Virus record (IMG/VR): IMGVR_UViG_3300036823_000117
Coordinates: 1 to 64,000 of that record
Strand: one strand, 5' to 3'
Origin: a virus
Length of the DNA: 64,000 nucleotides
Shown: positions 1 to 64,000 of the stretch, piece after piece
Layout of the letters: the number at the start of each line of letters is the position of its first letter
Position numbering within the stretch: position 1 is the first letter of the stretch
Notes under the pieces: model-generated
Databases searched by the model: none
What the model was told of the DNA's origin: nothing
What the model saw: only the letters and a program-made list of their open reading frames with translations
Program-made: the position numbers and the translations under genes

Positions 1-1338
1 CAGGGCGTGCGTCACCATCGGCACGAGGTTCCCGCTGGTCGCTTCCGAGTCCGCGCCTTTTCCTTCCCGCGCGGTGATCGGCTGGGCGACCAGCCGATCA
101 CCGCGCGGGAAGGCCGGTCCGGCCACGAGGGTGACGTCGTCTTCCTGGCGCCGCCCGGGTGCGTTCACGCCAGCGCCTGCCGCACGGCCGGAGGTCAGCG
201 TCGCGGCGACCACCGGGGCCAGGATGAGGCCGTTGGTCGCGTCCGAGTCCGGGCCCTTGCCGTGGTGCGCGGTGATGGTCCGGCTGACCGCGATGGCCTT
301 TGGTGAACCGTCGGTGTCGAGCGTGAATGACGGGTCGCCATCCAGGCCGACACCGGATCCGTTGCCGCCCCAGTTGCCGACCTGCAGCGGGATGAGGTGG
401 CCGCCCGCAGCGCCCTCGGCGTCGACCCGGTGGCCGCGCCGTCCTCCGCCTTGCAGCGTCGAGGCGGTGATCAGGCTGTCCTCAGCGCTGATCTGATCGG
501 CGTACGGCCGGGTGGTCAGGGGCGCTGCTGTGCCAACTCCTCCAGCGCTTCCTGCAGCGGGCCCGGCAGAACTCTCCCCCGCCGGGCCGCCCGCCGGAGA
601 ATCCCCTTCGCCGCCTTCGGGCTCAAGCAGTACCTCTGCAGGTGCGGCCCAGTCTCCAAGACATCCGACAATGAACACACGCTCGCGTCGCTGGGCGACG
701 CCGAAGAACTGAGAGTCCAGAACTCGGTAGGCGAGCCCATACCCGAGCTCGCCCAGCGCCCCGAGGACGGTACCCATTGCGCCCCCGTGGGCTGCCATGC
801 AACCCGTTGCACAGGCACCGCCGGAGACCCCGTGGGGGACATTGGGGAACCATCGGGTGACATCAGGATTACGGGAGACGAGTCGCCATTCTCCGCAAGC
901 TCCGGGAACAGTTCGTCCGTTGTCGGTGCAGGTGTCGTCGCCGGGACAGTGGCAGACCGCCGACAGGAGACCGGGGACGTTCTCAAGAATGAGCCAGCGC
1001 GGGCGCAGAGCACGGGCCAGCCGCACGATCTCCCAGAACAGCCCCGAGCGTGCGCCACCCAGGCCGCGACGGAGGCCCGCCACGGAGAGATCCTGGCAAG
1101 GGAAACCTCCGCAGAGGATCCCTCGGTATGGAACAAATCCGGCTGCGAGAATTTCACGGGCGGGTACCTTCGTTACGTCGCCAAGCAGGACAGAGCCAGG
1201 GAAATGCCGGGCGATGACGCCGCGGGCATCAGGGTCGATCTCAACGGACGCCTTCACGGGCACGTCGTTGCGTTCCATCGCCAGGCCGAAGCCCTCAACC
1301 CCGGCGAACAGGCTGACGGCCGTCATGTCCACGGTCAT
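1..1338 (-). CDS. C5-cytosine DNA methyltransferase, Dcm type (partial, runs off left edge)
   Basis: The leftward frame is open from an ATG at 1338 to the window edge, 446 codons. It shows the C5-methyltransferase motif order: the AdoMet-binding SLFAGVEGFG at residues 9-18, the catalytic PCQ loop GGFPCQDLS with Cys81, the ENV motif at residues 119-121, and QRRERVFIVG at 216-225. The target-recognition region follows and holds two similar segments around GKGPDSDATN and GKGADSEATS. The C-terminal motifs IX and X lie beyond the edge. A Cys-rich insert sits at about residues 129-180. The start overlaps the upstream stop as ATGA. It should methylate cytosine in DNA, probably protecting phage DNA from host restriction. 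The recognition sequence cannot be read from the sequence. Confidence 0.93.
   Translation of the reverse strand, partial: MTVDMTAVSLFAGVEGFGLAMERNDVPVKASVEIDPDARGVIARHFPGSVLLGDVTKVPAREILAAGFVPYRGILCGGFPCQDLSVAGLRRGLGGARSGLFWEIVRLARALRPRWLILENVPGLLSAVCHCPGDDTCTDNGRTVPGACGEWRLVSRNPDVTRWFPNVPHGVSGGACATGCMAAHGGAMGTVLGALGELGYGLAYRVLDSQFFGVAQRRERVFIVGCLGDWAAPAEVLLEPEGGEGDSPAGGPAGESSAGPAAGSAGGVGTAAPLTTRPYADQISAEDSLITASTLQGGGRRGHRVDAEGAAGGHLIPLQVGNWGGNGSGVGLDGDPSFTLDTDGSPKAIAVSRTITAHHGKGPDSDATNGLILAPVVAATLTSGRAAGAGVNAPGRRQEDDVTLVAGPAFPRGDRLVAQPITAREGKGADSEATSGNLVPMVTHAL
40..113. repeat. Perfect 24-bp inverted repeat inside the methyltransferase gene
   Basis: Positions 62-85 and 90-113 are exact reverse complements separated by 4 bases. 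The repeat lies wholly within the target-recognition part of the methyltransferase reading frame, so it could form a strong hairpin in the mRNA or a cruciform in DNA. A coding origin by local inverted duplication, a regulatory hairpin or an assembly artefact are all possible. Confidence 0.8.
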
Positions 1339-1568
1339 GACGGCTCACCCGGCCCGTCTCCGGTGACCAGGTCGATGGCCTGGTCCTGGGCGCGGAGCAG
1401 AGCGGACTCGTCAGCCTCGCGCTGGCACAGGGTCCGCGTGTCTGCCGCGGGCAGGACGGGCACCGGGCGGGTGGACCTGCGAATCTGGTCCATGGCCATC
1501 TGGTGCCGGGCGTGTGACGCGGCGATGGCCGGGTGGGAGGGCAGCAGCTGCGGCGGGAGCGGCATCAT
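1335..1568 (-). CDS. Small protein of unknown function (77 aa)
   Basis: An ATG at 1568 overlaps the stop of the HNH gene as ATGA, and its own stop overlaps the methyltransferase start the same way, which fixes both ends. The protein begins MMPLPPQLLPSH and is mostly helical-looking, with Arg and Gln and no recognisable motif. Its place between nuclease and methylase is part of the operon pattern and does not identify a job. Confidence 0.65.
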   Translation of the reverse strand: MMPLPPQLLPSHPAIAASHARHQMAMDQIRRSTRPVPVLPAADTRTLCQREADESALLRAQDQAIDLVTGDGPGEPS

Positions 1569-2020
1569 GCGGCTTCCTTCAGGGGTGCTTCGGCGGAGTA
1601 GGTCCCGGTGTTGGTGAGCCAGGTGGGCAGGTCGCCGTCGGTGGACGGCATGAGGATCGGGACGAGCAGCGGGTTCTGGCCGGTGATGAGGACAAACCCG
1701 CGGTCTTTCATCGACTCCATGACCGGGCCGGTCCCGATGGTGCATTTCCCGTGGCACCCGGTGACGGGCGTGCCGCAGGCGAGGACGCCGTTGGACAGCA
1801 CGTTCGCGAGCCGCGACCCGCCGGACTGCCGGTTATGGCGGTGGTGGACCTGCCCGCCGTACAGGCCCAGCCAGATCCCGCAGATCTCGCACAGCGCCTG
1901 GAAGGGGTCGCCGAGGCCCGCGCGGGTCCGGATGTCCAGCCGCTGGCCGGCCGCGAACCCGGTGTTGTGCCGCGGGCTGCGGAGCCGGCCGCCGCGGTTC
2001 ATCGGCGCCTTCCGCTTCAC
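1565..2020 (-). CDS. HNH endonuclease, small phage type
   Basis: The start is read as a GTG at 2020 because it overlaps the upstream stop as GTGA. A longer ATG form from 2035 is possible. The 151-aa protein has a CxxC pair (CEIC), then QVHHRHNR with the histidines expected of a beta-beta-alpha metal nuclease. This is followed by GGSRLANVL and a second Cys group at CG and CHGKC, matching a zinc-bound HNH fold. Actinophages often carry such nucleases beside packaging or replication genes. Here it sits in the recombination operon, so a role in DNA processing is plausible but unproven. Confidence 0.8.
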   Translation of the reverse strand: MKRKAPMNRGGRLRSPRHNTGFAAGQRLDIRTRAGLGDPFQALCEICGIWLGLYGGQVHHRHNRQSGGSRLANVLSNGVLACGTPVTGCHGKCTIGTGPVMESMKDRGFVLITGQNPLLVPILMPSTDGDLPTWLTNTGTYSAEAPLKEAA

Positions 2021-2421
2021 CGCGGGCCTCCCCACTGGCCGGCTCCCCGGTACTGCTCCCGGACTGACCCGGCGATGGACTGCTGGAAACCGCCCTGCTT
2101 CCCGACGGTTTTCAGGTGGTCAGCCGCGGCTTGCCGGGCGGCGCGGGCTAGCATCCACGCCAGCTCCTCGTCCGCGCATTTGTCCTCGACCCACGCGTCG
2201 CGTTCGGCGCATGTCCACCCGTTGCGGCGGACCTTGGGGCACTCGTCGGACAGCAGCCACCTCCGCTTCGCTGCCCTGAGCGCCACCTCGGCGTCGACTT
2301 CCGCGTCACGCGCGGCTTTCAGCGCGTCCTGCGCTTCGTCGAGGGCGTCGGAGAAGGCCTGCAGCGCGGCTTCCGCGCCGGGCGGGGTCTGAGGGCTGTA
2401 GCCCTGGTGCGGGCTGTTCAT
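2017..2421 (-). CDS. Helical protein of unknown function (134 aa)
   Basis: An ATG at 2421 overlaps the annealase stop as ATGA. The first 70 residues are rich in Ala, Glu, Asp and Arg and look like a long amphipathic helix or coiled coil. Two Cys residues and a Trp-containing middle follow. No family was recognised. Coupling to the annealase and exonuclease genes suggests a recombination or replication accessory role. Confidence 0.65.
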   Translation of the reverse strand: MNSPHQGYSPQTPPGAEAALQAFSDALDEAQDALKAARDAEVDAEVALRAAKRRWLLSDECPKVRRNGWTCAERDAWVEDKCADEELAWMLARAARQAAADHLKTVGKQGGFQQSIAGSVREQYRGAGQWGGPR

Positions 2422-3557
2422 CGCGCGGCGTCTACCTGGGCCTCGGCGACCTGCTGCCAGATGTTGGTGGCAGCCGCCCCGGTGTCACCGTGGACGAGTT
2501 GCAGCATGTCGTCGAGGTACGCGCAGGCCGCGTCGACCTCGTCGCGGGACAGGTCAGCCAGCTTCGCGACGCTGCGGCCGGCACGCCACGTCAGGAACAC
2601 GCCCAGGTCATCGGGGGTGCCGGGGATGAGCTGGGCGATCATCTGGCCGAGCCGAGCCGCGCCCGTCCCGCCGCGCTTCGGCTTCTCGGGCTCCGCGGTC
2701 GGCGTGCTGGCCGCCCCCGCAGCGGGTGCTTCGGCCGGCTTGGCGGCCGCGGGCTGGGCTGGCTGGCGGATGATGTCTTCGGCGCTCAGCCGGGCCGGCG
2801 GGAACTCGTCGTCCTTGTTGGTCTCGCCGCGGAGTAGGGCCTGGCGGATGATGCGCAGCTGGGCGACGTCGTGGTCCCCCCACTTCGCCGTTGGCATCCC
2901 GATTTTCGTCTCGAGCTGCGGGACGGTGATGCCCATGTTGCCGAAAACCTCGATCGCGTTGGCGATCCGCGTGGCCAGGGGCAGGCCGTCGCCCTGGGCG
3001 ATGGTCTTGCTGCAGAGATCCTTGGCTTCCTCGACGAACCACGTGGGGAGCGAAGCGAGGATCGCTTCCCGAACCCGCCGAGCGCCGACATTTGTGTTGT
3101 TTTCGTACACTTCCCGCAGGCTGGTCAGTTCCTTGCCGCCCGTGTACCCGCGGTGCGGGTTGATGACGATCGACTGGTTACGGGCGTTGGTCTGCAGGTC
3201 GTAGGCGTAGGCCAGCATCTCCGACTGGATCTCGTTGCGGCTCAGCTCGGTCAGGCCGTAGGAGAAGTTGCCCCAGATCCGGGCCAGCTCGCGGGCCAGG
3301 TGGATCGACGGCCCAGTTACCATCTGGCCGCCCTGCGGGTACCGGAAGAACGCCCGGTCGGCCAGCTCCTTCCGGCGGCACGACTCCCGCATCTCCTCGA
3401 TCGCCCGGGAGACGTTTCGCGGGCACTGCTGGGCGACAATCACCGCGGCCTGGGCCTCGGCCACGGCCCGCGACTGCTCGATCAGCGTGCCCTGGCTCGC
3501 GGCTCCTGGTGCCATCGCGATGCGCGGTGACAGATGCTCCAGCTGCTGGCTGCTCAT
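2418..3557 (-). CDS. Probable RecT-like single-strand annealing recombinase (379 aa)
   Basis: The ATG at 3557 overlaps the exonuclease stop as ATGA and is preferred to an upstream ATG at 3584. The N-terminal two-thirds contain GPSIHLARELARIWGN, IVINPHRGYTGG and FGNMGITVPQLE. The first of these resembles a conserved stretch of a widespread phage protein family. A Pro/Ala-rich linker at about residues 265-300 leads to a short C-terminal domain. The call as an annealase rests mainly on the neighbouring RecE-like exonuclease, because these are normally paired. Direct similarity to RecT could not be tested here. Confidence 0.6.
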   Translation of the reverse strand: MSSQQLEHLSPRIAMAPGAASQGTLIEQSRAVAEAQAAVIVAQQCPRNVSRAIEEMRESCRRKELADRAFFRYPQGGQMVTGPSIHLARELARIWGNFSYGLTELSRNEIQSEMLAYAYDLQTNARNQSIVINPHRGYTGGKELTSLREVYENNTNVGARRVREAILASLPTWFVEEAKDLCSKTIAQGDGLPLATRIANAIEVFGNMGITVPQLETKIGMPTAKWGDHDVAQLRIIRQALLRGETNKDDEFPPARLSAEDIIRQPAQPAAAKPAEAPAAGAASTPTAEPEKPKRGGTGAARLGQMIAQLIPGTPDDLGVFLTWRAGRSVAKLADLSRDEVDAACAYLDDMLQLVHGDTGAAATNIWQQVAEAQVDAAR

Positions 3558-4429
3558 AGGTAGTCCCCCCTTGCCTGCGCCCACGGCGGCAGGCTGATCA
3601 GTTCGATGTCATCGGAGTAAGCCGGCCACGCCCCCGCAGCCGTGCAGTCGCGGTAGATCTCCAGCGCCTCGTCGTTCCGGCGCCGCCCCGAGAGCCGCGT
3701 TTCCTCATCCAGTTGGCAGACCGTGATCAGGTACGGCGCCGTCGTCTCCTGGAACACGAACAGGAAAGGGCACCGCACCCCCGTGATGGCCTCGATCCCG
3801 TCGCTGTACCAGTCGTCCTGCATCTCGTAGCGGAAGTTCCGGACAGCCTTGGTGATCGCATTCAGATCAGCCGCAGTCGCAGATTTGTAGTCCCCGAGAA
3901 CCGGCCGTCCTCGGTCGAGCGGCGGCATCCAGTCCATGCGCCCCCGTCGCCAGATCCCCCACCGTTCGTCGAACCAGAAGAAGCTCTGCTCCGCGTGGCC
4001 GCCGCGCTCCGGATCGAACAGGGCGCTGGCGATCGGGTGCTCCCGCAGCGCCTTGGCCATTCCCTGGACGCGGCGGTAGTCCTTCGTAAGCAGCGGCACG
4101 CCGCCCTCCGCGCGGACCTCCGCGCCGCGCTCCTTGGTCGCCCTCTTCATCCAGTCGGCCGCGTCGATCTCGACGATTTTCGGACCCGTTCCGAGCACAA
4201 CGGTGTGCGCCGCGGTCCCGAGCTCCATCGCCTTCTTCGGGGGCGGCGGGTGCTCCCGCTCCCACGCGAACAGCGCCGGGCACGACGGGGCCAGCAGCTT
4301 CTTTGCCCCCGAGACAGACAGGCTGCCGCCGGGCACAAGGTCACCGTGGTAGACGTCCTCGGGGATGCCGTCGTAGATCCCCGGCTCGGTGATCTGCAGC
4401 ACCGGGGCCTCTTCCGCGAGCGCCGTCAT
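3554..4429 (-). CDS. RecE-like exonuclease, PD-(D/E)XK family
   Basis: This 291-aa protein has the layout of exodeoxyribonuclease VIII-like domains. SVSGAKKLL lies at about residues 38-46, followed by GTAAH at 71-75, a conserved Glu near 147, GRMDW with Asp near 166, and the active-site core LGDYKSA with Asp180 and Lys182. A QxxxY element then follows near residue 204. It should digest double-stranded DNA ends 5' to 3' and hand single strands to the annealase encoded immediately downstream by a 4-base overlap. The start at 4429 overlaps the preceding stop. Confidence 0.87.
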   Translation of the reverse strand: MTALAEEAPVLQITEPGIYDGIPEDVYHGDLVPGGSLSVSGAKKLLAPSCPALFAWEREHPPPPKKAMELGTAAHTVVLGTGPKIVEIDAADWMKRATKERGAEVRAEGGVPLLTKDYRRVQGMAKALREHPIASALFDPERGGHAEQSFFWFDERWGIWRRGRMDWMPPLDRGRPVLGDYKSATAADLNAITKAVRNFRYEMQDDWYSDGIEAITGVRCPFLFVFQETTAPYLITVCQLDEETRLSGRRRNDEALEIYRDCTAAGAWPAYSDDIELISLPPWAQARGDYL

Positions 4430-4779
4430 GCGGCACCCCGGCGGGCCTCGATCAGCGCGGCCAGGGCCAGGTCGATGCTGAGGTAGTCGCCGTCGGCGAG
4501 GCAGTGGCCGCCGCCGTCACTGTCGAACCCGAGGCGGTCAGCGACCCGGGCCTTGGCGGCGTACACCATGGCGAAGACTTCCTCGGCCCGCAGCTGGTTC
4601 GCGCGGTGGACGGCTGCCCAGTCCCACGGAACCCACGGGAGGCCGTTCCGCGCGGCCGGCGTGACCCGGATTTCGCCGGCCGGCGTGGCCCAGGCCCACC
4701 AGTCGGTCCGGGGGTCGGCGTGGCCGAGTGCCCACGCGCGGGCCCGCTCCGGCGGCAGGCTCAGCGGCCCGGCGGCCAT
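4426..4779 (-). CDS. Protein of unknown function (117 aa)
   Basis: The start at 4779 overlaps the upstream stop as TGATG, and the stop overlaps the exonuclease start. The sequence is Trp-rich in the first half (DWWAWATPAGEIRV, VPWDWAAVHRA) and acidic later (GFDSDGGGHCLADGDYLSIDLAL). No family was recognised. Strict coupling supports that it is translated. Confidence 0.65.
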   Translation of the reverse strand: MAAGPLSLPPERARAWALGHADPRTDWWAWATPAGEIRVTPAARNGLPWVPWDWAAVHRANQLRAEEVFAMVYAAKARVADRLGFDSDGGGHCLADGDYLSIDLALAALIEARRGAA

Positions 4780-4991
4780 CAGGTGCCCAGCCCTGCAGCG
4801 GCCAGCCGGGTGTCGCGGCCCTCGAACGCGACGATGACGCCGGCGAGGCCGCCCATGAGGTTTCGGACATCCTGCGGGTTCCCGAACGACAGGGAAGACC
4901 CGTTAGTGAACGTCAGCGCGAAACCACCGGGGATCTCGATGACGCCCCTGACCTCCACTTTGCTGGCGACCGGGACCATGCAGATACTCAC
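4779..4991 (-). CDS. Small beta-rich protein of unknown function (70 aa)
   Basis: A GTG at 4991 overlaps the preceding stop as GTGA; a later ATG at 4979 is the alternative. The sequence alternates hydrophobic and polar residues (KVEVRGVIEIPGGFALTFTNG), suggesting a small beta sheet. No family was recognised. Confidence 0.55.
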   Translation of the reverse strand: MSICMVPVASKVEVRGVIEIPGGFALTFTNGSSLSFGNPQDVRNLMGGLAGVIVAFEGRDTRLAAAGLGT

Positions 4992-5236
4992 GCGGCCACG
5001 CCCTGCGGGGGCGGGCAGGCCAGCAGGAAAACCGTGGTCTCCGGGTTGCCGTACACCGTGCAGCCCGTCACGTTCCCCATCCCGGCCCAGTCGATGACCA
5101 CGGTCGGAGGCAGCGACCAGGACACGGCTACCGCGCGGACCTCTGTCACCTCGACGACGACGCCCCCGTCGAGGATCCGGTCGAAAGGCAGCAGGTACCT
5201 GGCCTGGATGGGGTGGCCGTCCATCACCGGGATCAT
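4988..5236 (-). CDS. Protein of unknown function (82 aa)
   Basis: The ATG at 5236 overlaps the stop of the BldC-like gene as ATGA. The protein is hydrophobic and beta-rich, with no membrane helix of full length and no clear motif. It lies in the middle of the coupled leftward operon. Confidence 0.55.
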   Translation of the reverse strand: MIPVMDGHPIQARYLLPFDRILDGGVVVEVTEVRAVAVSWSLPPTVVIDWAGMGNVTGCTVYGNPETTVFLLACPPPQGVAA

Positions 5237-5445
5237 GTGTCACGACCAGTCGCCTGGAGCCCGGCGAGGAACGCCTCGACCTCCGCGGCCCGGTAACGGC
5301 GATGGTTGCCGGGAGTGCGGCCCGAAGTGAGCTTCCCCTCGTTAGCCCACCGGGTCACCGTCTGCGGCCGGACCCGGAACATCTTCGCCACCTCAGCCGG
5401 GGTAAGGAGCCGGTCCTCCTCCGGGACGGCGATGCCGTTCGTCAT
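5233..5445 (-). CDS. BldC-like MerR-type DNA-binding protein
   Basis: This 70-aa protein closely resembles Streptomyces BldC. It has LLTPAEVAKMF, VTRWANEGKLTSGRTPGNHRRYRA and a final helix AEVEAFLAGL. BldC is a small MerR-related protein that binds direct repeats and times development. The sequence predicts only DNA binding through the winged helix-turn-helix. A purine-rich GGGGGA ribosome site lies just upstream of the ATG at 5445. It could be an excisionase-like architectural protein or a phage hijacker of host development. The fold is well supported and the role is open. Confidence 0.85.
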   Translation of the reverse strand: MTNGIAVPEEDRLLTPAEVAKMFRVRPQTVTRWANEGKLTSGRTPGNHRRYRAAEVEAFLAGLQATGRDT

Positions 5446-5477
5446 GGTGCTGGTCCCCCTTCGTAGATCTGGTGCCG

Positions 5478-5639
5478 TCAGGCTGCGTCTTGCTGCCGCG
5501 GTTCCCGCAGGCCTGGCATCCGCTGCCGGATCGCCTGGACGGCGGCCTGGTCGAGCGGCGGGAACTCTCGGTCCGCGTCGTGCTCGATGGCCAACGCGGT
5601 GATCTCCCGCCGTTCCCGCTCGGCTTCGTCGGCGGTCAT
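5478..5639 (-). CDS. Small charged protein (53 aa)
   Basis: The ATG at 5639 lies 1 base from the stop of the ParB-fold gene. The longer upstream frame is rejected because it runs through that gene. The protein starts MTADEAERERREITAL and is strongly acidic and basic, likely one or two helices. Function unknown. Confidence 0.5.
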   Translation of the reverse strand: MTADEAERERREITALAIEHDADREFPPLDQAAVQAIRQRMPGLREPRQQDAA

Positions 5640-5640
5640 G

Positions 5641-6501
5641 TCACACGGCGTCCGCGAGTGCGGCTTGAGGGGTTTCGCGGGTCCGGCGGGTGCCGTTGCC
5701 GGCCCGCCACCAGTCCGGGAGCTTCCGGCCGCCGCGGCCAGCGTTGATCGTCTCCGTGGCGGCCGCGGCGACACAGGTCTTGAGGGGCTTGCCGAACTGC
5801 CGCTTCAGGCCGCGGGCCTTCTCCAGGAGCCCGTACGAGCCGCCGGGGGCGACCTGCAGGCCGGCGATGGCGCGGGCGTCGTCGAGGACGGTGCCGTAGC
5901 GCTGCATCATCAGGCCGACGCCGCCGATGACGTGGTGGTCGAGGCCGGCGTAGCCGTAGGAGTCCTTGACGATGACCAGGGTGCGGGCGAGGCATTCCTC
6001 GCCGGCCTTCCTGTAGATCTCCTCAAGGGTCCTGACGGCGGAGATCGCCCCGTCGGACTTGCTGTCCAGCCCGATGCGCATCCCGCAGCTGACGACGATG
6101 TCGTTGATCGCGCATTCCTGGACGCGCCCGGCGGTGACGGCGATCTTGAACTTCTGGTACGCGCCGACTCCGAGGCGGTCGTTGAGCTGGAGGAACAGGT
6201 CGCCTTCCTCAGGCTCCGTCAGGCCCTCGTATGCCTCGCATTCCAGCTGCATGTGGCCCATGCCGCGGATTTCCAGCGCCCGGACCCGGTGCTGGCCGTC
6301 CACGACCATCCACTTCTTGGCGCGGAGGTTCACGGTCGGGTGGCCGAGCTTGTCGGGATCCAGGTTCGCGGCGATCTTGTTGGCGTGCGCGGGGTTGTAG
6401 TCCCGCTGCGCGACCGGTGACACGGCCATGTCGGCGATGGGGATCCACCGCATAGCGGCCCTGCGGGTGATGCGCACGGCGGTATCCTCGAGTGTGGTCA
6501 C
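5641..6501 (-). CDS. ParB/Srx-fold protein, DUF6551-like
   Basis: The GTG start at 6501 overlaps the previous stop as GTGA. The N-terminal 110 residues have the ParB nuclease-like pattern. A conserved arginine and tyrosine segment (AQRDYNPAHANKIAANLDP) is followed by the hallmark VVDGQHRVRAL, then LFLQLNDR. The C-terminal half is helical. It resembles the actinobacterial DUF6551 family, whose function is not established. Related folds bind DNA or hydrolyse nucleotides. No partner ParA is in the window, so a partition role is not implied. Confidence 0.75.
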   Translation of the reverse strand: MTTLEDTAVRITRRAAMRWIPIADMAVSPVAQRDYNPAHANKIAANLDPDKLGHPTVNLRAKKWMVVDGQHRVRALEIRGMGHMQLECEAYEGLTEPEEGDLFLQLNDRLGVGAYQKFKIAVTAGRVQECAINDIVVSCGMRIGLDSKSDGAISAVRTLEEIYRKAGEECLARTLVIVKDSYGYAGLDHHVIGGVGLMMQRYGTVLDDARAIAGLQVAPGGSYGLLEKARGLKRQFGKPLKTCVAAAATETINAGRGGRKLPDWWRAGNGTRRTRETPQAALADAV

Positions 6502-7439
6502 TGGGTGATCTCCTTCATCTTCTGCAGGTCTCTTTTCAACCGGTTGATGGCCCGGGTTGTGCGGGTGAGGGAGGTCACCCAGCCATGGATCAGGGCCGGG
6601 TCAAGGTCTGCGGGGTCGACGAACTCCACTCCCATGGCCAGGCCCTCCAGCGCCGCGACCGTGCCTTGCACGATCTGGTCCGAGTCGCGGCCGTGGTTCT
6701 TGCGGGTCACCTCATCGGCGGGGATCACGATCGCCTCTCGCCTGATGAGGTCCCTGACATATGGCTCCGACCGGCCGATGGCGTCGGCGATCTGCCGGGA
6801 CGTGTGACCGCCGGCGGCCATTCCCCTAATGACGCCAAGGCGCTGGCCGATGGCGGCGAAGCTGCGGTCGCCGGGGTCGGGGGCGTCGGGGTAGTCCGGG
6901 ACTGCCGGCCGCCGGCCGCCGTCCGGGATGACCACGTGGTCGAAGCCGAGGCGGCGGGCCACGCTGACCCGGGACAGGACGCCTTGCGCGCGGCCTGCGG
7001 CGAGCGCCGCCTCGAACGCCTCGTCGGTGATGCCGTCAGCGAGGTTGTAGATCCCCGCTGACCGGCCGTTGCCACCGGGATACAGGTCGTTCCTGGAGAC
7101 GTAGTCCGTCGCGCAGGGAATCCCGAGAGCGTCGAGGCTGTGGCCGCCGCGGGTCTGGATCGTGCCGGCTGCCTGGCCGGCGCGCAGCGCGACCCCGAGG
7201 GTCCTGTCGCCGCGGCGCTGAAGCTCGGCGGCGGCAAGCCGGGCCTCGGGTCCGAGGTGCGCGTCGCGGACGGCGACGCGGATGTCTTCCGCGGCCGCCC
7301 GGCAGCCGCAGATCGCGGGGATGTCGCCGCGCATGGCGGCCTCGCCCAGGCGGAGGCGGACCTGGTCGCAGGCTTCCCGGACGTCGGCGACGCTGGCGAA
7401 CTCGCACGGCGGCACGTCCCGGGCCAGCAACGCCGTCAC
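6498..7439 (-). CDS. Helix-turn-helix protein of unknown role (313 aa)
   Basis: The start is taken as GTG at 7439, which overlaps the upstream HTH gene stop as GTGA. Longer frames shadow that gene. The first half has Ala/Arg-rich helices. A clear helix-turn-helix lies near residues 225-255 (GHTSRQIADAIGRSEPYVRDLI). The C-terminus ends in a basic helix. It could be a replication or partition DNA-binding protein working with the ParB-fold protein encoded next to it. Confidence 0.65.
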   Translation of the reverse strand: MTALLARDVPPCEFASVADVREACDQVRLRLGEAAMRGDIPAICGCRAAAEDIRVAVRDAHLGPEARLAAAELQRRGDRTLGVALRAGQAAGTIQTRGGHSLDALGIPCATDYVSRNDLYPGGNGRSAGIYNLADGITDEAFEAALAAGRAQGVLSRVSVARRLGFDHVVIPDGGRRPAVPDYPDAPDPGDRSFAAIGQRLGVIRGMAAGGHTSRQIADAIGRSEPYVRDLIRREAIVIPADEVTRKNHGRDSDQIVQGTVAALEGLAMGVEFVDPADLDPALIHGWVTSLTRTTRAINRLKRDLQKMKEITQ

Positions 7440-7729
7440 GCCGCGACCTTCTTCTTCGCGGGCCGGGCGATTCGCCGGGCCGGGCTGACTACCTCGAAGA
7501 AGTCGTCGAAGCCGAGCCCGGGGAACGCGTCGATGATGCAGGCGATGACCTGCTCGCCGGGTGCGTGCTGGCCGTTGAGGAGCCTGCTGAGGGTCCACCT
7601 GCTGAGGCGGGTGTGCTCGGCCTGGAGGGTGGCGGTGGTCAGACCGCGCTGCCGGCAATGGCGCTCGAACTGCGCGCCGCGGAACCGGATTTTCGGCAGC
7701 GGCAGCGGGGGCTCGTCGTTGCGGTGCAT
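7436..7729 (-). CDS. XRE-like HTH regulator, leftward side of the switch
   Basis: The 97-aa protein starts MHRNDEPPLP at the ATG at 7729 and carries a helix-turn-helix (LTTATLQAEHTRLSRWTLSRLLNG) followed by a conserved hydrophobic helix. Its start codon lies inside one copy of the TGCATGC-type operator, so its own expression is probably tied to that site. It is the first gene of the leftward recombination operon and is likely a Cro- or control-protein-like regulator. Confidence 0.72.
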   Translation of the reverse strand: MHRNDEPPLPLPKIRFRGAQFERHCRQRGLTTATLQAEHTRLSRWTLSRLLNGQHAPGEQVIACIIDAFPGLGFDDFFEVVSPARRIARPAKKKVAA

Positions 7730-7919
7730 GCGCAGCAAGCTACCACGGCTGGCGTCGCGGCGCATGCACCGCAACGCTTTTGGCTGGTCAACCGGCCGGG
7801 TTTTTTCGGCACCCCGAACGGCCTGGCGTGCAAGCATGCACCGTCGGGTCTCAGAGTGAGACGTGAGGCGCCTGTTGCCACCGGGGTTTTGTGCGCGGTG
7901 CTATGGTGCGTGCATGCAC
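7721..7919. promoter_or_regulatory. Operator cluster in divergent switch region
   Basis: Four sites with the core GCATGCAC occur between two divergent HTH genes: 7721-7731 (inverted), 7762-7772, 7834-7843 and 7912-7919. The first two are exact 11-base inverted copies of GCATGCACCGC. Centres are about 41, 72 and 76 bases apart. The outer two sites cover the start codons of the leftward and rightward genes. This is what a phage-type bistable switch would look like; binding is inferred. Confidence 0.7.
7902..7914 (+). promoter_or_regulatory. Candidate -10 element giving a leaderless repressor mRNA
   Basis: TATGGT at 7902-7907 is placed so that transcription would start at or next to the ATG at 7914. 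There is no Shine-Dalgarno-like stretch between. No good -35 element was found at 17-18 bases. Leaderless regulators are common in actinobacteria. Confidence 0.4.
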
Positions 7920-8351
7920 ACGTGGGACAAGGAACTACTCCGGCGCCTGCTGATCCTCATCGTGGACGAGACAGGCATATCCCAGCGGAAGCTCGCTGAC
8001 CTGGCCGGAGTCCACCATGCGCAGGTATCCCGGTGGAAATCAGGGATGCACCGGCCGGACTACGAGAGCATGGCCCGCCTCGGCGCGGCTCTCCGCAGCG
8101 GCTACCCGCAGCTGCCTGACATGACCCAGGCCCTGCTCGCGGCCACCGGTCGCGGCGCCCCGGACGCCCCGGCCGGCGATGCCATCCCTGACGACGCCCC
8201 GCTCTGCACCTTTGAGCAGTCGATCCTTACGGAGACCGAGATCAGTGACGCCACGAAAGCACAACTGATCAACGTCCACCGCAAGGGCAAGCACGTGAAC
8301 TGCCGGCTCACCACCGAGGCGAGCTCAGCGGCCACGGCCGCCTGCTTATAG
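7914..8351 (+). CDS. Candidate phage repressor, HTH_3 type
   Basis: The 145-aa protein begins MHTWDKELLRRLL at the ATG at 7914, which overlaps an operator copy. Residues 18-60 form a helix-turn-helix (SQRKLADLAGVHHAQVSRWKSG). This is followed by a helical region and a low-complexity linker, then a short C-terminal domain without an obvious protease or dimerisation motif. The divergent arrangement with the recombination operon makes it the best candidate immunity repressor. Its stop overlaps the end of the convergent membrane gene. Confidence 0.7.
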   Translation: MHTWDKELLRRLLILIVDETGISQRKLADLAGVHHAQVSRWKSGMHRPDYESMARLGAALRSGYPQLPDMTQALLAATGRGAPDAPAGDAIPDDAPLCTFEQSILTETEISDATKAQLINVHRKGKHVNCRLTTEASSAATAACL

Positions 8352-8675
8352 GTCAGCGACCGACCGCAGCCGTGGCTCGCCCTCGCCGCCGGATCCCGGC
8401 CGGCCGGCCATGATCGCCCGGGTGAGCGCCATCTCGGTGGCGTGATACTCGTCGTCGCTGACGATGCGCTCGCCCGGCTTCAGCCGCGGCCCGCTGAAGT
8501 GCCGGAATGCCGTCCAGATGATCGCGCCTAGTGCGGCGGTGATTGCCCCGCCGTTCAGCAGCGCGTGGATCTGAGGGGTGAGGCGCAGGATCATTCCGGC
8601 GAACAGGTTGAGCGCCCACAGCAGGGCGGCCGCCGCCCAGGGCAGCCAGACTGCTGCCACGTCCCGCATTGTCAT
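8346..8675 (-). CDS. Two-helix membrane protein (109 aa)
   Basis: The ATG at 8675 is preceded by GAGGGG at a workable distance; an ATG at 8669 is possible. Hydrophobic segments lie at about residues 8-30 and 41-57 (GAITAALGAIIW). A charged cytoplasmic tail follows. The size and two-helix form resemble holins, but no lysin gene is adjacent, so this stays an inference. Confidence 0.6.
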   Translation of the reverse strand: MTMRDVAAVWLPWAAAALLWALNLFAGMILRLTPQIHALLNGGAITAALGAIIWTAFRHFSGPRLKPGERIVSDDEYHATEMALTRAIMAGRPGSGGEGEPRLRSVADL

Positions 8676-9091
8676 TCTTTGTTGTCCCCTCGCGCAGATC
8701 TGGTACCTGTGTGGCATCTGGTGCGCAAGTGGCCCCCGGTCAAGGTCTGCTTACCTTAGGCTGACCAGCGATCACTGCGCACAGTAATCAGATAATTGCA
8801 AGGAGTGACACGCTGTGATCGCACATAAGGCGCGGCGGGGCGGCAGCGCTCATGGTTCCTTGACCGGGAAGCCACCTGCGTGCCGCGTGCCCGCCGCGCC
8901 GTTCGTGCCCGCGCCCTGGGTCTCGAGGCCGGGAGCTCCACTCTCAGTGTTACGCGATTCCGGTTGAATCCGCTACCAAAGCGAAGCGTTTTGATTGTCA
9001 ACCTTCAGAAATCTGCGAAGTATTTCCGATACTTGCCGTTCGCATGTGCGTGACGCAATCCCCTAACTCAGGGGCGCCGCAATCCGCGCGC
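8676..9091. other. Gene-poor intergenic region with an inverted repeat
   Basis: About 415 bases lie between two leftward genes. The one leftward frame of 81 residues is Arg-rich and lacks a ribosome site, so it is not called. The segment is less GC-rich than its surroundings near 8760-8830. GCGATCAC at 8768-8775 is mirrored by GTGATCGC at 8815-8822. This could hold promoters, an attachment site or an origin; none is proven. Confidence 0.4.
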
Positions 9092-9352
9092 CTACACCGG
9101 CCGGGAGTGCCGCTGCATCCGGCAGTGCGCGGTGTCCTGCTGGACCCGCCAGTCCGCGAGGACGCTCGCCATGACCGACACGAGGACCGGGAGGGGCTTG
9201 CCCGTCTCAGGGTTCGCCGTCGCCTGGACGCCGGGGTCGTCGCGGAGCGCCGCGGTGACCCGGAACCCGTGCACGCTGATGTCCCACTCGGCGTAGGTGT
9301 CGATGAGCTCCTGGAGCCGGAACGACCGGCCGAGGGGCTGGATGCCGCTCAT
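9092..9352 (-). CDS. Protein of unknown function (86 aa)
   Basis: The ATG at 9352 overlaps the upstream stop as ATGA. The start of the longer frame is a shadow. The middle has an aromatic and acidic stretch (LIDTYAEWDISVHGF). No family was recognised. Confidence 0.6.
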   Translation of the reverse strand: MSGIQPLGRSFRLQELIDTYAEWDISVHGFRVTAALRDDPGVQATANPETGKPLPVLVSVMASVLADWRVQQDTAHCRMQRHSRPV

Positions 9353-9744
9353 GACTGCCTCGCTGACGCGGGCACCGGGATGGCGTCCTGGATGCCGAGG
9401 AAGAACCCGAGGAGCTCGTGGTCGCCGGCGTAGACGGCGTAGGCCGGGGCTCCGGGACCGCGGGTCTCGCGGAGGTTGCCGCCTTTGCGGATGGCGTGCC
9501 ACCCGCCGCGCCAGCTGTACCAGATCTTCCAGTCCGGGAACTGGTTGCGGAGTTCCCACAGCCACTGGGAGCGGGCCTCGGCGAGGGCGCCCTCGATCGC
9601 GGCCGCGATGGCTGACGGCGCGGCGGGAGACGATTCCAGCGGCGGCAAGGAGCCCGCCTCCCGCCGCGCGTCTTCCCGACCCGAGGGGCGCCGGGGGTCA
9701 TCGGATACGTCCGGGGTTGCGCCTAATATGCTCCGTGCCGCCAT
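9349..9744 (-). CDS. Protein of unknown function with Trp-rich middle (131 aa)
   Basis: This begins at the ATG at 9744. A low-complexity N-terminus of about 45 residues is followed by an ordered domain with WLWELRNQFPDWKIWYSWRGG. That resembles small actinophage and actinobacterial proteins of unknown function. It is coupled to the next gene by 4 bases. Confidence 0.6.
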   Translation of the reverse strand: MAARSILGATPDVSDDPRRPSGREDARREAGSLPPLESSPAAPSAIAAAIEGALAEARSQWLWELRNQFPDWKIWYSWRGGWHAIRKGGNLRETRGPGAPAYAVYAGDHELLGFFLGIQDAIPVPASARQS

Positions 9745-9773
9745 GCACCTACGGTAACGCTGGTGCTACCGGT

Positions 9774-9804
9774 TTGACCATAGAGGACATGGTGTTCGTA
9801 TAGC
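9774..9804 (+). promoter_or_regulatory. Weak candidate promoter for the GntR gene
   Basis: TTGACC at 9774-9779 and TATAGC at 9799-9804 are separated by 19 bases, slightly long. They point at the GntR-like gene that starts at 9860. Overlapping near-palindromic words around 9750-9772 could be an operator. Confidence 0.3.
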
Positions 9805-9859
9805 GCGTCGTCCTCGCCGGGCGATGGCAGCTGCAGGCGGTCCGCTTAAGTTGCCGGGC

Positions 9860-10105
9860 ATGGAGATCGACCGGTTCAGCGGGGTGCCCGCTTACAAGCA
9901 GGTGGCGGCGTGGCTGCGGGAGCGGATCCGGTCGGGTGAGCTGGCGGACCGGCTGCCGTCGGCGAAGGCGATCACTGAGGAGGCAGGCGTGGCGCCGTTC
10001 ACCGCGATCAAGGCGCTGCGGCTGCTGCGGTCGGAAGGTTACGCGCGGGTCTCGCCCGGGCTCGGGACATGGGTTGCGCCGCAGGAGTCGTGGCCGACGG
10101 ATTAA
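9860..10105 (+). CDS. GntR-family DNA-binding protein (81 aa)
   Basis: The ATG at 9860 opens MEIDRFSGVPAYKQV. The protein is a winged helix of the GntR type: YKQVAAWLRERI, LPSAKAITEEAGV, TAIKALRLLRSEG and a wing YARVSPGLGTWV. There is no effector domain, as in the short KorSA-like regulators of Streptomyces integrative plasmids. It probably controls a nearby promoter, perhaps its own. Confidence 0.82.
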   Translation: MEIDRFSGVPAYKQVAAWLRERIRSGELADRLPSAKAITEEAGVAPFTAIKALRLLRSEGYARVSPGLGTWVAPQESWPTD

Positions 10106-10293
10106 GCCGGCTAGCGGACGTTATTTAGCCTCGCATCGGGAGCAGGCGGGCACATTCCGACAACGCATATCTCAGACCCGCTTGCACCGTCCGCAATGTC
10201 AGTTCACTGTGGGTAGATGGCGGCGCACACTCGGAAGTCGGACGTGCCGTGCCGCAAACACCCCTGACCCCCTCGCCGGAGGAGACAACAAGC
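10106..10293. other. Intergenic leader upstream of the ParB gene
   Basis: About 190 bases without a convincing gene. TTGCAC at 10182-10187 may be a -35, but no matching -10 was found. A strong GGAGGAGA ribosome site ends the region just before the ATG at 10294. Confidence 0.3.
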
Positions 10294-11115
10294 ATGCCCA
10301 AAACCGACACGTACCCGGTACAGACCACCGGCACGTTAGTCCTCGTCCACATCTCGAAAATCCACCCGAACCAGCGGAACGTCCGCAGCGAGCTCGGCGA
10401 TCTCACCGACCTGGCCGCGTCGGTCAAGTCCCGGGGAGTCGAGGTCCCCCTTATCGCCTACCCGCACCCCGACGACGACGGCCACGTCATCCTCATCGAC
10501 GGGCACCGCCGCTGGGCCGCCGCGGGCATCGCGGGCCTTGAGGAAATCCCCGTCACGCTCCGGGCCGTCCCCGCCCGGGCCGAGGCGGTCAAGCTGATGC
10601 TCGTCACCGGCCTCCACGGCCAGGACCTGTCCCCCATGGACAAGGCCCGCGGGTTCGGTGAACTGGCGGACGCAGGGATGAACGGGCCGCAGATCGCGAA
10701 AGCGATCGGGCAGTCAACCGCGACGGTATCGACCTACCTGACGCTCCTCCATCTCGACGCCGCGTCCCAGAGACGCGTCGATCGCGGCGACGTCTCCGTT
10801 GCCGACGGGGTAGCCGCCGTCCGCGAAACCCGGGCGAAGGAGCGGAAGAGGACCGGGAAGTCCGACCAGCGGGAAACCATGGCCGCCACCTGGGAACCAG
10901 AGCACTTCACCTGGCAGCACCCCCTGGCCCGGAAAGCCGCGAGCTTCTGCGACGCCCGAAGGCACAACGCCCGCCGGCGACTCGGCGGCGCAGCGTGCGG
11001 GGTGTGCTTCGAGGACGCCATCCGGCAGGACGCCAAAGTTGTGCTCCTGACCGAGATGAACCAGCAGGCGGACGTCAAGTTCATGCCGCCGGCACCGCTC
11101 GCGCACACAGGCTGA
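10294..11115 (+). CDS. ParB/Spo0J-family protein
   Basis: The ATG at 10294 follows a GGAGGAGA ribosome site; the longer start at 10249 is rejected. The 273-aa protein has the ParB N-terminal domain: VHISKIHPNQRNVRSELGDLTDLAASV, then VILIDGHRRWAA. Next come MDKARGFGELADAG and a helix-turn-helix NGPQIAKAIGQSTATVSTYL. The C-terminus carries a CxxC and a His (CGVCFEDA). It should bind centromere-like sites and may take part in partition of a plasmid form, or act as a regulator. No ParA gene is visible here. Confidence 0.83.
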   Translation: MPKTDTYPVQTTGTLVLVHISKIHPNQRNVRSELGDLTDLAASVKSRGVEVPLIAYPHPDDDGHVILIDGHRRWAAAGIAGLEEIPVTLRAVPARAEAVKLMLVTGLHGQDLSPMDKARGFGELADAGMNGPQIAKAIGQSTATVSTYLTLLHLDAASQRRVDRGDVSVADGVAAVRETRAKERKRTGKSDQRETMAATWEPEHFTWQHPLARKAASFCDARRHNARRRLGGAACGVCFEDAIRQDAKVVLLTEMNQQADVKFMPPAPLAHTG

Positions 11116-11121
11116 CCGGCG

Positions 11122-11391
11122 TTGGGCGACCAGGCGGCAAGCCCGGCCAAAGACGTACTCCTGGACAGTTGCGACGACCGCGGCGAAGCGGGCCGGCGCA
11201 CGATGACATGGGCGGAACTGCTGGTGACGCTGCGCGTCCAGGACACCCACGGGGTCCGGATGTCGGTGATACCGGGAGTCCGGGCCTGGGGCATTTACCT
11301 GCACGAGCGGACGCCGGGGAAGCGGACCGCGCGGATGGTGCAGCTGGAAGCCCGGCTACACCGGATGGAAACCGGTCAGCGAGCAAGCTGA
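11122..11391 (+). CDS. Small basic protein of unknown function (89 aa)
   Basis: A TTG at 11122 lies 6 bases after the ParB stop. An ATG at 11203 would give a 62-aa form. The C-terminal half (VIPGVRAWGIYLHERTPGK) is well ordered and basic. No family was recognised; probably co-transcribed with the ParB gene. Confidence 0.45.
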   Translation: MGDQAASPAKDVLLDSCDDRGEAGRRTMTWAELLVTLRVQDTHGVRMSVIPGVRAWGIYLHERTPGKRTARMVQLEARLHRMETGQRAS

Positions 11392-11401
11392 ACAAGCAAA
11401 A

Positions 11402-11432
11402 GGGCGGCCGGCGCCCAGCCCGCCGGCCGCCC
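11402..11432. terminator. Perfect 12-bp hairpin between convergent genes
   Basis: GGGCGGCCGGCG at 11402-11413 pairs with 11421-11432 across a 7-base loop. The T-rich side is on the leftward strand, so it most likely ends the leftward transcript from 11926. It also lies right after the rightward ParB pair. Confidence 0.65.
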
Positions 11433-11484
11433 CCGGTGCCTGCTAATCCTACCGGCCACGTGCCGTCTCACGGGCAAGGAAAAA

Positions 11485-11545
11485 GGGCCGGCCACCCGCC
11501 GTAAAGAACGGGGAGATCTCCCGTGGGATCCCGATAGGCCGGCCC
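11485..11545 (-). terminator. Second long hairpin, probable terminator
   Basis: GGGCCGGCC at 11485-11493 pairs with 11537-11545. An inner palindrome GGGAGATCTCCC lies between them. The leftward strand continues into a T run. It lies right downstream of the leftward gene that ends at 11561. Confidence 0.6.
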
Positions 11546-11560
11546 GCGCCCCCAAATCAC

Positions 11561-11926
11561 TCAAACTGGGGCGACTTTATCCTCCGGTGCCGTCATCACC
11601 TGCGGCGATGCTACCGGGTGGCAGATGAACGTGCAGCGCCCCGGGCAGGGCGAGTCACCGTTGCACCCGTGCCTGCAGGCGGAGAAGTCCCAGAACGGCC
11701 AGCCCTCTGCCGCGGCCGTCTGGGCTTCGCGGATCCTCGGGCCGTCGGCCAGGTCCACGCCGGCCGCCGCAGCGGCGAACTCGCGGGCCAGCTCGCGGTC
11801 CTCGATGCGCCGGGCATCCCTGGCCGGCATCGTGCCTCCGCCCCAGCAGTCCGGGCCCGGCGGCCTGCCCGCGCGTGTGCCGGCGCAGCAGCCGGGAACC
11901 GGGGTGCGGCCGAGCATGCGGGCCAT
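11561..11926 (-). CDS. Cys-rich small protein (121 aa)
   Basis: The N-terminus has a short Cys cluster (GCCAG, DCWGGG) and the C-terminus CRHGCNGDSPCPGRCTFIC. That is a pattern able to bind zinc or to form disulfides. A helical segment lies between (RIEDRELAREFAAAAAGVDL). No family was recognised. Confidence 0.5.
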   Translation of the reverse strand: MARMLGRTPVPGCCAGTRAGRPPGPDCWGGGTMPARDARRIEDRELAREFAAAAAGVDLADGPRIREAQTAAAEGWPFWDFSACRHGCNGDSPCPGRCTFICHPVASPQVMTAPEDKVAPV

Positions 11927-11934
11927 CGCGCCTC

Positions 11935-12123
11935 CTACCAGTAGAAAGCTCGCTTGTTGCGCCGCGGCCGGTACGGCTCGGGCTCGGCCCCTCGCGCGAG
12001 AGCAGTCCTCGCCGCGGCCCGCTGCTGCTTGGACGCCGGGCGCACGTAGTTCCGGCTGAACCCCGGGTGGCGGATCCGGGGGAAAGACGCGCTGCCTCGC
12101 CGGGAGTTGTCGCTGCGGGCCAT
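11935..12123 (-). CDS. Small very basic protein (62 aa)
   Basis: The ATG at 12123 opens MARSDNSRRGS. The sequence has many Arg, Lys and Ser and ends RRNKRAFYW. It looks like a nucleic-acid-binding peptide. The longer frame to 12171 is not needed. Confidence 0.45.
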   Translation of the reverse strand: MARSDNSRRGSASFPRIRHPGFSRNYVRPASKQQRAAARTALARGAEPEPYRPRRNKRAFYW

Positions 12124-12209
12124 CAGTGGAGCACCTTCGGCCGCATCACGAGCTCGCCTACGCGGCAGCACCGACTCGTCGTCGAGCTCCTGGCCGCCCG
12201 CGGCCCAGG

Positions 12210-12362
12210 TCAGCCAGGGCGGACGATACGGGTGCGGTGGTCGTGTCTGCGGTCACGCCGCTCATCGTAGCCACTGTCAGTGACAAGGCGCCGCGACCCC
12301 GACAACACCCCGGCGTGCCGGGGTTGGTGGCGGCGGAACAGCCGGGCGATCAATCGGGCCAT
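12210..12362 (-). CDS. Possible tiny basic protein (50 aa)
   Basis: A short frame from ATG 12362 opens MARLIARLFRRHQPRH and is rich in Arg and His. It fills part of a 305-base gap between leftward genes (12124-12428). No clear ribosome site or promoter was seen. A short GC-rich palindrome near 12310-12325 lies inside it. It may be chance. Confidence 0.25.
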   Translation of the reverse strand: MARLIARLFRRHQPRHAGVLSGSRRLVTDSGYDERRDRRHDHRTRIVRPG

Positions 12363-12428
12363 ACTCACAAGAGTGCCATGCAGGCTGCAAAATACACAGA
12401 CCCGTATCCGGTGGGGTGCTGGGGTGGG

Positions 12429-12827
12429 TCAGGAAACTTGCCACTCGCCGCGGTCGACGGCCAGGCGGATCACGGTCCCGTCGGCCAGCGCGAACCGGTC
12501 GGACCGGCCGCAATCAAGGTCGTCGGTCAACGCCTCGTCGTAGCCGTCCAGGCCCAGGATGATGTCCTGCCAGATGTTGTTGCCCTGGTAGGCGTTCAGC
12601 GCGATCAGGATGCGGTCCATGTCGTCGGCGTCCCGGGCGGTGACGGCGGCGGCCACGGTCTCCAGCAGCAGGTCACTGGCCTCGGCGGGGATCGTGAAAC
12701 CGGCCCACATGCCGGGGCTCTTGGAGAACGAGATGGTCAGCTGGCCGGGGACTTCCTCGTAGACCTTGACGCGGTTGCCGCCCAGGTCGACCTCGTCGGC
12801 CAGCGGGTTATCGAAGCTGCTGCTCAC
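12429..12827 (-). CDS. Protein of unknown function (132 aa)
   Basis: The GTG at 12827 overlaps the upstream stop as GTGA. The protein is acidic (DNPLADEVDLGGNRVKVYEEV, DALTDDLDC-like end) and probably a mixed alpha/beta domain. No family was recognised. Confidence 0.6.
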   Translation of the reverse strand: MSSSFDNPLADEVDLGGNRVKVYEEVPGQLTISFSKSPGMWAGFTIPAEASDLLLETVAAAVTARDADDMDRILIALNAYQGNNIWQDIILGLDGYDEALTDDLDCGRSDRFALADGTVIRLAVDRGEWQVS

Positions 12828-13534
12828 CGGTCGGTCTCCTCGCTGCCGCGGCCAAGCGCCCGGCAGTCGTCGGCATGGGCGACGTAGTCGATGCCCTGCG
12901 GCGTGGCGATCTGGTAGCCAAGCCCGCAGGCCTCGCACCGGGGGTGAAGTTCCTCGCCCCAGATGACCGTGTGGTCGACATCCTCGTGACCGCTGTCCGG
13001 GTTGTCACCCTCGACGCCGCAGACGAAGCAGCGATAGGCGGGCAGCCCGATCTCATCGGGGGTGACGGGGTGCCGGATCAGGCCGTGCCACTCCTGGTCC
13101 AGGTCGTAGTCCGGGTGCAGGCACGTCCAGCAGAACCCGGACGAGCTGACCTGGTGCGAACCGTGGTCGTCGCGCTGGTCGTCCCAGTACTGGGAGCCGC
13201 CGCAGCTGTCCACGATGTAGAACTCCTCGCGGCGCGTCTCGCGGCCGGCGAGGTCGGTGAAGATGCGGACTTGCCAGATGGTGAGGGTTGAGCACCACTG
13301 GCCCGACAGGATATCGGCCATCTTGCAGGCCATCTCCCACGCGTCATCGTGCTCCAGTATCTCGTCCTTCGGGCTGAACACCAGCTGGCGCGGAAAGTCC
13401 TCGCGGTGGTCCGCGTCGGCCCGCAGCTCGTAGATCACGTCCGGGTTTGCGTCCTGCCGGGCCTGGAGGTCAGCGAGGACCTGGCGTGTTAATTGGGTCC
13501 GGTGGTCTTCGGTTGCTGCGTCGGTGTCGTGCAT
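12824..13534 (-). CDS. Zinc-ribbon-containing protein of unknown function (236 aa)
   Basis: The ATG at 13534 overlaps the previous stop as TGATG. The sequence is acidic and has several Cys groups: CWTCLHPDYD, CFVCGVEGD, and HPRCEACGLGYQ. These would form two zinc-binding sites in the C-terminal half. The N-terminal half has charged helices. A nucleic-acid or protein adaptor role is possible. Confidence 0.65.
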   Translation of the reverse strand: MHDTDAATEDHRTQLTRQVLADLQARQDANPDVIYELRADADHREDFPRQLVFSPKDEILEHDDAWEMACKMADILSGQWCSTLTIWQVRIFTDLAGRETRREEFYIVDSCGGSQYWDDQRDDHGSHQVSSSGFCWTCLHPDYDLDQEWHGLIRHPVTPDEIGLPAYRCFVCGVEGDNPDSGHEDVDHTVIWGEELHPRCEACGLGYQIATPQGIDYVAHADDCRALGRGSEETDR

Positions 13535-13740
13535 CAGGAACCGTCCTCGACCCGCGCCCAGCCCAGGATGTCCTGGGCCAGTTGCACCGCACTGGCGTCG
13601 TCGATGCAGACCGTGACGGTGCGGGGCATGAGCGGGGCACCGTTGTCGACGGCGATCAGCTGAAGGTGACCGCCGTTCTCCTCGCACCGGGTGACGTGCA
13701 GGGCTTTCTCGGCTGAGATGTCGGGGTAGGTGCTGGCCAT
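13534..13740 (-). CDS. Small protein of unknown function (68 aa)
   Basis: The ATG at 13740 opens MASTYPDISAEKAL. The C-terminal half is amphipathic (VCIDDASAVQLAQDILGWARV). It is coupled by a 1-base overlap to the zinc-ribbon gene. No family was recognised. Confidence 0.55.
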   Translation of the reverse strand: MASTYPDISAEKALHVTRCEENGGHLQLIAVDNGAPLMPRTVTVCIDDASAVQLAQDILGWARVEDGS

Positions 13741-13760
13741 TTCAGGAACCGTCCTTGGTG

Positions 13761-13997
13761 TCAGGGGTGGCGGTGTCTATCGGGGGCGCCCATGGCGACC
13801 CCGGCTCGCAGGCCGGCGCGGATCTCCGCGCCGAGCCCGTCGATCCGGGCGCCCTCCCAGTGGTTGATCTGCTGCCGCTGCTCCGTGCTCAGCTGCCCCC
13901 AGAGGCGGTCCGGGATGTTTCCCGACGGGAGCCTGCGGTCGTAGCTGATAGCGCACCAGAGCAGCCAGCCCAGGTCTTTGGAGGAGATCTCAGCCAT
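13761..13997 (-). CDS. Small protein of unknown function (78 aa)
   Basis: This begins at the ATG at 13997 and overlaps the ribbon-helix-helix gene by 8 bases. It opens with helices (SSKDLGWLLWCAISYDRRL). The likely partner is the upstream ribbon-helix-helix protein. Toxin identity cannot be claimed. Confidence 0.5.
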   Translation of the reverse strand: MAEISSKDLGWLLWCAISYDRRLPSGNIPDRLWGQLSTEQRQQINHWEGARIDGLGAEIRAGLRAGVAMGAPDRHRHP

Positions 13998-14190
13998 GGT
14001 CCGGCTTGCTGGCGTCGGGGTCGTGCTTGTCGAGGTAGTCGGTCAGGGCCGCGCTGATGACGGCGTTGCGGGACAGGCCCGTGCGCGCGACGTAGGCGAG
14101 GAACCGGACCCGCAGCGCCCGCGGGGGGCGGATGGAGATGGCGTCCTCTCCTGCAAGGTGCCGGTCTGACTGCGATTTCGCACTTGCCAT
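13990..14190 (-). CDS. Ribbon-helix-helix (CopG/Arc-like) DNA-binding protein
   Basis: The 66-aa protein has a beta strand ISIRPP followed by two helices, LRVRFLAYVARTG and SRNAVISAALTDYLD, the typical ribbon-helix-helix layout. The upstream palindrome GTGGTATTACCAC lies just before the ATG at 14190 and would be its operator. Autoregulation of the leftward operon is likely. Confidence 0.72.
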   Translation of the reverse strand: MASAKSQSDRHLAGEDAISIRPPRALRVRFLAYVARTGLSRNAVISAALTDYLDKHDPDASKPDHG

Positions 14191-14205
14191 AGGCCTCCCT
14201 CGGCA

Positions 14206-14218
14206 GTGGTATTACCAC
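14206..14218. promoter_or_regulatory. Palindromic candidate operator GTGGTATTACCAC
   Basis: A 13-base near-perfect palindrome lies between the -10 element and the ribbon-helix-helix start codon, where a bound repressor would block initiation. Confidence 0.55.
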
Positions 14219-14221
14219 ACC

Positions 14222-14251
14222 AAGGTAGGGCCGCGGGCGTCCCACCGTCAA
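14222..14251 (-). promoter_or_regulatory. Promoter for the ribbon-helix-helix operon
   Basis: On the leftward strand TTGACG (14251-14246) is followed after 18 bases by TACCTT (14227-14222). The region 14260-14410 upstream is less GC-rich and holds no gene. Confidence 0.6.
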
Positions 14252-14420
14252 GCACAACGCGACGACACACCTCCGGGGAGTGATCACCCTGGGATCGCGC
14301 CTGAAAACGAAAAGCCAAAACGATCAAGGCCGAAAAGGATTCAAAAACGCGCGAGCAAAAATCCGAAACCACTCGGCCGCCGGTCAGTAGGCTGGTCGGC
14401 GCCCCCAGCCGGGCAGCACG

Positions 14421-14457
14421 GAAGGGCGCATCCAGTGAGCGACCGGATGCGCCCTTC
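14421..14457 (-). terminator. 13-bp perfect hairpin terminator
   Basis: GAAGGGCGCATCC at 14421-14433 pairs with 14445-14457 over an 11-base loop. It follows the leftward membrane gene that ends at 14486. Confidence 0.75.
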
Positions 14458-14485
14458 CGCACGTACCGGCCGGGTTGCCGGGCCG

Positions 14486-14692
14486 TCAGCCGGAGTGCGA
14501 CTGCGCCGCAGCAACAAGCACGATGATCACCGCAGCAGCGAACCCCGCCCCGAACAGCCACGCCAGGAACACGACGGCCGCCCTGATGTGGCGGAGGTAC
14601 CGCAACTCGAGTGGCTCGGCCGCGAGCTCAGCTGGTGTTTTCGGCGGCTTGCGTTTCCCGGCGGGCTGGTCGCGGGCGGCCGTGTCGGTCAT
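14486..14692 (-). CDS. Single-pass membrane protein (68 aa)
   Basis: The ATG at 14692 opens MTDTAARDQPAGKRKPP. One hydrophobic helix is found near the C-terminus (AAVVFLAWLFGAGFAAAVII). The charged N-terminus would face the cytoplasm. It ends just before a strong terminator. Function unknown. Confidence 0.6.
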   Translation of the reverse strand: MTDTAARDQPAGKRKPPKTPAELAAEPLELRYLRHIRAAVVFLAWLFGAGFAAAVIIVLVAAAQSHSG

Positions 14693-14776
14693 CAGGGTTC
14701 CCCTCAGGTTCGGTGCTGGCACGCGGCACGGTAACCCGGGGTGGCCTCACCGGTCAGCGGAAGGACACTACGCGGC

Positions 14777-14980
14777 CTACCGGCCCCTGAAGGCGCCGCC
14801 CTTGACGGCCTCGGTGAACGCCTGCCACGCCCCGCCGGCGAACCTCAGCGTCCCGCCGTCCCGGTTCTTGGTGTCGCGGACCAGGACCACCCGCGGCGCC
14901 GGCCACGCAACCTCCACGCAGTTGCCGTTGAAAGTGTTCCACGAGCTCTTGCGCCACCCAGCCGAACCCGTGTTGGTCAT
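14777..14980 (-). CDS. DUF397 domain protein
   Basis: The 67-aa protein has the signature GWRKSSWNTFNGNCVEVA and VLVRDTKNRDGGTLRF, ending in AWQAFTEAVKGG. DUF397 proteins are abundant in Streptomyces beside XRE regulators and often act as antagonists in toxin-antitoxin-like or developmental pairs. An XRE gene lies further upstream in the same direction. The start at 14980 is chosen over a Cys-rich extension. Confidence 0.9.
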   Translation of the reverse strand: MTNTGSAGWRKSSWNTFNGNCVEVAWPAPRVVLVRDTKNRDGGTLRFAGGAWQAFTEAVKGGAFRGR

Positions 14981-14987
14981 GCGCCAA

Positions 14988-15362
14988 TCATGCCCGCAGC
15001 CGCAGCAGCCGCCGCGCAACTTCCTGCAGCAGCGCCTCATCGCTGACATCTCTCAGCGTGAACGCCGACCCGGGGACGGGTGTCCCGTCACGGATCGCCT
15101 CGAGGTCCCGGTACGAGAGCCGCACCGTGGTCAGGACGTTGTCCGGCGATGCAAGGTCCGCGACGACGAGCTGGTAGGACTCGATGTCCTCGGAGTCGCC
15201 CTGGCAGCGGCGGATCAGGTCAGCGACCTGATCCGTGACCTGCGCCTTGTTCCAAAGGTCAAGCCACAGCTGGTCGGTGGCCACGTCGGTGACGTAGACA
15301 CCGCCTAGCAGCGGCCGCGGCCTCGTTCTGCGCAAGGTGACCTTGTAGGCCTGTTCCGTCAT
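14988..15362 (-). CDS. Protein of unknown function (124 aa)
   Basis: It begins at the ATG at 15362. Basic strands at the start (YKVTLRRTRPRPL) precede an acidic helical half (DQVADLIRRCQGDSEDIESY). It lies 7 bases from the DUF397 gene and is probably co-transcribed with it. No family was recognised. Confidence 0.55.
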   Translation of the reverse strand: MTEQAYKVTLRRTRPRPLLGGVYVTDVATDQLWLDLWNKAQVTDQVADLIRRCQGDSEDIESYQLVVADLASPDNVLTTVRLSYRDLEAIRDGTPVPGSAFTLRDVSDEALLQEVARRLLRLRA

Positions 15363-15394
15363 GACATCAGGGTCGCACAGAGACGGCAGTCTCG

Positions 15395-15826
15395 TCAGCT
15401 AGCGCTTCCCTGGGCGCTGGAGTCGCTGGCCAGCTGCCCGATCGTCTCGGAGGCCCAGTACTCGCGCAGCGCGGCGATCTGGTAGTGGCCGTCCCCGGCG
15501 TAGGCCAACTCGAGCACGGCGATCTCCTTCATGTGCTTGCGCGTGCCCTGCGCCAGGTCGTCGAACTCAGCCTCCCATTCCGCGATGGCCGTGTCCCCGT
15601 CGATGTACAGATTCCTCAGCAGGCAGACGATGTTGGCCTGGGCGCCAACGACCTTGTCCTGCCAGTACTGGCGGATGGCCTCACGGCCGGGGATCGGGCC
15701 AGCCAGCACGCGCTCATGGTAGGTCGCGTGCTGGGTGAAAATCGTGCAGATGAGATCCGGATCCTGGTCCTGCCAGGCCTCGATGTACGTGGCGATGACC
15801 GCGCGAACGTCGTCTTTGGTCAGCAT
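15395..15826 (-). CDS. SnoaL/NTF2-like protein
   Basis: The 143-aa protein has the NTF2-like order: a first helix (VRAVIATYIEAWQDQDPD), then LICTIFTQHATYHERVL and PIPGREAIRQYW, and later strands ending in REYWASETIG. Such cone-shaped domains bind small molecules or catalyse isomerisation or dehydration. Its presence in a phage-like region is unusual and suggests a host-derived gene. The start overlaps the XRE stop as TGATG. Confidence 0.82.
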   Translation of the reverse strand: MLTKDDVRAVIATYIEAWQDQDPDLICTIFTQHATYHERVLAGPIPGREAIRQYWQDKVVGAQANIVCLLRNLYIDGDTAIAEWEAEFDDLAQGTRKHMKEIAVLELAYAGDGHYQIAALREYWASETIGQLASDSSAQGSAS

Positions 15827-16629
15827 CAGGGTTCCTCTCCAACGTCGGCCAGCGAAAGGGGCACGTCGAACTCCGAATGGTTCATCATGAGGTCGTGCAG
15901 GTCAGCTGGTTTGCGCAGGACGGTTCCCGCGAGGTTGGCGCCCGGTTCTGCGTCGAGGCGGATCCACTTCCAGTCGCCCCGCGAGACCTCGACGTCGCTG
16001 GCGACCCCGGTGTACTGGCCGAGCATGACTGTCTCGCCCGGCAGGACGGCCAGCTGCAGGCCGCCGCAGTAACGGGTGTCGGACTTGTTCTGCCACTGGC
16101 CGATGAGGTGCCGGCCGGCGAGGGTGGCCTCGATCTCGTTGCGGAACGCCTGCCGGCGGCCCTGGCTGCGGGGCTCGGGCGGGTGGTTGACGGCCCGGAC
16201 GCGCGACTCGGATTCCGCGACGATGTGGGCGATGTCCGCGTGGTAGTGCGGGCGCCCGGCATGGGTGAACGCAAAAGTGGTCACCCAGGGGCCAGAAAGT
16301 GCGGCGGCGGGGAATGCCGGGGGGACCGCGGCGAGCAGCGGCTGTGCCAGCCCAGGTATCCGCATCGTGGCGGCAGAGCAGGCGAGGACGACGTCGCCGG
16401 GCGGGACCACGTCGTCTTCCCACGCCTCGATGGCCTCCGGCAGGACATCCCAGCCGGTTAGCTCCCGGATGTACCGGGCGAAGTCCGGGCGGCTCATGCC
16501 GAGCTGGCGGCGGGCTGCGCCGACCTGGCCGCACGCGAGACTGGCGTAATCAGCTGCCCGGCCGGCGCCGATGCTGACGACTTCGGCGCTACCGCCGCCC
16601 ACTGCCGGCCGCCGTGTCTGCCTGCTCAC
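15826..16629 (-). CDS. XRE-family regulator, Streptomyces type
   Basis: A GTG at 16629 opens the 267-aa frame. It overlaps the upstream gene by about 40 bases, so a later start is possible. An HTH-like section (QLGMSRPDFARYIRELTGWDVLPEAIEAWE) is followed by a large ligand-like C-terminal part. This layout is common in Streptomyces regulators of unknown signals. It is the likely partner of the nearby DUF397 protein. Confidence 0.7.
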   Translation of the reverse strand: MSRQTRRPAVGGGSAEVVSIGAGRAADYASLACGQVGAARRQLGMSRPDFARYIRELTGWDVLPEAIEAWEDDVVPPGDVVLACSAATMRIPGLAQPLLAAVPPAFPAAALSGPWVTTFAFTHAGRPHYHADIAHIVAESESRVRAVNHPPEPRSQGRRQAFRNEIEATLAGRHLIGQWQNKSDTRYCGGLQLAVLPGETVMLGQYTGVASDVEVSRGDWKWIRLDAEPGANLAGTVLRKPADLHDLMMNHSEFDVPLSLADVGEEP

Positions 16630-16993
16630 GCCTGCCTCCGCGGGGCTTCCCGGTCAGCGTCGCGAGCTCGGCTTCCATGCGGCCGAACCTCTGGCGCAAC
16701 TCGGCCATCTGCTGCTGAAGCTCGGCGACCTGCTCCCGGACGGACCGGTCGTCGATCCGCTGCGCTGCGGCCTGCTCGGCCGTGATCAGGGCCCGGTACC
16801 CCGATCCCTGCTGCGGTTCGATGAGCCCGCGTTCCGCGAGGTGCTCCGCGGCTTTCCGCGCGGCCCAGTCCTTGACCCCGGCCGCTTTCGCCGCCTCGGG
16901 GACGGTGAACAGCGGGCCAAGCTTGCCGGCCGCGATCAAGCCGAGGATGTCCTCCGCTGCCTGCCGGTAGGCCGGCAGCCCCCGTCCGGTCAC
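16589..16993 (-). CDS. GntR-like winged-helix protein with coiled-coil tail
   Basis: The GTG start at 16993 lies 15 bases inside one arm of the divergent operator. Residues 1-70 form a winged helix with YRQAAEDILGLI, FTVPEAAKAAGV and HLAERGLIEPQQG. The tail from residue 85 is a heptad-like coiled coil (REQVAELQQQMAELRQRF). It is likely a dimeric regulator of the divergent switch. Confidence 0.68.
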   Translation of the reverse strand: MTGRGLPAYRQAAEDILGLIAAGKLGPLFTVPEAAKAAGVKDWAARKAAEHLAERGLIEPQQGSGYRALITAEQAAAQRIDDRSVREQVAELQQQMAELRQRFGRMEAELATLTGKPRGGRREQADTAAGSGRR

Positions 16994-17007
16994 GTGGAAG
17001 CCCTTTC

Positions 17008-17097
17008 GGCACTCTGTCGGTCACTGTGCGCTCGGTAGACACCGTACAGCACGCTCCTCCGCGATTTCCCGCTTGACAAGTCTGAGTACAGAGTGCC
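17008..17097. promoter_or_regulatory. Divergent switch with 10-bp inverted repeat and a -35 element
   Basis: GGCACTCTGT at 17008-17017 is an exact inverted copy of ACAGAGTGCC at 17088-17097. The rightward -35 TTGACA lies at 17073-17078, so the right arm would cover the expected -10 area. The left arm is near the start of the leftward GntR-like gene. The spacing suits two bound dimers, perhaps with looping. Confidence 0.55.
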
Positions 17098-17147
17098 ACA
17101 GTGTCGTCAGACGTTCAAACCCTACGAATCGAGCGAGACAGGCGGAC

Positions 17148-17378
17148 ATGCCGAACCTTTCAGAGCAGACGACAGCAGAGAGGTTCCTGCGGCCCAAGCA
17201 GGTCCAGGCAATCCTCGGCGTCGCCGCGACCACGCTCTGGAACTACGCGCACCGCGGGCTGCTGAAGCCCTCGCATCACACGGTCGGCGGCCACGCCCGC
17301 TACCGCGAGACAGACGTCGCCGCATTCAAGGCCCGGCTGTCCGGCTCCCCGAAACCCCACGCAGAAGTGGCGGCCTGA
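17148..17378 (+). CDS. MerR/excisionase-type HTH protein (76 aa)
   Basis: The ATG at 17148 opens MPNLSEQTTAERFL. The helix-turn-helix and wing (LRPKQVQAILGVAATTLWNYAHRG, then GGHARYRETDVAAF) match the small HTH_17 and excisionase class. It leads the rightward accessory and transfer operon and is a candidate activator, or an excision factor if an integrase exists outside the window. Confidence 0.78.
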   Translation: MPNLSEQTTAERFLRPKQVQAILGVAATTLWNYAHRGLLKPSHHTVGGHARYRETDVAAFKARLSGSPKPHAEVAA

Positions 17379-17380
17379 CC

Positions 17381-17689
17381 ATGACCGACACCACCGTCGA
17401 CGCTGACGTCACCCACGTCCTGTCCTGGGTGCCCGCGTCGTTCATCGAAGGCGCCTCGCATGGCTGCTGGGAGCTGCGCTCCGCGGTGGCCGACCAGTTC
17501 GGTGCCCCGCCTGAGTACGACGGCTTCGACGTTCCCGAGGACACCCCGGCCGACCTCCTGGCCTACCTGACCTTTTCCCAGGTCGGTTTCCCCGTTGATC
17601 TTGAGGCGTGGGAGCACGACATCAGGCTCACCCGCCGGTTCGCCCGGTGGCAGCGGGTGCCCGTCTACTACGTCCGGAGGGCCTCGTGA
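17381..17689 (+). CDS. Tandem-paralogue protein 1 (102 aa)
   Basis: This starts 2 bases after the HTH stop. It shares its plan with the next gene: a THVLSWVPASF-type start, an acidic middle, and a conserved QVGFPVDLEA segment. That indicates duplication. No family was recognised. Confidence 0.65.
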   Translation: MTDTTVDADVTHVLSWVPASFIEGASHGCWELRSAVADQFGAPPEYDGFDVPEDTPADLLAYLTFSQVGFPVDLEAWEHDIRLTRRFARWQRVPVYYVRRAS

Positions 17690-18015
17690 GCTTCCTCCGT
17701 GACCGGCAGCAGCGCCGCGCGATGACTGCCAACGGCGTCACCCACGCCCTGACGTGGCGTCCGGCTCGTGCGCTCCTCGGCGAGTCCGTGGGCCTCTGGG
17801 ACTTGTACACGCCCGAGCAGTACTTCGACAGCCGCCACTGCGGCCACGACGGCCCATTCGCCTACGACGTCGAAGACGTCCCCCAGGCCGACCTGACCGC
17901 GTGGGTCGCAACCCAGGTCGGCTTCCCCGTCGAACTGGAGGCCGTCGACCCGCCGCAGCGCAACTTCGGCGACACCAACATCGAGACCCGGTTCTGGGTT
18001 CGGAGTGCGGCATGA
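17686..18015 (+). CDS. Tandem-paralogue protein 2 (109 aa)
   Basis: The GTG at 17686 overlaps the stop of paralogue 1 as GTGA. The shared features are THALTWRPARAL, ADLTAWVATQVGFPVELEA and an aromatic end. It contains an extra short N-terminus and a central His/Cys stretch (FDSRHCGHDG). Confidence 0.65.
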   Translation: MSFLRDRQQRRAMTANGVTHALTWRPARALLGESVGLWDLYTPEQYFDSRHCGHDGPFAYDVEDVPQADLTAWVATQVGFPVELEAVDPPQRNFGDTNIETRFWVRSAA

Positions 18016-18281
18016 GCGCCAAGCGCGTGGTCAGCGACTTCTTCGCCGATGACGGTGCGGGCCGGGTCCTGGTCTACGACGACGGCACCGATGTCCCGCG
18101 TCCGGGGACTGTGGCTGAGGCCCGCGCCGAGATGGTGCGGTTCGCTGAGTCGCTCGAGCCGGGATCCCCGGTCCGGGGGGCGTGGGAGGAACTGGCCGCC
18201 CAGGGCGTCTTCGGCGTGGTGTTCGTCACCGACGAGATGGCTGAGATTCTCGACCGGTTCCAGGGCGGGGAGGCGTCATGA
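18012..18281 (+). CDS. Protein of unknown function (89 aa)
   Basis: The ATG at 18012 overlaps the previous stop as ATGA. The sequence is acidic and mixed alpha/beta (MSAKRVVSDFFADDGAGRVL). No family was recognised. Confidence 0.6.
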   Translation: MSAKRVVSDFFADDGAGRVLVYDDGTDVPRPGTVAEARAEMVRFAESLEPGSPVRGAWEELAAQGVFGVVFVTDEMAEILDRFQGGEAS

Positions 18282-18433
18282 TCGCCCCGGTTCTTACCGG
18301 GTGGTGGCTTGGGTCGCTGGTCATGCTGGTGGCCGACCATTCCCCTGCTGCCCGGCATTTGGCGCTGGTCAGCGCAGCTGTCGCTGGCGTCTTCCTGGTC
18401 CTCCTTGCGATCACCCGGAGCCTGCTGCCATGA
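18278..18433 (+). CDS. Tiny membrane protein (51 aa)
   Basis: Coupled by ATGA to the previous gene. Two hydrophobic segments (WWLGSLVMLVA and ALVSAAVAGVFLVLLAI) would span the membrane with a short loop. It is the first of several tiny membrane proteins in the transfer-like operon. Confidence 0.6.
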   Translation: MIAPVLTGWWLGSLVMLVADHSPAARHLALVSAAVAGVFLVLLAITRSLLP

Positions 18434-18573
18434 ACCCGGTCATCTCGCTGGTGATCTTCGCCATAATCGGCGTCGGCGTCGTGCTGCTGTTCCTCGGGTT
18501 CGAGCGCAATGACCCGGACACTGACTCCGGCCGCGACTTCCCCCGCGGCCGGCCATCTTCGGGCGGTGGCTGA
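18430..18573 (+). CDS. Tiny membrane protein (47 aa)
   Basis: The ATG at 18430 overlaps the previous stop. One hydrophobic helix (ISLVIFAIIGVGVVLLFLG) is followed by an acidic and then Arg/Gly tail. The stop overlaps the next start as TGATG. Confidence 0.6.
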   Translation: MNPVISLVIFAIIGVGVVLLFLGFERNDPDTDSGRDFPRGRPSSGGG

Positions 18574-19115
18574 TGCCCCCGCCATGCACCTGCCCGAGCA
18601 ACTCCGGCGGCAAGAAGCTCGCGGCCGGCGGCCTTGTTGTCGTCGCGCTGTTCGCTGCAGGCCACGCCAAGCCTGGCCACGCCGCCAAGCCCGCGGCCGC
18701 AGTTGTCGCTGATGCTGCCCGCCCGGCCGATAGTGACCGCGGCGCTGTAGCTGTCGCGTGGGCCCGCCGCCAGATCGGGGTCGCGTACCTGTGGGGCGGC
18801 ACCGGGCGGGGCGGCTTCGACTGCTCGGGACTGGTCTACGAGGCATGGCGGCACGCCGGGGTCAGCATTCCCCGGACCACGTTCAAGCAGTGGCCGGCAT
18901 TGCGTCACATCTCCCGAAGCCAACTCCGGCCGGGTGACCTGATCTTCTACGCCGGGTCGGACGGCACGCAGGCCAACCCGGGTCACGTCGTCATGTACAT
19001 CGGCGGCGGCTGGGTAATCCAGGCATTCGAGACCGGCACCAACGTGATGCTGACCCGGCTCGCCGACGTCAACGCCGGCCCGCTGACCGGCTACGCCCGG
19101 CCGGGGGGTGCGTAG
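18573..19115 (+). CDS. NlpC/P60 peptidoglycan endopeptidase, secreted
   Basis: The 180-aa protein has a hydrophobic signal or anchor at about residues 15-32, then an NlpC/P60 domain. The catalytic Cys is at FDCSGLVYEAW (C84) and the His at PGHVVMYIG (H138). It should cut cell-wall peptides outside the membrane. Similar enzymes act in DNA transfer through the wall of actinobacteria or as phage lysins. The neighbours and the lack of a holin favour the transfer role. Confidence 0.88.
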   Translation: MPPPCTCPSNSGGKKLAAGGLVVVALFAAGHAKPGHAAKPAAAVVADAARPADSDRGAVAVAWARRQIGVAYLWGGTGRGGFDCSGLVYEAWRHAGVSIPRTTFKQWPALRHISRSQLRPGDLIFYAGSDGTQANPGHVVMYIGGGWVIQAFETGTNVMLTRLADVNAGPLTGYARPGGA

Positions 19116-19117
19116 CC

Positions 19118-19657
19118 ATGGGATGCAAGCGCCACGGCAAGAGCAGCAGCGGAGGCGGCGTTGCCGCTGTCGCTGCGGTCGTTGTCGGCGTGGCCATGGC
19201 CAGCGGCGCCCACCACGGCAAGCCCGGCGACCATCCGGCGGTCGTCGCCGACGCGGTCGCGCCTCCCCCGCCCCCGGCGACGCGCACGGTGGCGCATGGC
19301 GCGTTCCCCGGGCGCCGCGCCTGGGCGGCCGACTTCCTCCGCGCCGCCGGCCTGCCGGTCACCACGTGCAACGTCAACGCGATCACCGCCCAGGCAGCCG
19401 CCGAGAACAGCAACGCCCGGTTTAACCCGCTGGACACCGAAAGGCAGGAGCCGGGCAACACGCTCTACAACTCCGCCGGCGTCCGCAACTACGTCTCGCT
19501 CGCCCAGGGCCTTCACGCCACTGTCGTGACGCTCTACAACGGCCACTACCCCGGCGTCATCGCCGCGCTCCGCGCCGGCCACAACGCCGAAGCCGTCGCC
19601 CGCGCCATCTGGGTCCCCCACGTGTGGGGCACCCAGCCCTTCTCCGCCTCCTGCTGA
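19118..19657 (+). CDS. Secreted lysozyme-like protein (179 aa)
   Basis: A basic N-terminus and a hydrophobic stretch (AAVAAVVVGVAMASG) act as a signal or anchor, followed by a Pro-rich linker. The folded part contains AWAADFLRAAGLPVTTCNVNAI, a Glu-rich early helix (AAENSN), and YNSAGVRNYVSLAQGLHATV. The last matches the goose-lysozyme-like pattern of secreted actinobacterial and phage wall proteins. Cleavage of peptidoglycan glycan strands is a fair inference. Confidence 0.62.
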   Translation: MGCKRHGKSSSGGGVAAVAAVVVGVAMASGAHHGKPGDHPAVVADAVAPPPPPATRTVAHGAFPGRRAWAADFLRAAGLPVTTCNVNAITAQAAAENSNARFNPLDTERQEPGNTLYNSAGVRNYVSLAQGLHATVVTLYNGHYPGVIAALRAGHNAEAVARAIWVPHVWGTQPFSASC

Positions 19658-19697
19658 CCGGGACCGACCCGGCCAGCGCAACCCGAAAGGAACCGCA

Positions 19698-19901
19698 GTG
19701 AACCCGACCGCCGCGACCGACTTCGTCGCCAAGGCATGCACCAACAAGACGTGCTGGCACCAGTACGCCATGGGCCGCCTCAACAACGCCGGCCACCAGT
19801 TCGCCAACATCGGCGCGCACGGCGGCTGGCTCCTCGTCCTCGCCCTGGTCGCCCTGGTCGCCGTCATCGTCTGGCGTGCCAAGACCCGCAGCAGCAACTG
19901 A
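19698..19901 (+). CDS. Small membrane protein (67 aa)
   Basis: A GTG at 19698 follows an AAAGGAA ribosome site. A soluble N-terminal part with two Cys residues is followed by one membrane helix (WLLVLALVALVAVIVW) and a basic tail. Confidence 0.65.
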   Translation: MNPTAATDFVAKACTNKTCWHQYAMGRLNNAGHQFANIGAHGGWLLVLALVALVAVIVWRAKTRSSN

Positions 19902-19941
19902 CCGACGCCCGCCCGCGACCCGCCAACCAAGGAGGCCAGCG

Positions 19942-20088
19942 ATGCATACCGCTGCCGTCGCCCATCACGCCGCCAGCCACAGCGGCGACGCCATCGCCGT
20001 GGTGGTCATCGTCATCGTCCTCGCCGTCCTCAACCACATGTGGGCCAACGCCAGGCAGCGCCGGCGGGCCCGCGACCTCGAGAACTAG
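19942..20088 (+). CDS. Tiny membrane protein (48 aa)
   Basis: AAGGAGG precedes the ATG at 19942. One membrane helix (AIAVVVIVIVLAVLNHMW) ends in a strongly basic stop-transfer segment. Too short for family assignment. Confidence 0.65.
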   Translation: MHTAAVAHHAASHSGDAIAVVVIVIVLAVLNHMWANARQRRRARDLEN

Positions 20089-20114
20089 CCGACCACCCGA
20101 AGGGAGATCCCGAG

Positions 20115-20450
20115 ATGACGACCACGACAGCCGACACGGACTGGTCCACGGAAGCCGAGGACGCCATCCGGGACTACCTCTCGAATGGCGACAGCAAGCG
20201 GGCCCTGAACCGCGCGCTCCACACCCTGCAAGCCCAGTTGGCCATCCTGCGGCACGCCCGCAAGGGGCGCCCATCCGATGGCCAGCACCTCGACGCGCAC
20301 CTCGCCGGCACGGTCCTGGCCATTGCCGTCCAGGTCGGCCGGCACGCCCGGCCCGACGATTTCCCCGGCAGGCCCCGCGGCTATGACCTGCTGACCGTGT
20401 TCCAGGCAGCTTACGAAGCAGCACTCGCTCACCCCGGAGAGGGGGAATGA
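20115..20450 (+). CDS. Helical cytoplasmic protein (111 aa)
   Basis: The ATG at 20115 follows AAGGGAGA. The sequence is helical and moderately acidic at the start (DTDWSTEAEDAIRDYLSNG). No membrane helix and no recognised family. It lies among membrane proteins of the transfer-like operon. Confidence 0.62.
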   Translation: MTTTTADTDWSTEAEDAIRDYLSNGDSKRALNRALHTLQAQLAILRHARKGRPSDGQHLDAHLAGTVLAIAVQVGRHARPDDFPGRPRGYDLLTVFQAAYEAALAHPGEGE

Positions 20451-20454
20451 CGAC

Positions 20455-21102
20455 ATGGGTACCGCAGGCGCCATTGAGGCGCTCCGGGGCGTGTTCCGCG
20501 GCGCCGACGACTCTGGCGGCTGGGAGGACATCCCGGCCCCGGAGCCGGCGCTGGAGCGCGATCCCGATGACACGACCGAACTTCCCGCCCTCACCGACCG
20601 ACCGGCGGTCGTGGCCCAGCAGGCCGAGATGACCTACGCCCGGCACCTGCTGGCCTCTTACCGCCACGTCCGCCGCATGGCGAAGGACGAGGAGCAGCGG
20701 GAAGGCAGCTGGGTCCGCCGCGCCCTGGACGCCCGGTGGTCGATCCAGGACGACTTCGACTACGCCACCGGCCGGAAATGGGTTCCGCCGGGCGGGGAGG
20801 GCGGGTTCGCGGAGCAGTCCGGGGTCCTGTACTGGGCGCTGATCGGCCGCCGTGGCGTGGCTACCGCGGGGTTCAAGCGGTGGATCTACTCCCGGCCGAC
20901 CCACTGGGTTCTTTACAGGGCCGCGTGGCTTGCCGTGGACCTGTGCGTCCTCGCCGGCCTCGGCCACCGGTCCCTCGCCGAGCACATCGCCTACGCCATC
21001 GCTGTCCCCATCGCACTGGTCCTCGCCGGCCTCATGCTCGCCCGCCCACGCCACGTCCACACCGAAGACGAGGAAATCGTCGAGGAAGAAGTCCCGTCAT
21101 GA
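20455..21102 (+). CDS. Membrane protein with cytoplasmic N-terminus (215 aa)
   Basis: An acidic first 70 residues and an aromatic middle are followed by two membrane helices near residues 148-165 and 175-195 (WVLYRAAWLAVDLCVLAG, IAVPIALVLAGLM). The tail is acidic. It is coupled by ATGA to the next gene. It may be a membrane scaffold of the translocase. Confidence 0.65.
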   Translation: MGTAGAIEALRGVFRGADDSGGWEDIPAPEPALERDPDDTTELPALTDRPAVVAQQAEMTYARHLLASYRHVRRMAKDEEQREGSWVRRALDARWSIQDDFDYATGRKWVPPGGEGGFAEQSGVLYWALIGRRGVATAGFKRWIYSRPTHWVLYRAAWLAVDLCVLAGLGHRSLAEHIAYAIAVPIALVLAGLMLARPRHVHTEDEEIVEEEVPS

Positions 21103-21815
21103 AGAACCTGAGCCTGTCGTTCATCGACCCGAACGTGATGCTGCTGCTGGCCATCCTGCTGCCGTCATGCCTGATCTTCTGGTTCTTCGACGTCAAGAAG
21201 ATGCGGCGTCCCGTCGCGGTCGGGTTCTCGCTGGCCGCCGCACTGCTGGTCATCGGCGTGAGCACCTGGCAGGACTCGCTGGCGTCGCTGATCAGCACCC
21301 CCCGGTCCCTGGCCGTGCTCGTCATCGTCGCGACGGCGTCGATCTGCATGTTCGCCGTCCACCTCGGCTCCGGGAAGAAGATGAAGCTCAGCCTCCGCCG
21401 GGGCGACGCCCCGGCGGCCGGCAAGCAGGGCAAGGACCGGTACCACCACGTGTGGACCCACGTCGCCGGCGCCATCGCCGGGACGACCGCGGCGCTGCTG
21501 TTCGCCGACGGGATCAACTTCCTCCGCGCCGTCGGCAAGGCCCCGTCGGGCGCCGGGAGCGCGCTGACCACCACGATGCACCGGGTGGCCAGCGGCAAGG
21601 CCGCCGCGGCGGTCCAGGCGGGCCACGGCCTGCCGCCCACCGCGATGCTCGGCGCCGTCGTGGCGGGCCTCGCCGTCCTCGTGTACTTCGCCCGCCGTCA
21701 CCCGACCGTCCGCACCGAGCCGAAGGCCAAGGCCGCCGTCCGCGGCGCCCCCACCCGGGCCGCCATCCCGTCAGGTCCGCCTCCGCAGGCGGCCATAGAC
21801 CGAAGGGCCCACTGA
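21099..21815 (+). CDS. Multi-pass membrane protein (238 aa)
   Basis: The start overlaps the previous stop as ATGA. Hydrophobic segments lie at about residues 12-32, 42-60, 68-88, 120-140 and 180-200. The C-terminal tail is basic and Ala/Pro-rich. It precedes the translocase gene and is likely part of its membrane complex. Confidence 0.68.
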   Translation: MKNLSLSFIDPNVMLLLAILLPSCLIFWFFDVKKMRRPVAVGFSLAAALLVIGVSTWQDSLASLISTPRSLAVLVIVATASICMFAVHLGSGKKMKLSLRRGDAPAAGKQGKDRYHHVWTHVAGAIAGTTAALLFADGINFLRAVGKAPSGAGSALTTTMHRVASGKAAAAVQAGHGLPPTAMLGAVVAGLAVLVYFARRHPTVRTEPKAKAAVRGAPTRAAIPSGPPPQAAIDRRAH

Positions 21816-21818
21816 GCC

Positions 21819-21971
21819 ATGCTGAAGAAAGTCATCACCTGGGGCATCGTCATCTTCGTCATCTACTACCTGGTGAGTAACCCGGGCGGCGCCGCCAACG
21901 TCGTTCATTCGGCGTTCGACGGCATGAAGACCGTCGGCCATTCCTTCTCCGGGTTCTGGACGAGCCTGTAA
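21819..21971 (+). CDS. Tiny membrane protein before the translocase (50 aa)
   Basis: The frame opens MLKKVITWGIVIFVIYYLV, one membrane helix, then a segment with NPGGAANVVHSAF. Its TAA overlaps the translocase ATG, so the two are co-translated. It resembles short proteins often found beside FtsK-like genes in actinomycete mobile elements. Confidence 0.7.
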   Translation: MLKKVITWGIVIFVIYYLVSNPGGAANVVHSAFDGMKTVGHSFSGFWTSL

Positions 21972-23938
21972 TGACCAGCCAGCCGGGAGGAGCCCGCCAC
22001 GCAGCCGCCGAGCACCGCGCCATCCTGGCGCCTGCCGGCTGGATGATCGCGGCGTGGATCTGTGCGAACGCGTTTACCCGCGCTCACGGCAACGACCCGG
22101 TTGAGCTGGCCGTGTTCGCTGATGCAGGCGTCGCGGTGTGGGCGTGGTTCGCCCGCATCCGCCACCTGCCCGCGGCGGCCATGACCGACAGCGGCCGGGA
22201 AGCCCGGCTGCGGCGGTACGCGTGGCGCTGCTATATCGCAGGCGCGATCTGGCTGGCCGCCGCATCCGCCGTGTTCGGCCCGACGTGGTGGATGGACCTT
22301 TTCCTGGTCATCGGCGGCCTGGTCCTCGCATCGCCGCACCTGTACCGCAACCAGATCGACCACTCCGAAGGCCCGAAGGTCATCGCCGGGGTCATCGCTC
22401 CCGCCGGGGAGCAGTCCGCGCCGCCACGCCAGCAGCCGGCCCGGTCGCAGGCACCCCAGCGGCCAGGCACCCCCCGGCAGTACGCCGCCCCGGGTACCAC
22501 GACCCTCCGGCCGGCCGCCAAGCCGCGGCCGCGGCCGACCGCCGACCCGGCCCGCGACGCCATCACCCGCGTGCTCCGCGAGTTCAAGATCGACGCGAAA
22601 GTCACCGGGTGCATCACCGGGCCCGCGGTCCTGCAGTACCAGATGACACCCGGTCCCGGCGTCAAGGTCGAGCGGATCACGCAGCTGACCGCGAACTTCG
22701 CCATGGCCCTCGGTCTCGGCAGATCGTCCGTGCGGATGATCGCCCCGGTGCCCGGCCGGTCCGTCATCGGGCTGGAAATCCCCCGCGCACCCGAGGACCG
22801 GCAGGTCGTCGCCCTCCGCGAAGTCCTTGAGTCCCCGGACATGCTCGCCGACCCCCACCCCCTGACCGTGCCCCTCGGCGTCGACAACGAGGGAAACGTC
22901 GTCACGCACGCCCTGCACAAGGGACCGCACACCCTGATGGCGGGTGCGACCGGCGCGGGCAAGTCGGTCAGCCTCAACGGCGTGATCGTGTCAATCCTGG
23001 TCCGCGCCACCCCGGCCCAGGTCCGGCTCCTGATGATCGACCCGAAGCGCGTCGAGCTCGCCGCTTACTCCGGCGTCCCGCACCTCCTCGGCCCGATCAT
23101 CACCAACCCTGTCGTGGCTGCCCAGCGTCTCGCCTGGGTGTGCGAGCAGATGGAAGCCCGCTACGACGCCATGGCCGCCGCCCACGTCAAGCACATCGAC
23201 GACTACAACAAGATCGACGGAGCCGACCCGTGGCCGTACTGGCTCGTCATCGTCGACGAGCTCGCCGACCTGATGATGGTCAGCAAGCAGAAGGTCAAGG
23301 ACATCGAGGTCCCCGACGTCGAGGACTGCATCGCCCGGATCAGCCAGCTCGCCCGGGCGTGCGGCATCCACCTCCTGCTCGCCACGCAGCGGCCCACCGT
23401 GGACGTCGTAACCGGCCTGATCAAGGCCAACGTCCCGTGCCGGATCGCGTTCGCCGTGGCCAGCCTTACTGACTCGCGGGTCATCCTCGACGCGCCTGGC
23501 GCTGAGCGGCTTAACGGGCAGGGCGACGGGCTGTTCCTCCCGATGGGCGCGAAGGACGCCATCCGCTTCCAGGGCGCCTTTGTCACCGAGGCCGAGATCA
23601 AGCAGGTCGTCGCCGAGTGCGTGGCCCAGGTAGCCCCGCCGTCTGCGCCAGTCCGCGGAAAGGTCATCCCCGCCGCGGTCGAGGCGCCCAGGCCTGAGCT
23701 TGACCCGGAACTGGTGCAGCAGGCCAGAGACCTCGTCGTCGCGACACAGTTCGGGTCGGTGGCGATGATCTCGCGGAAACTCCGCGTCGGCTTCGTCGAG
23801 GCCGGCGCCATCATGGCCGCCCTGGAACTTCAGGGGATCGTCGGGCCCGAGCCGGAAGACAGGTCGAAGGCCAGGGACGTCCTGGTCCGGCCGCAACCCA
23901 CGGAAGCGGCCCCGGCTGCGGAGGAAGAGGACCACTGA
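21971..23938 (+). CDS. FtsK/SpoIIIE-type DNA translocase (TraB-like) with gamma domain
   Basis: The 655-aa protein has N-terminal hydrophobic segments near residues 17-30, 40-60 and 80-110, then a Pro/Gln-rich linker. The FtsK beta and alpha motor has Walker A GATGAGKS at about 325-332, Walker B LVIVDELADL at about 425-434, and LLLATQRP downstream. A winged-helix gamma domain occupies residues 577-640 (ELVQQARDLVV, VAMISRKLRVGF). Chromosomal FtsK pumps DNA at septa. Streptomyces TraB is an FtsK-like motor that moves plasmid DNA between hyphae and recognises short repeats through its gamma domain. The surrounding membrane and wall-hydrolase genes favour TraB-like transfer. Confidence 0.92.
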   Translation: MTSQPGGARHAAAEHRAILAPAGWMIAAWICANAFTRAHGNDPVELAVFADAGVAVWAWFARIRHLPAAAMTDSGREARLRRYAWRCYIAGAIWLAAASAVFGPTWWMDLFLVIGGLVLASPHLYRNQIDHSEGPKVIAGVIAPAGEQSAPPRQQPARSQAPQRPGTPRQYAAPGTTTLRPAAKPRPRPTADPARDAITRVLREFKIDAKVTGCITGPAVLQYQMTPGPGVKVERITQLTANFAMALGLGRSSVRMIAPVPGRSVIGLEIPRAPEDRQVVALREVLESPDMLADPHPLTVPLGVDNEGNVVTHALHKGPHTLMAGATGAGKSVSLNGVIVSILVRATPAQVRLLMIDPKRVELAAYSGVPHLLGPIITNPVVAAQRLAWVCEQMEARYDAMAAAHVKHIDDYNKIDGADPWPYWLVIVDELADLMMVSKQKVKDIEVPDVEDCIARISQLARACGIHLLLATQRPTVDVVTGLIKANVPCRIAFAVASLTDSRVILDAPGAERLNGQGDGLFLPMGAKDAIRFQGAFVTEAEIKQVVAECVAQVAPPSAPVRGKVIPAAVEAPRPELDPELVQQARDLVVATQFGSVAMISRKLRVGFVEAGAIMAALELQGIVGPEPEDRSKARDVLVRPQPTEAAPAAEEEDH

Positions 23939-24198
23939 TGCCTAGGCCCAGGGAAACGATGCTTGGCCAGCCGATCCAGGTTCGCGCCGGACTCCAGGCC
24001 ACCTGCCGGACCTGCTCCTCGCGCGGCGTCAGGGGCGGCGGCCGCCTCGTCACCGACGGGACGGAGATCGCAGACGTCACCCAGGAGACCCGGTTCAACG
24101 GGCGGTTCACCGTCACCACCGGGCGTGCCGCTGTCTTGCTGGACTGCCCGGACTGCGGCAGCCCTGTCCAGTTCGCCGTACCCAATATCAAGATCTGA
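23938..24198 (+). CDS. Small zinc-ribbon protein (86 aa)
   Basis: The ATG at 23938 overlaps the translocase stop as TGATG. Two CxxC pairs (CRTC and CPDC) frame a beta-rich core, a zinc-ribbon layout. Tight coupling suggests it works with the translocase. Confidence 0.7.
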   Translation: MPRPRETMLGQPIQVRAGLQATCRTCSSRGVRGGGRLVTDGTEIADVTQETRFNGRFTVTTGRAAVLLDCPDCGSPVQFAVPNIKI

Positions 24199-24209
24199 GA
24201 GGCAGCCTG

Positions 24210-24530
24210 ATGTCCCCCGTCCTCATCCTCGCCGCCATCGCCGCCGCCCTCGTGCTCGTGTACGTCATCTCGAAGGCCGACGCGTGGATGCCCGTCACGG
24301 TCCTGGGCCTCTCCGGCGCCGCCTGCTACTACGGGGTGTCGAGTTGGCTCAGGAAGACGCCGGCCGCGGCCAGGCCGCCCGCGCCGAAGATCGTGACCCA
24401 CGTCATCACCCACGTGGTCACCCGCCCGGGCAAGCCCACGCTGACCGGAGGCGAGATCACCCTGCTGCTCATCGTCGGCGGCGTCCTGGCCCTCGCTTAC
24501 CTGATCAACCGCACCCGCAGGAGCAGCTAG
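24210..24530 (+). CDS. Membrane protein with three helices (106 aa)
   Basis: Hydrophobic segments lie near residues 4-20, 28-45 and 82-98. A Lys/Pro-rich loop lies between helices two and three. A GAGAGGCAGCCT leader precedes the ATG. Function unknown; part of the transfer-like cluster. Confidence 0.65.
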   Translation: MSPVLILAAIAAALVLVYVISKADAWMPVTVLGLSGAACYYGVSSWLRKTPAAARPPAPKIVTHVITHVVTRPGKPTLTGGEITLLLIVGGVLALAYLINRTRRSS

Positions 24531-24532
24531 CC

Positions 24533-24967
24533 ATGGGCATCTTCGGAGCCAAGCGCGCCCGCTTCACCGACACCTACCAGACCTGGACGGCCTGCTTCGC
24601 CGAGCCGGTCGTGGCCCGGTCCTCCGACATGGAGGACGACGACCTCATCGTCGGCGCCCGCGCTTACGGCGCCCGGTTCGACTCACCGTCTGCGCCCGGC
24701 GCTGCGCTGAGCATCTGGGCGTACCCGGCGCCCGCCGGGCCCGGGACCCCGGACGGCACCATCGTCCTCGCCTACCGGGTCCACTACTCGGTCGGCTCAT
24801 GGGGGACCGCCCTGTACCACTGCGACGTCGCGTGCGGCGAGTGGTACGACAACCTCCCCGCCGCCGAGGCGGACGCCGTCAGATTCATCGCCGGACTCAT
24901 CAGTTCCGGTCCCCACACGGACCGGGTTCCGGACTTCTACACCGACTGGGATGGGCGGCGATTCTGA
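24533..24967 (+). CDS. Protein of unknown function (144 aa)
   Basis: The ATG at 24533 opens MGIFGAKRARFTDTY. The protein is soluble and mixed alpha/beta, with YRVHYSVGSWGTALYHCDVACGEW in two halves. It ends in FYTDWDGRRF and overlaps the next start as TGATG. No family was recognised. Confidence 0.6.
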   Translation: MGIFGAKRARFTDTYQTWTACFAEPVVARSSDMEDDDLIVGARAYGARFDSPSAPGAALSIWAYPAPAGPGTPDGTIVLAYRVHYSVGSWGTALYHCDVACGEWYDNLPAAEADAVRFIAGLISSGPHTDRVPDFYTDWDGRRF

Positions 24968-25074
24968 TGCCCCCCTCCCGGCCCGGAAGCCTCAAGGCGC
25001 GGATAGATCCGCCCGCGGATGGATCCGCGCCCGCGCGCGGGAACTACCACGACGAAAGCGGACGAGTCAAGTGA
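24967..25074 (+). CDS. Tiny protein (35 aa)
   Basis: This short frame overlaps both neighbours (TGATG before, GTGA after). It is rich in Pro, Arg and Gly and has no predicted structure. Coupling on both sides is the only support. Confidence 0.4.
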   Translation: MPPSRPGSLKARIDPPADGSAPARGNYHDESGRVK

Positions 25075-25226
25075 GCACTGACCTAATCGCCTTCCTCGCG
25101 TGGCTCACGGTCGTCGTCACGGTCGTCGTGATCTACCGCCGGTCCCACCGCAACTGGCCCCCTGACCCCAATCCGCCCCATCCGCAACAGAACCCCAGCG
25201 ACCCAGACGAAGAGGCGTCACCATGA
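25071..25226 (+). CDS. Tiny membrane protein (51 aa)
   Basis: The GTG at 25071 overlaps the previous stop as GTGA. One membrane helix (LIAFLAWLTVVVTVVVIYR) leads to a Pro/Asn-rich tail. Its stop overlaps the DUF2637-like gene. Confidence 0.6.
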   Translation: MSTDLIAFLAWLTVVVTVVVIYRRSHRNWPPDPNPPHPQQNPSDPDEEASP

Positions 25227-26284
25227 CCGCCATGCTGCATGACATCCCGTGGGAGGTCCCCGCGTCGCTGGCCGGCGCTGCCCTGCTGCTGCACACCGCC
25301 CGGCGCGTGTTCCGCGCCATCCGCGACCGCCAGCCGGCCGGCTCACGGCACGGCCTGCGCACCGCCATCATCGCGCTCGGCGCGGCGCTGGCCCCCGTGT
25401 TCTTCACCGACATGTTCATGACCGTCGTCAACCTGCTCGGCCCGTCGTTCCACGGGTGGGCGTGGACGGTCCCCGCTGCGACAGAAGGCAGCTTCATCTT
25501 CCTGTACCTCCTCGACCTGTACCTCCTCGCCGAGGGCAAGCCGATGGGATGGCTCCGCTTCGCGCCGTACCCGTTCGCGCTCGCGTCGCTCGTGCTGAAC
25601 GTCTACAGCTCGTTCGGCGACGCACCGGGCATGCTCGGCCACGGCGTCGTCACTGTCGCGTTCTTCCTGCCGCTCCTGGCGGGCGAGGCGGCCGTCAAGT
25701 CGATGTCCGTCAGCGACAAGGAGGTCGCTCTGGCCGACGAGATGAAAGCGGCCCGCCAGTACGCCATTGACCTGGTACGCGACCAGCTGGGGTTCTTCTG
25801 GCGGCTCCGCCCGTCAGTCCCGACGCTGCTCCGCACCCGCATCGTCAGCGGCCGCCTCCCCGGCCATGTGGCCCGCGCGGTCCGCGACGGCGTAGCCGCC
25901 TGCGACGCGACAGTCTGGGAAGCCGCCGTCGAGAAAATGGTCACCGATGCGCTGACGCAGCGCGCCAAGATGGCCGCCGCTGTCGTGCGACAGGAACGCG
26001 ACATCCAGCAGACCGCCGATGCGACAACCGACACGACAACGGATGCGACAACCGGTGCGACACGGGATGCGACACCAGAGCGACAGGCCGCGCGACAGCC
26101 CAAGCGACAACTCACCGCCAGCGAGCGCGACAAGAACCGCGCGAAAGCCGCCCGCATTGTCGCGGCCGAGCCGGCCATCCGCGCTGAGGATCTGGCCGCC
26201 CGGTGCGGTGTCACGAAGCGGTCGGCTGAGAGGTGGAAGGCCGAGATGAGCCGCCCCAACCTCCAACTCGCCGAGAGCTCGTAA
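25223..26284 (+). CDS. DUF2637/Spd-like membrane protein with C-terminal HTH
   Basis: The 353-aa protein has about five membrane helices in residues 10-155, in the DUF2637 style (TAIIALGAALAPVFFTDMF, FIFLYLLDLYLLAEG, LPLLAGEAAVKS). A cytoplasmic helical part follows. Next is a Thr/Asp/Arg-rich stretch at about 255-300 encoded by the GCGACA array. It ends in a helix-turn-helix (EDLAARCGVTKRSAERWKAEM). DUF2637 proteins are common on actinomycete plasmids and islands. A role in plasmid spread is inferred from the context. Confidence 0.78.
   Translation: MTAMLHDIPWEVPASLAGAALLLHTARRVFRAIRDRQPAGSRHGLRTAIIALGAALAPVFFTDMFMTVVNLLGPSFHGWAWTVPAATEGSFIFLYLLDLYLLAEGKPMGWLRFAPYPFALASLVLNVYSSFGDAPGMLGHGVVTVAFFLPLLAGEAAVKSMSVSDKEVALADEMKAARQYAIDLVRDQLGFFWRLRPSVPTLLRTRIVSGRLPGHVARAVRDGVAACDATVWEAAVEKMVTDALTQRAKMAAAVVRQERDIQQTADATTDTTTDATTGATRDATPERQAARQPKRQLTASERDKNRAKAARIVAAEPAIRAEDLAARCGVTKRSAERWKAEMSRPNLQLAESS
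25987..26132. repeat. Helically phased GCGACA repeat array
   Basis: Exact GCGACA occurs at 25987, 25998, 26021, 26045, 26057, 26069, 26080, 26092, 26104 and 26127, with one variant (ACGACA) at 26033. Spacings are 11, 12 or about 23 bases. The repeats fall in all three codon frames of the gene, so the pattern is at the DNA level. The arrangement is typical of iterons or of transfer-locus repeats bound by a TraB gamma domain. Confidence 0.75.
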
Positions 26285-26299
26285 CCCGCCAATAGACGT

Positions 26300-26349
26300 C
26301 CCGGCGGCGCTAACGCAGGCGTCCCCCCCGCCTGGCCAGCGCCGCCGGG
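26300..26349. terminator. Nested 12-bp hairpin after the array
   Basis: CCCGGCGGCGCT at 26300-26311 pairs exactly with 26338-26349. A second hairpin (GCAGGCG with CGCCTGC-like) lies inside, with a C run in its loop. It could be a terminator or a cruciform in a DNA-processing site. No T run follows, so the terminator call is moderate. Confidence 0.5.
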
Positions 26350-26381
26350 GCTCCAACCCGAACTGATCAAGGAGAAGCTCC

Positions 26382-26627
26382 ATGAGCAACTACGCAGCAC
26401 CCGGTGCCCGCGTCGGCCTCCAGGTTGACGGGAGCGTCACCATCACGGGCGGCCTCGTCATCGACATGAGCGACCCGAACTGGCCGGGCCGCGACGCTGG
26501 CGAGCCGGCCAGCGACGAAGACCGCGAGATGACCGCGGTTCAAGAAAGCCCCTTCAACGTCGCCGGCGGTAACGACGTCGTCGGCGTCCAGGCCGGCACC
26601 GTGACCCGAGACCTGGACGAGTCGTGA
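26382..26627 (+). CDS. Protein of unknown function (81 aa)
   Basis: The ATG at 26382 follows AAGGAGAA. The protein opens with a beta-rich half (VGLQVDGSVTITGGLVIDM) and then is acidic. It overlaps the next gene as GTGA. Confidence 0.6.
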   Translation: MSNYAAPGARVGLQVDGSVTITGGLVIDMSDPNWPGRDAGEPASDEDREMTAVQESPFNVAGGNDVVGVQAGTVTRDLDES

Positions 26628-27067
26628 GCACTGCATGGGACCGGTTCGCCGCGGACTGGCCCGAGTCGGCCGCGCTCGCGCAGCGGCAGTGGGACATCGC
26701 CCGCGGCCTGGAGCAGAACGAGATCCTCATCCTCGACGAGGAGTACCACTGTTCCGACGGCACCCCGGCCGTGATCGGGTTCATCGACACAGACCTGATC
26801 CTCGCCGTAGTCGCCGGCACCGCGGAGGAAGCGGGCGCCGGGATGCAGCCGGACCGGCTGGCGTATCTGCGGGCCGAGGCCTGCACCTGGGCTGACCGCA
26901 TCCGCGGCACCCGCGGCCTCCAGCCGGGAACAGTCCCGTATGACGTGCGGCGCCTCCTGCTCGGCGGTCGGCTCGACACCCTGCGGGTAGACGTCACCTA
27001 CAGCGACGCCGACCACCTGATGACCTGGCAGCGGAACGTCGGCGGCCTCGTCGGGCTCGCGTCATGA
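26624..27067 (+). CDS. Protein of unknown function (147 aa)
   Basis: A GTG at 26624 overlaps the previous stop. The protein is acidic and contains a central Cys (EEYHCSDGTPAVIGFIDTD). It is likely a single alpha/beta domain. Coupled on both sides. Confidence 0.6.
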   Translation: MSTAWDRFAADWPESAALAQRQWDIARGLEQNEILILDEEYHCSDGTPAVIGFIDTDLILAVVAGTAEEAGAGMQPDRLAYLRAEACTWADRIRGTRGLQPGTVPYDVRRLLLGGRLDTLRVDVTYSDADHLMTWQRNVGGLVGLAS

Positions 27068-27282
27068 GCGCCGACCCGGATGCCTGCACCTGGACGACCA
27101 GCCCCGCCGGCGAGACCGCGGCCCATCCCTGCACCCGGCACGAGGACGGCCAGCACGTCTTCGCTAACGGGCACCGCCTGCCGCTCGCCGTCACCTCGGT
27201 CACCTACCCGCCCGTGCGGCCCGCCGAGCCCGGCGCGTCGGTGGACGTGCGGGAGTTCCTCGCGGCCCGCGGGCTACGCTGA
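27064..27282 (+). CDS. Small protein with His/Cys residues (72 aa)
   Basis: The ATG overlaps the previous stop as ATGA. Cys and His residues at PDACTW, HPCTRHEDGQHVF may bind a metal. No family was recognised. Confidence 0.5.
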   Translation: MSADPDACTWTTSPAGETAAHPCTRHEDGQHVFANGHRLPLAVTSVTYPPVRPAEPGASVDVREFLAARGLR

Positions 27283-27286
27283 CCTC

Positions 27287-27472
27287 ATGACGGGTGGCGA
27301 GATCCCGCAAGAACTGATCGACATCCTTGACAGCCGCGCCGGGAAGACCCATTCCCGGCGCGGCTCCGTCGTCACCTGCCTCGCCGAGATCCTCACCCGG
27401 TACGACGAGATCCGCGGTCGGTTGCACTCCCGCGAGGAGCCTTCCACCGAGAAAGGCCACGAGCACCGTTGA
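27287..27472 (+). CDS. Small protein of unknown function (61 aa)
   Basis: The ATG at 27287 lies 4 bases after the previous stop. The protein is helical and charged (GGEIPQELIDILDSRAGK). It is coupled by TTGA to the next gene. Confidence 0.5.
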   Translation: MTGGEIPQELIDILDSRAGKTHSRRGSVVTCLAEILTRYDEIRGRLHSREEPSTEKGHEHR

Positions 27473-27801
27473 TTGAGGACGAACGCGGCGCCTTCTATTC
27501 CTGGGAGTACCAGTTGGATACCGCACGCGTTCTCCGCTACACGGGTCTCCGCGACCAGATCCACCCCCTCGACGCCGTCGCCTGCACCTACGACGGCCGG
27601 GCCCACTTCGACGAGTCATCCCGCCGCGACCGCGAGATCCACGAGAACGCCGTCCACGGACCGTGGGTCACCGAGGCCGGCCTGGTCGCCATCATCGACT
27701 TGCGGCCCCAGCTGGAACGCATGGGATGCGCCCCCACAGACCCGGCGCTGCCCGACGACATCCCCCAGCGCTGGGAGCGCAACCCCCTGACCTACTCGTA
27801 A
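27469..27801 (+). CDS. Protein of unknown function (110 aa)
   Basis: A TTG start at 27469 overlaps the previous stop as TTGA. The sequence has an ordered aromatic beginning (FYSWEYQLDTARVLRYTGL). No family was recognised. Confidence 0.5.
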   Translation: MIEDERGAFYSWEYQLDTARVLRYTGLRDQIHPLDAVACTYDGRAHFDESSRRDREIHENAVHGPWVTEAGLVAIIDLRPQLERMGCAPTDPALPDDIPQRWERNPLTYS

Positions 27802-27875
27802 CACCCTGTAGTGTCCCGTCACGTTCCGTGTACCCTCTGCCTCACCTGCATCATCGTGGCGCGGAGGTGGTCAGC

Positions 27876-28736
27876 ATGAACAGCGACGGGCAGCGGCCCT
27901 GCGCCCGCGGGGTTTGGTGCGGGGCGGCCACCATCACGGTCGAGGACGGCCAGCGCGTCGTCACCCCCGCGTGGACATACCGCCCATTTTGCGAACCGTG
28001 TGAGCGGCACCTCGTCGGCCTCCTCGAAGGCATCCCCGACGACCCGGCCCGCAGCTTCGCGCAGCTCTACGGCCGGCTCGGCGCCGCGATCGGTGACCCG
28101 CAGCAAGCCGACGTCCACGTGCCCGCCCCGTTCGGACCGCAGACACCCATCCGCGAGGACATCGACGCCTGCATGCGGCTGACCGCCGTCACGCTCCGCG
28201 GCTGGGCGGCACGCACCAGGGCGGCCGCCCGCCTCACCGCGGCCCGCCACGCACCAGGCACCGCCGACGGAGTCGCCGAAGACGCCCGGGTGCTCGCGCT
28301 CAACATCACCGTCCTGCTGTCTCTCCAGCCCGGGTGGATGCGCCGCACCTACCGGACCCCCCTGTCCGACGAGCTGGCCGGCTGGCTCGCAGACGATGAG
28401 ATCATCAGCGTCTCCGACCACGACGTCACCGTCATGACCGAGGTTGACGGGGAAACCGCCGGCCAGGAATTGCTGCACCTGCACTACCTCGGCCGCAGGT
28501 GCTTGCTGGAGACCAACCCGCCGCCGGAGATATTGGTCATGCCGTGCCGGAAGTGCACCCACAGAGAGCTGCGCCGGGCTTACCCCGACGGAGAACGCGA
28601 CCTGTACTCCCGGTGCGCCCGGTGCAGCGACGAGATGACCGCACAGCAGTACGACGTGAACGCCCGCCGCTGGCGCGCGTACTACCAGGCCAAGCAGCGG
28701 AACCGTGCTGTTCTCGGGCCCGCAGTCGCAGCCTGA
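27876..28736 (+). CDS. Zinc-finger protein of unknown function (286 aa)
   Basis: The ATG at 27876 follows GCGGAGGTGG. Cys residues at CARGVWCG and CEPCERH near the start, and CRKC and CARCSDE near residue 235-260, could form two zinc sites. The middle is helical (AARTRAAARLTAARH). It ends the rightward operon before a terminator and may be a DNA-binding or scaffold protein. Confidence 0.68.
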   Translation: MNSDGQRPCARGVWCGAATITVEDGQRVVTPAWTYRPFCEPCERHLVGLLEGIPDDPARSFAQLYGRLGAAIGDPQQADVHVPAPFGPQTPIREDIDACMRLTAVTLRGWAARTRAAARLTAARHAPGTADGVAEDARVLALNITVLLSLQPGWMRRTYRTPLSDELAGWLADDEIISVSDHDVTVMTEVDGETAGQELLHLHYLGRRCLLETNPPPEILVMPCRKCTHRELRRAYPDGERDLYSRCARCSDEMTAQQYDVNARRWRAYYQAKQRNRAVLGPAVAA

Positions 28737-28744
28737 GCACCTCC

Positions 28745-28822
28745 TTGCCAGGACGACAGACGATCCCGGTATGATCAACCTGCGAGACGAGTCTGCCCCG
28801 GTGCACCTGGCCGGGGCTTTTT
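28745..28822 (+). promoter_or_regulatory. Short promoter-terminator unit (possible attenuator)
   Basis: TTGCCA (28745-28750) and TATGAT (28770-28775) are 19 bases apart. A hairpin GCCCCGG/CCGGGGC at 28794-28800 and 28811-28817 follows, with a T-rich tail. A transcript of about 40 bases would end before the HTH gene at 28842 unless read through. It may also simply be the terminator of the previous operon. Confidence 0.4.
28794..28822 (+). terminator. Intrinsic terminator of the transfer-like operon
   Basis: A 7-bp GC stem (28794-28800 with 28811-28817) is followed by CTTTTTGC. It lies after the zinc-finger gene and before the next HTH gene. Confidence 0.7.
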
Positions 28823-28841
28823 GCTTTCCTGGGGGTGGGGA

Positions 28842-29105
28842 TTGCTGGATGTCGCACCGGAGGTCATTACGCCGGGCCCGGACGGGTGCATTGACACTCG
28901 CCAGGCGGCACGCCTCTGCGATGTTTCACCGATAACCGTTCGCAATTGGATACACCGCGGCTGGCACGACGAAGACGGAAACATCTGCAAACTCCCCGTC
29001 AAGTACCGCTATAAGGGCCAGATCCGCCTCGACCCGGTAGAAGTCGCCAAAGCGGACTATGCCACTGCGGTCCGCGCTCGCCGTATCAGCGCCGCGGTGC
29101 TCTAA
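28842..29105 (+). CDS. HTH DNA-binding protein (about 87 aa)
   Basis: The start is uncertain. A TTG at 28842 follows a GGGGGTGGGGA ribosome site; a TTG at 28821 is an alternative. The protein has a MerR/excisionase-like HTH (CIDTRQAARLCDVSPITVRNWIHRG). It resembles small HTH proteins found on actinomycete phages and plasmids. Possible regulator of the next gene. Confidence 0.6.
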   Translation: MLDVAPEVITPGPDGCIDTRQAARLCDVSPITVRNWIHRGWHDEDGNICKLPVKYRYKGQIRLDPVEVAKADYATAVRARRISAAVL

Positions 29106-29237
29106 CCGCTGGCCGATGCCCCGGTAAGGGCCGGAATCACTCCGTTTCAGCGGAAGCGAAATGCGCTGTGCCGTCAGCAGACCGCGGGCATGGACGGGCC
29201 GGCCGCCAGCACCAACCACCCACCGAGGGGAGGCGGC

Positions 29238-29744
29238 GTGCATCTTCCCGATTTTCTCGCCGCGGTCCGGTCCGAGTTGAGCCCGCACCTGGAAACGCTG
29301 CGGCAGATCGAGCAGGGCGCCGTGACCGACGGAGACGCCGCAGAAAGAGACCTGGCCGCCCTCACCGCGTCGCTGATGCGCGACGCGGCGCACGGCGGTC
29401 ATGCAAGCCAGCTGGCCGAGATCCGCGCCGCGCTGGATCGAATCGAGCAAGCACAGGAGAAGATCGCCATGTCTCAGTCCGACATCGACGCCGCGACCGG
29501 CGCCCTCACTTCCGCAGCGTCCACGATCAGCGGCGTGGCCGCCGACCTGGAGACCGCCGAGGCGAACATCCAGGCCGAGATCACCGCCCTGCAGAACGCC
29601 AACCCCGGCCTCGACACCACGGCGCTCAACGCCGCTGTCACGGGCCTCTCGGCGCCGCTGTCGGCACTCCAGGCCGCGGACACGTCGGTGGACTCCCTGG
29701 AGACCCCGGCGGCTCCTGCGCCCGCTGAGCCGTCCGCCAGCTAG
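29238..29744 (+). CDS. Coiled-coil protein (168 aa)
   Basis: A GTG at 29238 follows GGGGAGGCG. The protein is helical throughout, with heptad-like segments (LPDFLAAVRSELSPHLETLR and ADLETAEANIQAEITALQ) and a Pro/Ala-rich tail. An internal ATG may give a shorter form (from MSQSDIDAA). A role in structure or membrane tethering is possible. Confidence 0.62.
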   Translation: MHLPDFLAAVRSELSPHLETLRQIEQGAVTDGDAAERDLAALTASLMRDAAHGGHASQLAEIRAALDRIEQAQEKIAMSQSDIDAATGALTSAASTISGVAADLETAEANIQAEITALQNANPGLDTTALNAAVTGLSAPLSALQAADTSVDSLETPAAPAPAEPSAS

Positions 29745-29754
29745 CAGCAGAAAA

Positions 29755-29776
29755 CGGCGGGGTTCCGGCCCCGCCG
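29755..29776 (+). terminator. 8-bp hairpin terminator
   Basis: CGGCGGGG at 29755-29762 pairs with CCCCGCCG at 29769-29776 around TTCCGG. It lies after the coiled-coil gene and just before the convergent leftward HTH gene. Confidence 0.6.
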
Positions 29777-29842
29777 CTGTTCGACCGCTGAGACTCCGGG
29801 GCCGGGCGAGGTGCGGCGCTGCGCCCGGCCCCGGTTCAGCGT

Positions 29843-30139
29843 TTACGACTTCCGTGCGGCCGGCCGCGGGCCGGTGCCTGACCCGGGGAGCGAGTCACGC
29901 CACGCCTTGATCTCGGGCAGGCGGGACGGTTTCCACCCCGGCAGCGTCCGGGTACCGGCCTCGTGCTCGTCGGCCAGCCCGATGTACACGTCCGGCGCGG
30001 GGAACGTCGCGGCGGCCCTGATGGCGGCCGGGGAGCGGAACGGGGAGTACCTCGTGCGCCACATCCGCACGTGCGACGGGTCGACGCCCATCTCGCGGGC
30101 AATGTCCGCGGAAGACAGGTAGTGTGCGGCGCGGGGCAT
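29843..30139 (-). CDS. MerR-like HTH protein (98 aa)
   Basis: The ATG at 30139 is close to the leftward leader. HTH motif LSSADIAREMGVDPSHVRMWRTRY is followed by a conserved tail GWKPSRLPEIKAWRDSL. This resembles small DNA-binding proteins of actinophages that act on replication or regulation. It is the last gene of the leftward cassettes. Confidence 0.68.
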   Translation of the reverse strand: MPRAAHYLSSADIAREMGVDPSHVRMWRTRYSPFRSPAAIRAAATFPAPDVYIGLADEHEAGTRTLPGWKPSRLPEIKAWRDSLPGSGTGPRPAARKS

Positions 30140-30202
30140 GACGATCCCTTTCTGTGTGATGCTACGGTTACGCGGTTAGGCTACACGTTACATTGCGGGC
30201 GA

Positions 30203-30406
30203 TCAGACTGCAAGCGCCCCGGCTGCCAGCACATCGGGCACTTCTCGCGTACGCGTAATTTGCCCAGGCCGGATCGTGACCTCGATAGCGGGGCGCCGGC
30301 GGCGCGCGTAGGCATCCCATCCGCGCGCCGGGCAGCTCACGGCCGCCTCGGCTGTCCCGTGCTTGTGGCCGCATCCTGTCGAGAAATACGTTTCCGCCGC
30401 AGTCAT
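30203..30406 (-). CDS. Small Cys-containing protein (67 aa)
   Basis: GAGGGGGAC precedes the ATG at 30406, the ribosome site pattern used throughout this leftward block. Cys and His residues (STGCGHKHGTAEAAVSCPARG) might bind a metal. No family was recognised. Confidence 0.5.
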   Translation of the reverse strand: MTAAETYFSTGCGHKHGTAEAAVSCPARGWDAYARRRRPAIEVTIRPGQITRTREVPDVLAAGALAV

Positions 30407-30487
30407 GGCGTCCCCCTCGGTTTGATTGGTCGGCTGAAATGCCGTAGCGGCGGCCGTCGGTACGGGCACGGCCGCCGCTACGGCGCG

Positions 30488-30832
30488 TCAGACGTTGTTC
30501 GCGGGTGTGTTCTGGTCCACGATGCACCACGGCTCGCACGGCTTGCCGGCCGGCGCGTGGCACTCGGGGCACTCCATGTCCGGCGCTTCGGCCGGCCCGG
30601 TCTTGAAAACGGTGTCGCCGCCGACACAGATCCGCATGGGCACTTCCCCGTTGACCTCCATGTCGTCGGCGTCGTCCAGGTCGACGGACACGCGGAGCAG
30701 CCCGTCTTTGATGTAGGCGAACACGAGCACGCTCCCGATCCGGACGGCCGGCAGCGACATGGACTCCTCGGCCCGCGCGGGCAGGAATTCGGCGGCCAGG
30801 TTGACGGCCCGCTCCGCTGGCGTCTCGCTCAT
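30488..30832 (-). CDS. Protein with zinc-binding end (114 aa)
   Basis: The ATG at 30832 overlaps the upstream stop as ATGA. The body is beta-rich and acidic. The tail carries CPECHAPAGKPCEPWC, a four-Cys knuckle. Function unknown. Confidence 0.58.
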   Translation of the reverse strand: MSETPAERAVNLAAEFLPARAEESMSLPAVRIGSVLVFAYIKDGLLRVSVDLDDADDMEVNGEVPMRICVGGDTVFKTGPAEAPDMECPECHAPAGKPCEPWCIVDQNTPANNV

Positions 30833-31299
30833 CGCCCGGCCTCCTGTGCCACGTAGGCGGCCACCCCGGCCGCGATCTGGTTGCCCGCCTCGGCCGCCTC
30901 CCGCAGCACCGCCAGCGCCAACTCCGCGCCGCCCAAATCCTGCCCGCTGCTGTCGCCCAGGCGCCGCATCGGAGAGAACAGCGAACGCACGGCCAGGCCG
31001 CCCGTCCCGTCAAGGTACAGAGCCCAGTGATACCCGCACTCCTCGCCATCGTGCGGCACGAAATCAAAGAACAGCTCCTGGTCCGTGGGCTGCCCGGTGT
31101 CCGCCAGAATCCCCGCGGCGAACGCGGCCAGCACCAGATCTGACGTCTCCGAGCCGTAATCACTGTCCACCCCGAATCCGTAAGTGCTCAGGATTCCGTC
31201 GGGCAAGCCCGGGCCCGTTGGGGCTAAGCCCTCGTTCGCATCGATTACCCGCGCGATCCACTCGCGGGCCTTGGCCTCGTCCAGCGTGAACCTGCTCAT
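30829..31299 (-). CDS. Paralogue pair member A (156 aa)
   Basis: It starts MSRFTLDEAKAREWIARV after GAGGGGAAG. The protein shares its plan with the next gene upstream (31414-31905): the same start, an acidic beta-rich middle, and a helical end. Leading promoter TTGACA-N17-TAGTGT lies at 31331-31359. Confidence 0.68.
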   Translation of the reverse strand: MSRFTLDEAKAREWIARVIDANEGLAPTGPGLPDGILSTYGFGVDSDYGSETSDLVLAAFAAGILADTGQPTDQELFFDFVPHDGEECGYHWALYLDGTGGLAVRSLFSPMRRLGDSSGQDLGGAELALAVLREAAEAGNQIAAGVAAYVAQEAGR

Positions 31300-31330
31300 T
31301 GCTTCCCCTCGCTCGTGTTCTGTTAGCTAC

Positions 31331-31359
31331 ACACTAGGGCTACACGCTGTCCGTGTCAA
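31331..31359 (-). promoter_or_regulatory. Family promoter P1 (leftward)
   Basis: TTGACA (31359-31354), 17-base spacer, TAGTGT (31336-31331). The spacer and downstream GTAGCTA match the other family members, though this is the most divergent spacer. Confidence 0.8.
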
Positions 31360-31373
31360 GCACAATGCAGAAA

Positions 31374-31393
31374 GCCCGCGCCGTGGCGCGGGC
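31374..31393 (-). terminator. Hairpin terminator before P1
   Basis: GCCCGCGC pairs with GCGCGGGC around a short loop, followed by TTTCTGC on the leftward strand. It ends the gene that stops at 31414. Confidence 0.75.
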
Positions 31394-31413
31394 CTCCCGA
31401 TCCTGCAACCTCG

Positions 31414-31905
31414 CTAGCCGGCGGCGTACGCGGCCAGCTCGTCGGCCATCGCGTTACCCATCGCCACCGCCTCCTGCAGCACGCCCAGGGCCAGCACCGC
31501 CCCGGTCATCTCCGCGGCCGTCCCCTCGAACACGTCCGCGCCGGCCAGCCCCTCAATCTCGTTGAACGCGGTAGCGGCATAGATCCCCGGCGACGTACCC
31601 CCCACGCTGAGCATCCAGTGATACCCGTCGTAGTCATCCGACCCGGCACCCGGGTCAAACTGGAAAGCCAGCCGCGGCGCGAACGGCTCGCCCGGCCGCG
31701 CGTCCGCGATGATCCCCGCGACCTGGGCGTTCCACACCAAGTCGTTGGTCGTGTTCCCGTCGTCGGCCCGCGTGGTCTCCACGCTGTAGTCCGCGTCAAG
31801 GTGCAGATCAGTGCTCTTGCGCCGCTCGAACGGTCGAGTCTCACCCGCGACGGCCCGGGCGATCCAATCGCGTGCCTGGTCCTCGTGAAGCGTGAACCTG
31901 CTCAT
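31414..31905 (-). CDS. Paralogue pair member B (163 aa)
   Basis: The ATG at 31905 opens MSRFTLHEDQARDWIARA and follows GAGGGGACAC. It resembles member A along its length, including the acidic strands (FDPGAGSDDYDGYHW) and the helical C-terminus. It appears to have duplicated with its terminator and promoter. Confidence 0.68.
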   Translation of the reverse strand: MSRFTLHEDQARDWIARAVAGETRPFERRKSTDLHLDADYSVETTRADDGNTTNDLVWNAQVAGIIADARPGEPFAPRLAFQFDPGAGSDDYDGYHWMLSVGGTSPGIYAATAFNEIEGLAGADVFEGTAAEMTGAVLALGVLQEAVAMGNAMADELAAYAAG

Positions 31906-31989
31906 GGTGTCCCCTCGTTGCTCGGTTGCCGGCTGGTCAGCCGCGGCGAGCCGGCGCGCGTCATGAGGCACGCTGGCCACCGTGGCGGG

Positions 31990-32292
31990 TCAGCGGGTCG
32001 CGTAGTTGATCGCCTGGGCGAGAACTTCCGCGGTCGGGGTGCGCGCCCACCCGCTGACCCGGTTGCCGTGCCCGTCCGACACCGGGCCGCCCACCCGGGC
32101 AAACTCCGGATCGACAGCTATGACTGCCTGCCAGAGCGTCAGCCCGAAACCGACGTCGGGATTCAAGACGATGGAATGCGCGTCGTCCCACGTCGCCTCG
32201 CCCGGCTGCTCCACGGCCGCCATCAGCCGGGCCCGCACGTCCTCGCCCAGTGCCCCGAACATGTTGCTCGCGGCGTTCAGGTCAATCTGCAT
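31990..32292 (-). CDS. Protein of unknown function (100 aa)
   Basis: GAGGGGAACCGAG precedes the ATG at 32292, which overlaps the end of the next gene upstream by 11 bases. Mixed helix and strand, MQIDLNAASNMFGAL at the start. No family was recognised. Confidence 0.55.
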   Translation of the reverse strand: MQIDLNAASNMFGALGEDVRARLMAAVEQPGEATWDDAHSIVLNPDVGFGLTLWQAVIAVDPEFARVGGPVSDGHGNRVSGWARTPTAEVLAQAINYATR

Positions 32293-32461
32293 CTCGGTTC
32301 CCCTCGCCCCATACGCCCGTCGCCGGCCCTTCGCGGTCAGCGTCGCCGGGCTCGTTGATGAGCTGCCCGCTCGTGAATCCCTGCGCGGCCAGCTCCGACA
32401 CGCGCTCGAAATCGGCTTCGGTCGGCTCGCCCGTGAAAATGAGTTCCCACCACGTGGCCAT
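32282..32461 (-). CDS. Tiny protein (59 aa)
   Basis: The ATG at 32461 opens MATWWELIFTGEPTEADF; a longer start at 32476 would run into the upstream stop. Acidic and helical. It is tightly packed between its neighbours. Confidence 0.5.
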   Translation of the reverse strand: MATWWELIFTGEPTEADFERVSELAAQGFTSGQLINEPGDADREGPATGVWGEGNRDAD

Positions 32462-32463
32462 GT

Positions 32464-32682
32464 TCAGTCCTCCCACGTCTTTGCCCTGCCCAGGCTGAGC
32501 AGGTAAGCGGCTACTGCCTGCCGGTCCCAGATGGCCCCGGCCCCGGTCTGCGTCGATTCCGGCGCGGTTTCGTGCGTCCGCCGATCCATGAGCTGCGCGG
32601 CACGCTGCCGGCTGACGCCGGCCATCGCGCCGATATCCGAGACGCTCACCACGTCGGGCGCCGCACCATGCGGCCCGTTCAT
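32464..32682 (-). CDS. Small HTH protein (72 aa)
   Basis: VVSVSDIGAMAGVSRQRAAQLMDRR is a classic HTH, followed by a short wing-like tail (IWDRQAVAAYLLSLG). The start at 32682 overlaps the upstream stop as ATGA. Probable regulator of the local cassette. Confidence 0.68.
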   Translation of the reverse strand: MNGPHGAAPDVVSVSDIGAMAGVSRQRAAQLMDRRTHETAPESTQTGAGAIWDRQAVAAYLLSLGRAKTWED

Positions 32683-32999
32683 GCCAGGGTGACCAGGAAG
32701 TCGTCCGGCAGGTGCGTTCCGCCGACCCGGTGATCGGGGCCCACCTCGTAACTGGTCGCGTTCAGGTACGCGGAGCGGAGCGCGTCGCGGATGCCGTCGG
32801 ATGCGATCAGGGTTTCGCGTGCCGCTGCCACGTCGGCCTCTACGATGGCCTGTGCTTCCAGCGTGGTCCGCACGTCGCGGCAGTCCACGGGGGAGAACCA
32901 GTCGTCGCCAACCGGGAAAGTCTCCAGCGGCGTGATCCGGAACAGGCGCCCTCCTGCGCGCACGTGAAACGGCGTTGCCGGGATCGCGTCGGTCGTCAT
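32679..32999 (-). CDS. Protein of unknown function (106 aa)
   Basis: GAGGGGAC lies at a good distance before the ATG at 32999. An in-frame ATG at 33026 coincides with the expected transcription start of P2, so a leaderless longer form is possible. The sequence is mixed alpha/beta, with GRLFRITPLETFPVGDDWF early on. Confidence 0.55.
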   Translation of the reverse strand: MTTDAIPATPFHVRAGGRLFRITPLETFPVGDDWFSPVDCRDVRTTLEAQAIVEADVAAARETLIASDGIRDALRSAYLNATSYEVGPDHRVGGTHLPDDFLVTLA

Positions 33000-33032
33000 C
33001 GTGTCGTCCCCTCGGTTCGTTGTCATGCCTGA

Positions 33033-33061
33033 ACCTTACACGGTCAAGATGCCGCTGTCAA
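33033..33061 (-). promoter_or_regulatory. Family promoter P2 (leftward)
   Basis: TTGACA (33061-33056), 17-base spacer, TAAGGT (33038-33033). The -35 and spacing match the family; the spacer does not. Confidence 0.7.
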
Positions 33062-33066
33062 GTAAG

Positions 33067-33104
33067 ACACGGAAGCCCGCACCGTATGGCGCGGGCTTCC
33101 GTGT
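33067..33104. terminator. 14-bp perfect hairpin
   Basis: Positions 33067-33080 pair exactly with 33091-33104. It lies directly after the DUF3560 gene that ends at 33119 and directly before P2. Confidence 0.78.
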
Positions 33105-33118
33105 GCTTTCCCTGATGG

Positions 33119-34132
33119 TCAGGCGTCCGCCGCCTCCCGGCGGTCCGCCTCCGCCACGATGGCCGCCATGTCATCGGCCGACTTGCGGCCCATCACCTTG
33201 TGATACGGGATCGTGTCGGTCCAGGTGCAGCGGCCGCCGGCCTTGGTCACGACCGGCCCGTCGTTGATCATCGCGGGAATCGTCACGCTCTTAGCGCTCA
33301 CCCGGAGCACCTCGAACCACGTTCCGTGGAACAGCATGAAGTCACCCTTGGTGAAGTCGGCCCGCGACCAGAGCTTCACGCCGGCCGCCTCCTGGTCGGC
33401 GACGTGCTGGCGCCAGTAGGCCAGCTGGTCGGCTATCTCCGCGAGGCGGCCGGTGAGCCGCTCCAGGTATTCGCCCGTCGCCGGCTTGCCGTAGTTCATG
33501 TACGGGTCGGTTCCGTCCACGCGGCGCTGTAGCTTCCGCTGGTCGGCCTCCAGCTTTTCGATTCGCCGCTGTGTGGTGCGCACGTTCTCGCGTGACTGCT
33601 GGTGCGTGGCGGCCGACTCGGCTCGGCTCTCGTGGTAGTCGCGCTTGCCGATCTCTTCCAGGCCGCGGCGCATGTGGTTGTCCGCGCGTGCCAGGTCGCG
33701 GCGGTGGCGGCCTTCGCTGTGGTGCCCTACCAGGATCGGCTGACCGGGCGGGATGAAGTCGAGAATTGCGCGCTCAGCTTTCCAGTGCCCGTCGGCGCGT
33801 GCGTCCGCGGCCTGGGCGCGCTCCTCGTGGTATTCCGCGCGGCTGTCGGCGCGTGCGTACCGGTCGGCCTCCACTTCGGCGAACGGCCGCGGTGCCGACT
33901 CGTCAATTTCGACGGTGACCTCATGGCCGGCGGCGCGGAGCGCGGCGGCGGCGCGGTTGATCTTGTACCGGTCGGCGGTCTTGTCGCGCGACTGGCCAAG
34001 CCCGATCTGTGCGAGCGAGCGGAAGTAGCGCCAGTTGTCATGCAGCCCCTTAAGCAGCTCATAGACCCCGTCGCCCTTGCTCGAACCGTCGATCAGGGTC
34101 CCGTCAGCGTGCGTGTGGCCAATCGTGATCAT
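33119..34132 (-). CDS. DUF3560-like protein
   Basis: The 337-aa protein starts MITIGHTHADGTLIDGSSKG at the ATG at 34132 after GGGGGGC. It has the DUF3560 plan: the HTHADGT start, a basic repeated-helix section (RADSRAEYHEERAQAADARAD), a second helical section near residue 200, and a C-terminal domain with FMLFHGTWFEVLR. DUF3560 proteins occur on actinomycete plasmids and phages and have no settled function. The long helical centre suggests a DNA-binding or scaffold role. Confidence 0.78.
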   Translation of the reverse strand: MITIGHTHADGTLIDGSSKGDGVYELLKGLHDNWRYFRSLAQIGLGQSRDKTADRYKINRAAAALRAAGHEVTVEIDESAPRPFAEVEADRYARADSRAEYHEERAQAADARADGHWKAERAILDFIPPGQPILVGHHSEGRHRRDLARADNHMRRGLEEIGKRDYHESRAESAATHQQSRENVRTTQRRIEKLEADQRKLQRRVDGTDPYMNYGKPATGEYLERLTGRLAEIADQLAYWRQHVADQEAAGVKLWSRADFTKGDFMLFHGTWFEVLRVSAKSVTIPAMINDGPVVTKAGGRCTWTDTIPYHKVMGRKSADDMAAIVAEADRREAADA

Positions 34133-34169
34133 CGTGCCCCCCTGCTCGGTAGCCTTACCTGATAGATAC

Positions 34170-34198
34170 ACACTATGGATACGCGTTAGCGTTGTCAA
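34170..34198 (-). promoter_or_regulatory. Family promoter P3 (leftward)
   Basis: TTGACA (34198-34193), 17-base spacer with TAACGCGTA, TAGTGT (34175-34170). It drives the DUF3560 gene. Confidence 0.82.
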
Positions 34199-34212
34199 GC
34201 CAGACACGGAAA

Positions 34213-34238
34213 CCCGCGCGCCGTGACGGCGACGCGGG
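34213..34238 (-). terminator. Hairpin terminator before P3
   Basis: CCCGCG and GCCG arms pair with CGGC and CGCGGG. It lies just after the gene ending at 34269. Confidence 0.65.
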
Positions 34239-34268
34239 CCCTCGGTCGAACGTGTGACGCGCCCGGCC

Positions 34269-34496
34269 CTACCAATACGGATTCGTCCAGGGCCGCGCCT
34301 TGACAACGGTCCGCGCCGCGGGCAGGTCGCTGGCCGTAGTGCCCGCCTCCGCTTCGAAGGCACCCGGATACTCAGGGTCGTCGTACACCTCGAATCCGGC
34401 CGCCTCCAGTGCGCGCCGGAGCGCTGCGGTTGCGTCGTCGCCGCTGGCCGCTTCGATGTTGGCCACTACGGGCAACGATGTGTTGTAGATCGCCAT
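34269..34496 (-). CDS. Small protein of unknown function (75 aa)
   Basis: The ATG at 34496 opens MAIYNTSLPVVANIEAASG. A first beta strand and an Ala-rich helix (ATAALRRALEAAGFEVYD) suggest a small alpha/beta fold. No family was recognised. Confidence 0.55.
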   Translation of the reverse strand: MAIYNTSLPVVANIEAASGDDATAALRRALEAAGFEVYDDPEYPGAFEAEAGTTASDLPAARTVVKARPWTNPYW

Positions 34497-34593
34497 TGCT
34501 TGCGCCCTTCCGTTTTCTGTGATGTGCTTCCGGCCCTGCTGGCCGGCCAGGGCAGCGAACGCGCGGCACGCGCCCGCCACCCTGGCCGGCCAC

Positions 34594-34962
34594 CTAGCCG
34601 AGGGGCCAGATAGCCTCGGCCGCCGCGGTCAGGTGACGCGCACCAACCGCCAGCCGCAAAGCGCCGGCCAGCTGCCGGCGCAACTCCGGCCGCAGCACGA
34701 TAACCAGCGTGACCAGCACAGCAAACGCCAGCTCATCCAACGGGCCCGGCACAGCTAGAAGCGCCGCAGGCAGCCACCTAAGCCACCGCGGGAGCAACGC
34801 CACACCGAACCCTGCCAGGACCGCGACCACCCGTAGCGGCGTACTCCGCGCCACGGTCCGCCGGCCAGCCAGGACCACCCGGGCGAGCAACCGCCGGCCG
34901 GCCAGGATGACCCCCAGGGCCCGCACGTCGGCCGCACGCGCGGCCACCATGATCACGCTCAT
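34594..34962 (-). CDS. Membrane protein with two to three helices (122 aa)
   Basis: GAGGGGGAAGTA precedes the ATG at 34962. Hydrophobic segments lie at about residues 15-33, 45-70 and 76-95 (LRVVAVLAGFGVALL, LAFAVLVTLVIVL). A basic loop and tail follow. No family was recognised. Confidence 0.58.
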   Translation of the reverse strand: MSVIMVAARAADVRALGVILAGRRLLARVVLAGRRTVARSTPLRVVAVLAGFGVALLPRWLRWLPAALLAVPGPLDELAFAVLVTLVIVLRPELRRQLAGALRLAVGARHLTAAAEAIWPLG

Positions 34963-35007
34963 TACTTCCCCCTCGCTTGAATGCTGCTCGGATGCTTTCT
35001 GGACCCG

Positions 35008-35349
35008 CTAAGCCGGCAGGTGGCGCTGATACGCGCGCCGCGATGCCCGCGGCTGCGTCCATGCGTGCTGGCGCCACCCGCACCCGTCGCACTGGCCTAT
35101 GGCCTGCCCCGGGTACTCCTGGCCGTGAATCTCGCGGTACGCATGCGCCGGGCGCGGGTCACCCTCACCCGCGAACCGTGTCCGCGCCGCCGCTAGGTGC
35201 AGGTACAGCCCGTACGCGGTATCGGTCGGCGCGCGGCCGGCTACCGCGTCGTAGTAGGCGCGGTCAATCGCGGCCGTCATCCACGCGCCGCCCCACCCGT
35301 CGAATCGGTCGTTAATCCTGATCAGTTCGGTTACGGGGTTCTCGCCCAT
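35008..35349 (-). CDS. Protein of unknown function (113 aa)
   Basis: The ATG at 35349 opens MGENPVTELIRINDRF. The mixed alpha/beta sequence ends with a Cys pair (GQCDGCGWRQH) that may bind zinc. Confidence 0.55.
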   Translation of the reverse strand: MGENPVTELIRINDRFDGWGGAWMTAAIDRAYYDAVAGRAPTDTAYGLYLHLAAARTRFAGEGDPRPAHAYREIHGQEYPGQAIGQCDGCGWRQHAWTQPRASRRAYQRHLPA

Positions 35350-35379
35350 CTGGTGCTCCTTCCGCTTGCTCGGAATGTG

Positions 35380-36243
35380 TCAGGCCAGCACCGCGGCGAC
35401 CGCGGCCCGCTTATCTGCCCGCAGAAACATGGACCCGTCCGGGCGGACCCCCCACCACGCCCACCGCTTGAAACCGTTCGCCTTGTCTGTGACCTGGGCG
35501 CGGTAGGCGTGCCCGGCGCCTACTCCCCCGCGGCTGATTTCGACCCGGGCGCCGTCGTCTGTGTCGCGGGTGACGACTGGTCCGCGAACATGTCCAGCGT
35601 TCCCAGCGGGCACGCGGCCGGCGCCGGCGCCGGCTTCGGTTCCGGGAGCAGGTCGGGAAACAAGCTGCTCCCCGCGGTCTGCACAACCGCGCGGGCTTTC
35701 TTCCCCGGCGCTAGCGACTGGTCGAAATGAAGCGGGCTCATCTGGTCCCATGCCGTCATCAGCGGTGCCCCCATCGGTCGCGGCGCCGGCGTCCATGCCG
35801 GCGCGGTCCATGTCGTCGCGGTAAACCTGCTGTGCGTTCGCGTGCTGTGCCAGGTACGCGGTCACGGTCACCCGCGGGTTTTCCAGCCAGAAATTCGCCA
35901 GCTCTTCCGACGCGTGCGCCATGGCGAACCGCTCGCTTCCCGACCACAGCCGGAACGCGTCGGTCAAAGGCGAGCCGGCGCGGACCAGGTACCCGTTGGT
36001 GACTGCCTCCGCGGCCAGGTACTGCGCATAGGCCGCCTGCCGCCATTCCTCGCGGAGCGCGTTGTTCCGCGCGTTTACCTCACGCCAGTACGCGGCGGCC
36101 TGGTCGCGGCGGGTGACTATGGCCAGGATGACGCGCTGCAACTCGGCGTCGGCGTCCGCGCATGCCCGGGTGAACAGGGCGGCCAGGTCGTCGTCTGTGA
36201 GCTTGGCCAGGTCGGCCGGCTTCACGTCAAGTGCTGTGCTCAT
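35380..36243 (-). CDS. Helical protein with a C-terminal beta domain, leaderless (287 aa)
   Basis: The ATG at 36243 sits at the predicted transcription start of P4, with no ribosome site, so translation is probably leaderless. The first 150 residues are helical (LTDDDLAALFTRACADADAEL). The middle is Gly/Ala/Pro-rich, and the last 70 residues form strands (VEISRGGVGAGHAYRAQV). No family was recognised. Confidence 0.62.
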   Translation of the reverse strand: MSTALDVKPADLAKLTDDDLAALFTRACADADAELQRVILAIVTRRDQAAAYWREVNARNNALREEWRQAAYAQYLAAEAVTNGYLVRAGSPLTDAFRLWSGSERFAMAHASEELANFWLENPRVTVTAYLAQHANAQQVYRDDMDRAGMDAGAATDGGTADDGMGPDEPASFRPVASAGEESPRGCADRGEQLVSRPAPGTEAGAGAGRVPAGNAGHVRGPVVTRDTDDGARVEISRGGVGAGHAYRAQVTDKANGFKRWAWWGVRPDGSMFLRADKRAAVAAVLA

Positions 36244-36249
36244 GGCTAC

Positions 36250-36278
36250 ACACTAGCGCTACGGGTTACGTCTGTCAA
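36250..36278 (-). promoter_or_regulatory. Family promoter P4 (leftward, leaderless)
   Basis: TTGACA (36278-36273), 17-base spacer, TAGTGT (36255-36250), then six bases before the ATG at 36243. Confidence 0.82.
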
Positions 36279-36290
36279 GCACAACGCAGC

Positions 36291-36322
36291 AACCCCGCGC
36301 GCCGTACCGGCCGCGCGGGGTT
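36291..36322 (-). terminator. Hairpin terminator before P4
   Basis: AACCCCGCGCG at 36291-36301 pairs with 36312-36322. It follows the secreted protein gene that ends at 36338. Confidence 0.72.
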
Positions 36323-36337
36323 TCTGCAGGTCACGTT

Positions 36338-36919
36338 CTACGACGGGCCGGCCGTGCCGTTCCGCCGCACGATGCACGACCCGCCGCCGACCTTGCCGCG
36401 TGTCGTGCCCGTGCCGCCCCACACGATCACGGACACCCCCGGGCCGGGCCGCCAGTGCACCCACCCGGGAAGCGCACGCGCCGGCGTCACGCTCGCCACG
36501 TCACCCGGGACCGAGCACACCCGCGCCGACCCGCCCCACTGCTCCGCCGTCATCGCAGCATCCGCAGCCGCAGTGAACGCCATCACGAATGCATCCCCCG
36601 AACGCGGGTCATTGACCGCGGCCGCCGTACGGGCCAGCGCCGGATCCCCCGCGCGGCGCAGCACCCGCGCCCACGCGGCCGCCCAGCTCGGCTCATTCCA
36701 CGGCAGCCCGTCCGAACCGATGACCAGGCCGGCCATGCGCGACACGTGCCGGTAAGCCGCGAGAAGCTTGGTGCAGTCCGGAACGGGCGCCGGGCGGGCC
36801 GCAGGCACGGTGGCAGCGTGCGCCAGCGCGGGCCCGGCAATTCCCGCCGAGCCGGCCAGCACGGCCGCCGCGGTAACGGTCACGGCCACGCGGGCCGCGG
36901 TGCGCATTGGGTTGCTCAT
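36338..36919 (-). CDS. Secreted protein with signal peptide (193 aa)
   Basis: GGGGGAACC precedes the ATG at 36919. An N-terminal signal peptide of about 34 residues (VAVTVTAAAVLAGSAG, then ALAHA) predicts export. The mature part has several Cys residues that may form disulfides. No enzyme motif was seen. Such a protein could alter the host cell surface. Confidence 0.7.
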   Translation of the reverse strand: MSNPMRTAARVAVTVTAAAVLAGSAGIAGPALAHAATVPAARPAPVPDCTKLLAAYRHVSRMAGLVIGSDGLPWNEPSWAAAWARVLRRAGDPALARTAAAVNDPRSGDAFVMAFTAAADAAMTAEQWGGSARVCSVPGDVASVTPARALPGWVHWRPGPGVSVIVWGGTGTTRGKVGGGSCIVRRNGTAGPS

Positions 36920-37000
36920 TGGTTCCCCCTACAGGTTGGTTTCGGTGAGCCCTAGCGGGCTGCACGCGCCACGGGCGGCACCCGCGGCGCATGCGGTGCG

Positions 37001-37213
37001 CTAGGCCGGCTTCGCTACGCTGAACGTCGTGAACTGATTGACCAGGTAGGTACGGCACAGCGCGTCCCTCACCGTGTCCGGCAGGTGACCGGCCAGGTCG
37101 GCGAACGTCTCGCCCGGGTCTAGCCCGTACTCACGCGCGTAGTCGGCGCGCTGCTCCGGGGTCATCTTGAACGTGATGGTCACGCTCGTGAATTCGTCTT
37201 GCTCGGTTGGCAT
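37001..37213 (-). CDS. Small protein of unknown function (70 aa)
   Basis: The ATG at 37213 opens MPTEQDEFTSVTITF; the longer frame is a shadow. Two helices at the C-terminal half (EQRADYAREYGLDPGETF). No family was recognised. Confidence 0.5.
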   Translation of the reverse strand: MPTEQDEFTSVTITFKMTPEQRADYAREYGLDPGETFADLAGHLPDTVRDALCRTYLVNQFTTFSVAKPA

Positions 37214-37257
37214 GTCGTCTCTCCTGTAGCTCGTGACCTGCCCTAGCTGGGCAACAA

Positions 37258-37280
37258 GGCCCGCGTGCAAGACGCGGGCC
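37258..37280 (-). terminator. 9-bp hairpin
   Basis: GGCCCGCGT pairs with ACGCGGGCC around GCAAG. It lies after the gene ending at 37290. Confidence 0.6.
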
Positions 37281-37289
37281 CGATGCCCG

Positions 37290-37637
37290 CTAGGACATGC
37301 ACAGCGATGCGGCCGCCGCGCCGGCCTGCAATTTCCAAAGCGTGTCCGGGTCAATGCGCGTGTCGGTCCGTACCTCTACCGACTGACCAGCGGCCAAAAG
37401 CAGCGTGCTCGTCTGCCCAACGAAATCAGCGTGCATCGCGTGAGTCATGCCAGTGATGCCGTTGTGCCGAACGTCGGTCACGACATGCCACCCGCCCATG
37501 TCGCGCACCAGGTCACCAGGCATCAGCGTTCGCCCGGGCCGGCTCTCGGACGTGACGAAACCTCCGGTCGGCGATGCGCCGGCCAGGTCGAACAGGATGG
37601 AATTCCCGTCCTTGCCAAGTGCGTCAATCGTGATCAT
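37290..37637 (-). CDS. Beta-rich protein of unknown function (115 aa)
   Basis: The ATG at 37637 opens MITIDALGKDGNSILFDL. Strand-rich, ending in a helix that includes a Cys. The MITI start resembles that of the DUF3560 gene, which shares the ribosome site pattern. Confidence 0.55.
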   Translation of the reverse strand: MITIDALGKDGNSILFDLAGASPTGGFVTSESRPGRTLMPGDLVRDMGGWHVVTDVRHNGITGMTHAMHADFVGQTSTLLLAAGQSVEVRTDTRIDPDTLWKLQAGAAAASLCMS

Positions 37638-37681
37638 GGTCAGTTCTCCTGTCTGGTGATCTGCCCTAGCGGGCATGGCGC

Positions 37682-37702
37682 CGGCCCGGGTAGCCCGGGC
37701 CG
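37682..37702 (-). terminator. 9-bp hairpin
   Basis: CGGCCCGGG and CCCGGGCCG pair around TAG. It lies after the Cys-rich gene ending at 37719. Confidence 0.55.
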
Positions 37703-37718
37703 CACCGAACGCGCTAGG

Positions 37719-37979
37719 TCAGTCGCAGCAACCGCAGCACGGCGCGTCTTCGCAGCGGCGGCTGGACATGGTGACCCGCGCGCCGCTGTTGGTGTACGCG
37801 TACTTGGAATCGCGGCGGCCGGCACGTGCGCGCCGCGGCGCGTCCATTGCCTGGCATGCCTGGTGAGTGATGGCGCCGGGCCCGCCGTAGTTGATCCGGG
37901 CGCCGGCGGGAATCTCCGGGTCGGGGCACTGCGGGTCACAGCATGTGTCGGAGCGCTTCGCTGTGATGACTGTTGCCAT
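37719..37979 (-). CDS. Cys-rich protein (86 aa)
   Basis: GGGGGACACC precedes the ATG at 37979. Cys pairs near the start (DTCCDPQCPDPE), one at AITHQACQ and a Cys cluster at the end (CEDAPCCGCCD) could bind two zinc ions. A PARP-like zinc finger is one possible fold. It is the first gene after P5. Confidence 0.6.
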   Translation of the reverse strand: MATVITAKRSDTCCDPQCPDPEIPAGARINYGGPGAITHQACQAMDAPRRARAGRRDSKYAYTNSGARVTMSSRRCEDAPCCGCCD

Positions 37980-38018
37980 GGTGTCCCCCTAGGGTCCGTG
38001 TGCTGTGCTGATAGCTAC

Positions 38019-38047
38019 ACAGTAGAGCTACGCGTTAGACGTGTCAA
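38019..38047 (-). promoter_or_regulatory. Family promoter P5 (leftward)
   Basis: TTGACA (38047-38042), 17-base spacer containing CTAACGCGTAGC, TACTGT (38024-38019). Confidence 0.82.
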
Positions 38048-38059
38048 GCCACATAGAAA

Positions 38060-38088
38060 AACCCGCGCGCCGTGTCGGCACGCGGGTT
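38060..38088 (-). terminator. Hairpin terminator before P5
   Basis: AACCCGCG pairs with CGCGGGTT; an inner GCCG/CGGC extends the stem. The leftward strand continues into TTTTCTATG. It ends the gene that stops at 38106. Confidence 0.78.
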
Positions 38089-38105
38089 AGACCAGGCCGG
38101 GCAGG

Positions 38106-38462
38106 CTACGCGGTCCGCGGCTTGATCTCGGTACGAAACTCCCCGTCGTAGCGGTACACCACTACCGGCGCCGGCCCGTCCAGAAACCCGCGGAGCAGCG
38201 AATCCGTGTGCGCGTGATACCCGATCCCCTCATACGACGTCACCGCGCCGCCGGCCGACAGCTCCGCCCCCCACGTACCCGCACACGAGATACTTACCTC
38301 GGTCGCTTCCCCGCTGATGCGCAGCCCTTCCGCGTACTGCTCCGCGGCACGCTCCGGATTCAGCGTGTCGTAGTGCGTGCCGAAATTCTCCCAGGCCAGG
38401 TAAGCCCCAGCGGGCAGGGCCCGCAGCACCGCGTAAGACTCCCCGTGCGTGATCTCACTCAT
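38106..38462 (-). CDS. Protein of unknown function (118 aa)
   Basis: The ATG at 38462 opens MSEITHGESYAVLRAL after GAGGGGGAAG. Mixed alpha/beta with a strand-rich end (APVVVYRYDGEFRTEIK). No family was recognised. Confidence 0.58.
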   Translation of the reverse strand: MSEITHGESYAVLRALPAGAYLAWENFGTHYDTLNPERAAEQYAEGLRISGEATEVSISCAGTWGAELSAGGAVTSYEGIGYHAHTDSLLRGFLDGPAPVVVYRYDGEFRTEIKPRTA

Positions 38463-38558
38463 GATCGCTTCCCCCTCGCGTAGTGCCGGATCTTGCCTTG
38501 AGTGCCCGGCGGTGCATTCGCTGCGTACCGCGCTAACCGGCCCGCCGGGCGGGTAGTC

Positions 38559-38753
38559 CTACAGGGTGCAGCAACACGGCGTGCAGTACCGGCACCCGCT
38601 GCACACGCAAGACAACCGGGCCGGGAGCACAACCGCGAGAGTCTCGGCGTTGCCCACGCGGCCGCCCGAAACCCGCGCGCCGCGGTCCGCCAGCTGGTCA
38701 CTGGTGAGCATCCGCACCGGGCGAGTGTTCCGGCTGGCAACAATCGGTTCCAT
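38559..38753 (-). CDS. Small protein with Cys-rich tail (64 aa)
   Basis: GAGAGGGAAAACG precedes the ATG at 38753. The tail CVCSGCRYCTPCCCTL has seven Cys residues in about 14 positions, enough for a small metal cluster or disulfides. No family was recognised. Confidence 0.5.
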   Translation of the reverse strand: MEPIVASRNTRPVRMLTSDQLADRGARVSGGRVGNAETLAVVLPARLSCVCSGCRYCTPCCCTL

Positions 38754-38795
38754 GATCGTTTTCCCTCTCGTGTTCGCTGGTATCGGTTCGCTGGC

Positions 38796-38975
38796 CTAGC
38801 GGGCCCACGCGTAGGGCAGGAATCCCCCGCGGGTGAGCCACTCGTCAAGCACTTCGACGTGCTCCGCAAGCCGGAGCGATGCCTCCTGGAAGTGCGCGAT
38901 GCTGTCTCCCGGCTGCGCGCCGTTCACGTCCGCGATTGCCTGCCGGATTGCGGCGAGCGTGGCGTTGGGGTCCAT
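38796..38975 (-). CDS. Tiny helical protein (59 aa)
   Basis: The ATG at 38975 opens MDPNATLAAIRQAIADV. Two amphipathic helices (AHFQEASLRLAEHVEVLDEWL) fill most of it. It is the first gene after P6. Confidence 0.55.
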   Translation of the reverse strand: MDPNATLAAIRQAIADVNGAQPGDSIAHFQEASLRLAEHVEVLDEWLTRGGFLPYAWAR

Positions 38976-39010
38976 GTGACTGCCTCCCGTTGTGCGTTGC
39001 TGTTAGCTAC

Positions 39011-39039
39011 ACACTAAGGCTACGCGTTAGGCATGTCAA
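39011..39039 (-). promoter_or_regulatory. Family promoter P6 (leftward)
   Basis: TTGACA (39039-39034), 17-base spacer with CTAACGCGTAGC, TAGTGT (39016-39011), followed by GTAGCTA. Confidence 0.83.
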
Positions 39040-39051
39040 GCGACACGCGGA

Positions 39052-39084
39052 AACTCCCCGTGCCAGCGTTCGGCACGGGGAGTT
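39052..39084 (-). terminator. 13-bp perfect hairpin before P6
   Basis: AACTCCCCGTGCC at 39052-39064 pairs exactly with 39072-39084 around a 7-base loop. It ends the gene that stops at 39096. Confidence 0.8.
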
Positions 39085-39095
39085 GGGAGAGCCGG

Positions 39096-39344
39096 CTAGC
39101 TCCGCGCGCGCTTGCACTCCGCGACCCACGCAGGGTCACTGCCCGCCACGAGAGACGCAGCGCGGGCTAGCGTGTCACGCGCGCCCAGCTCCGCGCCGGC
39201 CGCAGACCAGGCCATGCCCGCGGACACGTAACCGACGCGTTCCCCCGACTCGTGAAACACCGTGTGAGTTGCGCCGGCCGGCGGTTCCTCCCAATCCGCG
39301 ACCGGCAGCACGTCGTAATGCCCGTGATCAGTGTCAACGTCCAT
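39096..39344 (-). CDS. Small protein of unknown function (82 aa)
   Basis: GAGGAGAT precedes the ATG at 39344, which sits just inside the upstream gene's end. Aromatic and acidic start (MDVDTDHGHYDVLP), helical end. No family was recognised. Confidence 0.55.
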   Translation of the reverse strand: MDVDTDHGHYDVLPVADWEEPPAGATHTVFHESGERVGYVSAGMAWSAAGAELGARDTLARAASLVAGSDPAWVAECKRARS

Positions 39345-39345
39345 A

Positions 39346-39687
39346 TCAGATCTCCTCATCTTCCGGCCGCACCGTGTGACCCGTGATCGTGCGGAGCTTG
39401 TAACCGTCCGCGGGCCGGTACAGCACCGCGACCGCGGCCAGGTCGCTGACACGGGACACGAAACGCGAACCGTCGGGGCGGGTGACTTCGGTAACGGTCT
39501 CCAGGCCGGCCGGCGGGTAGTTCTCGGCTATCCACCCGTCCGCTTCAGGCCGCGTGTCGAAAGCGCGCTCGTAACCGTCCGATTCCGTCACGATGTGCTG
39601 CCACGGGTGACTGATCACGTTCCGCATTCGGTCGCCATCCCACCTGGTCCAGGTGACGCGAACGCGCTTGACGGTCGGCATGTCCAT
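39346..39687 (-). CDS. Protein of unknown function (113 aa)
   Basis: The ATG at 39687 or the one at 39681 starts a mixed alpha/beta protein (VKRVRVTWTRWDG early, VTRPDGSRFVSRVSDLAAV later). No family was recognised. Confidence 0.55.
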   Translation of the reverse strand: MDMPTVKRVRVTWTRWDGDRMRNVISHPWQHIVTESDGYERAFDTRPEADGWIAENYPPAGLETVTEVTRPDGSRFVSRVSDLAAVAVLYRPADGYKLRTITGHTVRPEDEEI

Positions 39688-39885
39688 TTACTTTGTCCCC
39701 TTGCGTGTCGGCTTGCAATGGATCTTGTAACCCTCGGCGTGTGACCCGGTAACCGGTCCGTGCCGCGGTCCTACCTCGGCCAGGCAGTCGGAGCACGTCC
39801 CGTAGTGCAGGTTCACGCCCGGCCCCTTGGCCCGTACGGGCCCGCGTGCCCGCACCCTGGGCTGCGGAGGGTTCATCAAGCTCAT
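39688..39885 (-). CDS. Small basic zinc-like protein (65 aa)
   Basis: The ATG at 39885 lies inside the palindrome of site 1 for the ribbon-helix-helix protein, so it is probably under that control. Cys residues at TCSDCLAE and HCKPTRKG and a basic N-terminus (RVRARGPVRAKG) suggest nucleic-acid binding. Confidence 0.5.
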   Translation of the reverse strand: MSLMNPPQPRVRARGPVRAKGPGVNLHYGTCSDCLAEVGPRHGPVTGSHAEGYKIHCKPTRKGTK

Positions 39886-39906
39886 AGAGGTAAACGTATA
39901 CCTCTA
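39885..39906. promoter_or_regulatory. Operator site 1, 22-bp palindrome
   Basis: TAGAGGTA and TACCTCTA are exact inverted arms around AACGTA; the core GTAAACGTATAC is at 39890-39901. It covers the start codon of the leftward gene and lies upstream of the rightward ribbon-helix-helix gene. Confidence 0.65.
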
Positions 39907-39938
39907 CTGTGAGGCAGGCAAGCCGAACCGCCGAACAG

Positions 39939-39953
39939 GTATACTCAAACTCA
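39939..39953 (+). promoter_or_regulatory. Half-site and -10 of the ribbon-helix-helix gene
   Basis: GTATAC at 39939-39944 overlaps TATACT (39940-39945), a near-consensus -10 that would start transcription at the ATG at 39953. Repressor binding here would block its own promoter and translation would be leaderless. Confidence 0.5.
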
Positions 39954-40288
39954 TGGGCAGGCCAGCGCTACCACACGGACGCCACGTCACCATCAGCGCC
40001 AAAGTCTCCGACGCACAGCTAGCCGCGATAGACGCCGCACGCGGCCAGCTCTCACGCTCCGCATGGCTAGCGTCCGCGGCCGCAGCAGCCGCGCCACCTG
40101 CCGCCGGGCCCGCCGCGAGCTCCACACACACGCCGGCCACCGCGGATAGTCCGGCGCCGGCCGAGGTGAAGCGCACCAGGAAAGCCTCTCAGCCGCCCGC
40201 ACAGGCCGCCACGTGCCCGCACAGGGGACTGCAGCCTGGTGCTTACTGCCGTGCGTGTAAGTCAGTCGTGCCAGGCAAGCCATCGTGA
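39953..40288 (+). CDS. Ribbon-helix-helix regulator (111 aa)
   Basis: The ATG at 39953 opens MGRPALPHGRHVTISAKV. A strand and two helices (AQLAAIDAARG and SRSAWLASAAAAA) form the ribbon-helix-helix part in residues 10-50. A Pro/Ala-rich linker and a basic tail with CPHRGLQPGAYCRAC-type Cys residues follow. GTAAACGTATAC sites lie on both sides, which supports self-regulation and control of the neighbouring leftward gene. Confidence 0.72.
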   Translation: MGRPALPHGRHVTISAKVSDAQLAAIDAARGQLSRSAWLASAAAAAAPPAAGPAASSTHTPATADSPAPAEVKRTRKASQPPAQAATCPHRGLQPGAYCRACKSVVPGKPS

Positions 40289-40313
40289 GGCCTGCACTAC
40301 GGCACGGCAACAG

Positions 40314-40384
40314 GTAAACGTATACGGATACACCCCAGGTAAAGGTAAACGTAAACCAATACCCGGATACAAGTAAACGTATAC
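40314..40384. repeat. Operator array downstream of the ribbon-helix-helix gene
   Basis: Copies of GTAAACGTATAC lie at 40314-40325 and 40373-40384, and a variant GTAAACGTAAAC at 40345-40356. Spacings are about 31 and 28 bases, close to three helical turns. The array may be a partition, replication or operator site. Confidence 0.65.
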
Positions 40385-40965
40385 AGCAACCGGCGAACAC
40401 ACACTGAGCAAGGGTGACCCCCCGCGCGAAACCAGCGGCCGGCACGACTATGGACGTTGCGCGCGTGCGCGGTTCTACTAGCGGGGATGCTCGGCGGGGA
40501 TGCGCCGGTAAGGCGGCCGGTAAGCGGAGGGTTGCCCTGGCAGTTAGGCGATAACGGACAGCGGCATTGTGTTGGGTAGCTGTGTATTACCGGGCAATCT
40601 CGCGTTTGTGCAGGTCAAGGCTTCGCAGTTTGGCAAAGGCAAGCCATTGATAACGTAATGCAGCTTTACCTAAGGTTTATTATCGGCGCGACATTTAAGG
40701 CGCTTCCCGCATTCCCTGCCTTATCACCCACCTGCCCAGCTAGCACATGCCTGGCCATTCCCTCACTGTGCATACCGCAGCGAATGCGGACAGGTCACCT
40801 GGTCACGAGCTGGACATTCCCCCGCATAGGGGAGGGTGCATTCCTCCTATCCCACCCCATCATGCATGTGTGCATATCCACATGGGATCGGACATTGACA
40901 CCAAGCATCAATGCGACATGTCCGGGAATCAGGCCCATCCCACAACGGGGCGTACCCGGACAGGT

Positions 40966-40997
40966 CCCCACCCCCACATATCCCCCCCCACCCCCCC
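40966..40997. other. C-rich run able to form a G-quadruplex
   Basis: Four runs of 4, 5, 8 and 7 cytosines are separated by short spacers. The reverse strand has four matching G runs. It lies about 90 bases upstream of TerS. Confidence 0.6.
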
Positions 40998-41084
40998 AAA
41001 CCGGCACGGGGTCACCCCCGGCGTATCCCTCTTGTCTGTGTATCCGATTTCCAAGACCATGTTTCCGTTTTGAGGGGGTTTGCC

Positions 41085-41567
41085 GTGCCGGGTCGTCCGA
41101 GGCGTCGTGTTGGGCCGCCTGCGGTGAGGGGCGGGAATGGTTCGTGGGATCAGTTCGCTCCGGGTAATTCGGCTGCGCTGGTTCACGGGGCTCGGAGCGA
41201 GGCGGTGTTTTCCCCGGTGGCTGAGGCGATCGCGGCGGAGGCGTGCGGGTCGGCGCCGGAGTACTTGTCGGACAGGTCGTTCCGGTTTGCGTTGCGGTCG
41301 TGGGCGGAGGCTGAGGCGCAGCTGCTGTTGTATGAGTCGTGGATGGAGCAGCTGCCGCAGAATGCGCGGTACAGCGCGAAGGGGGCGCAGGCTCCTCCGG
41401 TTGATCAGTGGCGGAAGCTGTCGGCTCATGCTGCGAATCTGCGGAAGCCGCTGGGCCTGGATCCGGTGTCCAGGGTGCGGATCGGGCAGTCGCTGGCCTC
41501 CCAGAACGTGGACCTGGCGCGGCTGGCGATGATGGAGTTCGGTGACGACGGCGAGGCCGAGGATTAG
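41085..41567 (+). CDS. Terminase small subunit
   Basis: The GTG at 41085 follows GAGGGGG. The 160-aa protein has the typical start GNSAALVHGARSE and AAEACG, then a helical part (LRSWAEAEAQLLLYE) with PVDQWRKLSAHAANLRKPLGL. That fits a helical DNA-binding and oligomerising TerS of siphoviruses. The stop overlaps the convergent gene by 4 bases. Confidence 0.8.
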   Translation: MPGRPRRRVGPPAVRGGNGSWDQFAPGNSAALVHGARSEAVFSPVAEAIAAEACGSAPEYLSDRSFRFALRSWAEAEAQLLLYESWMEQLPQNARYSAKGAQAPPVDQWRKLSAHAANLRKPLGLDPVSRVRIGQSLASQNVDLARLAMMEFGDDGEAED

Positions 41568-41896
41568 GGTCTGAGCCAGGCGACGGCGCGGCGCCACCGT
41601 GGGGCCTGCGCGCGGGTGCGCTGTTCGTACGCGGCCTGGTACTCGGCGGTGTGCGTCTGGAGGTAGTCCTCGAGGTGGCGCTGGTCCTCGTCTTCGGGGC
41701 GGCTGTCGAGGAATTCGCGGAGCGCCCGGCCGGTCGTGACGCCGTACCGGCGCTGCAGGTGGCCGCACAGGGTGTCGTCGAGGTAGAACTTCCGGCTTCG
41801 CGCGTAGAGGTTCCGGCGGCCGTCGGGGAGGAACTCGGGGCCGAGGCATCCTGGCTGCCAGCAGTCGGTGACCATGTCCGGGCAGTTGATGCACAT
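41564..41896 (-). CDS. Cys-containing protein of unknown function (110 aa)
   Basis: The ATG at 41896 opens MCINCPDMVTDCWQPGC, a likely zinc cluster. A basic helical tail (AYEQRTRAQAPRWRRAVAW) follows. It is the last of four leftward genes set between the terminase subunits. Confidence 0.6.
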   Translation of the reverse strand: MCINCPDMVTDCWQPGCLGPEFLPDGRRNLYARSRKFYLDDTLCGHLQRRYGVTTGRALREFLDSRPEDEDQRHLEDYLQTHTAEYQAAYEQRTRAQAPRWRRAVAWLRP

Positions 41897-41899
41897 GGC

Positions 41900-42202
41900 T
41901 TACCTCGGCGCCGTGACGTTGAGGGTGGCTGCGCGGACGGGCATGCGGGTCATCTGCTGGATGCACAGGTCGAGGTCGTCGATGGCGAGGCCGGCGGTGG
42001 CACGGTAATGGCCGGCGTGACGCTCGAGGTCGGCCCAGGTGATCAGGTCCGGGATGCGGGCGCCCATGTCGCGGGCCATCCTGGTCGTGTAGCTGGCGAG
42101 GCGGGCGTCGGCGGTGACGATGGTGAGCTGCTCCGCGGCGGCGTACGCGATGAGCTCGGTGGTCTTGCCCGTGCCCCTGGCACCGGAGATGACGACGTCC
42201 AT
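41900..42202 (-). CDS. Small P-loop protein (100 aa)
   Basis: The start at 42202 overlaps the upstream stop as TGATG. Walker A GARGTGKT occurs at residues 7-14, then LTIVTADARLASYTTRM, and a Walker B-like LAIDDLDLC near residue 75. It is far shorter than usual AAA or deoxynucleoside-kinase proteins. It may be a truncated ATPase or a nucleotide-binding accessory protein of packaging. Confidence 0.72.
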   Translation of the reverse strand: MDVVISGARGTGKTTELIAYAAAEQLTIVTADARLASYTTRMARDMGARIPDLITWADLERHAGHYRATAGLAIDDLDLCIQQMTRMPVRAATLNVTAPR

Positions 42203-42669
42203 CACGCGGCCGGCGCGACGGGGACGGTGACCTCCAGGACGGTTTCCCCGAACCGCCCGGGGGTCGTGGTCTCGCCGGGCAGGGCCAGCATGACGCACCC
42301 GGCGTCCAGGGTGGCGATGGCCAGCTGCTCCCGCGCCCGTTTCCTCGCGTGCTCCAGGACCCCGGCCATCGCCCCGTTCGCGTACTCCGACACGGTCGCG
42401 GTGCACTGCACCGCGCGGGCCCGGGCAATCGCGGCGCCCTCGACAACTTCCATGACGAGGGGGCCGCGGCCCGGGGCCACTTCCAGCCGGAACTCCGGCG
42501 GGCCGCTGAACAGGGACGTGACCGGCTGCTGGTAACTCCGCGGGTAACACGCCGGCTGGTAGCTCACGTCGAACTGCGCGGCGGCCGGGTGGTCGCAGGA
42601 CACCCGGCGGACCATCCCGTCGGAGTACTCCGCGACCACGCAGATCCGGGTCACGTACGCCGTGCTCAT
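42202..42669 (-). CDS. Protein of unknown function (155 aa)
   Basis: ATG at 42669 overlaps the upstream stop as TGATG. Strand-rich with a central helix (ANGAMAGVLEHARKRAREQLA). It begins MSTAYVTRICVVAEYSDG. No family was recognised. Confidence 0.6.
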   Translation of the reverse strand: MSTAYVTRICVVAEYSDGMVRRVSCDHPAAAQFDVSYQPACYPRSYQQPVTSLFSGPPEFRLEVAPGRGPLVMEVVEGAAIARARAVQCTATVSEYANGAMAGVLEHARKRAREQLAIATLDAGCVMLALPGETTTPGRFGETVLEVTVPVAPAA

Positions 42670-42947
42670 CAGAGCCGGCCCGGGGCCTGGCACGTCTTGA
42701 GATGCGCCGCGGCTTCCTCGAGCGCGGTCAGCAGCGACTGGAAGCTGATGGTGTACTCCCCGTCAGCGGAGTGCTCCCACGGGGTCATCGCCACCGTCCA
42801 CTCCGTCGCGCAGGGCGCATGCTGAACCCTGGCATCGAGGGCCTCGATTGTGCCCTGCTGCGTTGTCTCCACCGTGTTCTTCTCGGCTCCGAGCGAGAAC
42901 TCGTGCATGAAGGCCAGGGCCAGCTCATTGATCTGCGGCGTTGTCAC
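42669..42947 (-). CDS. Protein of unknown function (92 aa)
   Basis: A GTG at 42947 starts the frame. Mixed alpha/beta, ending in a helix with Cys (LEEAAAHLKTCQAPG). First gene of the leftward insert between TerS and TerL. Confidence 0.55.
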   Translation of the reverse strand: MTTPQINELALAFMHEFSLGAEKNTVETTQQGTIEALDARVQHAPCATEWTVAMTPWEHSADGEYTISFQSLLTALEEAAAHLKTCQAPGRL

Positions 42948-42979
42948 CCTCCCATTGTCTTGCCTGGAGGTGACCGGAG

Positions 42980-44491
42980 TTGGCGCTTCCCGCCGGCCGT
43001 GAGCTGCTCCGCGCCCTCGCCGACCCGGTCAGGTTCGCCCAGGTGCTGTGCGGCGCCGAGCTGTGGGACCACCAGATCGCCGTGGCCCGGTCGAGCGCAA
43101 GGTACCGGATCATCTGCTCGGGAAGGCAGGCAGGGAAGTCGCGGCTCCTCGCGATCCTGGCGCTTTTCCAGGGTTTCACGAAGCCCGGGTCGCTGACCCT
43201 GGTGGTGTCCGCGGGGGAAACGGCGGCGAAGAGGCTGCTCGAGGAAATCGCTACCCTGGCGTCCGCGGAAATTCTTGCGCCCAGTGTGGTTGAGGACAAC
43301 CAGACAATCCTGGTATTGTCCAATGGGTCGAGGATTATGTCCGTGCCCGCCTCTCAGAAGCAGATCCGAGGCTGGCCCGTTGACCTTTTGATCCTGGATG
43401 AGGCCGGTTTCATCGAGAATGATATCTGGCGTGCGGCCGAGCCGGCGATCATCGCCCGGCCTGGTTCCCGGGTCATCCTGTGCTCCAGCCCCTGGGGCGG
43501 CGTCGAGGCGTTCTTCCGCCAGCTGTGGCAGCGGGGCATGGATTCCCCCGATGCGATGTACGAGTCGTGGCACTGGCCGTCGTCGATCTCGCCGATGGTC
43601 GACGACAAGCTTCTCGAGGAAATCCGCAAGCGGGAAACCGCCGACTACTTCACCCGGGAGTTCCTCGCCGAGTGGCAGGACGAGTACGGCGCGTACCTGA
43701 CCGAGGAGGAAATCTCCTCCGCGGCGGCCGGGTACCGGCTCGCGTCGCCGCAGATGGTGTCCGGGTGGTCGCCGTGGGATCCCTACTCGCAGCGGAAAGA
43801 GCGTCCCTACACTGCGGTGTCCGGCGTCGACTGGGCGTTCTCCAGGGACGCGAACGCCCAGGTGCTCATGGCGGCCCTGGACGACGGGAACCTCAACCCG
43901 GGCGGCGAGCTCCGGTATTTCGTCCCGTGGATGGAATACGCGTACAAGACCCCGTACTCGAAATGGGTCACCACCGTCGCGGACACCGCGAAGGGCTACG
44001 GGCTGCGGGTCGTCGCGTCCGAGGCCAACGGCGTCGGGGCAGCTCCCACCCAGAGCCTCCAGGACGAGATGGGCCGCCGGGCGTCGGGGTGCTTCGTCGC
44101 CGCAGTGTGGACCGACGCGCGGCGGAAGATGTCGGGCTTCGGCCAGATCAAGATGATGCTGCAGCAGGGCCTCCTGGTGCTGCCCCGCGAGCCGGAGCTC
44201 CTCAAGCAGCTCCGCAGCCTGGAGTTCGAGAACCTGCCCGGCGGCGGTGTCCGCATCGCCGTCCCCGAGCGCGCCGGCCACGACGACCTCGCGATGGCGC
44301 TGATGCAGGCCGTGTCGTGCATCCGGCCGACGACCCGCGGCGAAGGCGAGATACCCGACCGCGGCGCCCTGCCCCACGACACCACCGGGTCCGGGGTGAA
44401 GGTCCCGCTGCAGCCCCGCCCGGTGCAGTGGCACTCAATGTCGTACGCCGCCCCGGCGGGCCGGGAACGCGAGCCTGCATCCGCGTGGTGA
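42980..44491 (+). CDS. Terminase large subunit
   Basis: The 503-aa protein starts at a TTG after a GGAG site. The ATPase has Walker A CSGRQAGKS at residues 46-54 and Walker B LLILDEAGF near residue 141. A downstream motif CSSPWG acts as the coupling motif. The nuclease half has VSGVDWAF with Asp284, and GHDDLAMAL near residue 435. It packages DNA into the procapsid and cuts concatemers. Confidence 0.95.
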   Translation: MALPAGRELLRALADPVRFAQVLCGAELWDHQIAVARSSARYRIICSGRQAGKSRLLAILALFQGFTKPGSLTLVVSAGETAAKRLLEEIATLASAEILAPSVVEDNQTILVLSNGSRIMSVPASQKQIRGWPVDLLILDEAGFIENDIWRAAEPAIIARPGSRVILCSSPWGGVEAFFRQLWQRGMDSPDAMYESWHWPSSISPMVDDKLLEEIRKRETADYFTREFLAEWQDEYGAYLTEEEISSAAAGYRLASPQMVSGWSPWDPYSQRKERPYTAVSGVDWAFSRDANAQVLMAALDDGNLNPGGELRYFVPWMEYAYKTPYSKWVTTVADTAKGYGLRVVASEANGVGAAPTQSLQDEMGRRASGCFVAAVWTDARRKMSGFGQIKMMLQQGLLVLPREPELLKQLRSLEFENLPGGGVRIAVPERAGHDDLAMALMQAVSCIRPTTRGEGEIPDRGALPHDTTGSGVKVPLQPRPVQWHSMSYAAPAGREREPASAW

Positions 44492-44511
44492 CCAGGCGAT
44501 AACATTGCGTC

Positions 44512-44691
44512 ATGTCCGCTCGCTGGTACCTGGCGTTCCTTGCGTGCTACGCGACTGCCGCCGTTCCCCTGTGGTTCCTCGCCGGCTTCCGGCACTGGAA
44601 CCGGTACCTGGCCGCCGCTGCCGTGGCCGGCTGGGCTGTCGCGTCGTCGTGCGCCGCCGACCGCATCGTTCGCGGCGGCCGCCGTGGGTGA
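44512..44691 (+). CDS. Small membrane protein (59 aa)
   Basis: The ATG at 44512 opens MSARWYLAFLACYATAAV. Two hydrophobic segments (TAAVPLWFLAG, LAAAAVAGWAVASS) and a basic tail follow. Its stop overlaps the next frame. Role unknown, holin-like in size only. Confidence 0.55.
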   Translation: MSARWYLAFLACYATAAVPLWFLAGFRHWNRYLAAAAVAGWAVASSCAADRIVRGGRRG

Positions 44692-45412
44692 CACCATCTG
44701 GCTCCGCGGCGAGTCCGGCGTGATCTTCACCTTGGACCAGGCCGCGGTCACCGACCACTGGTACCGGAGGATCACGGGCCCGCGGCCCGGGCTCACCCAG
44801 GTCAAAGAGGACGGGTCGCCGTGGACCGGGCCGCCGGTCTCGCCGCCCGTCCCGTCGTGGTCTCCTTCGGCGCGGTCCGCGCTGAGCCCCTCCCGGCCCG
44901 GCTGGGGGCCCGAGGAGGTCCCGCTCGAGGACCCGGATGACGAGCCCGTCCTCACCCTTGACACCCTCCGCGGGTACCGGTCGTGGGCGGAGTGGGAGCA
45001 CGGCACGTGGGTGATGCGATCTCATGACCGGTTCCCGTGGCCGCCCGGCGAGTGGGCGCAGGCGCGTTGCAAGGCCTGCGAGACAGCTGGCCGGCCCGTC
45101 CCGGTATGGGGGAAGTGCCGGACCTACGGATACGGGTGCGGCTTGTATGCGGCGTCGACCCCTGAGATCGGGGTCCGCGGCGGCGTCTGGGGCGTCCTGG
45201 AGGCCAAGGGGCGGATCGTGTCCCACGGGTACGGGTTCCGCGCGCAGTACGCGCGCCCGGTTGCGCTTGCCCGCCCGGATCAGCCCGGGTTCCGCGGCGA
45301 GCCCGACCTTGCCGAGCTTCGGCAGGCCGCGAGGGGCATCGCCCGGGCCTACGGCATCCCGCTCCTGCCAGCCGAGCAGCTCGAGGCGGAGTACCCTCCG
45401 GACACAGGCTGA
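44684..45412 (+). CDS. Protein of unknown function (242 aa)
   Basis: The GTG at 44684 overlaps the preceding gene by 8 bases. The first 60 residues are strand-rich and the middle is Pro/Ser-rich. The C-terminal 130 residues have CKACETAGRPVPVWGKC and several aromatic residues that may bind zinc. Close similarity to a host protein is possible but not seen. Confidence 0.6.
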   Translation: MGDTIWLRGESGVIFTLDQAAVTDHWYRRITGPRPGLTQVKEDGSPWTGPPVSPPVPSWSPSARSALSPSRPGWGPEEVPLEDPDDEPVLTLDTLRGYRSWAEWEHGTWVMRSHDRFPWPPGEWAQARCKACETAGRPVPVWGKCRTYGYGCGLYAASTPEIGVRGGVWGVLEAKGRIVSHGYGFRAQYARPVALARPDQPGFRGEPDLAELRQAARGIARAYGIPLLPAEQLEAEYPPDTG

Positions 45413-45427
45413 CCTGGGAGGGAACCT

Positions 45428-45556
45428 GTGGACATCGGCGAGCCCGAGAAGATCATCATCAGTGAGCCGGCGGACGAGCCGGCGACCGTGCAGGAACCTG
45501 AGCCGGCGTCTGCGCCTGCTGAGCCTGCGCCTGTCCTCGAGCCGGTCCCCGCGTAG
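45428..45556 (+). CDS. Tiny acidic Pro/Glu-rich protein (42 aa)
   Basis: A GGAGGGAA site precedes the GTG at 45428. The sequence is nearly all Glu, Pro and Ala (ISEPADEPATVQEPEP), disordered. Possibly a packaging or scaffold adaptor. Confidence 0.4.
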   Translation: MDIGEPEKIIISEPADEPATVQEPEPASAPAEPAPVLEPVPA

Positions 45557-45602
45557 ATGCCCGGCGAAGCGGACCCGGGCGGCGTCTACCGGGGAGCGCG
45601 CC

Positions 45603-45857
45603 GTGCTAGTCGCGTTCCTCGCTGCCGTCCACCCGGCGATTATCGGTGTTGACGAGGCCGAGCCGGACTGGCCGGTCATCTACGTCAGCACGCCGAACGG
45701 GCAGCTGTCCTGGCATCTCAGCAAGGATGACCTGGACCTGTTCCCGCACGTCCCGCAGACGACCGGCCTGCTCACCTGGGACGGGCACAGCACGGCGGAG
45801 AAGTACGAGCGGCTCAGGATGCTGACTGCCCGGCACGCCCTGACAAGCAAGCTATGA
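45603..45857 (+). CDS. Protein of unknown function (84 aa)
   Basis: GGGGAG precedes the GTG at 45603. The protein is strand-rich at first (LVAFLAAVHPAIIGVDEAE), then helical. It overlaps the next gene as ATGA. Confidence 0.5.
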   Translation: MLVAFLAAVHPAIIGVDEAEPDWPVIYVSTPNGQLSWHLSKDDLDLFPHVPQTTGLLTWDGHSTAEKYERLRMLTARHALTSKL

Positions 45858-46291
45858 CCGCCGTCCCCGTGATCAGCTGCGGGGAAGCCCGCGGCGCAGT
45901 CTGGTGCGCGACATGCCAGGAAGCATGGTCGGTACGCGTCCCCCTGTTCGCCGACGGGGTCCTCGCCGGCGAGTTCTCCTGCTGCCCCGGGTGCGGCACC
46001 TCCCACGCGGTCCCGTCCGCGAAGATCGAGGACGGCGACCAGCCGGCCGGCGCGACCGCGGCCGAAGGCCGCCGGGTCATGCTGCCCTTCCCGGCGCGGC
46101 TCCGCTCGGCGTGGCTGGCAGTCCGCGGCCGCGACGAGACACTGCCGGGCTGCGCGTACGGCGACTGCGGGCGCCGCGGGTCAAGCCGCTGGCAGTTCGC
46201 GCTGCCTGTAGATGACGGAACTTACAGGTACGCCTTCTGCCGGAAACGACATCGTGATCGGTGGGCGGCTGAGAACCAGTTCGTCAGTTAG
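45854..46291 (+). CDS. Zinc-binding protein (145 aa)
   Basis: Coupled to the previous gene by ATGA. Cys residues at CATCQ, CCPGCG, CAYGDCGR and CRKRH are enough for two zinc sites. The fold is a zinc ribbon in the first half and a strand-rich domain in the second. Role unknown. Confidence 0.62.
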   Translation: MTAVPVISCGEARGAVWCATCQEAWSVRVPLFADGVLAGEFSCCPGCGTSHAVPSAKIEDGDQPAGATAAEGRRVMLPFPARLRSAWLAVRGRDETLPGCAYGDCGRRGSSRWQFALPVDDGTYRYAFCRKRHRDRWAAENQFVS

Positions 46292-46495
46292 CGTCCCGGC
46301 GGCCGGCGTCCAGCTGATCGGCCCTATCTCGATGTGCGCCCACTGGCTGTGATCTTCCGGTGATGACCCGGGCGCCCCGAACGAGATCATCGAGCATCCT
46401 GCCCGGCACCTGTCGCACCGCAGGTCTTCCTGGGTGACCTGCGACTTGCAGGGGTGCCCTGTCCACCGGCCGCACTGGCAAGTCGGTCGCTTCAA
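46181..46495 (-). CDS. Possible leftward Cys-rich protein (104 aa)
   Basis: The frame opens MKRPTCQCGRWTGHPCKS and has a regular Cys pattern (CDRCRAGC). It overlaps the end of the rightward zinc protein by 111 bases, so one of the two may be wrong at its end. It is included with reservations. Confidence 0.35.
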   Translation of the reverse strand: MKRPTCQCGRWTGHPCKSQVTQEDLRCDRCRAGCSMISFGAPGSSPEDHSQWAHIEIGPISWTPAAGTLTDELVLSRPPITMSFPAEGVPVSSVIYRQRELPAA

Positions 46496-46549
46496 AGCAC
46501 ATCCCCCTGGAATGACGGCGGATCCCGATAAGATGTTCTAGACAATGGT

Positions 46550-46579
46550 GGCCTGACGGTGGTGACACACCGCCAGGCC
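46550..46579. other. Hairpin upstream of the HNH gene
   Basis: GGCCTGACGGTG pairs with CACCGCCAGGCC with one mismatch. It may mark one edge of an inserted nuclease gene or act as a terminator. Confidence 0.4.
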
Positions 46580-46613
46580 GTCCGCCGATCACCTGATCTC
46601 ACCAGGGACCGAC

Positions 46614-47396
46614 ATGGCCAAGAGTAAGTGCACCGCCCCCGGCTGCGAAAGAGTCGAGCAACTTCGGCGCGGCCTATGCAACAGGGACCGTCAGCGCCTC
46701 GCCCGGACCGGCTCCCTCGCCGACCCGGCGCCCATCACCGAGTGCGCCAAGGGCCACGAGTACACGCCCGAGAACACCTACACCGACCCGGCCGGCAAGC
46801 GGCACTGCCGCGAATGCGGCCGGGGAGTGAACAAGCGGTGGCGCGACAGGCGCGAGAAGGTGCCCTGCACGCTCTGCGCCCGGACCGCTGAGAAGCACGG
46901 GCTGTGCACGTCACACTTCCGGCGGCTGCAGGCGACAGGCAACCCGCTGAGCTCGGCTATCCGCGAGGCGAAACTAGACCCGGGGGAAAGACTCCGCCGC
47001 CGTCGCGCGGCTGTGCGGGCCTACGGTGCCGAACACGCCGTGGAACTGCTCGCCAAGCGGCAAGCGCTGCGCGAGGCCAACCCGGAACTGATCCGGGCCA
47101 TGGCTCGATCGCGGGCCGGGTTCTGGCGCGCAACCCATCCCGATGCCCTCCGCATCGACCGGCCGGCGGTCGACGCCGAGAAGGTTGACTACTCGGCGCT
47201 TCTTGACGAACACGGCATGGTCTGCCACATATGCGGCGGGGACATCGGCGGGTGGGGCGACCTGCACTTCGATCACGTCATCCCGATCGCCCGCGGCGGC
47301 GGCCACACCGCGGAGAACGTCCGGCCAGCGCACGCGCTGTGCAATCAGCGCAAGAAAGACAAGCTCATGTCCGAGCTGGGAGACATCGCCAGCTAG
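46614..47396 (+). CDS. HNH endonuclease with extra zinc fingers (260 aa)
   Basis: The N-terminal half has repeated Cys groups (CTAPGCERV, CAKGHEYTPENTY, CRECGRG, CTLCARTAEKHGLCTSH) that form short zinc modules for DNA binding. The HNH core is at residues 200-255: CHICGG, LHFDHVIPIARGGGHTAENVRPAHALCN. Free-standing HNH genes of this kind beside terminase and portal genes are usually homing nucleases. The recoded portal segment that follows fits with this. Confidence 0.88.
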   Translation: MAKSKCTAPGCERVEQLRRGLCNRDRQRLARTGSLADPAPITECAKGHEYTPENTYTDPAGKRHCRECGRGVNKRWRDRREKVPCTLCARTAEKHGLCTSHFRRLQATGNPLSSAIREAKLDPGERLRRRRAAVRAYGAEHAVELLAKRQALREANPELIRAMARSRAGFWRATHPDALRIDRPAVDAEKVDYSALLDEHGMVCHICGGDIGGWGDLHFDHVIPIARGGGHTAENVRPAHALCNQRKKDKLMSELGDIAS

Positions 47397-47399
47397 ATG

Positions 47400-47425
47400 T
47401 CACCCCTTCTTGGGAGAGGGGGTGA
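47400..47425. other. Hairpin between the HNH and portal genes
   Basis: TCACCCC at 47400-47406 pairs with GGGGTGA at 47419-47425. It may be a terminator or a boundary of the HNH insertion. Confidence 0.4.
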
Positions 47426-47437
47426 TGCAGGTTGGTT

Positions 47438-47959
47438 ATGGCATTTCAGATGCCCATGGCGGATAACCGGGCTCAGTCCGCTATTCCGCAGGCAAACGCA
47501 CCATGGCCACCGATGGACAGCGAGGCTATTTCATACCAGTATCGTATCTGGAGTGCGTGGTTGTCCGGAAGTGTGGATGAGCTGGCTTGGGTGTATTATA
47601 ACCTATTCCAGAATAGTCCGGTTGCGCGAGCATATTTCGCCACGACCGGCGAGCGCGGACTACCAGTCCCTCGGCCGGGTCAGTACCGTGGCGGGCTTCT
47701 GGGATCCATTAACCGATTACCAAACGCACATTCCATGGCCAGCCGGTGCCCCCTGGTGAAAAGAGGACAAGATACCACATTCCCCTGGCCGGCGACATCG
47801 CCGCCACCAGCGCTGACCTGCTGTTCTCCCGGTTCCCGAAAGTCGCCGCGAAGGACAAGGGCACGCAGACAGTCCTCGACCAGCTGCTCGACGACGGCGC
47901 GCACGCCACGTTCCTGGAAGCCGCGGAGATGTGCTCGGCCCTGGGCGGCGTGTTCTTGA
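47438..47959 (+). CDS. Portal protein N-terminal fragment, frame differs from the body
   Basis: The frame starts at ATG 47438 (upstream TTG 47432 possible). Its first ~90 codons encode an N-terminus that fits a portal (ISYQYRIWSAWLSGSVDELA, then PVPRPGQYRGGLLGSI). After about 47713 the better portal sequence is in the -1 frame, where TAA at 47710 closes that frame upstream. A -1 shift between 47713 and 47745 would join the two parts. The fragment is much less GC-rich than its neighbours. Confidence 0.55.
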   Translation: MAFQMPMADNRAQSAIPQANAPWPPMDSEAISYQYRIWSAWLSGSVDELAWVYYNLFQNSPVARAYFATTGERGLPVPRPGQYRGGLLGSINRLPNAHSMASRCPLVKRGQDTTFPWPATSPPPALTCCSPGSRKSPRRTRARRQSSTSCSTTARTPRSWKPRRCARPWAACS

Positions 47960-49185
47960 GGACCGTGTGGGATACCGAGGTCAGCGACCGGCCGTGGATC
48001 GACCTGGTTGCCGCCGACGCCGCGGTCCCGAGGTTTTCGTACCGCAAGCTGGTCGGCGTCACCTTCTGGCGCATCCTGTCCGATGACGGCAAGGAAGTCG
48101 TCCGCCACCTCGAGACCCACGTGCCCGGCCAGAACCGGATCGTGCACGGCGTCTACAAGGGCGACCAGCAGGACCTTGGCCGGCAGTACGCCCTGACGGA
48201 CTTCCCGGAGACGCAGCAGTTCGCCCAGTACCTCACCGCGGGCGACTCGATTGAGTTCCCCGACCAGCCAAAAGACGCGTCGACCGTCACGTACATCCCG
48301 AACATGCTGCCGAACCGGATCTGGCGGCAGCTCGGGCCGCAGGCCGCGCCGCTGGGCCGGTCGGATTACTCGGGCTGCGAGACGCTCCTCGACGCGCTCG
48401 ACGAGACGTGGACGAGCTGGATGCGGGACATCCAGCTGGCCAAGGCCCGCCTGATCGTCCCGCAGGGCTACGTCGACAACATCGGCAGGGGCAAGGGCGG
48501 CGTTTTTGACCCTGACCGGCAGGTGTACGTCCCCGTTGCCAGCCTCGCCGGGTCCGGCGGGGCGAGCCAGGACATCATGGCGAACCAGTTCAAGATCCGG
48601 TACCTCGAGCACAAGCAGACCATCTCCGAGGCCATCTCCCAGGTGGTCCGCCGCGCCGGGTACTCAGTCGGCGACTTCGGCGAGGATGACAGTACCGTGG
48701 CGCTGACGGCCACGGAGATCGAGGCGCGGGAGCGCCGGTCCCTGATCACCAGGGACAAGAAGATCCTCTACTGGCGGCCCGCGACCCGGGACATCCTGTA
48801 CGGGCTCCTGTCGGTGCAGGCGTCCATGTTCGGCGACAAGTCGATTACCGTCGAGCGGCCCGACATCAACTGGACCGAGATCGTCCTGCCCGACAAGCTC
48901 GAGATCGCGCAGACTGCCGCGGCCCTCGCCGGCGCTGAGGCCGCCTCCAAGCAGACCCTCGTGCAGATGGTCCACCCCGACTGGACCACCGACCAGATCA
49001 ACGAGGAAGTCCAGCGGATCAACCTTGAGGTCGGCACCGAGCTCCTCACTCACGCCCGCATCGACCTCGCCGGAGTCATGGGCGAGCCTCTCGGGCAGCA
49101 GATCCAGGACATCGTCCAGCCAGTGTCCGTGCCGGATGTCCCGGCGCACGTACCGGGTGAGGACGTCGACATGGGAGGCCAGTAA
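47746..49185 (+). CDS. Portal protein, main body
   Basis: The frame opens at GTG 47746 or, if joined, at about 47713 with ITKRTFHGQPVPPGEKRT. Portal features are HIPLAGDIAATSADLLFS and a long helical wing with LIVPQGYVDNIG. There is also a stem and clip region with QDIMANQFKIRYLEHKQTISE and a C-terminal segment ending DVDMGGQ. It forms the 12-fold ring through which DNA enters. Without the preceding fragment it would lack about 100 residues. Confidence 0.88.
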   Translation: MPPGEKRTRYHIPLAGDIAATSADLLFSRFPKVAAKDKGTQTVLDQLLDDGAHATFLEAAEMCSALGGVFLRTVWDTEVSDRPWIDLVAADAAVPRFSYRKLVGVTFWRILSDDGKEVVRHLETHVPGQNRIVHGVYKGDQQDLGRQYALTDFPETQQFAQYLTAGDSIEFPDQPKDASTVTYIPNMLPNRIWRQLGPQAAPLGRSDYSGCETLLDALDETWTSWMRDIQLAKARLIVPQGYVDNIGRGKGGVFDPDRQVYVPVASLAGSGGASQDIMANQFKIRYLEHKQTISEAISQVVRRAGYSVGDFGEDDSTVALTATEIEARERRSLITRDKKILYWRPATRDILYGLLSVQASMFGDKSITVERPDINWTEIVLPDKLEIAQTAAALAGAEAASKQTLVQMVHPDWTTDQINEEVQRINLEVGTELLTHARIDLAGVMGEPLGQQIQDIVQPVSVPDVPAHVPGEDVDMGGQ

Positions 49186-49397
49186 TGCCAGATGCGAAGC
49201 AGCGGGCACGGGACGCGCTCGAGCACCTCAGGGCGTTCGAGCAGGGCGCGCTCGCCGACGTGAAGACCGAGCTCGCCAAGCTCGCGGGCCTGCTCCAGGG
49301 CAACGGCGACCCGGTCGCGGAGCCGGAGCCCGATGAGGCCCCGGCCGCGCCCGCGCCACCGGCTCCCGTCCCGCCGAAGCCGGCCGCCGGGTCCTGA
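49185..49397 (+). CDS. Small coiled-coil protein (70 aa)
   Basis: The ATG overlaps the portal stop as TAATG. A helix (ALEHLRAFEQGALADVKTE) is followed by a Pro/Ala-rich tail. It may attach to the portal or scaffold. Confidence 0.6.
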   Translation: MPDAKQRARDALEHLRAFEQGALADVKTELAKLAGLLQGNGDPVAEPEPDEAPAAPAPPAPVPPKPAAGS

Positions 49398-49398
49398 C

Positions 49399-49626
49399 AT
49401 GGCTAAGGCCACGATCAAGTCGCCCGGCAAGAAGCCAGTCACCTTCACCAAGGGCGGCCTGCACCAGTCCACCGGCACGCCGCAGGGCCAGAAGATCCCG
49501 GCCGCGAAGATGGCCGCCGCGGCGGCCGGGAAGCTCGGGCCGAAGGCCCAGAAACAGGCCGTCATGGCCAAGGGCATGCTGGCCGCCGGCCGGAAGACCG
49601 CGGCCTCCAACAGGAAGAAGGGATAG
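49399..49626 (+). CDS. Basic small protein (75 aa)
   Basis: ATG at 49399, one base after the previous stop. Many Lys and Ala residues (ATIKSPGKKPVTFTKGGL, KMAAAAAGKLGPKAQK). It might bind DNA in the capsid. Confidence 0.55.
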   Translation: MAKATIKSPGKKPVTFTKGGLHQSTGTPQGQKIPAAKMAAAAAGKLGPKAQKQAVMAKGMLAAGRKTAASNRKKG

Positions 49627-49630
49627 CGCC

Positions 49631-49828
49631 ATGGCTATCGGAGCAAGCGGACCCGCCTCCCACGTCCCCACGACCTGCCCGGTTTCCGGTGCGGGTGCCC
49701 AGCCGGCCGCGGGCCGGGTCGGCGCGCACGTCTCGGGTTCCGGCACGATGCCGGGCACCGGGGCGAAGGCCAGTGCGCCGACGCCGCAGCACCCGGGCAA
49801 CACCCACCGGACGTCCGGGCTGAAGTGA
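49631..49828 (+). CDS. Small Gly/Pro-rich protein (65 aa)
   Basis: ATG at 49631. Low-complexity Gly, Ala, Pro and Ser with few charges. Overlaps the next gene as GTGA. Weak support beyond spacing. Confidence 0.4.
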   Translation: MAIGASGPASHVPTTCPVSGAGAQPAAGRVGAHVSGSGTMPGTGAKASAPTPQHPGNTHRTSGLK

Positions 49829-50115
49829 CCCAGCCCAACCGGCGGCAGCCGGCCGGCGCGCACGTCGCGTCGGCTGTCGCCGGCCAGGGGCCGCGGGACC
49901 TGTCCGCGACCCTGGAACGGCACCGGCAGCGCGAAGCGGGCCCGACGCAGCCGCCATCCGCACCGCAGGGCGGCTGGCCGAAGACCGCCGGCCGCGACCC
50001 CGACTCCCCCGTGGGCATCGAGCCGTCGACCCCGTTCACAGGTGACCCGCTGACCTCCGCGACGCCGTTCGCGTACACGTCAGGCAACCAGTCCCACCCG
50101 AACCCGAACTACTAG
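49825..50115 (+). CDS. Disordered protein (96 aa)
   Basis: A GTG at 49825 overlaps the previous stop. Rich in Pro, Gly, Gln and Arg, likely disordered. Ends NQSHPNPNY. Function unknown. Confidence 0.45.
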   Translation: MTQPNRRQPAGAHVASAVAGQGPRDLSATLERHRQREAGPTQPPSAPQGGWPKTAGRDPDSPVGIEPSTPFTGDPLTSATPFAYTSGNQSHPNPNY

Positions 50116-50125
50116 GAGCGCCGCC

Positions 50126-50590
50126 TTGCAGCCGTCTGTCGGTCGCGTGGTTCACTACGTCAGCTACGGGACGCCCGGCGGCGAGTACGGCAAGGAATGC
50201 CGGGCCGCGATCATCACCGAGGCAAAGGCTGACCTGGGCATGACCGACCGTGTCGGGCTCGCCGTGCTCAACCCGTCGGGGCTGTTCTTTGACCCCGGCG
50301 TCGTTTACCACGCAGGCGGCGAAACCGCGGGCACGCCCGGTTGCCCCGATGCGGCGTCGCACGGAAACCCGATGCGGTACTGCGCGTGCGGCTGGACCGA
50401 GGCCGCCTACGCGGGCGGGACCTGGCACTGGCCCGAGCGAACGGGCGACCAAGCGCCGCCGGTCACAGTCAGCTTCTCGGGGGCTGGCCCGCTGAGCGAG
50501 CAGATGATTGCCGGGATCAGGGACATCGTGGCCGCCGAATTGCGCAAGCACGGCGGCCACGAACTGGGCGCCCGCCCGCCTCGGTACTGA
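50126..50590 (+). CDS. Protein of unknown function with Cys residues (154 aa)
   Basis: A TTG at 50126 starts the frame. The protein opens QPSVGRVVHYVSYGTPGGEY and is strand-rich, with CPDAASHGNPMRYCACGW in the middle. Its stop overlaps the next start as TGATG. Similar small proteins occur in actinophage head modules. Confidence 0.58.
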   Translation: MQPSVGRVVHYVSYGTPGGEYGKECRAAIITEAKADLGMTDRVGLAVLNPSGLFFDPGVVYHAGGETAGTPGCPDAASHGNPMRYCACGWTEAAYAGGTWHWPERTGDQAPPVTVSFSGAGPLSEQMIAGIRDIVAAELRKHGGHELGARPPRY

Positions 50591-50682
50591 TGGACGACCT
50601 CACCTGCCGGGCCTGCCGCCGCGGCGACTGCGAGCGGTGCCAGGACCCGAACTGCACCTGTGACCACGGAGGAGACGACTGA
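50590..50682 (+). CDS. Tiny Cys-rich protein (30 aa)
   Basis: It overlaps both neighbours as TGATG. Residues CRACRRGDCERCQDPNCTC form a compact zinc knuckle. Tight coupling and the metal motif support a real peptide. Confidence 0.55.
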   Translation: MDDLTCRACRRGDCERCQDPNCTCDHGGDD

Positions 50683-50945
50683 TGGCCGCGCCTAAGAAGG
50701 ACGGCAAGTCCCGTGTCTCCCGCGCCGCGGCCGCGGCGAAGGCCCGCACTGACGGCGGCGCGGTGAACTCCAAGGCTGACCTGAAGGAGAACGTCGCTCG
50801 CGGCGCCGGCCCGACTGTTCCTGGCCGCAACAAGCCTGTCAGCCGGCCCGTGATGAAGCCCCCGGCGGTCAGCAAGCAGGGTGGCGGGACGATCGCGCAG
50901 CGCGCCAACGCCGTCGCGGCCCGCAGGGCGGCGACGGGGAAGTGA
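50682..50945 (+). CDS. Basic disordered protein (87 aa)
   Basis: The start overlaps the previous stop. Lys/Ala-rich (APKKDGKSRVSRAAAAAK), low-complexity and basic. It resembles small DNA- or capsid-binding proteins. The stop overlaps the next GTG. Confidence 0.5.
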   Translation: MAAPKKDGKSRVSRAAAAAKARTDGGAVNSKADLKENVARGAGPTVPGRNKPVSRPVMKPPAVSKQGGGTIAQRANAVAARRAATGK

Positions 50946-51286
50946 GCGCCGCCGACCTGCAGGCCCTCGTCGGCGGCCTGGTCGCCGACGCGGTCGACTC
51001 CGCAGGAGCGGGCAGCGAGAACATCGGCTACGCCGTCACGTTCTCCCCGATCAACTCCCCTGACGGATCCGGCGCGGTCGCGTGGATGTTCATCCTCACC
51101 ATCCCCAGCGTCCTTTTCGGCACGCTCCCCCACTGTGTCCAGACGGACCCGCTGATCTGCGCGTCGGTCCCGTCGCAGCTGCAGGTCTCCCAGGTCGTCG
51201 GCGCGTGCCTGCCGCCGCTCCGCGCAGCCCGGCAGGCCGAGCGGGAAACCATCCTGGCCGATGGCGCCCAGGGCCGCCTCAACTGA
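50942..51286 (+). CDS. Protein of unknown function (114 aa)
   Basis: GTG at 50942 overlaps the previous stop as GTGA. It has an ordered core (GYAVTFSPINS, WMFILTIPSVLFG) with several Cys. No family was recognised; it precedes the minor capsid gene. Confidence 0.55.
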   Translation: MSAADLQALVGGLVADAVDSAGAGSENIGYAVTFSPINSPDGSGAVAWMFILTIPSVLFGTLPHCVQTDPLICASVPSQLQVSQVVGACLPPLRAARQAERETILADGAQGRLN

Positions 51287-52313
51287 ACCCTCGGGGCAGG
51301 CCCGCGATGACGCTGCTGCGCAGGCCTCCGCCCGGGGCGCCGCAGTCATGGGCGCCGCCGAGACCCTGATCCTCGCCGCCATCGCCGCCGCGGTCCGCAA
51401 GGTACTCGGCGGAATGCCCGCGTCACTCGCGGCCCGCCAGCTCCGCGCCACCCTGGTCGATGTCATGACCCAGGCCCGTTCCGCGATGAACGGGATCCTC
51501 GCCTCAGCCACCCGCGACGCCCGCGCCGACGTCCAGCGGGTTGTCAGCGCCGACCTCGGCGAGCTCGCCGGGATCCTGCCGCAGCGGCCGCTCCCGCCGC
51601 TGGCCCGCCTCGCCGGGGACCTGCGCACCGCCGAGCACACCGCAGCCGCCGCAGCCATGGCCGCCCTCACCGCGATCCTCGCGGCCGCGCTGGCAGCCAG
51701 CACCGTGACCGGCCGTCTCGCCGAAGCGCAGCGGCTCCTCGATGACCTCGCCGCCGCCGGGCTGCACGCCCACACCGACCGCGCCGGCCGCAAGTGGGGA
51801 CTCGGCACCTATGCCTCCGCGGCCACCGCCGGCGCGGTCGCCGCGGCGCACCTGGCCATGCAGCTCGCCGCGTACGAGGACGCGGGCGTCGACCTGGTCC
51901 TCATCACCCGCGACTCCTCGAAGCCGCCGTGCCCGAGGTGCGCGCCGTACCTGTGGAAGGTGCTGTCCCTGTCCGGCCACCACGCCGGCCCGGTCACCAT
52001 CACCGACGCGTCTGGCCGCGACCAGACCCTGCACGTGTCCGGCACCCTCGCCGACGCGCAGGCACACGGCCTGTTCCACCCGAGGTGCCGCGACTCCGCT
52101 CACCCCTGGGCCGACGGCGCGCACATCACCGCCGACGTCCCGCCCGGCCCCGCCGCGGCCCGCGAGCACCAGGCCCGCTACCAGGCCGAGCAGCAGCAGC
52201 GACGCGCAGACCACGCCCGGCTCACCGCCCGCCGACGGCAGGCCATGGCCCTCTCACCGCAGGCCCGCACCCGCGCCCGCCGCAAGGCCGCCGCCCTCAA
52301 GACCACCCGCTGA
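51261..52313 (+). CDS. Minor capsid protein, MuF-like
   Basis: The 350-aa protein has a long helical N-terminus (AETLILAAIAAAVRKVL), then a conserved domain with GVDLVLITRDSSKPPCPRCAPY and GLFHPRCRDSAHPW. That is the Cys/His pattern of phage minor capsid proteins. The tail is basic and helical. It would sit inside or on the head next to the portal, with a possible packaging or ejection role. Confidence 0.8.
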   Translation: MAPRAASTEPSGQARDDAAAQASARGAAVMGAAETLILAAIAAAVRKVLGGMPASLAARQLRATLVDVMTQARSAMNGILASATRDARADVQRVVSADLGELAGILPQRPLPPLARLAGDLRTAEHTAAAAAMAALTAILAAALAASTVTGRLAEAQRLLDDLAAAGLHAHTDRAGRKWGLGTYASAATAGAVAAAHLAMQLAAYEDAGVDLVLITRDSSKPPCPRCAPYLWKVLSLSGHHAGPVTITDASGRDQTLHVSGTLADAQAHGLFHPRCRDSAHPWADGAHITADVPPGPAAAREHQARYQAEQQQRRADHARLTARRRQAMALSPQARTRARRKAAALKTTR

Positions 52314-52326
52314 CCGCGGGTTCCAC

Positions 52327-52349
52327 GCCCGGCCAGGCGCCGGGCTTTT
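52327..52349 (+). terminator. Hairpin terminator with T run
   Basis: GCCCGGC at 52327-52333 pairs with GCCGGGC at 52339-52345, followed by TTTT. It may lower expression of the upstream genes relative to the scaffold and coat protein. Confidence 0.65.
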
Positions 52350-52373
52350 CTCATGCCCCAGGAGGGCCAGTCG

Positions 52374-53318
52374 ATGCTCGACCGATTCCTGCCCGTGACG
52401 CCTGGCGCGCTCATCGGCTACCGCCGCAACGGCACACCGATCCGGCTCATCGCCGGCGGATCTGAGGCAGCCCCGGAGGCTCCTCCCGCACCGCCAGCCG
52501 ACCCGGCGCCGCAGCCACCCGACCCGACCGTGCAGCCGCCTGCCCAGCCGGCCGCCGCACCCGACCCCGCTGGCCAGCCGCCCGCAGACCCGGCCCAGCC
52601 GGCCGCTGAGAGCGTCGACCAGTTGCCCGCGTGGGCGCAGAAGACGATAGCCGAGACGCGCCGCGAGGCCGCCGCAGCCCGCACGAAGGCCAAGGAACTC
52701 GGCGACGCGCAGGCAACACGGGACACCCAGCACGCCGAGCAGATGGCCGGCATCGCCCGCGCCCTCGGCCTCGCCCCCGAGGAAACCACCCCCGAGCAGC
52801 TCACCGCCCAGCGCGACCAGGCCCGTGCCGACGCCGCAGCCAACGCCGCCAGCGCCCGCGCCACGCAGGTCGAGCTCGCCGTGTTCCGCGCCGCCCACCA
52901 GGCCGGCGTGAACGCCAGCGCCCTGCTCGACTCCCGCACCTTCGTCTCGACCCTCGACGGGCTGGACCCGTCATCCGAGGGGTTCGCCCAGGTCGTCGCC
53001 GACAAGATCGCCGCGGCCGTCGAGACGAACCCCGCATGGAAGGCGCAGGTCCCCGTCCCGGCAGTCCCGGCGACTGCCCCCGCGGCCCCGCCGCCCCTCG
53101 CACCGCCCGCCCCGGCGCCACCGGAGCAGGGCGTGCAGCCCCCCGCGGTCCCGGCATCCGGGCCGCAGGGCGGGTTCCCGTCACCGCCGCCTCCGGGCGG
53201 CAGGCAGCTCACTGCCGCGGACGCGCAGAACATGACAGCCCAGCAGGTCCAGGAGGCCATCAACGCGGGGCTGTTCATGGAGGCGGGCTTCGGCCCGGCG
53301 CGCTCGACGCGGCGCTAG
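52374..53318 (+). CDS. Scaffolding protein
   Basis: The ATG at 52374 follows GGAGGGCC and is chosen over the one at 52353. A Pro/Ala-rich first 80 residues precede a long charged helix (WAQKTIAETRREAAAARTKA and further), followed by a Pro-rich region and a short end. This matches the helical scaffold encoded directly upstream of the coat protein in siphoviruses. It guides capsid assembly and leaves the mature head. Confidence 0.78.
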   Translation: MLDRFLPVTPGALIGYRRNGTPIRLIAGGSEAAPEAPPAPPADPAPQPPDPTVQPPAQPAAAPDPAGQPPADPAQPAAESVDQLPAWAQKTIAETRREAAAARTKAKELGDAQATRDTQHAEQMAGIARALGLAPEETTPEQLTAQRDQARADAAANAASARATQVELAVFRAAHQAGVNASALLDSRTFVSTLDGLDPSSEGFAQVVADKIAAAVETNPAWKAQVPVPAVPATAPAAPPPLAPPAPAPPEQGVQPPAVPASGPQGGFPSPPPPGGRQLTAADAQNMTAQQVQEAINAGLFMEAGFGPARSTRR

Positions 53319-53429
53319 TACGACCCCTTCAGCCAGTTCGACCGGTACGCACCCCCAGGCGGGGTGGCCGGCAGTACGTCAGCCAGCCACTCAGTCCCAA
53401 ACGGACATTAGCCAAAGGCGGTGTTAAAC
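53319..53429. other. Short leader of the coat protein gene
   Basis: About 110 bases between scaffold and coat genes. A hairpin-prone GC stretch lies near 53350-53375, followed by AAAGG-type ribosome sequences. No gene seen. Confidence 0.3.
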
Positions 53430-54353
53430 GTGTCGGTACTAGCGTTTAAGCCCGAAATTTGGAGCAAAGTCATCCTCGCCGCGCTCCAGAAGAACCTCGT
53501 TTACGGCTCCCCCGCAGTCGTCAACAGCGACTACGAAGGTGAAGTCGCGGGCCCGGGAAACGTCGTGCACATCACGCAGTTCAGTGACCCGACGATCACC
53601 GCGTACACCCCGAACGCGACTCTGACCTACCAGGCGCTGTCGGACGCCGGGTTCGACCTGAACATCGACCAGGCGCAGTCGTTCAGCTTCGCGGTCGACG
53701 ACGTCGACCGGCGGCAGGCCGCAGGCGACATGCAGTCCTACCTGGAGGAGAGGGCTTCCTACCAGCTGGCCAACACCGCGGACACGTTCCTCGCCGGCCT
53801 GTACACCGGGGTCTCGACGAGCAACGTCATCGCGAACGGCGCGAACTCGTCGATCACCGCCACCCACGAGCTGACCCCCGCGGTCTACTCGTCGACCCAC
53901 CCGGCGGACTTCTACCAGCAGGTCGCCCTGCCTTTGAAGGTCGCCCTCACCCAGGCGAACATCCCCATGAAGGGTCGCTACATGATCCTTCCGCCCTGGG
54001 CCGAGGCACTCATCGAGCAGACCCAGGCGTTCATCGCGATCACCAACATGCAGGGCCAGGCGTCGGAAGTCTTCCAGGAGGGTTCCATCGGCCGCATGGC
54101 CGGCTTCGACCTCTACGTGTCGAACAACGCCGTCAACTTCGACCCGACCGCCAACTCCAACCAGGGCGGGTGGATCGTCCAGGCCGGACATCCCATGGCG
54201 TTGACCTACGCTGAGCAGATCGTTCAAACGGAGGCCCTGAGGCTTCAGACGACATTCGCGGACGGCGTACGCGGATTGCACGTTTACGGGGCAAAGCTGG
54301 TCCGTCCCGACGCAATCGCCGTCGCGGGCGTCATCCGGCCAACCGGCATCTGA
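53430..54353 (+). CDS. Major capsid (coat) protein, P22-like fold
   Basis: GTG at 53430 is preferred over GTG 53421 by spacing from an AAAGG site. The 307-aa protein opens SVLAFKPEIWSKVILAALQK and has YTPNATLTYQALSDAGFDL, then DDVDRRQAAGDMQSYLEERAS. It ends with AGFDLYVSNNAVNFD and GVIRPTGI. This is the plan of coat proteins in the P22-like (gene 5) group. It should form the icosahedral shell. Confidence 0.88.
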   Translation: MSVLAFKPEIWSKVILAALQKNLVYGSPAVVNSDYEGEVAGPGNVVHITQFSDPTITAYTPNATLTYQALSDAGFDLNIDQAQSFSFAVDDVDRRQAAGDMQSYLEERASYQLANTADTFLAGLYTGVSTSNVIANGANSSITATHELTPAVYSSTHPADFYQQVALPLKVALTQANIPMKGRYMILPPWAEALIEQTQAFIAITNMQGQASEVFQEGSIGRMAGFDLYVSNNAVNFDPTANSNQGGWIVQAGHPMALTYAEQIVQTEALRLQTTFADGVRGLHVYGAKLVRPDAIAVAGVIRPTGI

Positions 54354-54390
54354 TCCCTGACCGCAGCGATACAGCAAGGAGACAGGGCAG

Positions 54391-54828
54391 ATGACTGCTC
54401 GTACCGTGATTCCGGCGGCCAACATCCTCGCCGTCAGCAGGGATTCCTTCGGGACCCTGCCGTCGGCGGTGGCTGGCGCCGCGACGATGTACTTCAACTC
54501 GAACCCGACGGCCGGCATTCAGGCTCCGTCGAAGGTGCTGTTCTTCTTCGTGATCGGCAGCACCGCGACGGTCGTGACGATCCGGGCGTCGAGCAACGGC
54601 GTGAACGTGGCGGGCACGGCGCAGACCGCGCTGGCGCCGGCGTCCACGGTGTTCACGCAGTCGACGGTCGGTGACCTGGTGTCGGCATCGACGACCAGCG
54701 CGACGATCACCGCGGGGCCGCTGAACTCGGACCGGTTCCAGCAGCCGGACGGGAACATCTACATCGACCTGTCCCAGACCACGTCGGTGACGGTGTACGC
54801 GCTGCAGCTGCCGTTCAACGCTATCTAG
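54391..54828 (+). CDS. Virion protein, possible head decoration (145 aa)
   Basis: AAGGAGAC precedes the ATG. Strand-rich and Thr/Ala/Val-rich (LFFFVIGSTATVVTIRASS, TTSATITAGPLNSDRF), an immunoglobulin-like or jelly-roll composition. Right behind the coat gene, so a decoration role is a fair inference. Confidence 0.62.
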   Translation: MTARTVIPAANILAVSRDSFGTLPSAVAGAATMYFNSNPTAGIQAPSKVLFFFVIGSTATVVTIRASSNGVNVAGTAQTALAPASTVFTQSTVGDLVSASTTSATITAGPLNSDRFQQPDGNIYIDLSQTTSVTVYALQLPFNAI

Positions 54829-54831
54829 CCG

Positions 54832-55191
54832 ATGGCCGACGCGTGGCTGCGGGGGGAGAACGGGGCGGTCCTGACGGTGGGTGAGCCGCTGCCCGCAGGG
54901 GTGGCGGCCCGCCTGGCGTCGGGCGAGTTGTCCCGCATTCCCCCGCCAGCCCGCGGCGGCGTCATCCCGGCCCAGCTCGCCGTGACCGCGGATCAGCCGA
55001 GCATCGAGCTCGCGGCCGCCGCGCATGTGATGCCGGCTGTTCCGCCCCCGGCCGCGGATGCCAAGCGGGGCGAGTGGGCGAGGTACGCGATCAGCCAGGG
55101 CGCTGACCCGGGTGAGGCGTGGAAGATGTCCCGCGACGCGCTGGCTGCCCGGTTCGGTACCCAGCTAGGAGAGGATCTGCGGTGGCCCTGA
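54832..55191 (+). CDS. Virion-associated protein (119 aa)
   Basis: Starts 3 bases after the previous stop. A first domain (AWLRGENGAVLTVGEPLPAGV), a Pro/Ala linker, and a helix near the end. No family was recognised; probably a head accessory protein. Confidence 0.55.
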   Translation: MADAWLRGENGAVLTVGEPLPAGVAARLASGELSRIPPPARGGVIPAQLAVTADQPSIELAAAAHVMPAVPPPAADAKRGEWARYAISQGADPGEAWKMSRDALAARFGTQLGEDLRWP

Positions 55192-55445
55192 CGCTGACGC
55201 AGGTGGCAGTCACTTCGGCCGCCACCGCGCTCCCAGCGCTGTCCCTCGGCTCGGCAGTCACGCTTATCGCGTCGGCTGCCACGAACATCGGCACCAGCAA
55301 TGCGGTAACAACCAGCACGGGATTCGTCCTTCCGGCGAATGTGCCGGTCACGCTGCCGCTGCTGGATTACATCGGCCAGTCCCCCGCGGCGCTCTACGCG
55401 ATCACGGCCTCGACGGCCACCCTGAGCGTCGCGATTTCCTCGTAG
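55182..55445 (+). CDS. Small strand-rich virion protein (87 aa)
   Basis: The GTG at 55182 overlaps the previous gene by 10 bases. It has short strands rich in Thr, Val and Ala, without Cys (VALTLTQVAVTSAATALP). Composition resembles the 54391 and 58641 proteins, suggesting a family of related virion proteins. Confidence 0.58.
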   Translation: MALTLTQVAVTSAATALPALSLGSAVTLIASAATNIGTSNAVTTSTGFVLPANVPVTLPLLDYIGQSPAALYAITASTATLSVAISS

Positions 55446-55458
55446 CAGGGGGTGAGCG

Positions 55459-56208
55459 GTGTCCGGCAGCGTCCTTTCCTACACCGTGTCGGATGTCATT
55501 CCCGGCGGGCAGATCCTTCTGACGCAGCTGTTCGAGACGTTCGTCGGCAGCGGCCAGGCGGCGAGCGCGTCGGGCGTGACGGTCACGATCGCTGCGGCGG
55601 CCGGCCCGTCGGGCGGGTCGGGTACGCCGGTCCCGGCGACGAGCACGGGCCTGTCGAGCACCAGCGGCAGCCTGTACACCTACACCTGGAACTGCCTGGC
55701 CAGCACGGTCCCGGGCGACTACACCGTCACATTCGCCGGCAGTGTCGGCGGGACGGCGATCTCGTACTCGTGGGTGGTCACGGTCGCGGCGCCCCCTGCG
55801 GCCGCGCCCGCACCGGGCGTGTATGCCACCCTCGCGCAGTACCAGGACGAGGTCGGTGACACGGCTACGCCGCCGTCGCTGGTGACGGCGAAGCTGCGGC
55901 TGGCCTCCGATGACATTGACATGGCGCTGGTCGGCGCGGTGTACCCGGTGAACCCGCAGGGCATGCCGACGGACCCGCTGGTGATCAACGTGCTTATGCG
56001 GGCGTGCTGCCAGCAGGTCGCGTTCCTTCTCGCTGATAACGATGACCAGGGCGTGAAGCGGCAGTACTCGACGACGTCCTCGAGCGGGGTGTCGGCGACG
56101 AGGACGGCGAGCGCTCAGGGGATGCTCCTGCCTCCTCTGGGGCCGCGGGCCCTTCAGATTCTCCGCACGAACGGCGTGCTGCAGGCCGCCGTGCTCATCG
56201 GCTGGTAG
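55459..56208 (+). CDS. Head-tail adaptor with N-terminal Ig-like domain
   Basis: GTG at 55459. The first 115 residues form an Ig-like beta sandwich (TYTWNCLASTVPGDYTVTF). A Pro/Ala linker precedes the adaptor domain with LAQYQDEVGDTATPPSLVTAKL and VINVLMRACCQQVAFL. The adaptor joins portal and tail. The fused sandwich is unusual for this position and may bind the cell or strengthen the joint. Confidence 0.75.
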   Translation: MSGSVLSYTVSDVIPGGQILLTQLFETFVGSGQAASASGVTVTIAAAAGPSGGSGTPVPATSTGLSSTSGSLYTYTWNCLASTVPGDYTVTFAGSVGGTAISYSWVVTVAAPPAAAPAPGVYATLAQYQDEVGDTATPPSLVTAKLRLASDDIDMALVGAVYPVNPQGMPTDPLVINVLMRACCQQVAFLLADNDDQGVKRQYSTTSSSGVSATRTASAQGMLLPPLGPRALQILRTNGVLQAAVLIGW

Positions 56209-56273
56209 CCGCTTCCTCATTCTTTGCCGTGCTGTTGCGTGGCCACTGTTCTCGCGCCTGAAAGGACACCACC

Positions 56274-56906
56274 ATGCCCGTGTACCTGACCGAGTCCGGC
56301 GGCCTTGCTTCGGGTGGTTCGCCCGCCAGCCTCGACTACGTGGCGACGCAGGCGCCGCTGTACGCCAACCAGGCTGACCCGCCGGTCGGCGGGGGCATCG
56401 CGGGTCACATCGCGGAGACGGTGGCGGCGTCGTCGGCTACGGCGGCGCTGACGATGGTGTCGGGCAGTGCGTCGATCGCGGCGGTGCGGCTGGTCGCGGG
56501 GCAGGTGGTCAGCAACGCCGGGTTCGTGACGTCGACGACGGCGGGCATCACGATGACGCACTGGTGGCTGGCGCTGCTTGACAGCTCGTACACGGTGCGG
56601 GCGGTGTCGGCGGATCAGACCAGCGGGGCGATCGGGGCGTCGACGTGGTTCACGCTGCCGTTCGCTTCGGTATACACGGTCCCGTCGACCGGGGTTTACT
56701 TCGTCGCCGTCATGATCGCGGCGTCGACGGTGCCTACGCTGTGCGGTTCGACGGCGCCGCTCGCGGCCATGATCACCGGCACGGGTGCGCCGGCGCCGCT
56801 GCTCGGCGGGGTGTCCACGACCGGCCAGACGACCGCCCCGGCGGTGGGCACCGCGCTGATCGCGCCGACCGCCGCGGCTGTGACGCCGTACCTGTTCCTC
56901 TCCTAG
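56274..56906 (+). CDS. Structural protein, strand-rich (210 aa)
   Basis: The ATG at 56274 is preceded by GAAAGGAC. The sequence is Thr, Ala, Val and Ser-rich throughout, with regular strands (TAALTMVSGSASIAAVRL, GVYFVAVMIAASTVP). It is probably a fibre- or decoration-like protein. A gene of this size and composition within the connector region is not typical. Confidence 0.6.
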   Translation: MPVYLTESGGLASGGSPASLDYVATQAPLYANQADPPVGGGIAGHIAETVAASSATAALTMVSGSASIAAVRLVAGQVVSNAGFVTSTTAGITMTHWWLALLDSSYTVRAVSADQTSGAIGASTWFTLPFASVYTVPSTGVYFVAVMIAASTVPTLCGSTAPLAAMITGTGAPAPLLGGVSTTGQTTAPAVGTALIAPTAAAVTPYLFLS

Positions 56907-56915
56907 GAGCCGGCC

Positions 56916-57254
56916 GTGGTCGCCGAGACCGCTAACACGACGGTCGCCTTGTTCCGCGGGACCGATTTCGACGGTTACGGCGACGTGACCGATTCGCCGC
57001 TGCCGTACATCCAGGGTGTCGCCGCGACGCTGATCGAGACGACGCAGATCGTCCAGGATCCGGCGACGCAGACTCCCAGGGTGATCCGGATGTCGACGGC
57101 CCTGGTTCCGCTGTGGCTGGGCGTGAAGGACAGCGACCGGCTGGAGAACGAGCTCAGCGGCGACATCTTCATGATCGAGGATGTCATCCGGATCCCGAAC
57201 CTCACGGGGGCGGTCCCGGACCTGAAGCTGGTCTTGAAGCGGGTCACCCAGTAG
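56916..57254 (+). CDS. Head-tail stopper
   Basis: GTG at 56916. The 112-aa protein has the stopper outline: a strand-rich core with YIQGVAATLIETTQIVQ and a helix, then IFMIEDVIRIPNLTG. It would lock the head after packaging. Confidence 0.65.
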   Translation: MVAETANTTVALFRGTDFDGYGDVTDSPLPYIQGVAATLIETTQIVQDPATQTPRVIRMSTALVPLWLGVKDSDRLENELSGDIFMIEDVIRIPNLTGAVPDLKLVLKRVTQ

Positions 57255-57263
57255 GGGGTCCGC

Positions 57264-57935
57264 GTGCGGGTTGTGGTGGATGACGACGCCCGGGAGAAAG
57301 CCGACGCGGCTGTTGTCCCGTGGATGCGGGAGCAACTCGGGCCGGAGATCGAGGAGCGGGCGAAGCGGTACGTCCCGATCGACACGGGGGCGCTGCGCGA
57401 GTCCATTGAGCATCACATGGACGGCACGACGCTCGTGGTGTCGGCCACCGGTTCTGACGTGCGGACGTACGCCGCGTACATCGAGCTCGGGCACCGGGTG
57501 TATCACCCGTCGACCGGGAAGGTCGGCCCCGAATGGGTTCCGGCTCAGCCGTTCCTGCGGCCGGCGCTTTACGGCGGGTCGTCGCACCTGCGCGCCAAGG
57601 CGTTCCGTGAAGACTCCGTCATGCAGGACCGCAAGACCGCGGCCCGGGCTGCGGCGCGGACGGCGAAGTGGGAGGCGCGGCGCGAGCGGGAACGCGAGGC
57701 GCGGGCCCATCTCACCGACGAGGAACGCGCGGCCCGCGAGGCGAAGTGGCGCACCGAGTCGGCGGAGCGCACCGCGCGCCGCGAGCGGGAACTCGCGAAC
57801 TACGAGCGGTCCATGGAAGTCCTGGCTGAGCGCAAGGCCAGGGAAGACAAGTGGCGGGCCGCGCAGGAGCAGCGCTACATCGAGAAGTGGGAGCGCGAGC
57901 ACCCCGGCGAGCCCGGCGGTCCCGTGCCGTTCTAG
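57264..57935 (+). CDS. Tail-completion protein, HK97 gp10-like, with helical extension
   Basis: GTG at 57264. Residues 1-120 match the gp10-like plan: helix-strand with RYVPIDTGALRESIEHH and YAAYIELGHRVYHPSTG. Residues 125-220 form a long charged helix rich in Arg, Glu and Lys, absent in the usual family. This extension may bind tail or DNA. Confidence 0.78.
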   Translation: MRVVVDDDAREKADAAVVPWMREQLGPEIEERAKRYVPIDTGALRESIEHHMDGTTLVVSATGSDVRTYAAYIELGHRVYHPSTGKVGPEWVPAQPFLRPALYGGSSHLRAKAFREDSVMQDRKTAARAAARTAKWEARREREREARAHLTDEERAAREAKWRTESAERTARRERELANYERSMEVLAERKAREDKWRAAQEQRYIEKWEREHPGEPGGPVPF

Positions 57936-57947
57936 GGCGGAGGGCCG

Positions 57948-58427
57948 GTGCCGGTAAGGCTCCTCGCCAACAGCGAGCTCGTTGCGGTGTCCTACTTCCA
58001 GCAGATGCCGGGCTTGAAGGCGGACGTGATCGCGACCCAGCTCCCGAAGGATGAAGCGGACTGGGCGGCGAACGGCGCGATCACCGTCCAGGTTGTCGGC
58101 GGTCACCCCGATTCTGACTTGCCGGTCCGCAACCCGCTGGTCCAGGTGGACTGCTGGGCGACGACGCTCAAGAGCAACAAGCCTCCGTGGTTCAAGGCGG
58201 CCGCGCTCGCTGAGGCGGCGTGGCTGGGAACCCGGAACCGGAACCGCGGCGCCCGGCGGGTGCCCGTCTCCGCCGGCCCGGTGGTGTACCCGGCGGCGAT
58301 CGTCTTGACGGCCCTGTGGCTGACCGAGTGGCGGCGGGTTTACGACGACAAGGCCGACGCTGCCCGTTACTCCGCGGACCTCGGGATGTCGTGGGCGCCT
58401 GCTGACCCGATTCCCGAGCCGTTCTAG
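57948..58427 (+). CDS. Tail terminator protein
   Basis: GTG at 57948. The 159-aa protein has a strand and helix alternation with PVRNPLVQVDCWATTL and WFKAAALAEAAWLG, in the gene order of tail terminators. It should cap the tail tube. Confidence 0.7.
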   Translation: MPVRLLANSELVAVSYFQQMPGLKADVIATQLPKDEADWAANGAITVQVVGGHPDSDLPVRNPLVQVDCWATTLKSNKPPWFKAAALAEAAWLGTRNRNRGARRVPVSAGPVVYPAAIVLTALWLTEWRRVYDDKADAARYSADLGMSWAPADPIPEPF

Positions 58428-58436
58428 GAGGCCCCT

Positions 58437-58640
58437 GTGCCGCTGGTGAAGCTCACGATCCGCGAGGAGCCCGTCGAGGTCGACGACGGCGAGCTGCTGG
58501 TTCTCCGCGGCCAGAACCTGGTCGACCGCGTCCTGGACGCCGTCCCGGCCGCAACGGCCCCGGCCCGGCCACCGGGTCCTGTCGATCCCCCTGTTGTGCC
58601 CGCCCCGGCCAAGCCCGGACCCAAGAAGCAGGAGAAGTAG
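58437..58640 (+). CDS. Small protein (67 aa)
   Basis: GTG at 58437. A short beta domain (PLVKLTIREEPVEVDDG) with a Pro-rich tail. Between tail genes, so a tail accessory role is likely. Confidence 0.55.
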   Translation: MPLVKLTIREEPVEVDDGELLVLRGQNLVDRVLDAVPAATAPARPPGPVDPPVVPAPAKPGPKKQEK

Positions 58641-58997
58641 ATGGCAACTCAGACCCTCCTCCCGACCGTGGCCGTTCCCGATGGCCCGGGCCTGGACATC
58701 ACCGCGCTGCTGGCCACCCCGACCGGCACGACGCTGCTGTTCGCCAACACCGGCCGGGAGCAGCTGTACATCTCCGCCGGCGCCGTGTCGGAGACCGTGA
58801 CCGTGGACATGGGCGCGCTCGTCGACGGGCAGACCGTGACCAACTTCCCGACGGTGAACCTGACGAACGGCCACATCTACCGGTTCGGCGAGTTCCACAG
58901 CGTGCTCGACAACACCGGGACGAACCAGGTCCAGGTCACCCTGTCGACGGTCACGAGCATCACGGTCGCGCTTGTGCAGGACGCCGCTGTCTTCTAG
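58641..58997 (+). CDS. Strand-rich virion protein (118 aa)
   Basis: It begins right after the previous stop. Strand-rich, with VTVDMGALVDGQTVTNFPTV and TLSTVTSITVALVQ. It resembles the proteins at 54391 and 55182 in composition. It ends before a strong terminator. Confidence 0.6.
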   Translation: MATQTLLPTVAVPDGPGLDITALLATPTGTTLLFANTGREQLYISAGAVSETVTVDMGALVDGQTVTNFPTVNLTNGHIYRFGEFHSVLDNTGTNQVQVTLSTVTSITVALVQDAAVF

Positions 58998-59023
58998 GCC
59001 GCCGCGCTTCACCCCGCTTGTCC

Positions 59024-59049
59024 GCCCTGGCCTTGGCCGGGGCTTTTTT
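59024..59049 (+). terminator. Terminator with six T
   Basis: GCCCTGGCC pairs with GGCCGGGGC (one wobble) and is followed by TTTTTT. It lies between the small tail genes and the major tail protein. Confidence 0.75.
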
Positions 59050-59093
59050 CATGCCCGCCCCCTAGTACCCGGCAAACGGGATAGGAGCGCTCG

Positions 59094-59672
59094 ATGTCCG
59101 TCGTGCCTAGCAACTTGACCCAGGGCCCCGGAGTTCTCTGGTACGCCCCGTTCGGAACCGCAGCCCCCGCGGACTCCGCGTTCGCCTCCGCCCCCGGATC
59201 CAGCTGGATCGACGTCGGCGGCACCCAGGGCGGCATCATGGCGGAGATCGACAACACCTACATGCAGCAGGTGGTCGACCAGATCCCCATCTCCGTCGGC
59301 GGCCGCCTCACCAAGCAGGCCATCACCGTCACCACCCAGCTCGCCGAGACCACGCTGAACAACCTCAACCTGGCCATGAACGGCCTGATCAGCATCACCC
59401 AGCAGTCCGGCTACTCGACCACGGACCTGCAGACCGCCACGAGTGCGACGCAGCCGCAGTACTCCACGCTGATCGTGGACGGCTGGGCGCCGACCACCGG
59501 CACCACCGAGCCGTCCTGCCGGCGCCGGCTGATCATCTGGAAGGTGCTCTCCCAGGGCAAGGCCACCTTCGAGTACTCGATGGAGAAGAACTCCGTCTAC
59601 AGCGTCACGTTCGAGGCGTACTACGTGTCCGGGTCGGTTTCGCCCTGGCACAGCATTGATCAGACGAGCTAG
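59094..59672 (+). CDS. Major tail tube protein
   Basis: AGGAGC lies upstream of the ATG. The 192-aa protein has the tube pattern: strands with LWYAPFGTA, SSWIDVGGTQGG, and VVDQIPISVGGRLTKQAITV, and ATFEYSMEKNSVYSVTFEAYYV near the end. It is followed by the tail chaperones, as expected. Confidence 0.8.
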   Translation: MSVVPSNLTQGPGVLWYAPFGTAAPADSAFASAPGSSWIDVGGTQGGIMAEIDNTYMQQVVDQIPISVGGRLTKQAITVTTQLAETTLNNLNLAMNGLISITQQSGYSTTDLQTATSATQPQYSTLIVDGWAPTTGTTEPSCRRRLIIWKVLSQGKATFEYSMEKNSVYSVTFEAYYVSGSVSPWHSIDQTS

Positions 59673-59684
59673 GGCAAATAACCC

Positions 59685-60080
59685 ATGGTCGCCGCAAACA
59701 AGGCGCGTGCCTCAGTGCCCGCCCGCCCGCGCGTCATCGAGCCGGACGACATCCTCGACCCGGCCGAGACCGCCCCGCTTGAGATCACCTCGGGCTCCCG
59801 CAAGAAGGGCCGCCGGATCGTCATCTTCTACATCGACGGCACGCCCCACTCGGTACCCGAGGACCCGCCCGCCATCATCATGATCAACTACCTGGACGCG
59901 GTCCGCCGCCACGGCCCCGTGCCCGCGTCCACGTACCTGCTCGAGGCCATGCTCGGCTCGGACTCCTACGCCGCGCTGTGCAGCAGCGAGGACATCACGC
60001 AGGAGCAGCTGGGCCAGGTGATCGAGAAGGTCGACGGGATCCTGATGGCCGCGCAGAGGTCCCCAAAAGCCGGGTCCTAG
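59685..60080 (+). CDS. Tail assembly chaperone G
   Basis: The 131-aa protein ends in SPKAGS before TAG. It has the helical body common to tail chaperones (PPAIIMINYLDAVRRHG). Most ribosomes should make this product; a fraction shift at 60062-60068 to make the longer form. Confidence 0.78.
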   Translation: MVAANKARASVPARPRVIEPDDILDPAETAPLEITSGSRKKGRRIVIFYIDGTPHSVPEDPPAIIMINYLDAVRRHGPVPASTYLLEAMLGSDSYAALCSSEDITQEQLGQVIEKVDGILMAAQRSPKAGS

Positions 60081-60421
60081 CTTCGTACCAGGAACACGGC
60101 TGGGTCCTGGGCCACCTGGATGACCTGGAGTCTGACTTCAGCGTCTTCCACCGGGTCGATGACATGTACGAGATGCCGGCCAGGAAATTCCGTGTCCTGG
60201 CCGGCCGGCTCGTGCATTACGAGGGCGCGTTCCGGGCGGCCGTGAAGGCGCAGGACCAGCCCGGTGCCCCGGTGCCCGCGACGAAGCTCATGTACGACAT
60301 GAACCCTGACCTCCGCGGCCTGTCCACGTTCGCGGAGGTGGCCAGGCCCGCAGAGCTGACGCCTGACCAGCAGGCATACGTCGACTCTCACCCCGAGTTG
60401 CAGGCCCCTCCCCGCCGCTAA
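59685..60421 (+). CDS. Tail assembly chaperone GT by -1 frameshift
   Basis: The canonical slippery heptamer C CCA AAA lies at 60062-60068 near the end of gene G. A -1 shift continues into the overlapping frame with SRVLASYQEHGWVLGHLDD to the stop at 60421, giving about 245 residues. This mirrors the G/GT pair of lambda and many siphoviruses, which assist tail tube assembly around the tape measure. Confidence 0.8.
60062..60068 (+). promoter_or_regulatory. Slippery heptamer CCCCAAA-type (C CCA AAA)
   Basis: The heptamer C CCA AAA lies where gene G would slip into the T frame. It lies 10 bases before the G stop, the usual place. Confidence 0.8.
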
Positions 60422-60448
60422 CCGATCACTGCAAGGCGGTGAACGGAC

Positions 60449-63400
60449 ATGGCGGGAGAAGAGGGCTTTCACGTAGCGAGAGCGTACGTAACGGTCGAAC
60501 CGGACGCTACGGACTTTCCGGAGAAGCTGAAGGCTCAGCTGGAGGAAAACAAGTTCGACCTGCGGGTCCCCGTCGCCCCGCAGATGGACGGCTTCCGCGA
60601 GGAAATGCAGGCCGGCCTCGAGAAGGAGAAAGGCCAGGACGTCACTGTCGACGTCGAGCCCGACCCAGGCAGCGTCGCTGACTTCACCCCGAAGGTGCAG
60701 GCGGCCCTCGACGCCAACAAGGCCAAGGTCGAGGCCGGGGTCGAGCCAGACCAGGAGTCCGTCGCCGGGCTCCCCGGCAAGGTCCAGGCCGAGCTGGACG
60801 CCGAGCGGAAGCCGACGCTCAACATCAAGTCCAACCTTGACGAGGCGTCCCTCGCCGCGAAGGTCGCGGAGGCCCGCAGCGAACTCGGGGACCTGAAGAT
60901 CGGCGATGACCTGTTCGCCGCGTTCAGCCGGACCGGCAGCAACTCGTTCATCGCCCAGTACGCCACGGACCTGAAGGATCTCACCGGGGACGCCGAAGCC
61001 GCAGCCGGGGCGGTGCGCCGGACTGCGGCCGCCGTGGACCAGGCAGGCGCGGCGGCCCGGAAGTCGGATCAGGCGTTCCGGATCTTCGGTGTCGGGATCA
61101 GCAAGCTCGCCGTCCACGGTGTCGTCACGGGGGTGATCGACTTCCTGGCCGTGGCTATCCCGGCGGCGGCCGCGGCGGGTGCGTGGGCTGCGGCGTGGTC
61201 GAAGGGCGCGGAGCAGGTCGAGCAGCACATGGTTGCCCTGCACACGGCCACGCAGGCGACCAATGCCATGTTCGGGCAGACGACCGGGTCGGCCCTGGGC
61301 CTGGGCGGTGCCCTGGCCAAGGCCCAGACCGCTGCCCGGCCCGAGGTGTGGTCGGCCCTGGGCGCGGCGATCAACCTTGCCAAGGAGCGCATGGGGGACT
61401 TCTCCTCCGTCGGCCTGCAGGTCGGGCGCATCTTCGACAACTTCGCGGCGAAGCTTGTCTACGACTTTTCCTCCGCGGGTGACGCGGGGAAGACGTTCGG
61501 CGGCCTGCTGTCGAACATGGTTCCCGACCTGACCCAGCTCGGCGAGGTCTTCGGGAACATCGGGCACGCCGTTGGCAGTTTCGCATCGCAGATGCCCGGT
61601 GTCGCCCAGGTGCTCCTCGCTGGCCTTGCCGGGGCGACGAAGCTGGCCACGAGCCTCATCGACCTGTCTGGGCGGTTCAAGATCGCCGGGGCGTCGGCGC
61701 TGACCCTGATCATGGGGTTCCACGAGCTCAACACGTGGGGCAGCATCGGCGTCGCCGCCCTGGGCAAGATGGGCCTGGCGACCTCCGAGGTGACCGGCGG
61801 GTTCTTCTCGCTGGAGCGCGCCGGCGGTGTGCTGTCGAACATGCTGGGCGTTGTCCCGACGCTGCTGTCCAAGATCACCGCCGGGCTCAGCGGCATGACC
61901 CGCGGGGTCGGCTCCGTTGTCAGCGGGCTTGGCGGGATGGTCGGGAAGATCGGCGGCGACGGCAACGTCTTCAGCAAGCTCGGCGCGGGCGCTGAGGGTG
62001 CTGGCAGCAAGGTCGACCGGCTGGGCGTGACTATCGGCGGCCTGGGCTCTGACCTGGAGGAAAGCGCGTCGGGGCTCGGCTTGTGGCAGGTTGCGCTGAT
62101 CGGCGCCGCTGCGGCCGGGCTCGGGTTCCTGATCTACAAGCTGGCCACTACGAAGACCGCGGCGCAGCAGTTCGCCGACTCGCTGCAGGCCAGCATCGAC
62201 AAAGCCTCGAACCTTCAGTCGCTGAGCGCCCTGGCGGCCGGGATGGGGCAGCTCGGCGCGGCCACCCAGAAGGCGGCGACCCAGCAGCAGTACGCGGGCG
62301 GCATGTCCACTCGCTACGCGCAGACTCTGTCAACTGCCGGGGCGGCTGTCGCCACGTTCGGCGCGAAGCAGGAGCAGCTGGCCGAGCAGTTCGTCACGGT
62401 CAACAAGCACGCCTCCATGCTCGCCACCCAGTACGGCACGTCCTTTGTCGGCGCCCTCGCCTTGGCTGACGAGGCCGGCGTCAAGCTGAACCAGACCATG
62501 ACCCGGCAGCAGTGGGTCATGGCCCAGATCAAGATCTCTGATCTGGTGAAGGGCTACCAGGCCATGGGCCAGCCGATGGGCGCCGTCGGCAACGACATGG
62601 ATGCCCTGGCCATTCAGTCGGGGCTGGCCGCGACGAAGGTGGCCGCGCTGAACTCGGCGTGGGACGAGTTCATGTCGAACCTGACCGGTGGTACCACCGG
62701 GCTGGCCGGGTTTGAGCAGGCCCTGACGAACCTCAGCACCGGCACTACCAAGATCACCAACGTTCTCGGAAAGGGCGGCAGCGTCACCCTGTCGGTGAAG
62801 GACTTCGCCAGTTCGCTGCAGTCGTTCACGGGCAAGGGGGCTCAGGCCTGGCAGAACTTCAACCAGGTCGTGGGCACGAGCGCCCCTCAGCTCATCGACT
62901 GGCTGCGCACTGCCGGCGCCGAAGGAGCCCTGTCCGGGCAGAACCTGTCTCACGGCCTGTCACAGGGCACGACGGCTGCGAAGAACTTCCAGCAGGGCAT
63001 CCTGGACATGATCTCCCAGCTGACCCCGCTGGCGTCCAAGAGCAAGACCGCCCAGGCCGAGTTGGTCGGGCTGGCGCAGCAGGCCGGGCTGAACATCACG
63101 ACGTTCCCGCAGCTGACCTCAGCGATTCAGGCCAGCCATGCGTCCGTCAGCAACCTGCAGGCCATCATCTCGCAGGCCACGATCAAGATGGGCAACATGT
63201 CGGCCGTTGCCCAGAACCTGGGCAACGTCCTCAACTCGGCGGTCGCGTCGGCGATCTCGAACGCGTCGCTGAAGGCCTCCGGGTTCTACAAGGACATGTC
63301 CGATCTGACGGCGGCCACGCAGAAGTACGGCGCTAACTCCCCGCAGGCCATCGCGGCCGCCAACAAGGTCGCTACCGCGCTGCACACCGCCAGCGCGGAC

Positions 63401-64000
63401 GCGTCCTCCATGGCGACCAATGTCGGGAAGGCCGGCAACGCCTCCGCCACGGCCGGCGACCAGATGGAAACCGCCGCGACCAAGGCCTACAACCTCCGCA
63501 CCGCGATCGACGACCTGCACAGCAAGACCGTCGACATCAACGTCCTGTTCAACATCAGCGGAAAGCAGCCCGGCGCTGGCGTGGCACTGCCCGGGGCGCC
63601 GCAGTACGCGGCAGGCGGCGTCGTCCCGGGCCGCGACACAGGCCGAGACGAGCACCTGGTCCTTGCCCGCGGCGGCGAAGGGATGATCATCCCCGAGGCC
63701 GTGCAGGGGCTGGGCGGCCCGAAGGCCATCGACGCGATCAACCGGGCATACGGCGGCGGCCGCAAGACCGCCAGGGGCCGGTTCGCGGCCGGCGGCGTGG
63801 TCACGGAATCGGCGCAGTTCGGGTTCCCCCAGGACGTGTTCAACTTCCAGATCGGCCCGATCGGTTTCGGCGGCTCGCGGACCACCGTGGGCGGCGGCGG
63901 GGCCTTCACGGGATTCCAGCAGCTCGCCGACGAGCTCAAGGGCTTCAAGACAGCTGGCGCCCAGTACCCGGGCCAGAGCGCGTCATCGTACGCCAATTAC
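60449..64000 (+). CDS. Tape measure protein (partial, runs off the right edge)
   Basis: The ATG at 60449 opens MAGEEGFHVARAYVTVEP and the frame remains open for 1184 codons to the window end. An acidic, helical N-terminus with repeated VEPDPGS- and VEPDQES-type units precedes hydrophobic stretches near residues 205-250 (VVTGVIDFLAVAIPAAAAA). A long helical body follows. Near the right edge come YAAGGVVPGRDTGRDEHLVL, RGGEGMIIPEAV and AINRAYGGG, common near the ends of actinophage tape measures. It sets tail length and forms part of the ejection route. Confidence 0.9.
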   Translation, partial: MAGEEGFHVARAYVTVEPDATDFPEKLKAQLEENKFDLRVPVAPQMDGFREEMQAGLEKEKGQDVTVDVEPDPGSVADFTPKVQAALDANKAKVEAGVEPDQESVAGLPGKVQAELDAERKPTLNIKSNLDEASLAAKVAEARSELGDLKIGDDLFAAFSRTGSNSFIAQYATDLKDLTGDAEAAAGAVRRTAAAVDQAGAAARKSDQAFRIFGVGISKLAVHGVVTGVIDFLAVAIPAAAAAGAWAAAWSKGAEQVEQHMVALHTATQATNAMFGQTTGSALGLGGALAKAQTAARPEVWSALGAAINLAKERMGDFSSVGLQVGRIFDNFAAKLVYDFSSAGDAGKTFGGLLSNMVPDLTQLGEVFGNIGHAVGSFASQMPGVAQVLLAGLAGATKLATSLIDLSGRFKIAGASALTLIMGFHELNTWGSIGVAALGKMGLATSEVTGGFFSLERAGGVLSNMLGVVPTLLSKITAGLSGMTRGVGSVVSGLGGMVGKIGGDGNVFSKLGAGAEGAGSKVDRLGVTIGGLGSDLEESASGLGLWQVALIGAAAAGLGFLIYKLATTKTAAQQFADSLQASIDKASNLQSLSALAAGMGQLGAATQKAATQQQYAGGMSTRYAQTLSTAGAAVATFGAKQEQLAEQFVTVNKHASMLATQYGTSFVGALALADEAGVKLNQTMTRQQWVMAQIKISDLVKGYQAMGQPMGAVGNDMDALAIQSGLAATKVAALNSAWDEFMSNLTGGTTGLAGFEQALTNLSTGTTKITNVLGKGGSVTLSVKDFASSLQSFTGKGAQAWQNFNQVVGTSAPQLIDWLRTAGAEGALSGQNLSHGLSQGTTAAKNFQQGILDMISQLTPLASKSKTAQAELVGLAQQAGLNITTFPQLTSAIQASHASVSNLQAIISQATIKMGNMSAVAQNLGNVLNSAVASAISNASLKASGFYKDMSDLTAATQKYGANSPQAIAAANKVATALHTASADASSMATNVGKAGNASATAGDQMETAATKAYNLRTAIDDLHSKTVDINVLFNISGKQPGAGVALPGAPQYAAGGVVPGRDTGRDEHLVLARGGEGMIIPEAVQGLGGPKAIDAINRAYGGGRKTARGRFAAGGVVTESAQFGFPQDVFNFQIGPIGFGGSRTTVGGGGAFTGFQQLADELKGFKTAGAQYPGQSASSYANY

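What the first reader, a model, noticed from the sequence alone, without database searches (positions are those of the whole stretch)
25987..26132. Helically phased GCGACA repeat array inside the DUF2637/Spd-like gene
Ten exact copies of GCGACA lie at spacings of 11, 12 or 23 bases over about 145 bases, close to one or two helical turns. The copies fall in all three codon frames, so the encoded residues change (Ala-Thr, Arg-Gln, Arg-Asp) while the DNA word stays the same. That is direct evidence for selection on DNA rather than on the protein. The gene lies 1.3 kb downstream of an FtsK/TraB-like translocase with a gamma domain. In Streptomyces conjugative plasmids the TraB gamma domain binds short direct repeats in a transfer locus. 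The array is therefore a good candidate for a clt-like locus, or for iterons of an origin.
Basis: partly seen in the sequence, partly recalled or inferred. Interest (0 to 1): 0.85.

Follow-up and report, generated by a model that had tools for sequence, protein, structure and literature searches.

The report
Self-embedded DNA-word array in membrane-protein gene
A phage gene for a membrane protein with a DNA-binding tail carries, inside its own coding sequence, a row of ten identical six-letter DNA words that relatives suggest is the docking site for the protein's own tail, not for the neighbouring DNA pump.

Summary
Ten GCGACA copies lie at 25987-26132 in all three codon frames; 20,000 synonymous reshufflings of the gene gave at most six. 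The spacing is a steady 11.75 bp, not the 10.5-bp helical repeat. The host record is a 118.6-kb temperate actinophage with a conjugation-like module (FtsK plus a DUF2637-like membrane protein with a C-terminal helix-turn-helix, HTH).

The proposed clt/TraB-gamma reading is only partly supported. Related actinomycete elements do carry clt-type arrays directly beside traB. Arrays inside DUF2637 genes are a second class: 16/147 DUF2637 genes versus 7/968 control genes from the same loci. Six DUF2637 genes sharing one HTH type (56-73% identical) all embed the same word, CGTACGG. Their TM parts are mostly diverged and their translocases largely unrelated; arrays beside those translocases, where found, use four other words. 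When the HTH diverges, the embedded word shifts to CGTGCGG/CCGCACG. So the embedded word follows the protein's own HTH.

Best explanation: a membrane-anchored HTH protein reads a site array inside its own gene, tethering the element near its translocase or aiding segregation, as SpdA2/sps does in pIJ101. Binding is inferred, and the window's own HTH has no close relative.

The parts
25987..26132 (+). Array of ten GCGACA words, period 11.75 bp, all three codon frames
25907..25912 (+). Outlying GCGACA copy 80 bp upstream of the array
25223..26284 (+). Gene for a 353-aa DUF2637-like membrane protein with C-terminal HTH; array lies in its linker
   Evidence: Pfam DUF2637 E=0.0017, 18.7 bits (cut-off 22.8); HTH_23 E=0.034; hydrophobic segments at residues 43-73, 85-103, 134-163
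26117..26248 (+). C-terminal tri-helical HTH (TASERDKNRAKAARIVAAEPAIRAEDLAARCGVTKRSAERWKAEM), proposed reader of the array
   Evidence: AlphaFold model, helices 8-24, 30-37, 41-51, pLDDT about 92 over these; Foldseek matches are HTH domains of DeoR, FapR, Lrp/AsnC type but none below E=0.001
21971..23938 (+). FtsK-type translocase with alpha, motor and gamma domains
23708..23887 (+). FtsK gamma domain with altered recognition helix (KLRVGFVEAGAIMAALE versus KLRVGFAKAGRLMDLLE in other actinomycete plasmid FtsKs)

Best explanation
The array is a set of binding sites for the C-terminal HTH of the very protein whose gene contains it. The protein is anchored in the membrane by its DUF2637 region. 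Several HTHs bind side by side, one per 11-12 bp, so that the phage or element DNA is tethered at the membrane beside its FtsK-type translocase. This would serve transfer or spread, or segregation of the extrachromosomal form, and could also autoregulate the operon. Shown here: the DNA-level constraint, the protein architecture, the excess of embedded arrays in DUF2637 genes, and the match between embedded word and HTH type in relatives. Inferred: actual binding, the membrane tether, and the biological role.
For: Constraint on DNA: 10 copies versus at most 6 in 20,000 synonymous shuffles. Same design elsewhere: DUF2637-type genes with an HTH and an embedded multi-frame array include pSROS01 (CGTACGG), L098 (ACCCGG) and L017 (GCGGAA, mostly one frame); L143 (CGAACC/GGTTCG) is similar. 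Embedded multi-frame arrays with z>=4: 16/147 DUF2637 genes versus 7/968 control genes from the same loci, odds ratio 16.8, p=4e-10. Reader identity: a search with the 45-aa pSROS01 HTH alone found L385, L386, L387, L388 and L088. Counting pSROS01, all six embed CGTACG: 11, 7, 8, 15, 6 and 17 copies against synonymous means of 1.6, 1.9, 1.2, 4.6, 1.2 and 2.7. None of the other 145 DUF2637 genes passed the test for CGTACG (at least 5 copies, z>=2). Their HTHs are 56-73% identical, the TM part has median identity 24% and the linker 27%, and translocases are 2-26% identical except one pair at 49%. Arrays found beside the translocases use other words: GTGACA (L385), GTCGAC (L388), GGACAC (L088), CGCACA (pSROS01). 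Elements with the diverged HTH KRWCEGVLAEAR embed CGTGCGG/CCGCACG instead. For the window itself: GCGACA is enriched in only two of the other 146 DUF2637 genes, L077 and L091, which rank second and fifth in similarity to the window's HTH. Precedent: SpdA2 of pIJ101 binds a site inside its own gene and both affect segregational stability (PMC4170104).
Against: No binding experiment. The window protein is below Pfam's DUF2637 cut-off (18.7 versus 22.8 bits) and its HTH has no close relative, so the HTH-word link for GCGACA itself rests on two distant genes. Three genes with comparably similar HTHs (L065, L066, L069) have no GCGACA, and L081, whose HTH resembles L098's, lacks L098's word. Most DUF2637-HTH genes (about 130/147) show no clear embedded array. 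Shared ancestry of whole genes could explain part of the concordance. In L017 the same word also sits directly upstream of ftsK.
Confidence: 0.62

Rival explanations
1. clt-like locus: the FtsK gamma domain binds the GCGACA words and starts double-stranded DNA transfer from here.
For: Arrays of short direct repeats cluster at FtsK/TraB genes in related elements: 12 of 31 arrays within 1.5 kb, which is 13% of the bases searched. Known clt words recur: TGACACC beside traB in L091, CCGCACA in pSROS01. The window FtsK has a gamma domain whose recognition helix is no longer of the usual type. In L017 the DUF2637-gene word also lies right before ftsK.
Against: Typical traB-adjacent arrays lie within about 120 bp of the translocase gene; this one is 2.05 kb away, and no array was found at either end of the window's ftsK. 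In sister elements embedded words follow the DUF2637 HTH, not the translocase. pSROS01 has an ordinary gamma helix yet an unusual embedded word.
Confidence: 0.2
2. Replication iterons: the array is an origin embedded in an initiator-like gene, as in phage lambda O.
For: GCGACA arrays in unrelated phage contigs L237 and L250 lie in genes that look to me like replisome organisers, and origins embedded in initiator genes are an established design (own knowledge). The record has ParB-like genes and may replicate as a plasmid.
Against: The host protein is a membrane protein of a family that sits in transfer modules, and the AICE-like locus L091 has a separate primase-polymerase-like gene. No initiator was found beside the array.
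Confidence: 0.08
3. By-product of repeat expansion in a disordered linker, without DNA function.
For: Tandem Repeats Finder sees a 12-bp array; the linker peptide is low in complexity (DATTDTTTDATT).
Against: The word is exact in three frames while its surroundings differ, and synonymous shuffles do not reach it. The same word type recurs in genes sharing an HTH with little linker similarity.
Confidence: 0.05

Closest known systems
SpdA2/sps of Streptomyces plasmid pIJ101 (PMC4170104)
   Same: A protein of a Streptomyces conjugative plasmid binds a site located inside its own coding sequence; spread and stability functions of actinomycete elements.
   Different: sps is a 12-bp palindrome conserved between plasmids and SpdA2 is a small protein with a zinc-finger-like N-terminal region. 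Here it is an array of six-base direct repeats whose word changes between elements, in a gene for a membrane protein with a C-terminal HTH.
clt loci of Streptomyces plasmids (pWTY27, pJV1, pSVH1; PMC3583192)
   Same: Tandem short direct words in the transfer module of an actinomycete element with an FtsK/TraB translocase.
   Different: pWTY27 clt lies next to and partly within traA and is bound by TraA. This array is 2 kb from ftsK inside another gene, and embedded words in relatives follow a different protein.
Origin iterons embedded in initiator genes (phage lambda O; from own knowledge)
   Same: Binding sites for a protein encoded within the gene of that protein, in a linker.
   Different: No initiator function; the protein is membrane-anchored and sits with a DNA translocase.

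Membership tests
clt locus of actinomycete plasmids | Array of short direct repeats in the transfer module | tested here: met
clt locus of actinomycete plasmids | Directly adjacent to, or overlapping, the translocase gene | tested here: not met
   2.05 kb from the end of ftsK, several genes between; no array at the ends of ftsK
clt locus of actinomycete plasmids | Word recognised by the translocase gamma/winged-helix domain | tested here: inconclusive
   No direct test; in sister elements embedded words follow the DUF2637 HTH, not the translocase
clt locus of actinomycete plasmids | Required in cis for transfer | not testable with these tools
   needs mating assays
SpdA2/sps type | Binding site inside the coding sequence of the spd-type gene | tested here: inconclusive
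   The array lies inside 25223-26284, but binding by the gene product is not shown
SpdA2/sps type | 12-bp palindrome CGTCACGTGACG | tested here: not met
   GCGACA is not palindromic
DUF2637 proteins | Pfam PF10935 match over the curated cut-off | tested here: not met
   18.7 bits versus 22.8; relationship suggested by hydrophobic segments, C-terminal HTH and neighbouring FtsK, so treated as DUF2637-like
KOPS-reading FtsK | FtsK gamma domain | tested here: met
   PF09397 E=4e-13
KOPS-reading FtsK | Base-contacting residues of the gamma recognition helix kept | tested here: not met
   GFVEAGAIMAALE versus GYNRAARMIEAME in 2ve8; which residues contact DNA is from own knowledge
Iteron replication origin | Initiator gene with the iterons | tested here: inconclusive
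   No initiator recognised near the array; no replication test

The most novel reading that the evidence does not exclude
DUF2637-HTH genes form a family of one-gene, self-reading membrane tethers in actinomycete plasmids, AICEs and phages: each gene carries the docking array for its own DNA-binding tail, the word and the HTH diverge together, and this gives each element a private address separate from its clt.
Probability: 0.42. Interest if true: 0.78.

Novelty: new variant of a known kind. Interest (0 to 1): 0.64.

Why it matters
DUF2637 is a family of unknown function, and the only paper in the searched library that names it gives one passing mention. If its HTH reads an array in its own gene, the family gets a testable molecular role, and the target word can be predicted from sequence alone. 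It would separate two kinds of cis-acting site in actinomycete conjugative elements that a sequence reader easily confuses: traB-adjacent clt and the self-embedded array. It also adds a clean natural data set for HTH-DNA recognition, and shows such a module on a temperate phage.

Tried and rejected
Close relatives of the window protein: none in viral contigs, plasmids or phages. A weak match in one genome, L013, led to the family search.

GCGACA arrays in other viral contigs: mostly simple repeats or replisome-organiser-like genes of other phages, not DUF2637. The same pattern in 398 relatives gave mostly simple repeats, with the control pattern also common.

Search with the window's HTH alone: only generic HTH hits, none with GCGACA enrichment in the reading frames examined; minus-strand hits were not re-oriented.

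Rank correlation of HTH similarity with word enrichment over all 147 genes: not significant for the window's word (rho 0.04) and weak to moderate for others. The signal is confined to close HTH types.

Plasmid FtsK regions without arrays (L012, L014, L016) show that arrays are not universal.

Rfam: nothing in 24000-27500. PADLOC: no match for the array gene; the FtsK motor matches SspH and mads_8 models, which I put down to the shared ATPase fold. An AlphaFold model of the HTH gave no confident structural relative.

Full report
What is there. Ten exact copies of GCGACA lie at 25987-26132 with spacings 11, 23, 24, 12, 12, 11, 12, 12, 23, in all three codon frames of the gene 25223-26284. GCGACA is not enriched in the window overall, and no other hexamer in the record forms a comparable cluster. 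Permuting synonymous codons within the gene 20,000 times gave a mean of 1.64 and never more than 6 copies, so the repetition is not a by-product of the amino-acid sequence. The period is 11.75 bp (coherence 0.98) rather than 10.5 bp (0.27). The phrase 'helically phased' should be replaced by 'evenly spaced, about one protein footprint per copy'.

Setting. The window is part of a 118,586-bp virus record. It encodes a large terminase, portal, major head protein, serine-type integrase and ParB-like proteins, so it is a temperate actinophage, possibly able to live as a plasmid. Within it lies a plus-strand block that looks like an actinomycete conjugation module: an NlpC/P60 protein, an FtsK with alpha, motor and gamma domains (21971-23938), small membrane proteins, and the array gene. 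The array gene encodes hydrophobic segments in the DUF2637 region, a variable linker that holds the array, and a C-terminal three-helix HTH. Its Pfam score is below the curated cut-off, so 'DUF2637-like' is the careful name.

Arrays near translocases are a general feature. Annotated plasmids and about a hundred loci from actinomycete elements were scanned for clusters of one word in several frames. Clusters concentrate at FtsK/TraB genes (12 of 31 within 1.5 kb, 13% of the sequence). Several lie directly 3' of traB: TGACACC in L091, GGACACC in L088, TGCAAC in L068, GCCACG in L081, CGTCCC in L108. TGACACC is the experimentally bound clt word of pWTY27 and CCGCACA, found before ftsK in pSROS01, is the clt word of pJV1 (PMC3583192).

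A second class of array sits inside DUF2637 genes. pSROS01 has 17 CGTACG copies on both sides of its HTH-coding stretch. L098 has nine ACCCGG copies in all frames, L143 many CGAACC/GGTTCG copies, and L017 GCGGAA. Among 147 DUF2637 genes, 16 carry a multi-frame array above the synonymous null (z>=4), against 7 of 968 other genes in the same loci (odds ratio 16.8, p=4e-10). These genes are not phylogenetically independent, so the p-value is indicative.

Who reads the embedded array. The pSROS01 HTH (45 residues) was used as the only query. It found five more DUF2637-type genes with the HTH core SWCEKAVR, among them L088. All six embed CGTACG far above the synonymous expectation and roughly 6 to 40 times more densely than the rest of their loci. 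None of the other 145 DUF2637 genes reached at least 5 copies with z>=2. Their HTHs are 56-73% identical; the rest of the protein is mostly diverged (median 24% for the TM part, 27% for the linker), although some TM pairs reach 62%. The translocases found in five of these elements are largely unrelated (2-26% identity except one pair at 49%). Where an array lies beside the translocase its word is different each time: GTGACA, GTCGAC, GGACAC, CGCACA. Four elements with a diverged HTH (KRWCEGVLAEAR or GQRWSEGALADAK) carry CGTGCGG/CCGCACG instead, a one-base change of the word; the excess is clear in L389 and modest in the other three. This is a double dissociation: the embedded word follows the gene's own HTH, the adjacent word follows the element's translocase.

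Back to the window. Its HTH has no close relative, so the same test cannot be run for GCGACA. The available hint is that GCGACA is enriched in only two other DUF2637 genes of 146, L077 and L091, which rank second and fifth in HTH similarity. L065, L066 and L069, about as similar, lack it. No array flanks the window's ftsK. Its gamma recognition helix (GFVEAGAIMAALE) has lost the residues that, from my own knowledge of the FtsK-KOPS structure, contact DNA. That fits either a changed specificity or a loss of specificity.

Most likely mechanism. The membrane-anchored protein binds the array in its own gene through its HTH, several molecules side by side, and so holds the element's DNA at the membrane close to the FtsK pore. 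The nearest experimental precedent is SpdA2/sps of pIJ101, where a plasmid protein binds a site within its own gene and loss of either lowers segregational stability without affecting transfer (PMC4170104). Steps shown: DNA-level constraint, architecture, excess of embedded arrays, HTH-word concordance in relatives. Steps inferred: binding by the window's HTH, membrane tethering, effect on segregation or transfer. I give the self-reading model 0.62, clt 0.2, origin iterons 0.08 and non-functional repeat 0.05; the rest is left for readers not considered, such as a repressor of the operon.

Limits. Arrays with imperfect words would be missed. The HTH-word comparison was designed after seeing the first two cases (pSROS01 and L088); the four further elements found are the independent test.

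Noticed in passing
window 24999-25028: Two tandem 14-bp palindromes, GCGGATAGATCCGC and GCGGATGGATCCGC, 16 bp apart, just upstream of the small gene and the DUF2637-like gene; looks like an operator.
   Followed up: partly
L385:14063-14232; L388:11834-11912; L088:14309-14499; L068:6041-6095; L081:13300-13352; L108:7249-7325: traB/ftsK-adjacent arrays with element-specific words (GTGACA, GTCGAC, GGACACC, TGCAAC, GCCACG, CGTCCC); probable clt loci.
   Followed up: partly
L017:5868-6089 and 6574-6808: Streptosporangium sp. NBC_01495 plasmid: the word GGCGGAAC occurs about ten times inside a membrane-HTH gene and, in opposite orientation at 22-23 bp steps, directly upstream of ftsK.
   Followed up: partly
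L237:3161-3258 and L250:2330-2357 (minus strand): GCGACA arrays inside replisome-organiser-like genes of unrelated phages, probably origin iterons; same word by chance or by the search pattern.
   Followed up: partly
L109:14366-15762: Dense GATCGG/TCGGGT arrays over about 1.4 kb near a DUF2637-like gene, purpose unknown.
   Followed up: no
L126:1100-1553: 29 copies of a 16-bp unit containing AGCCTG, perfectly tandem.
   Followed up: no
window 21971-23938: A temperate actinophage carries a conjugation-type FtsK with gamma domain plus accessory genes, suggesting a phage-plasmid/conjugative hybrid.
   Followed up: partly
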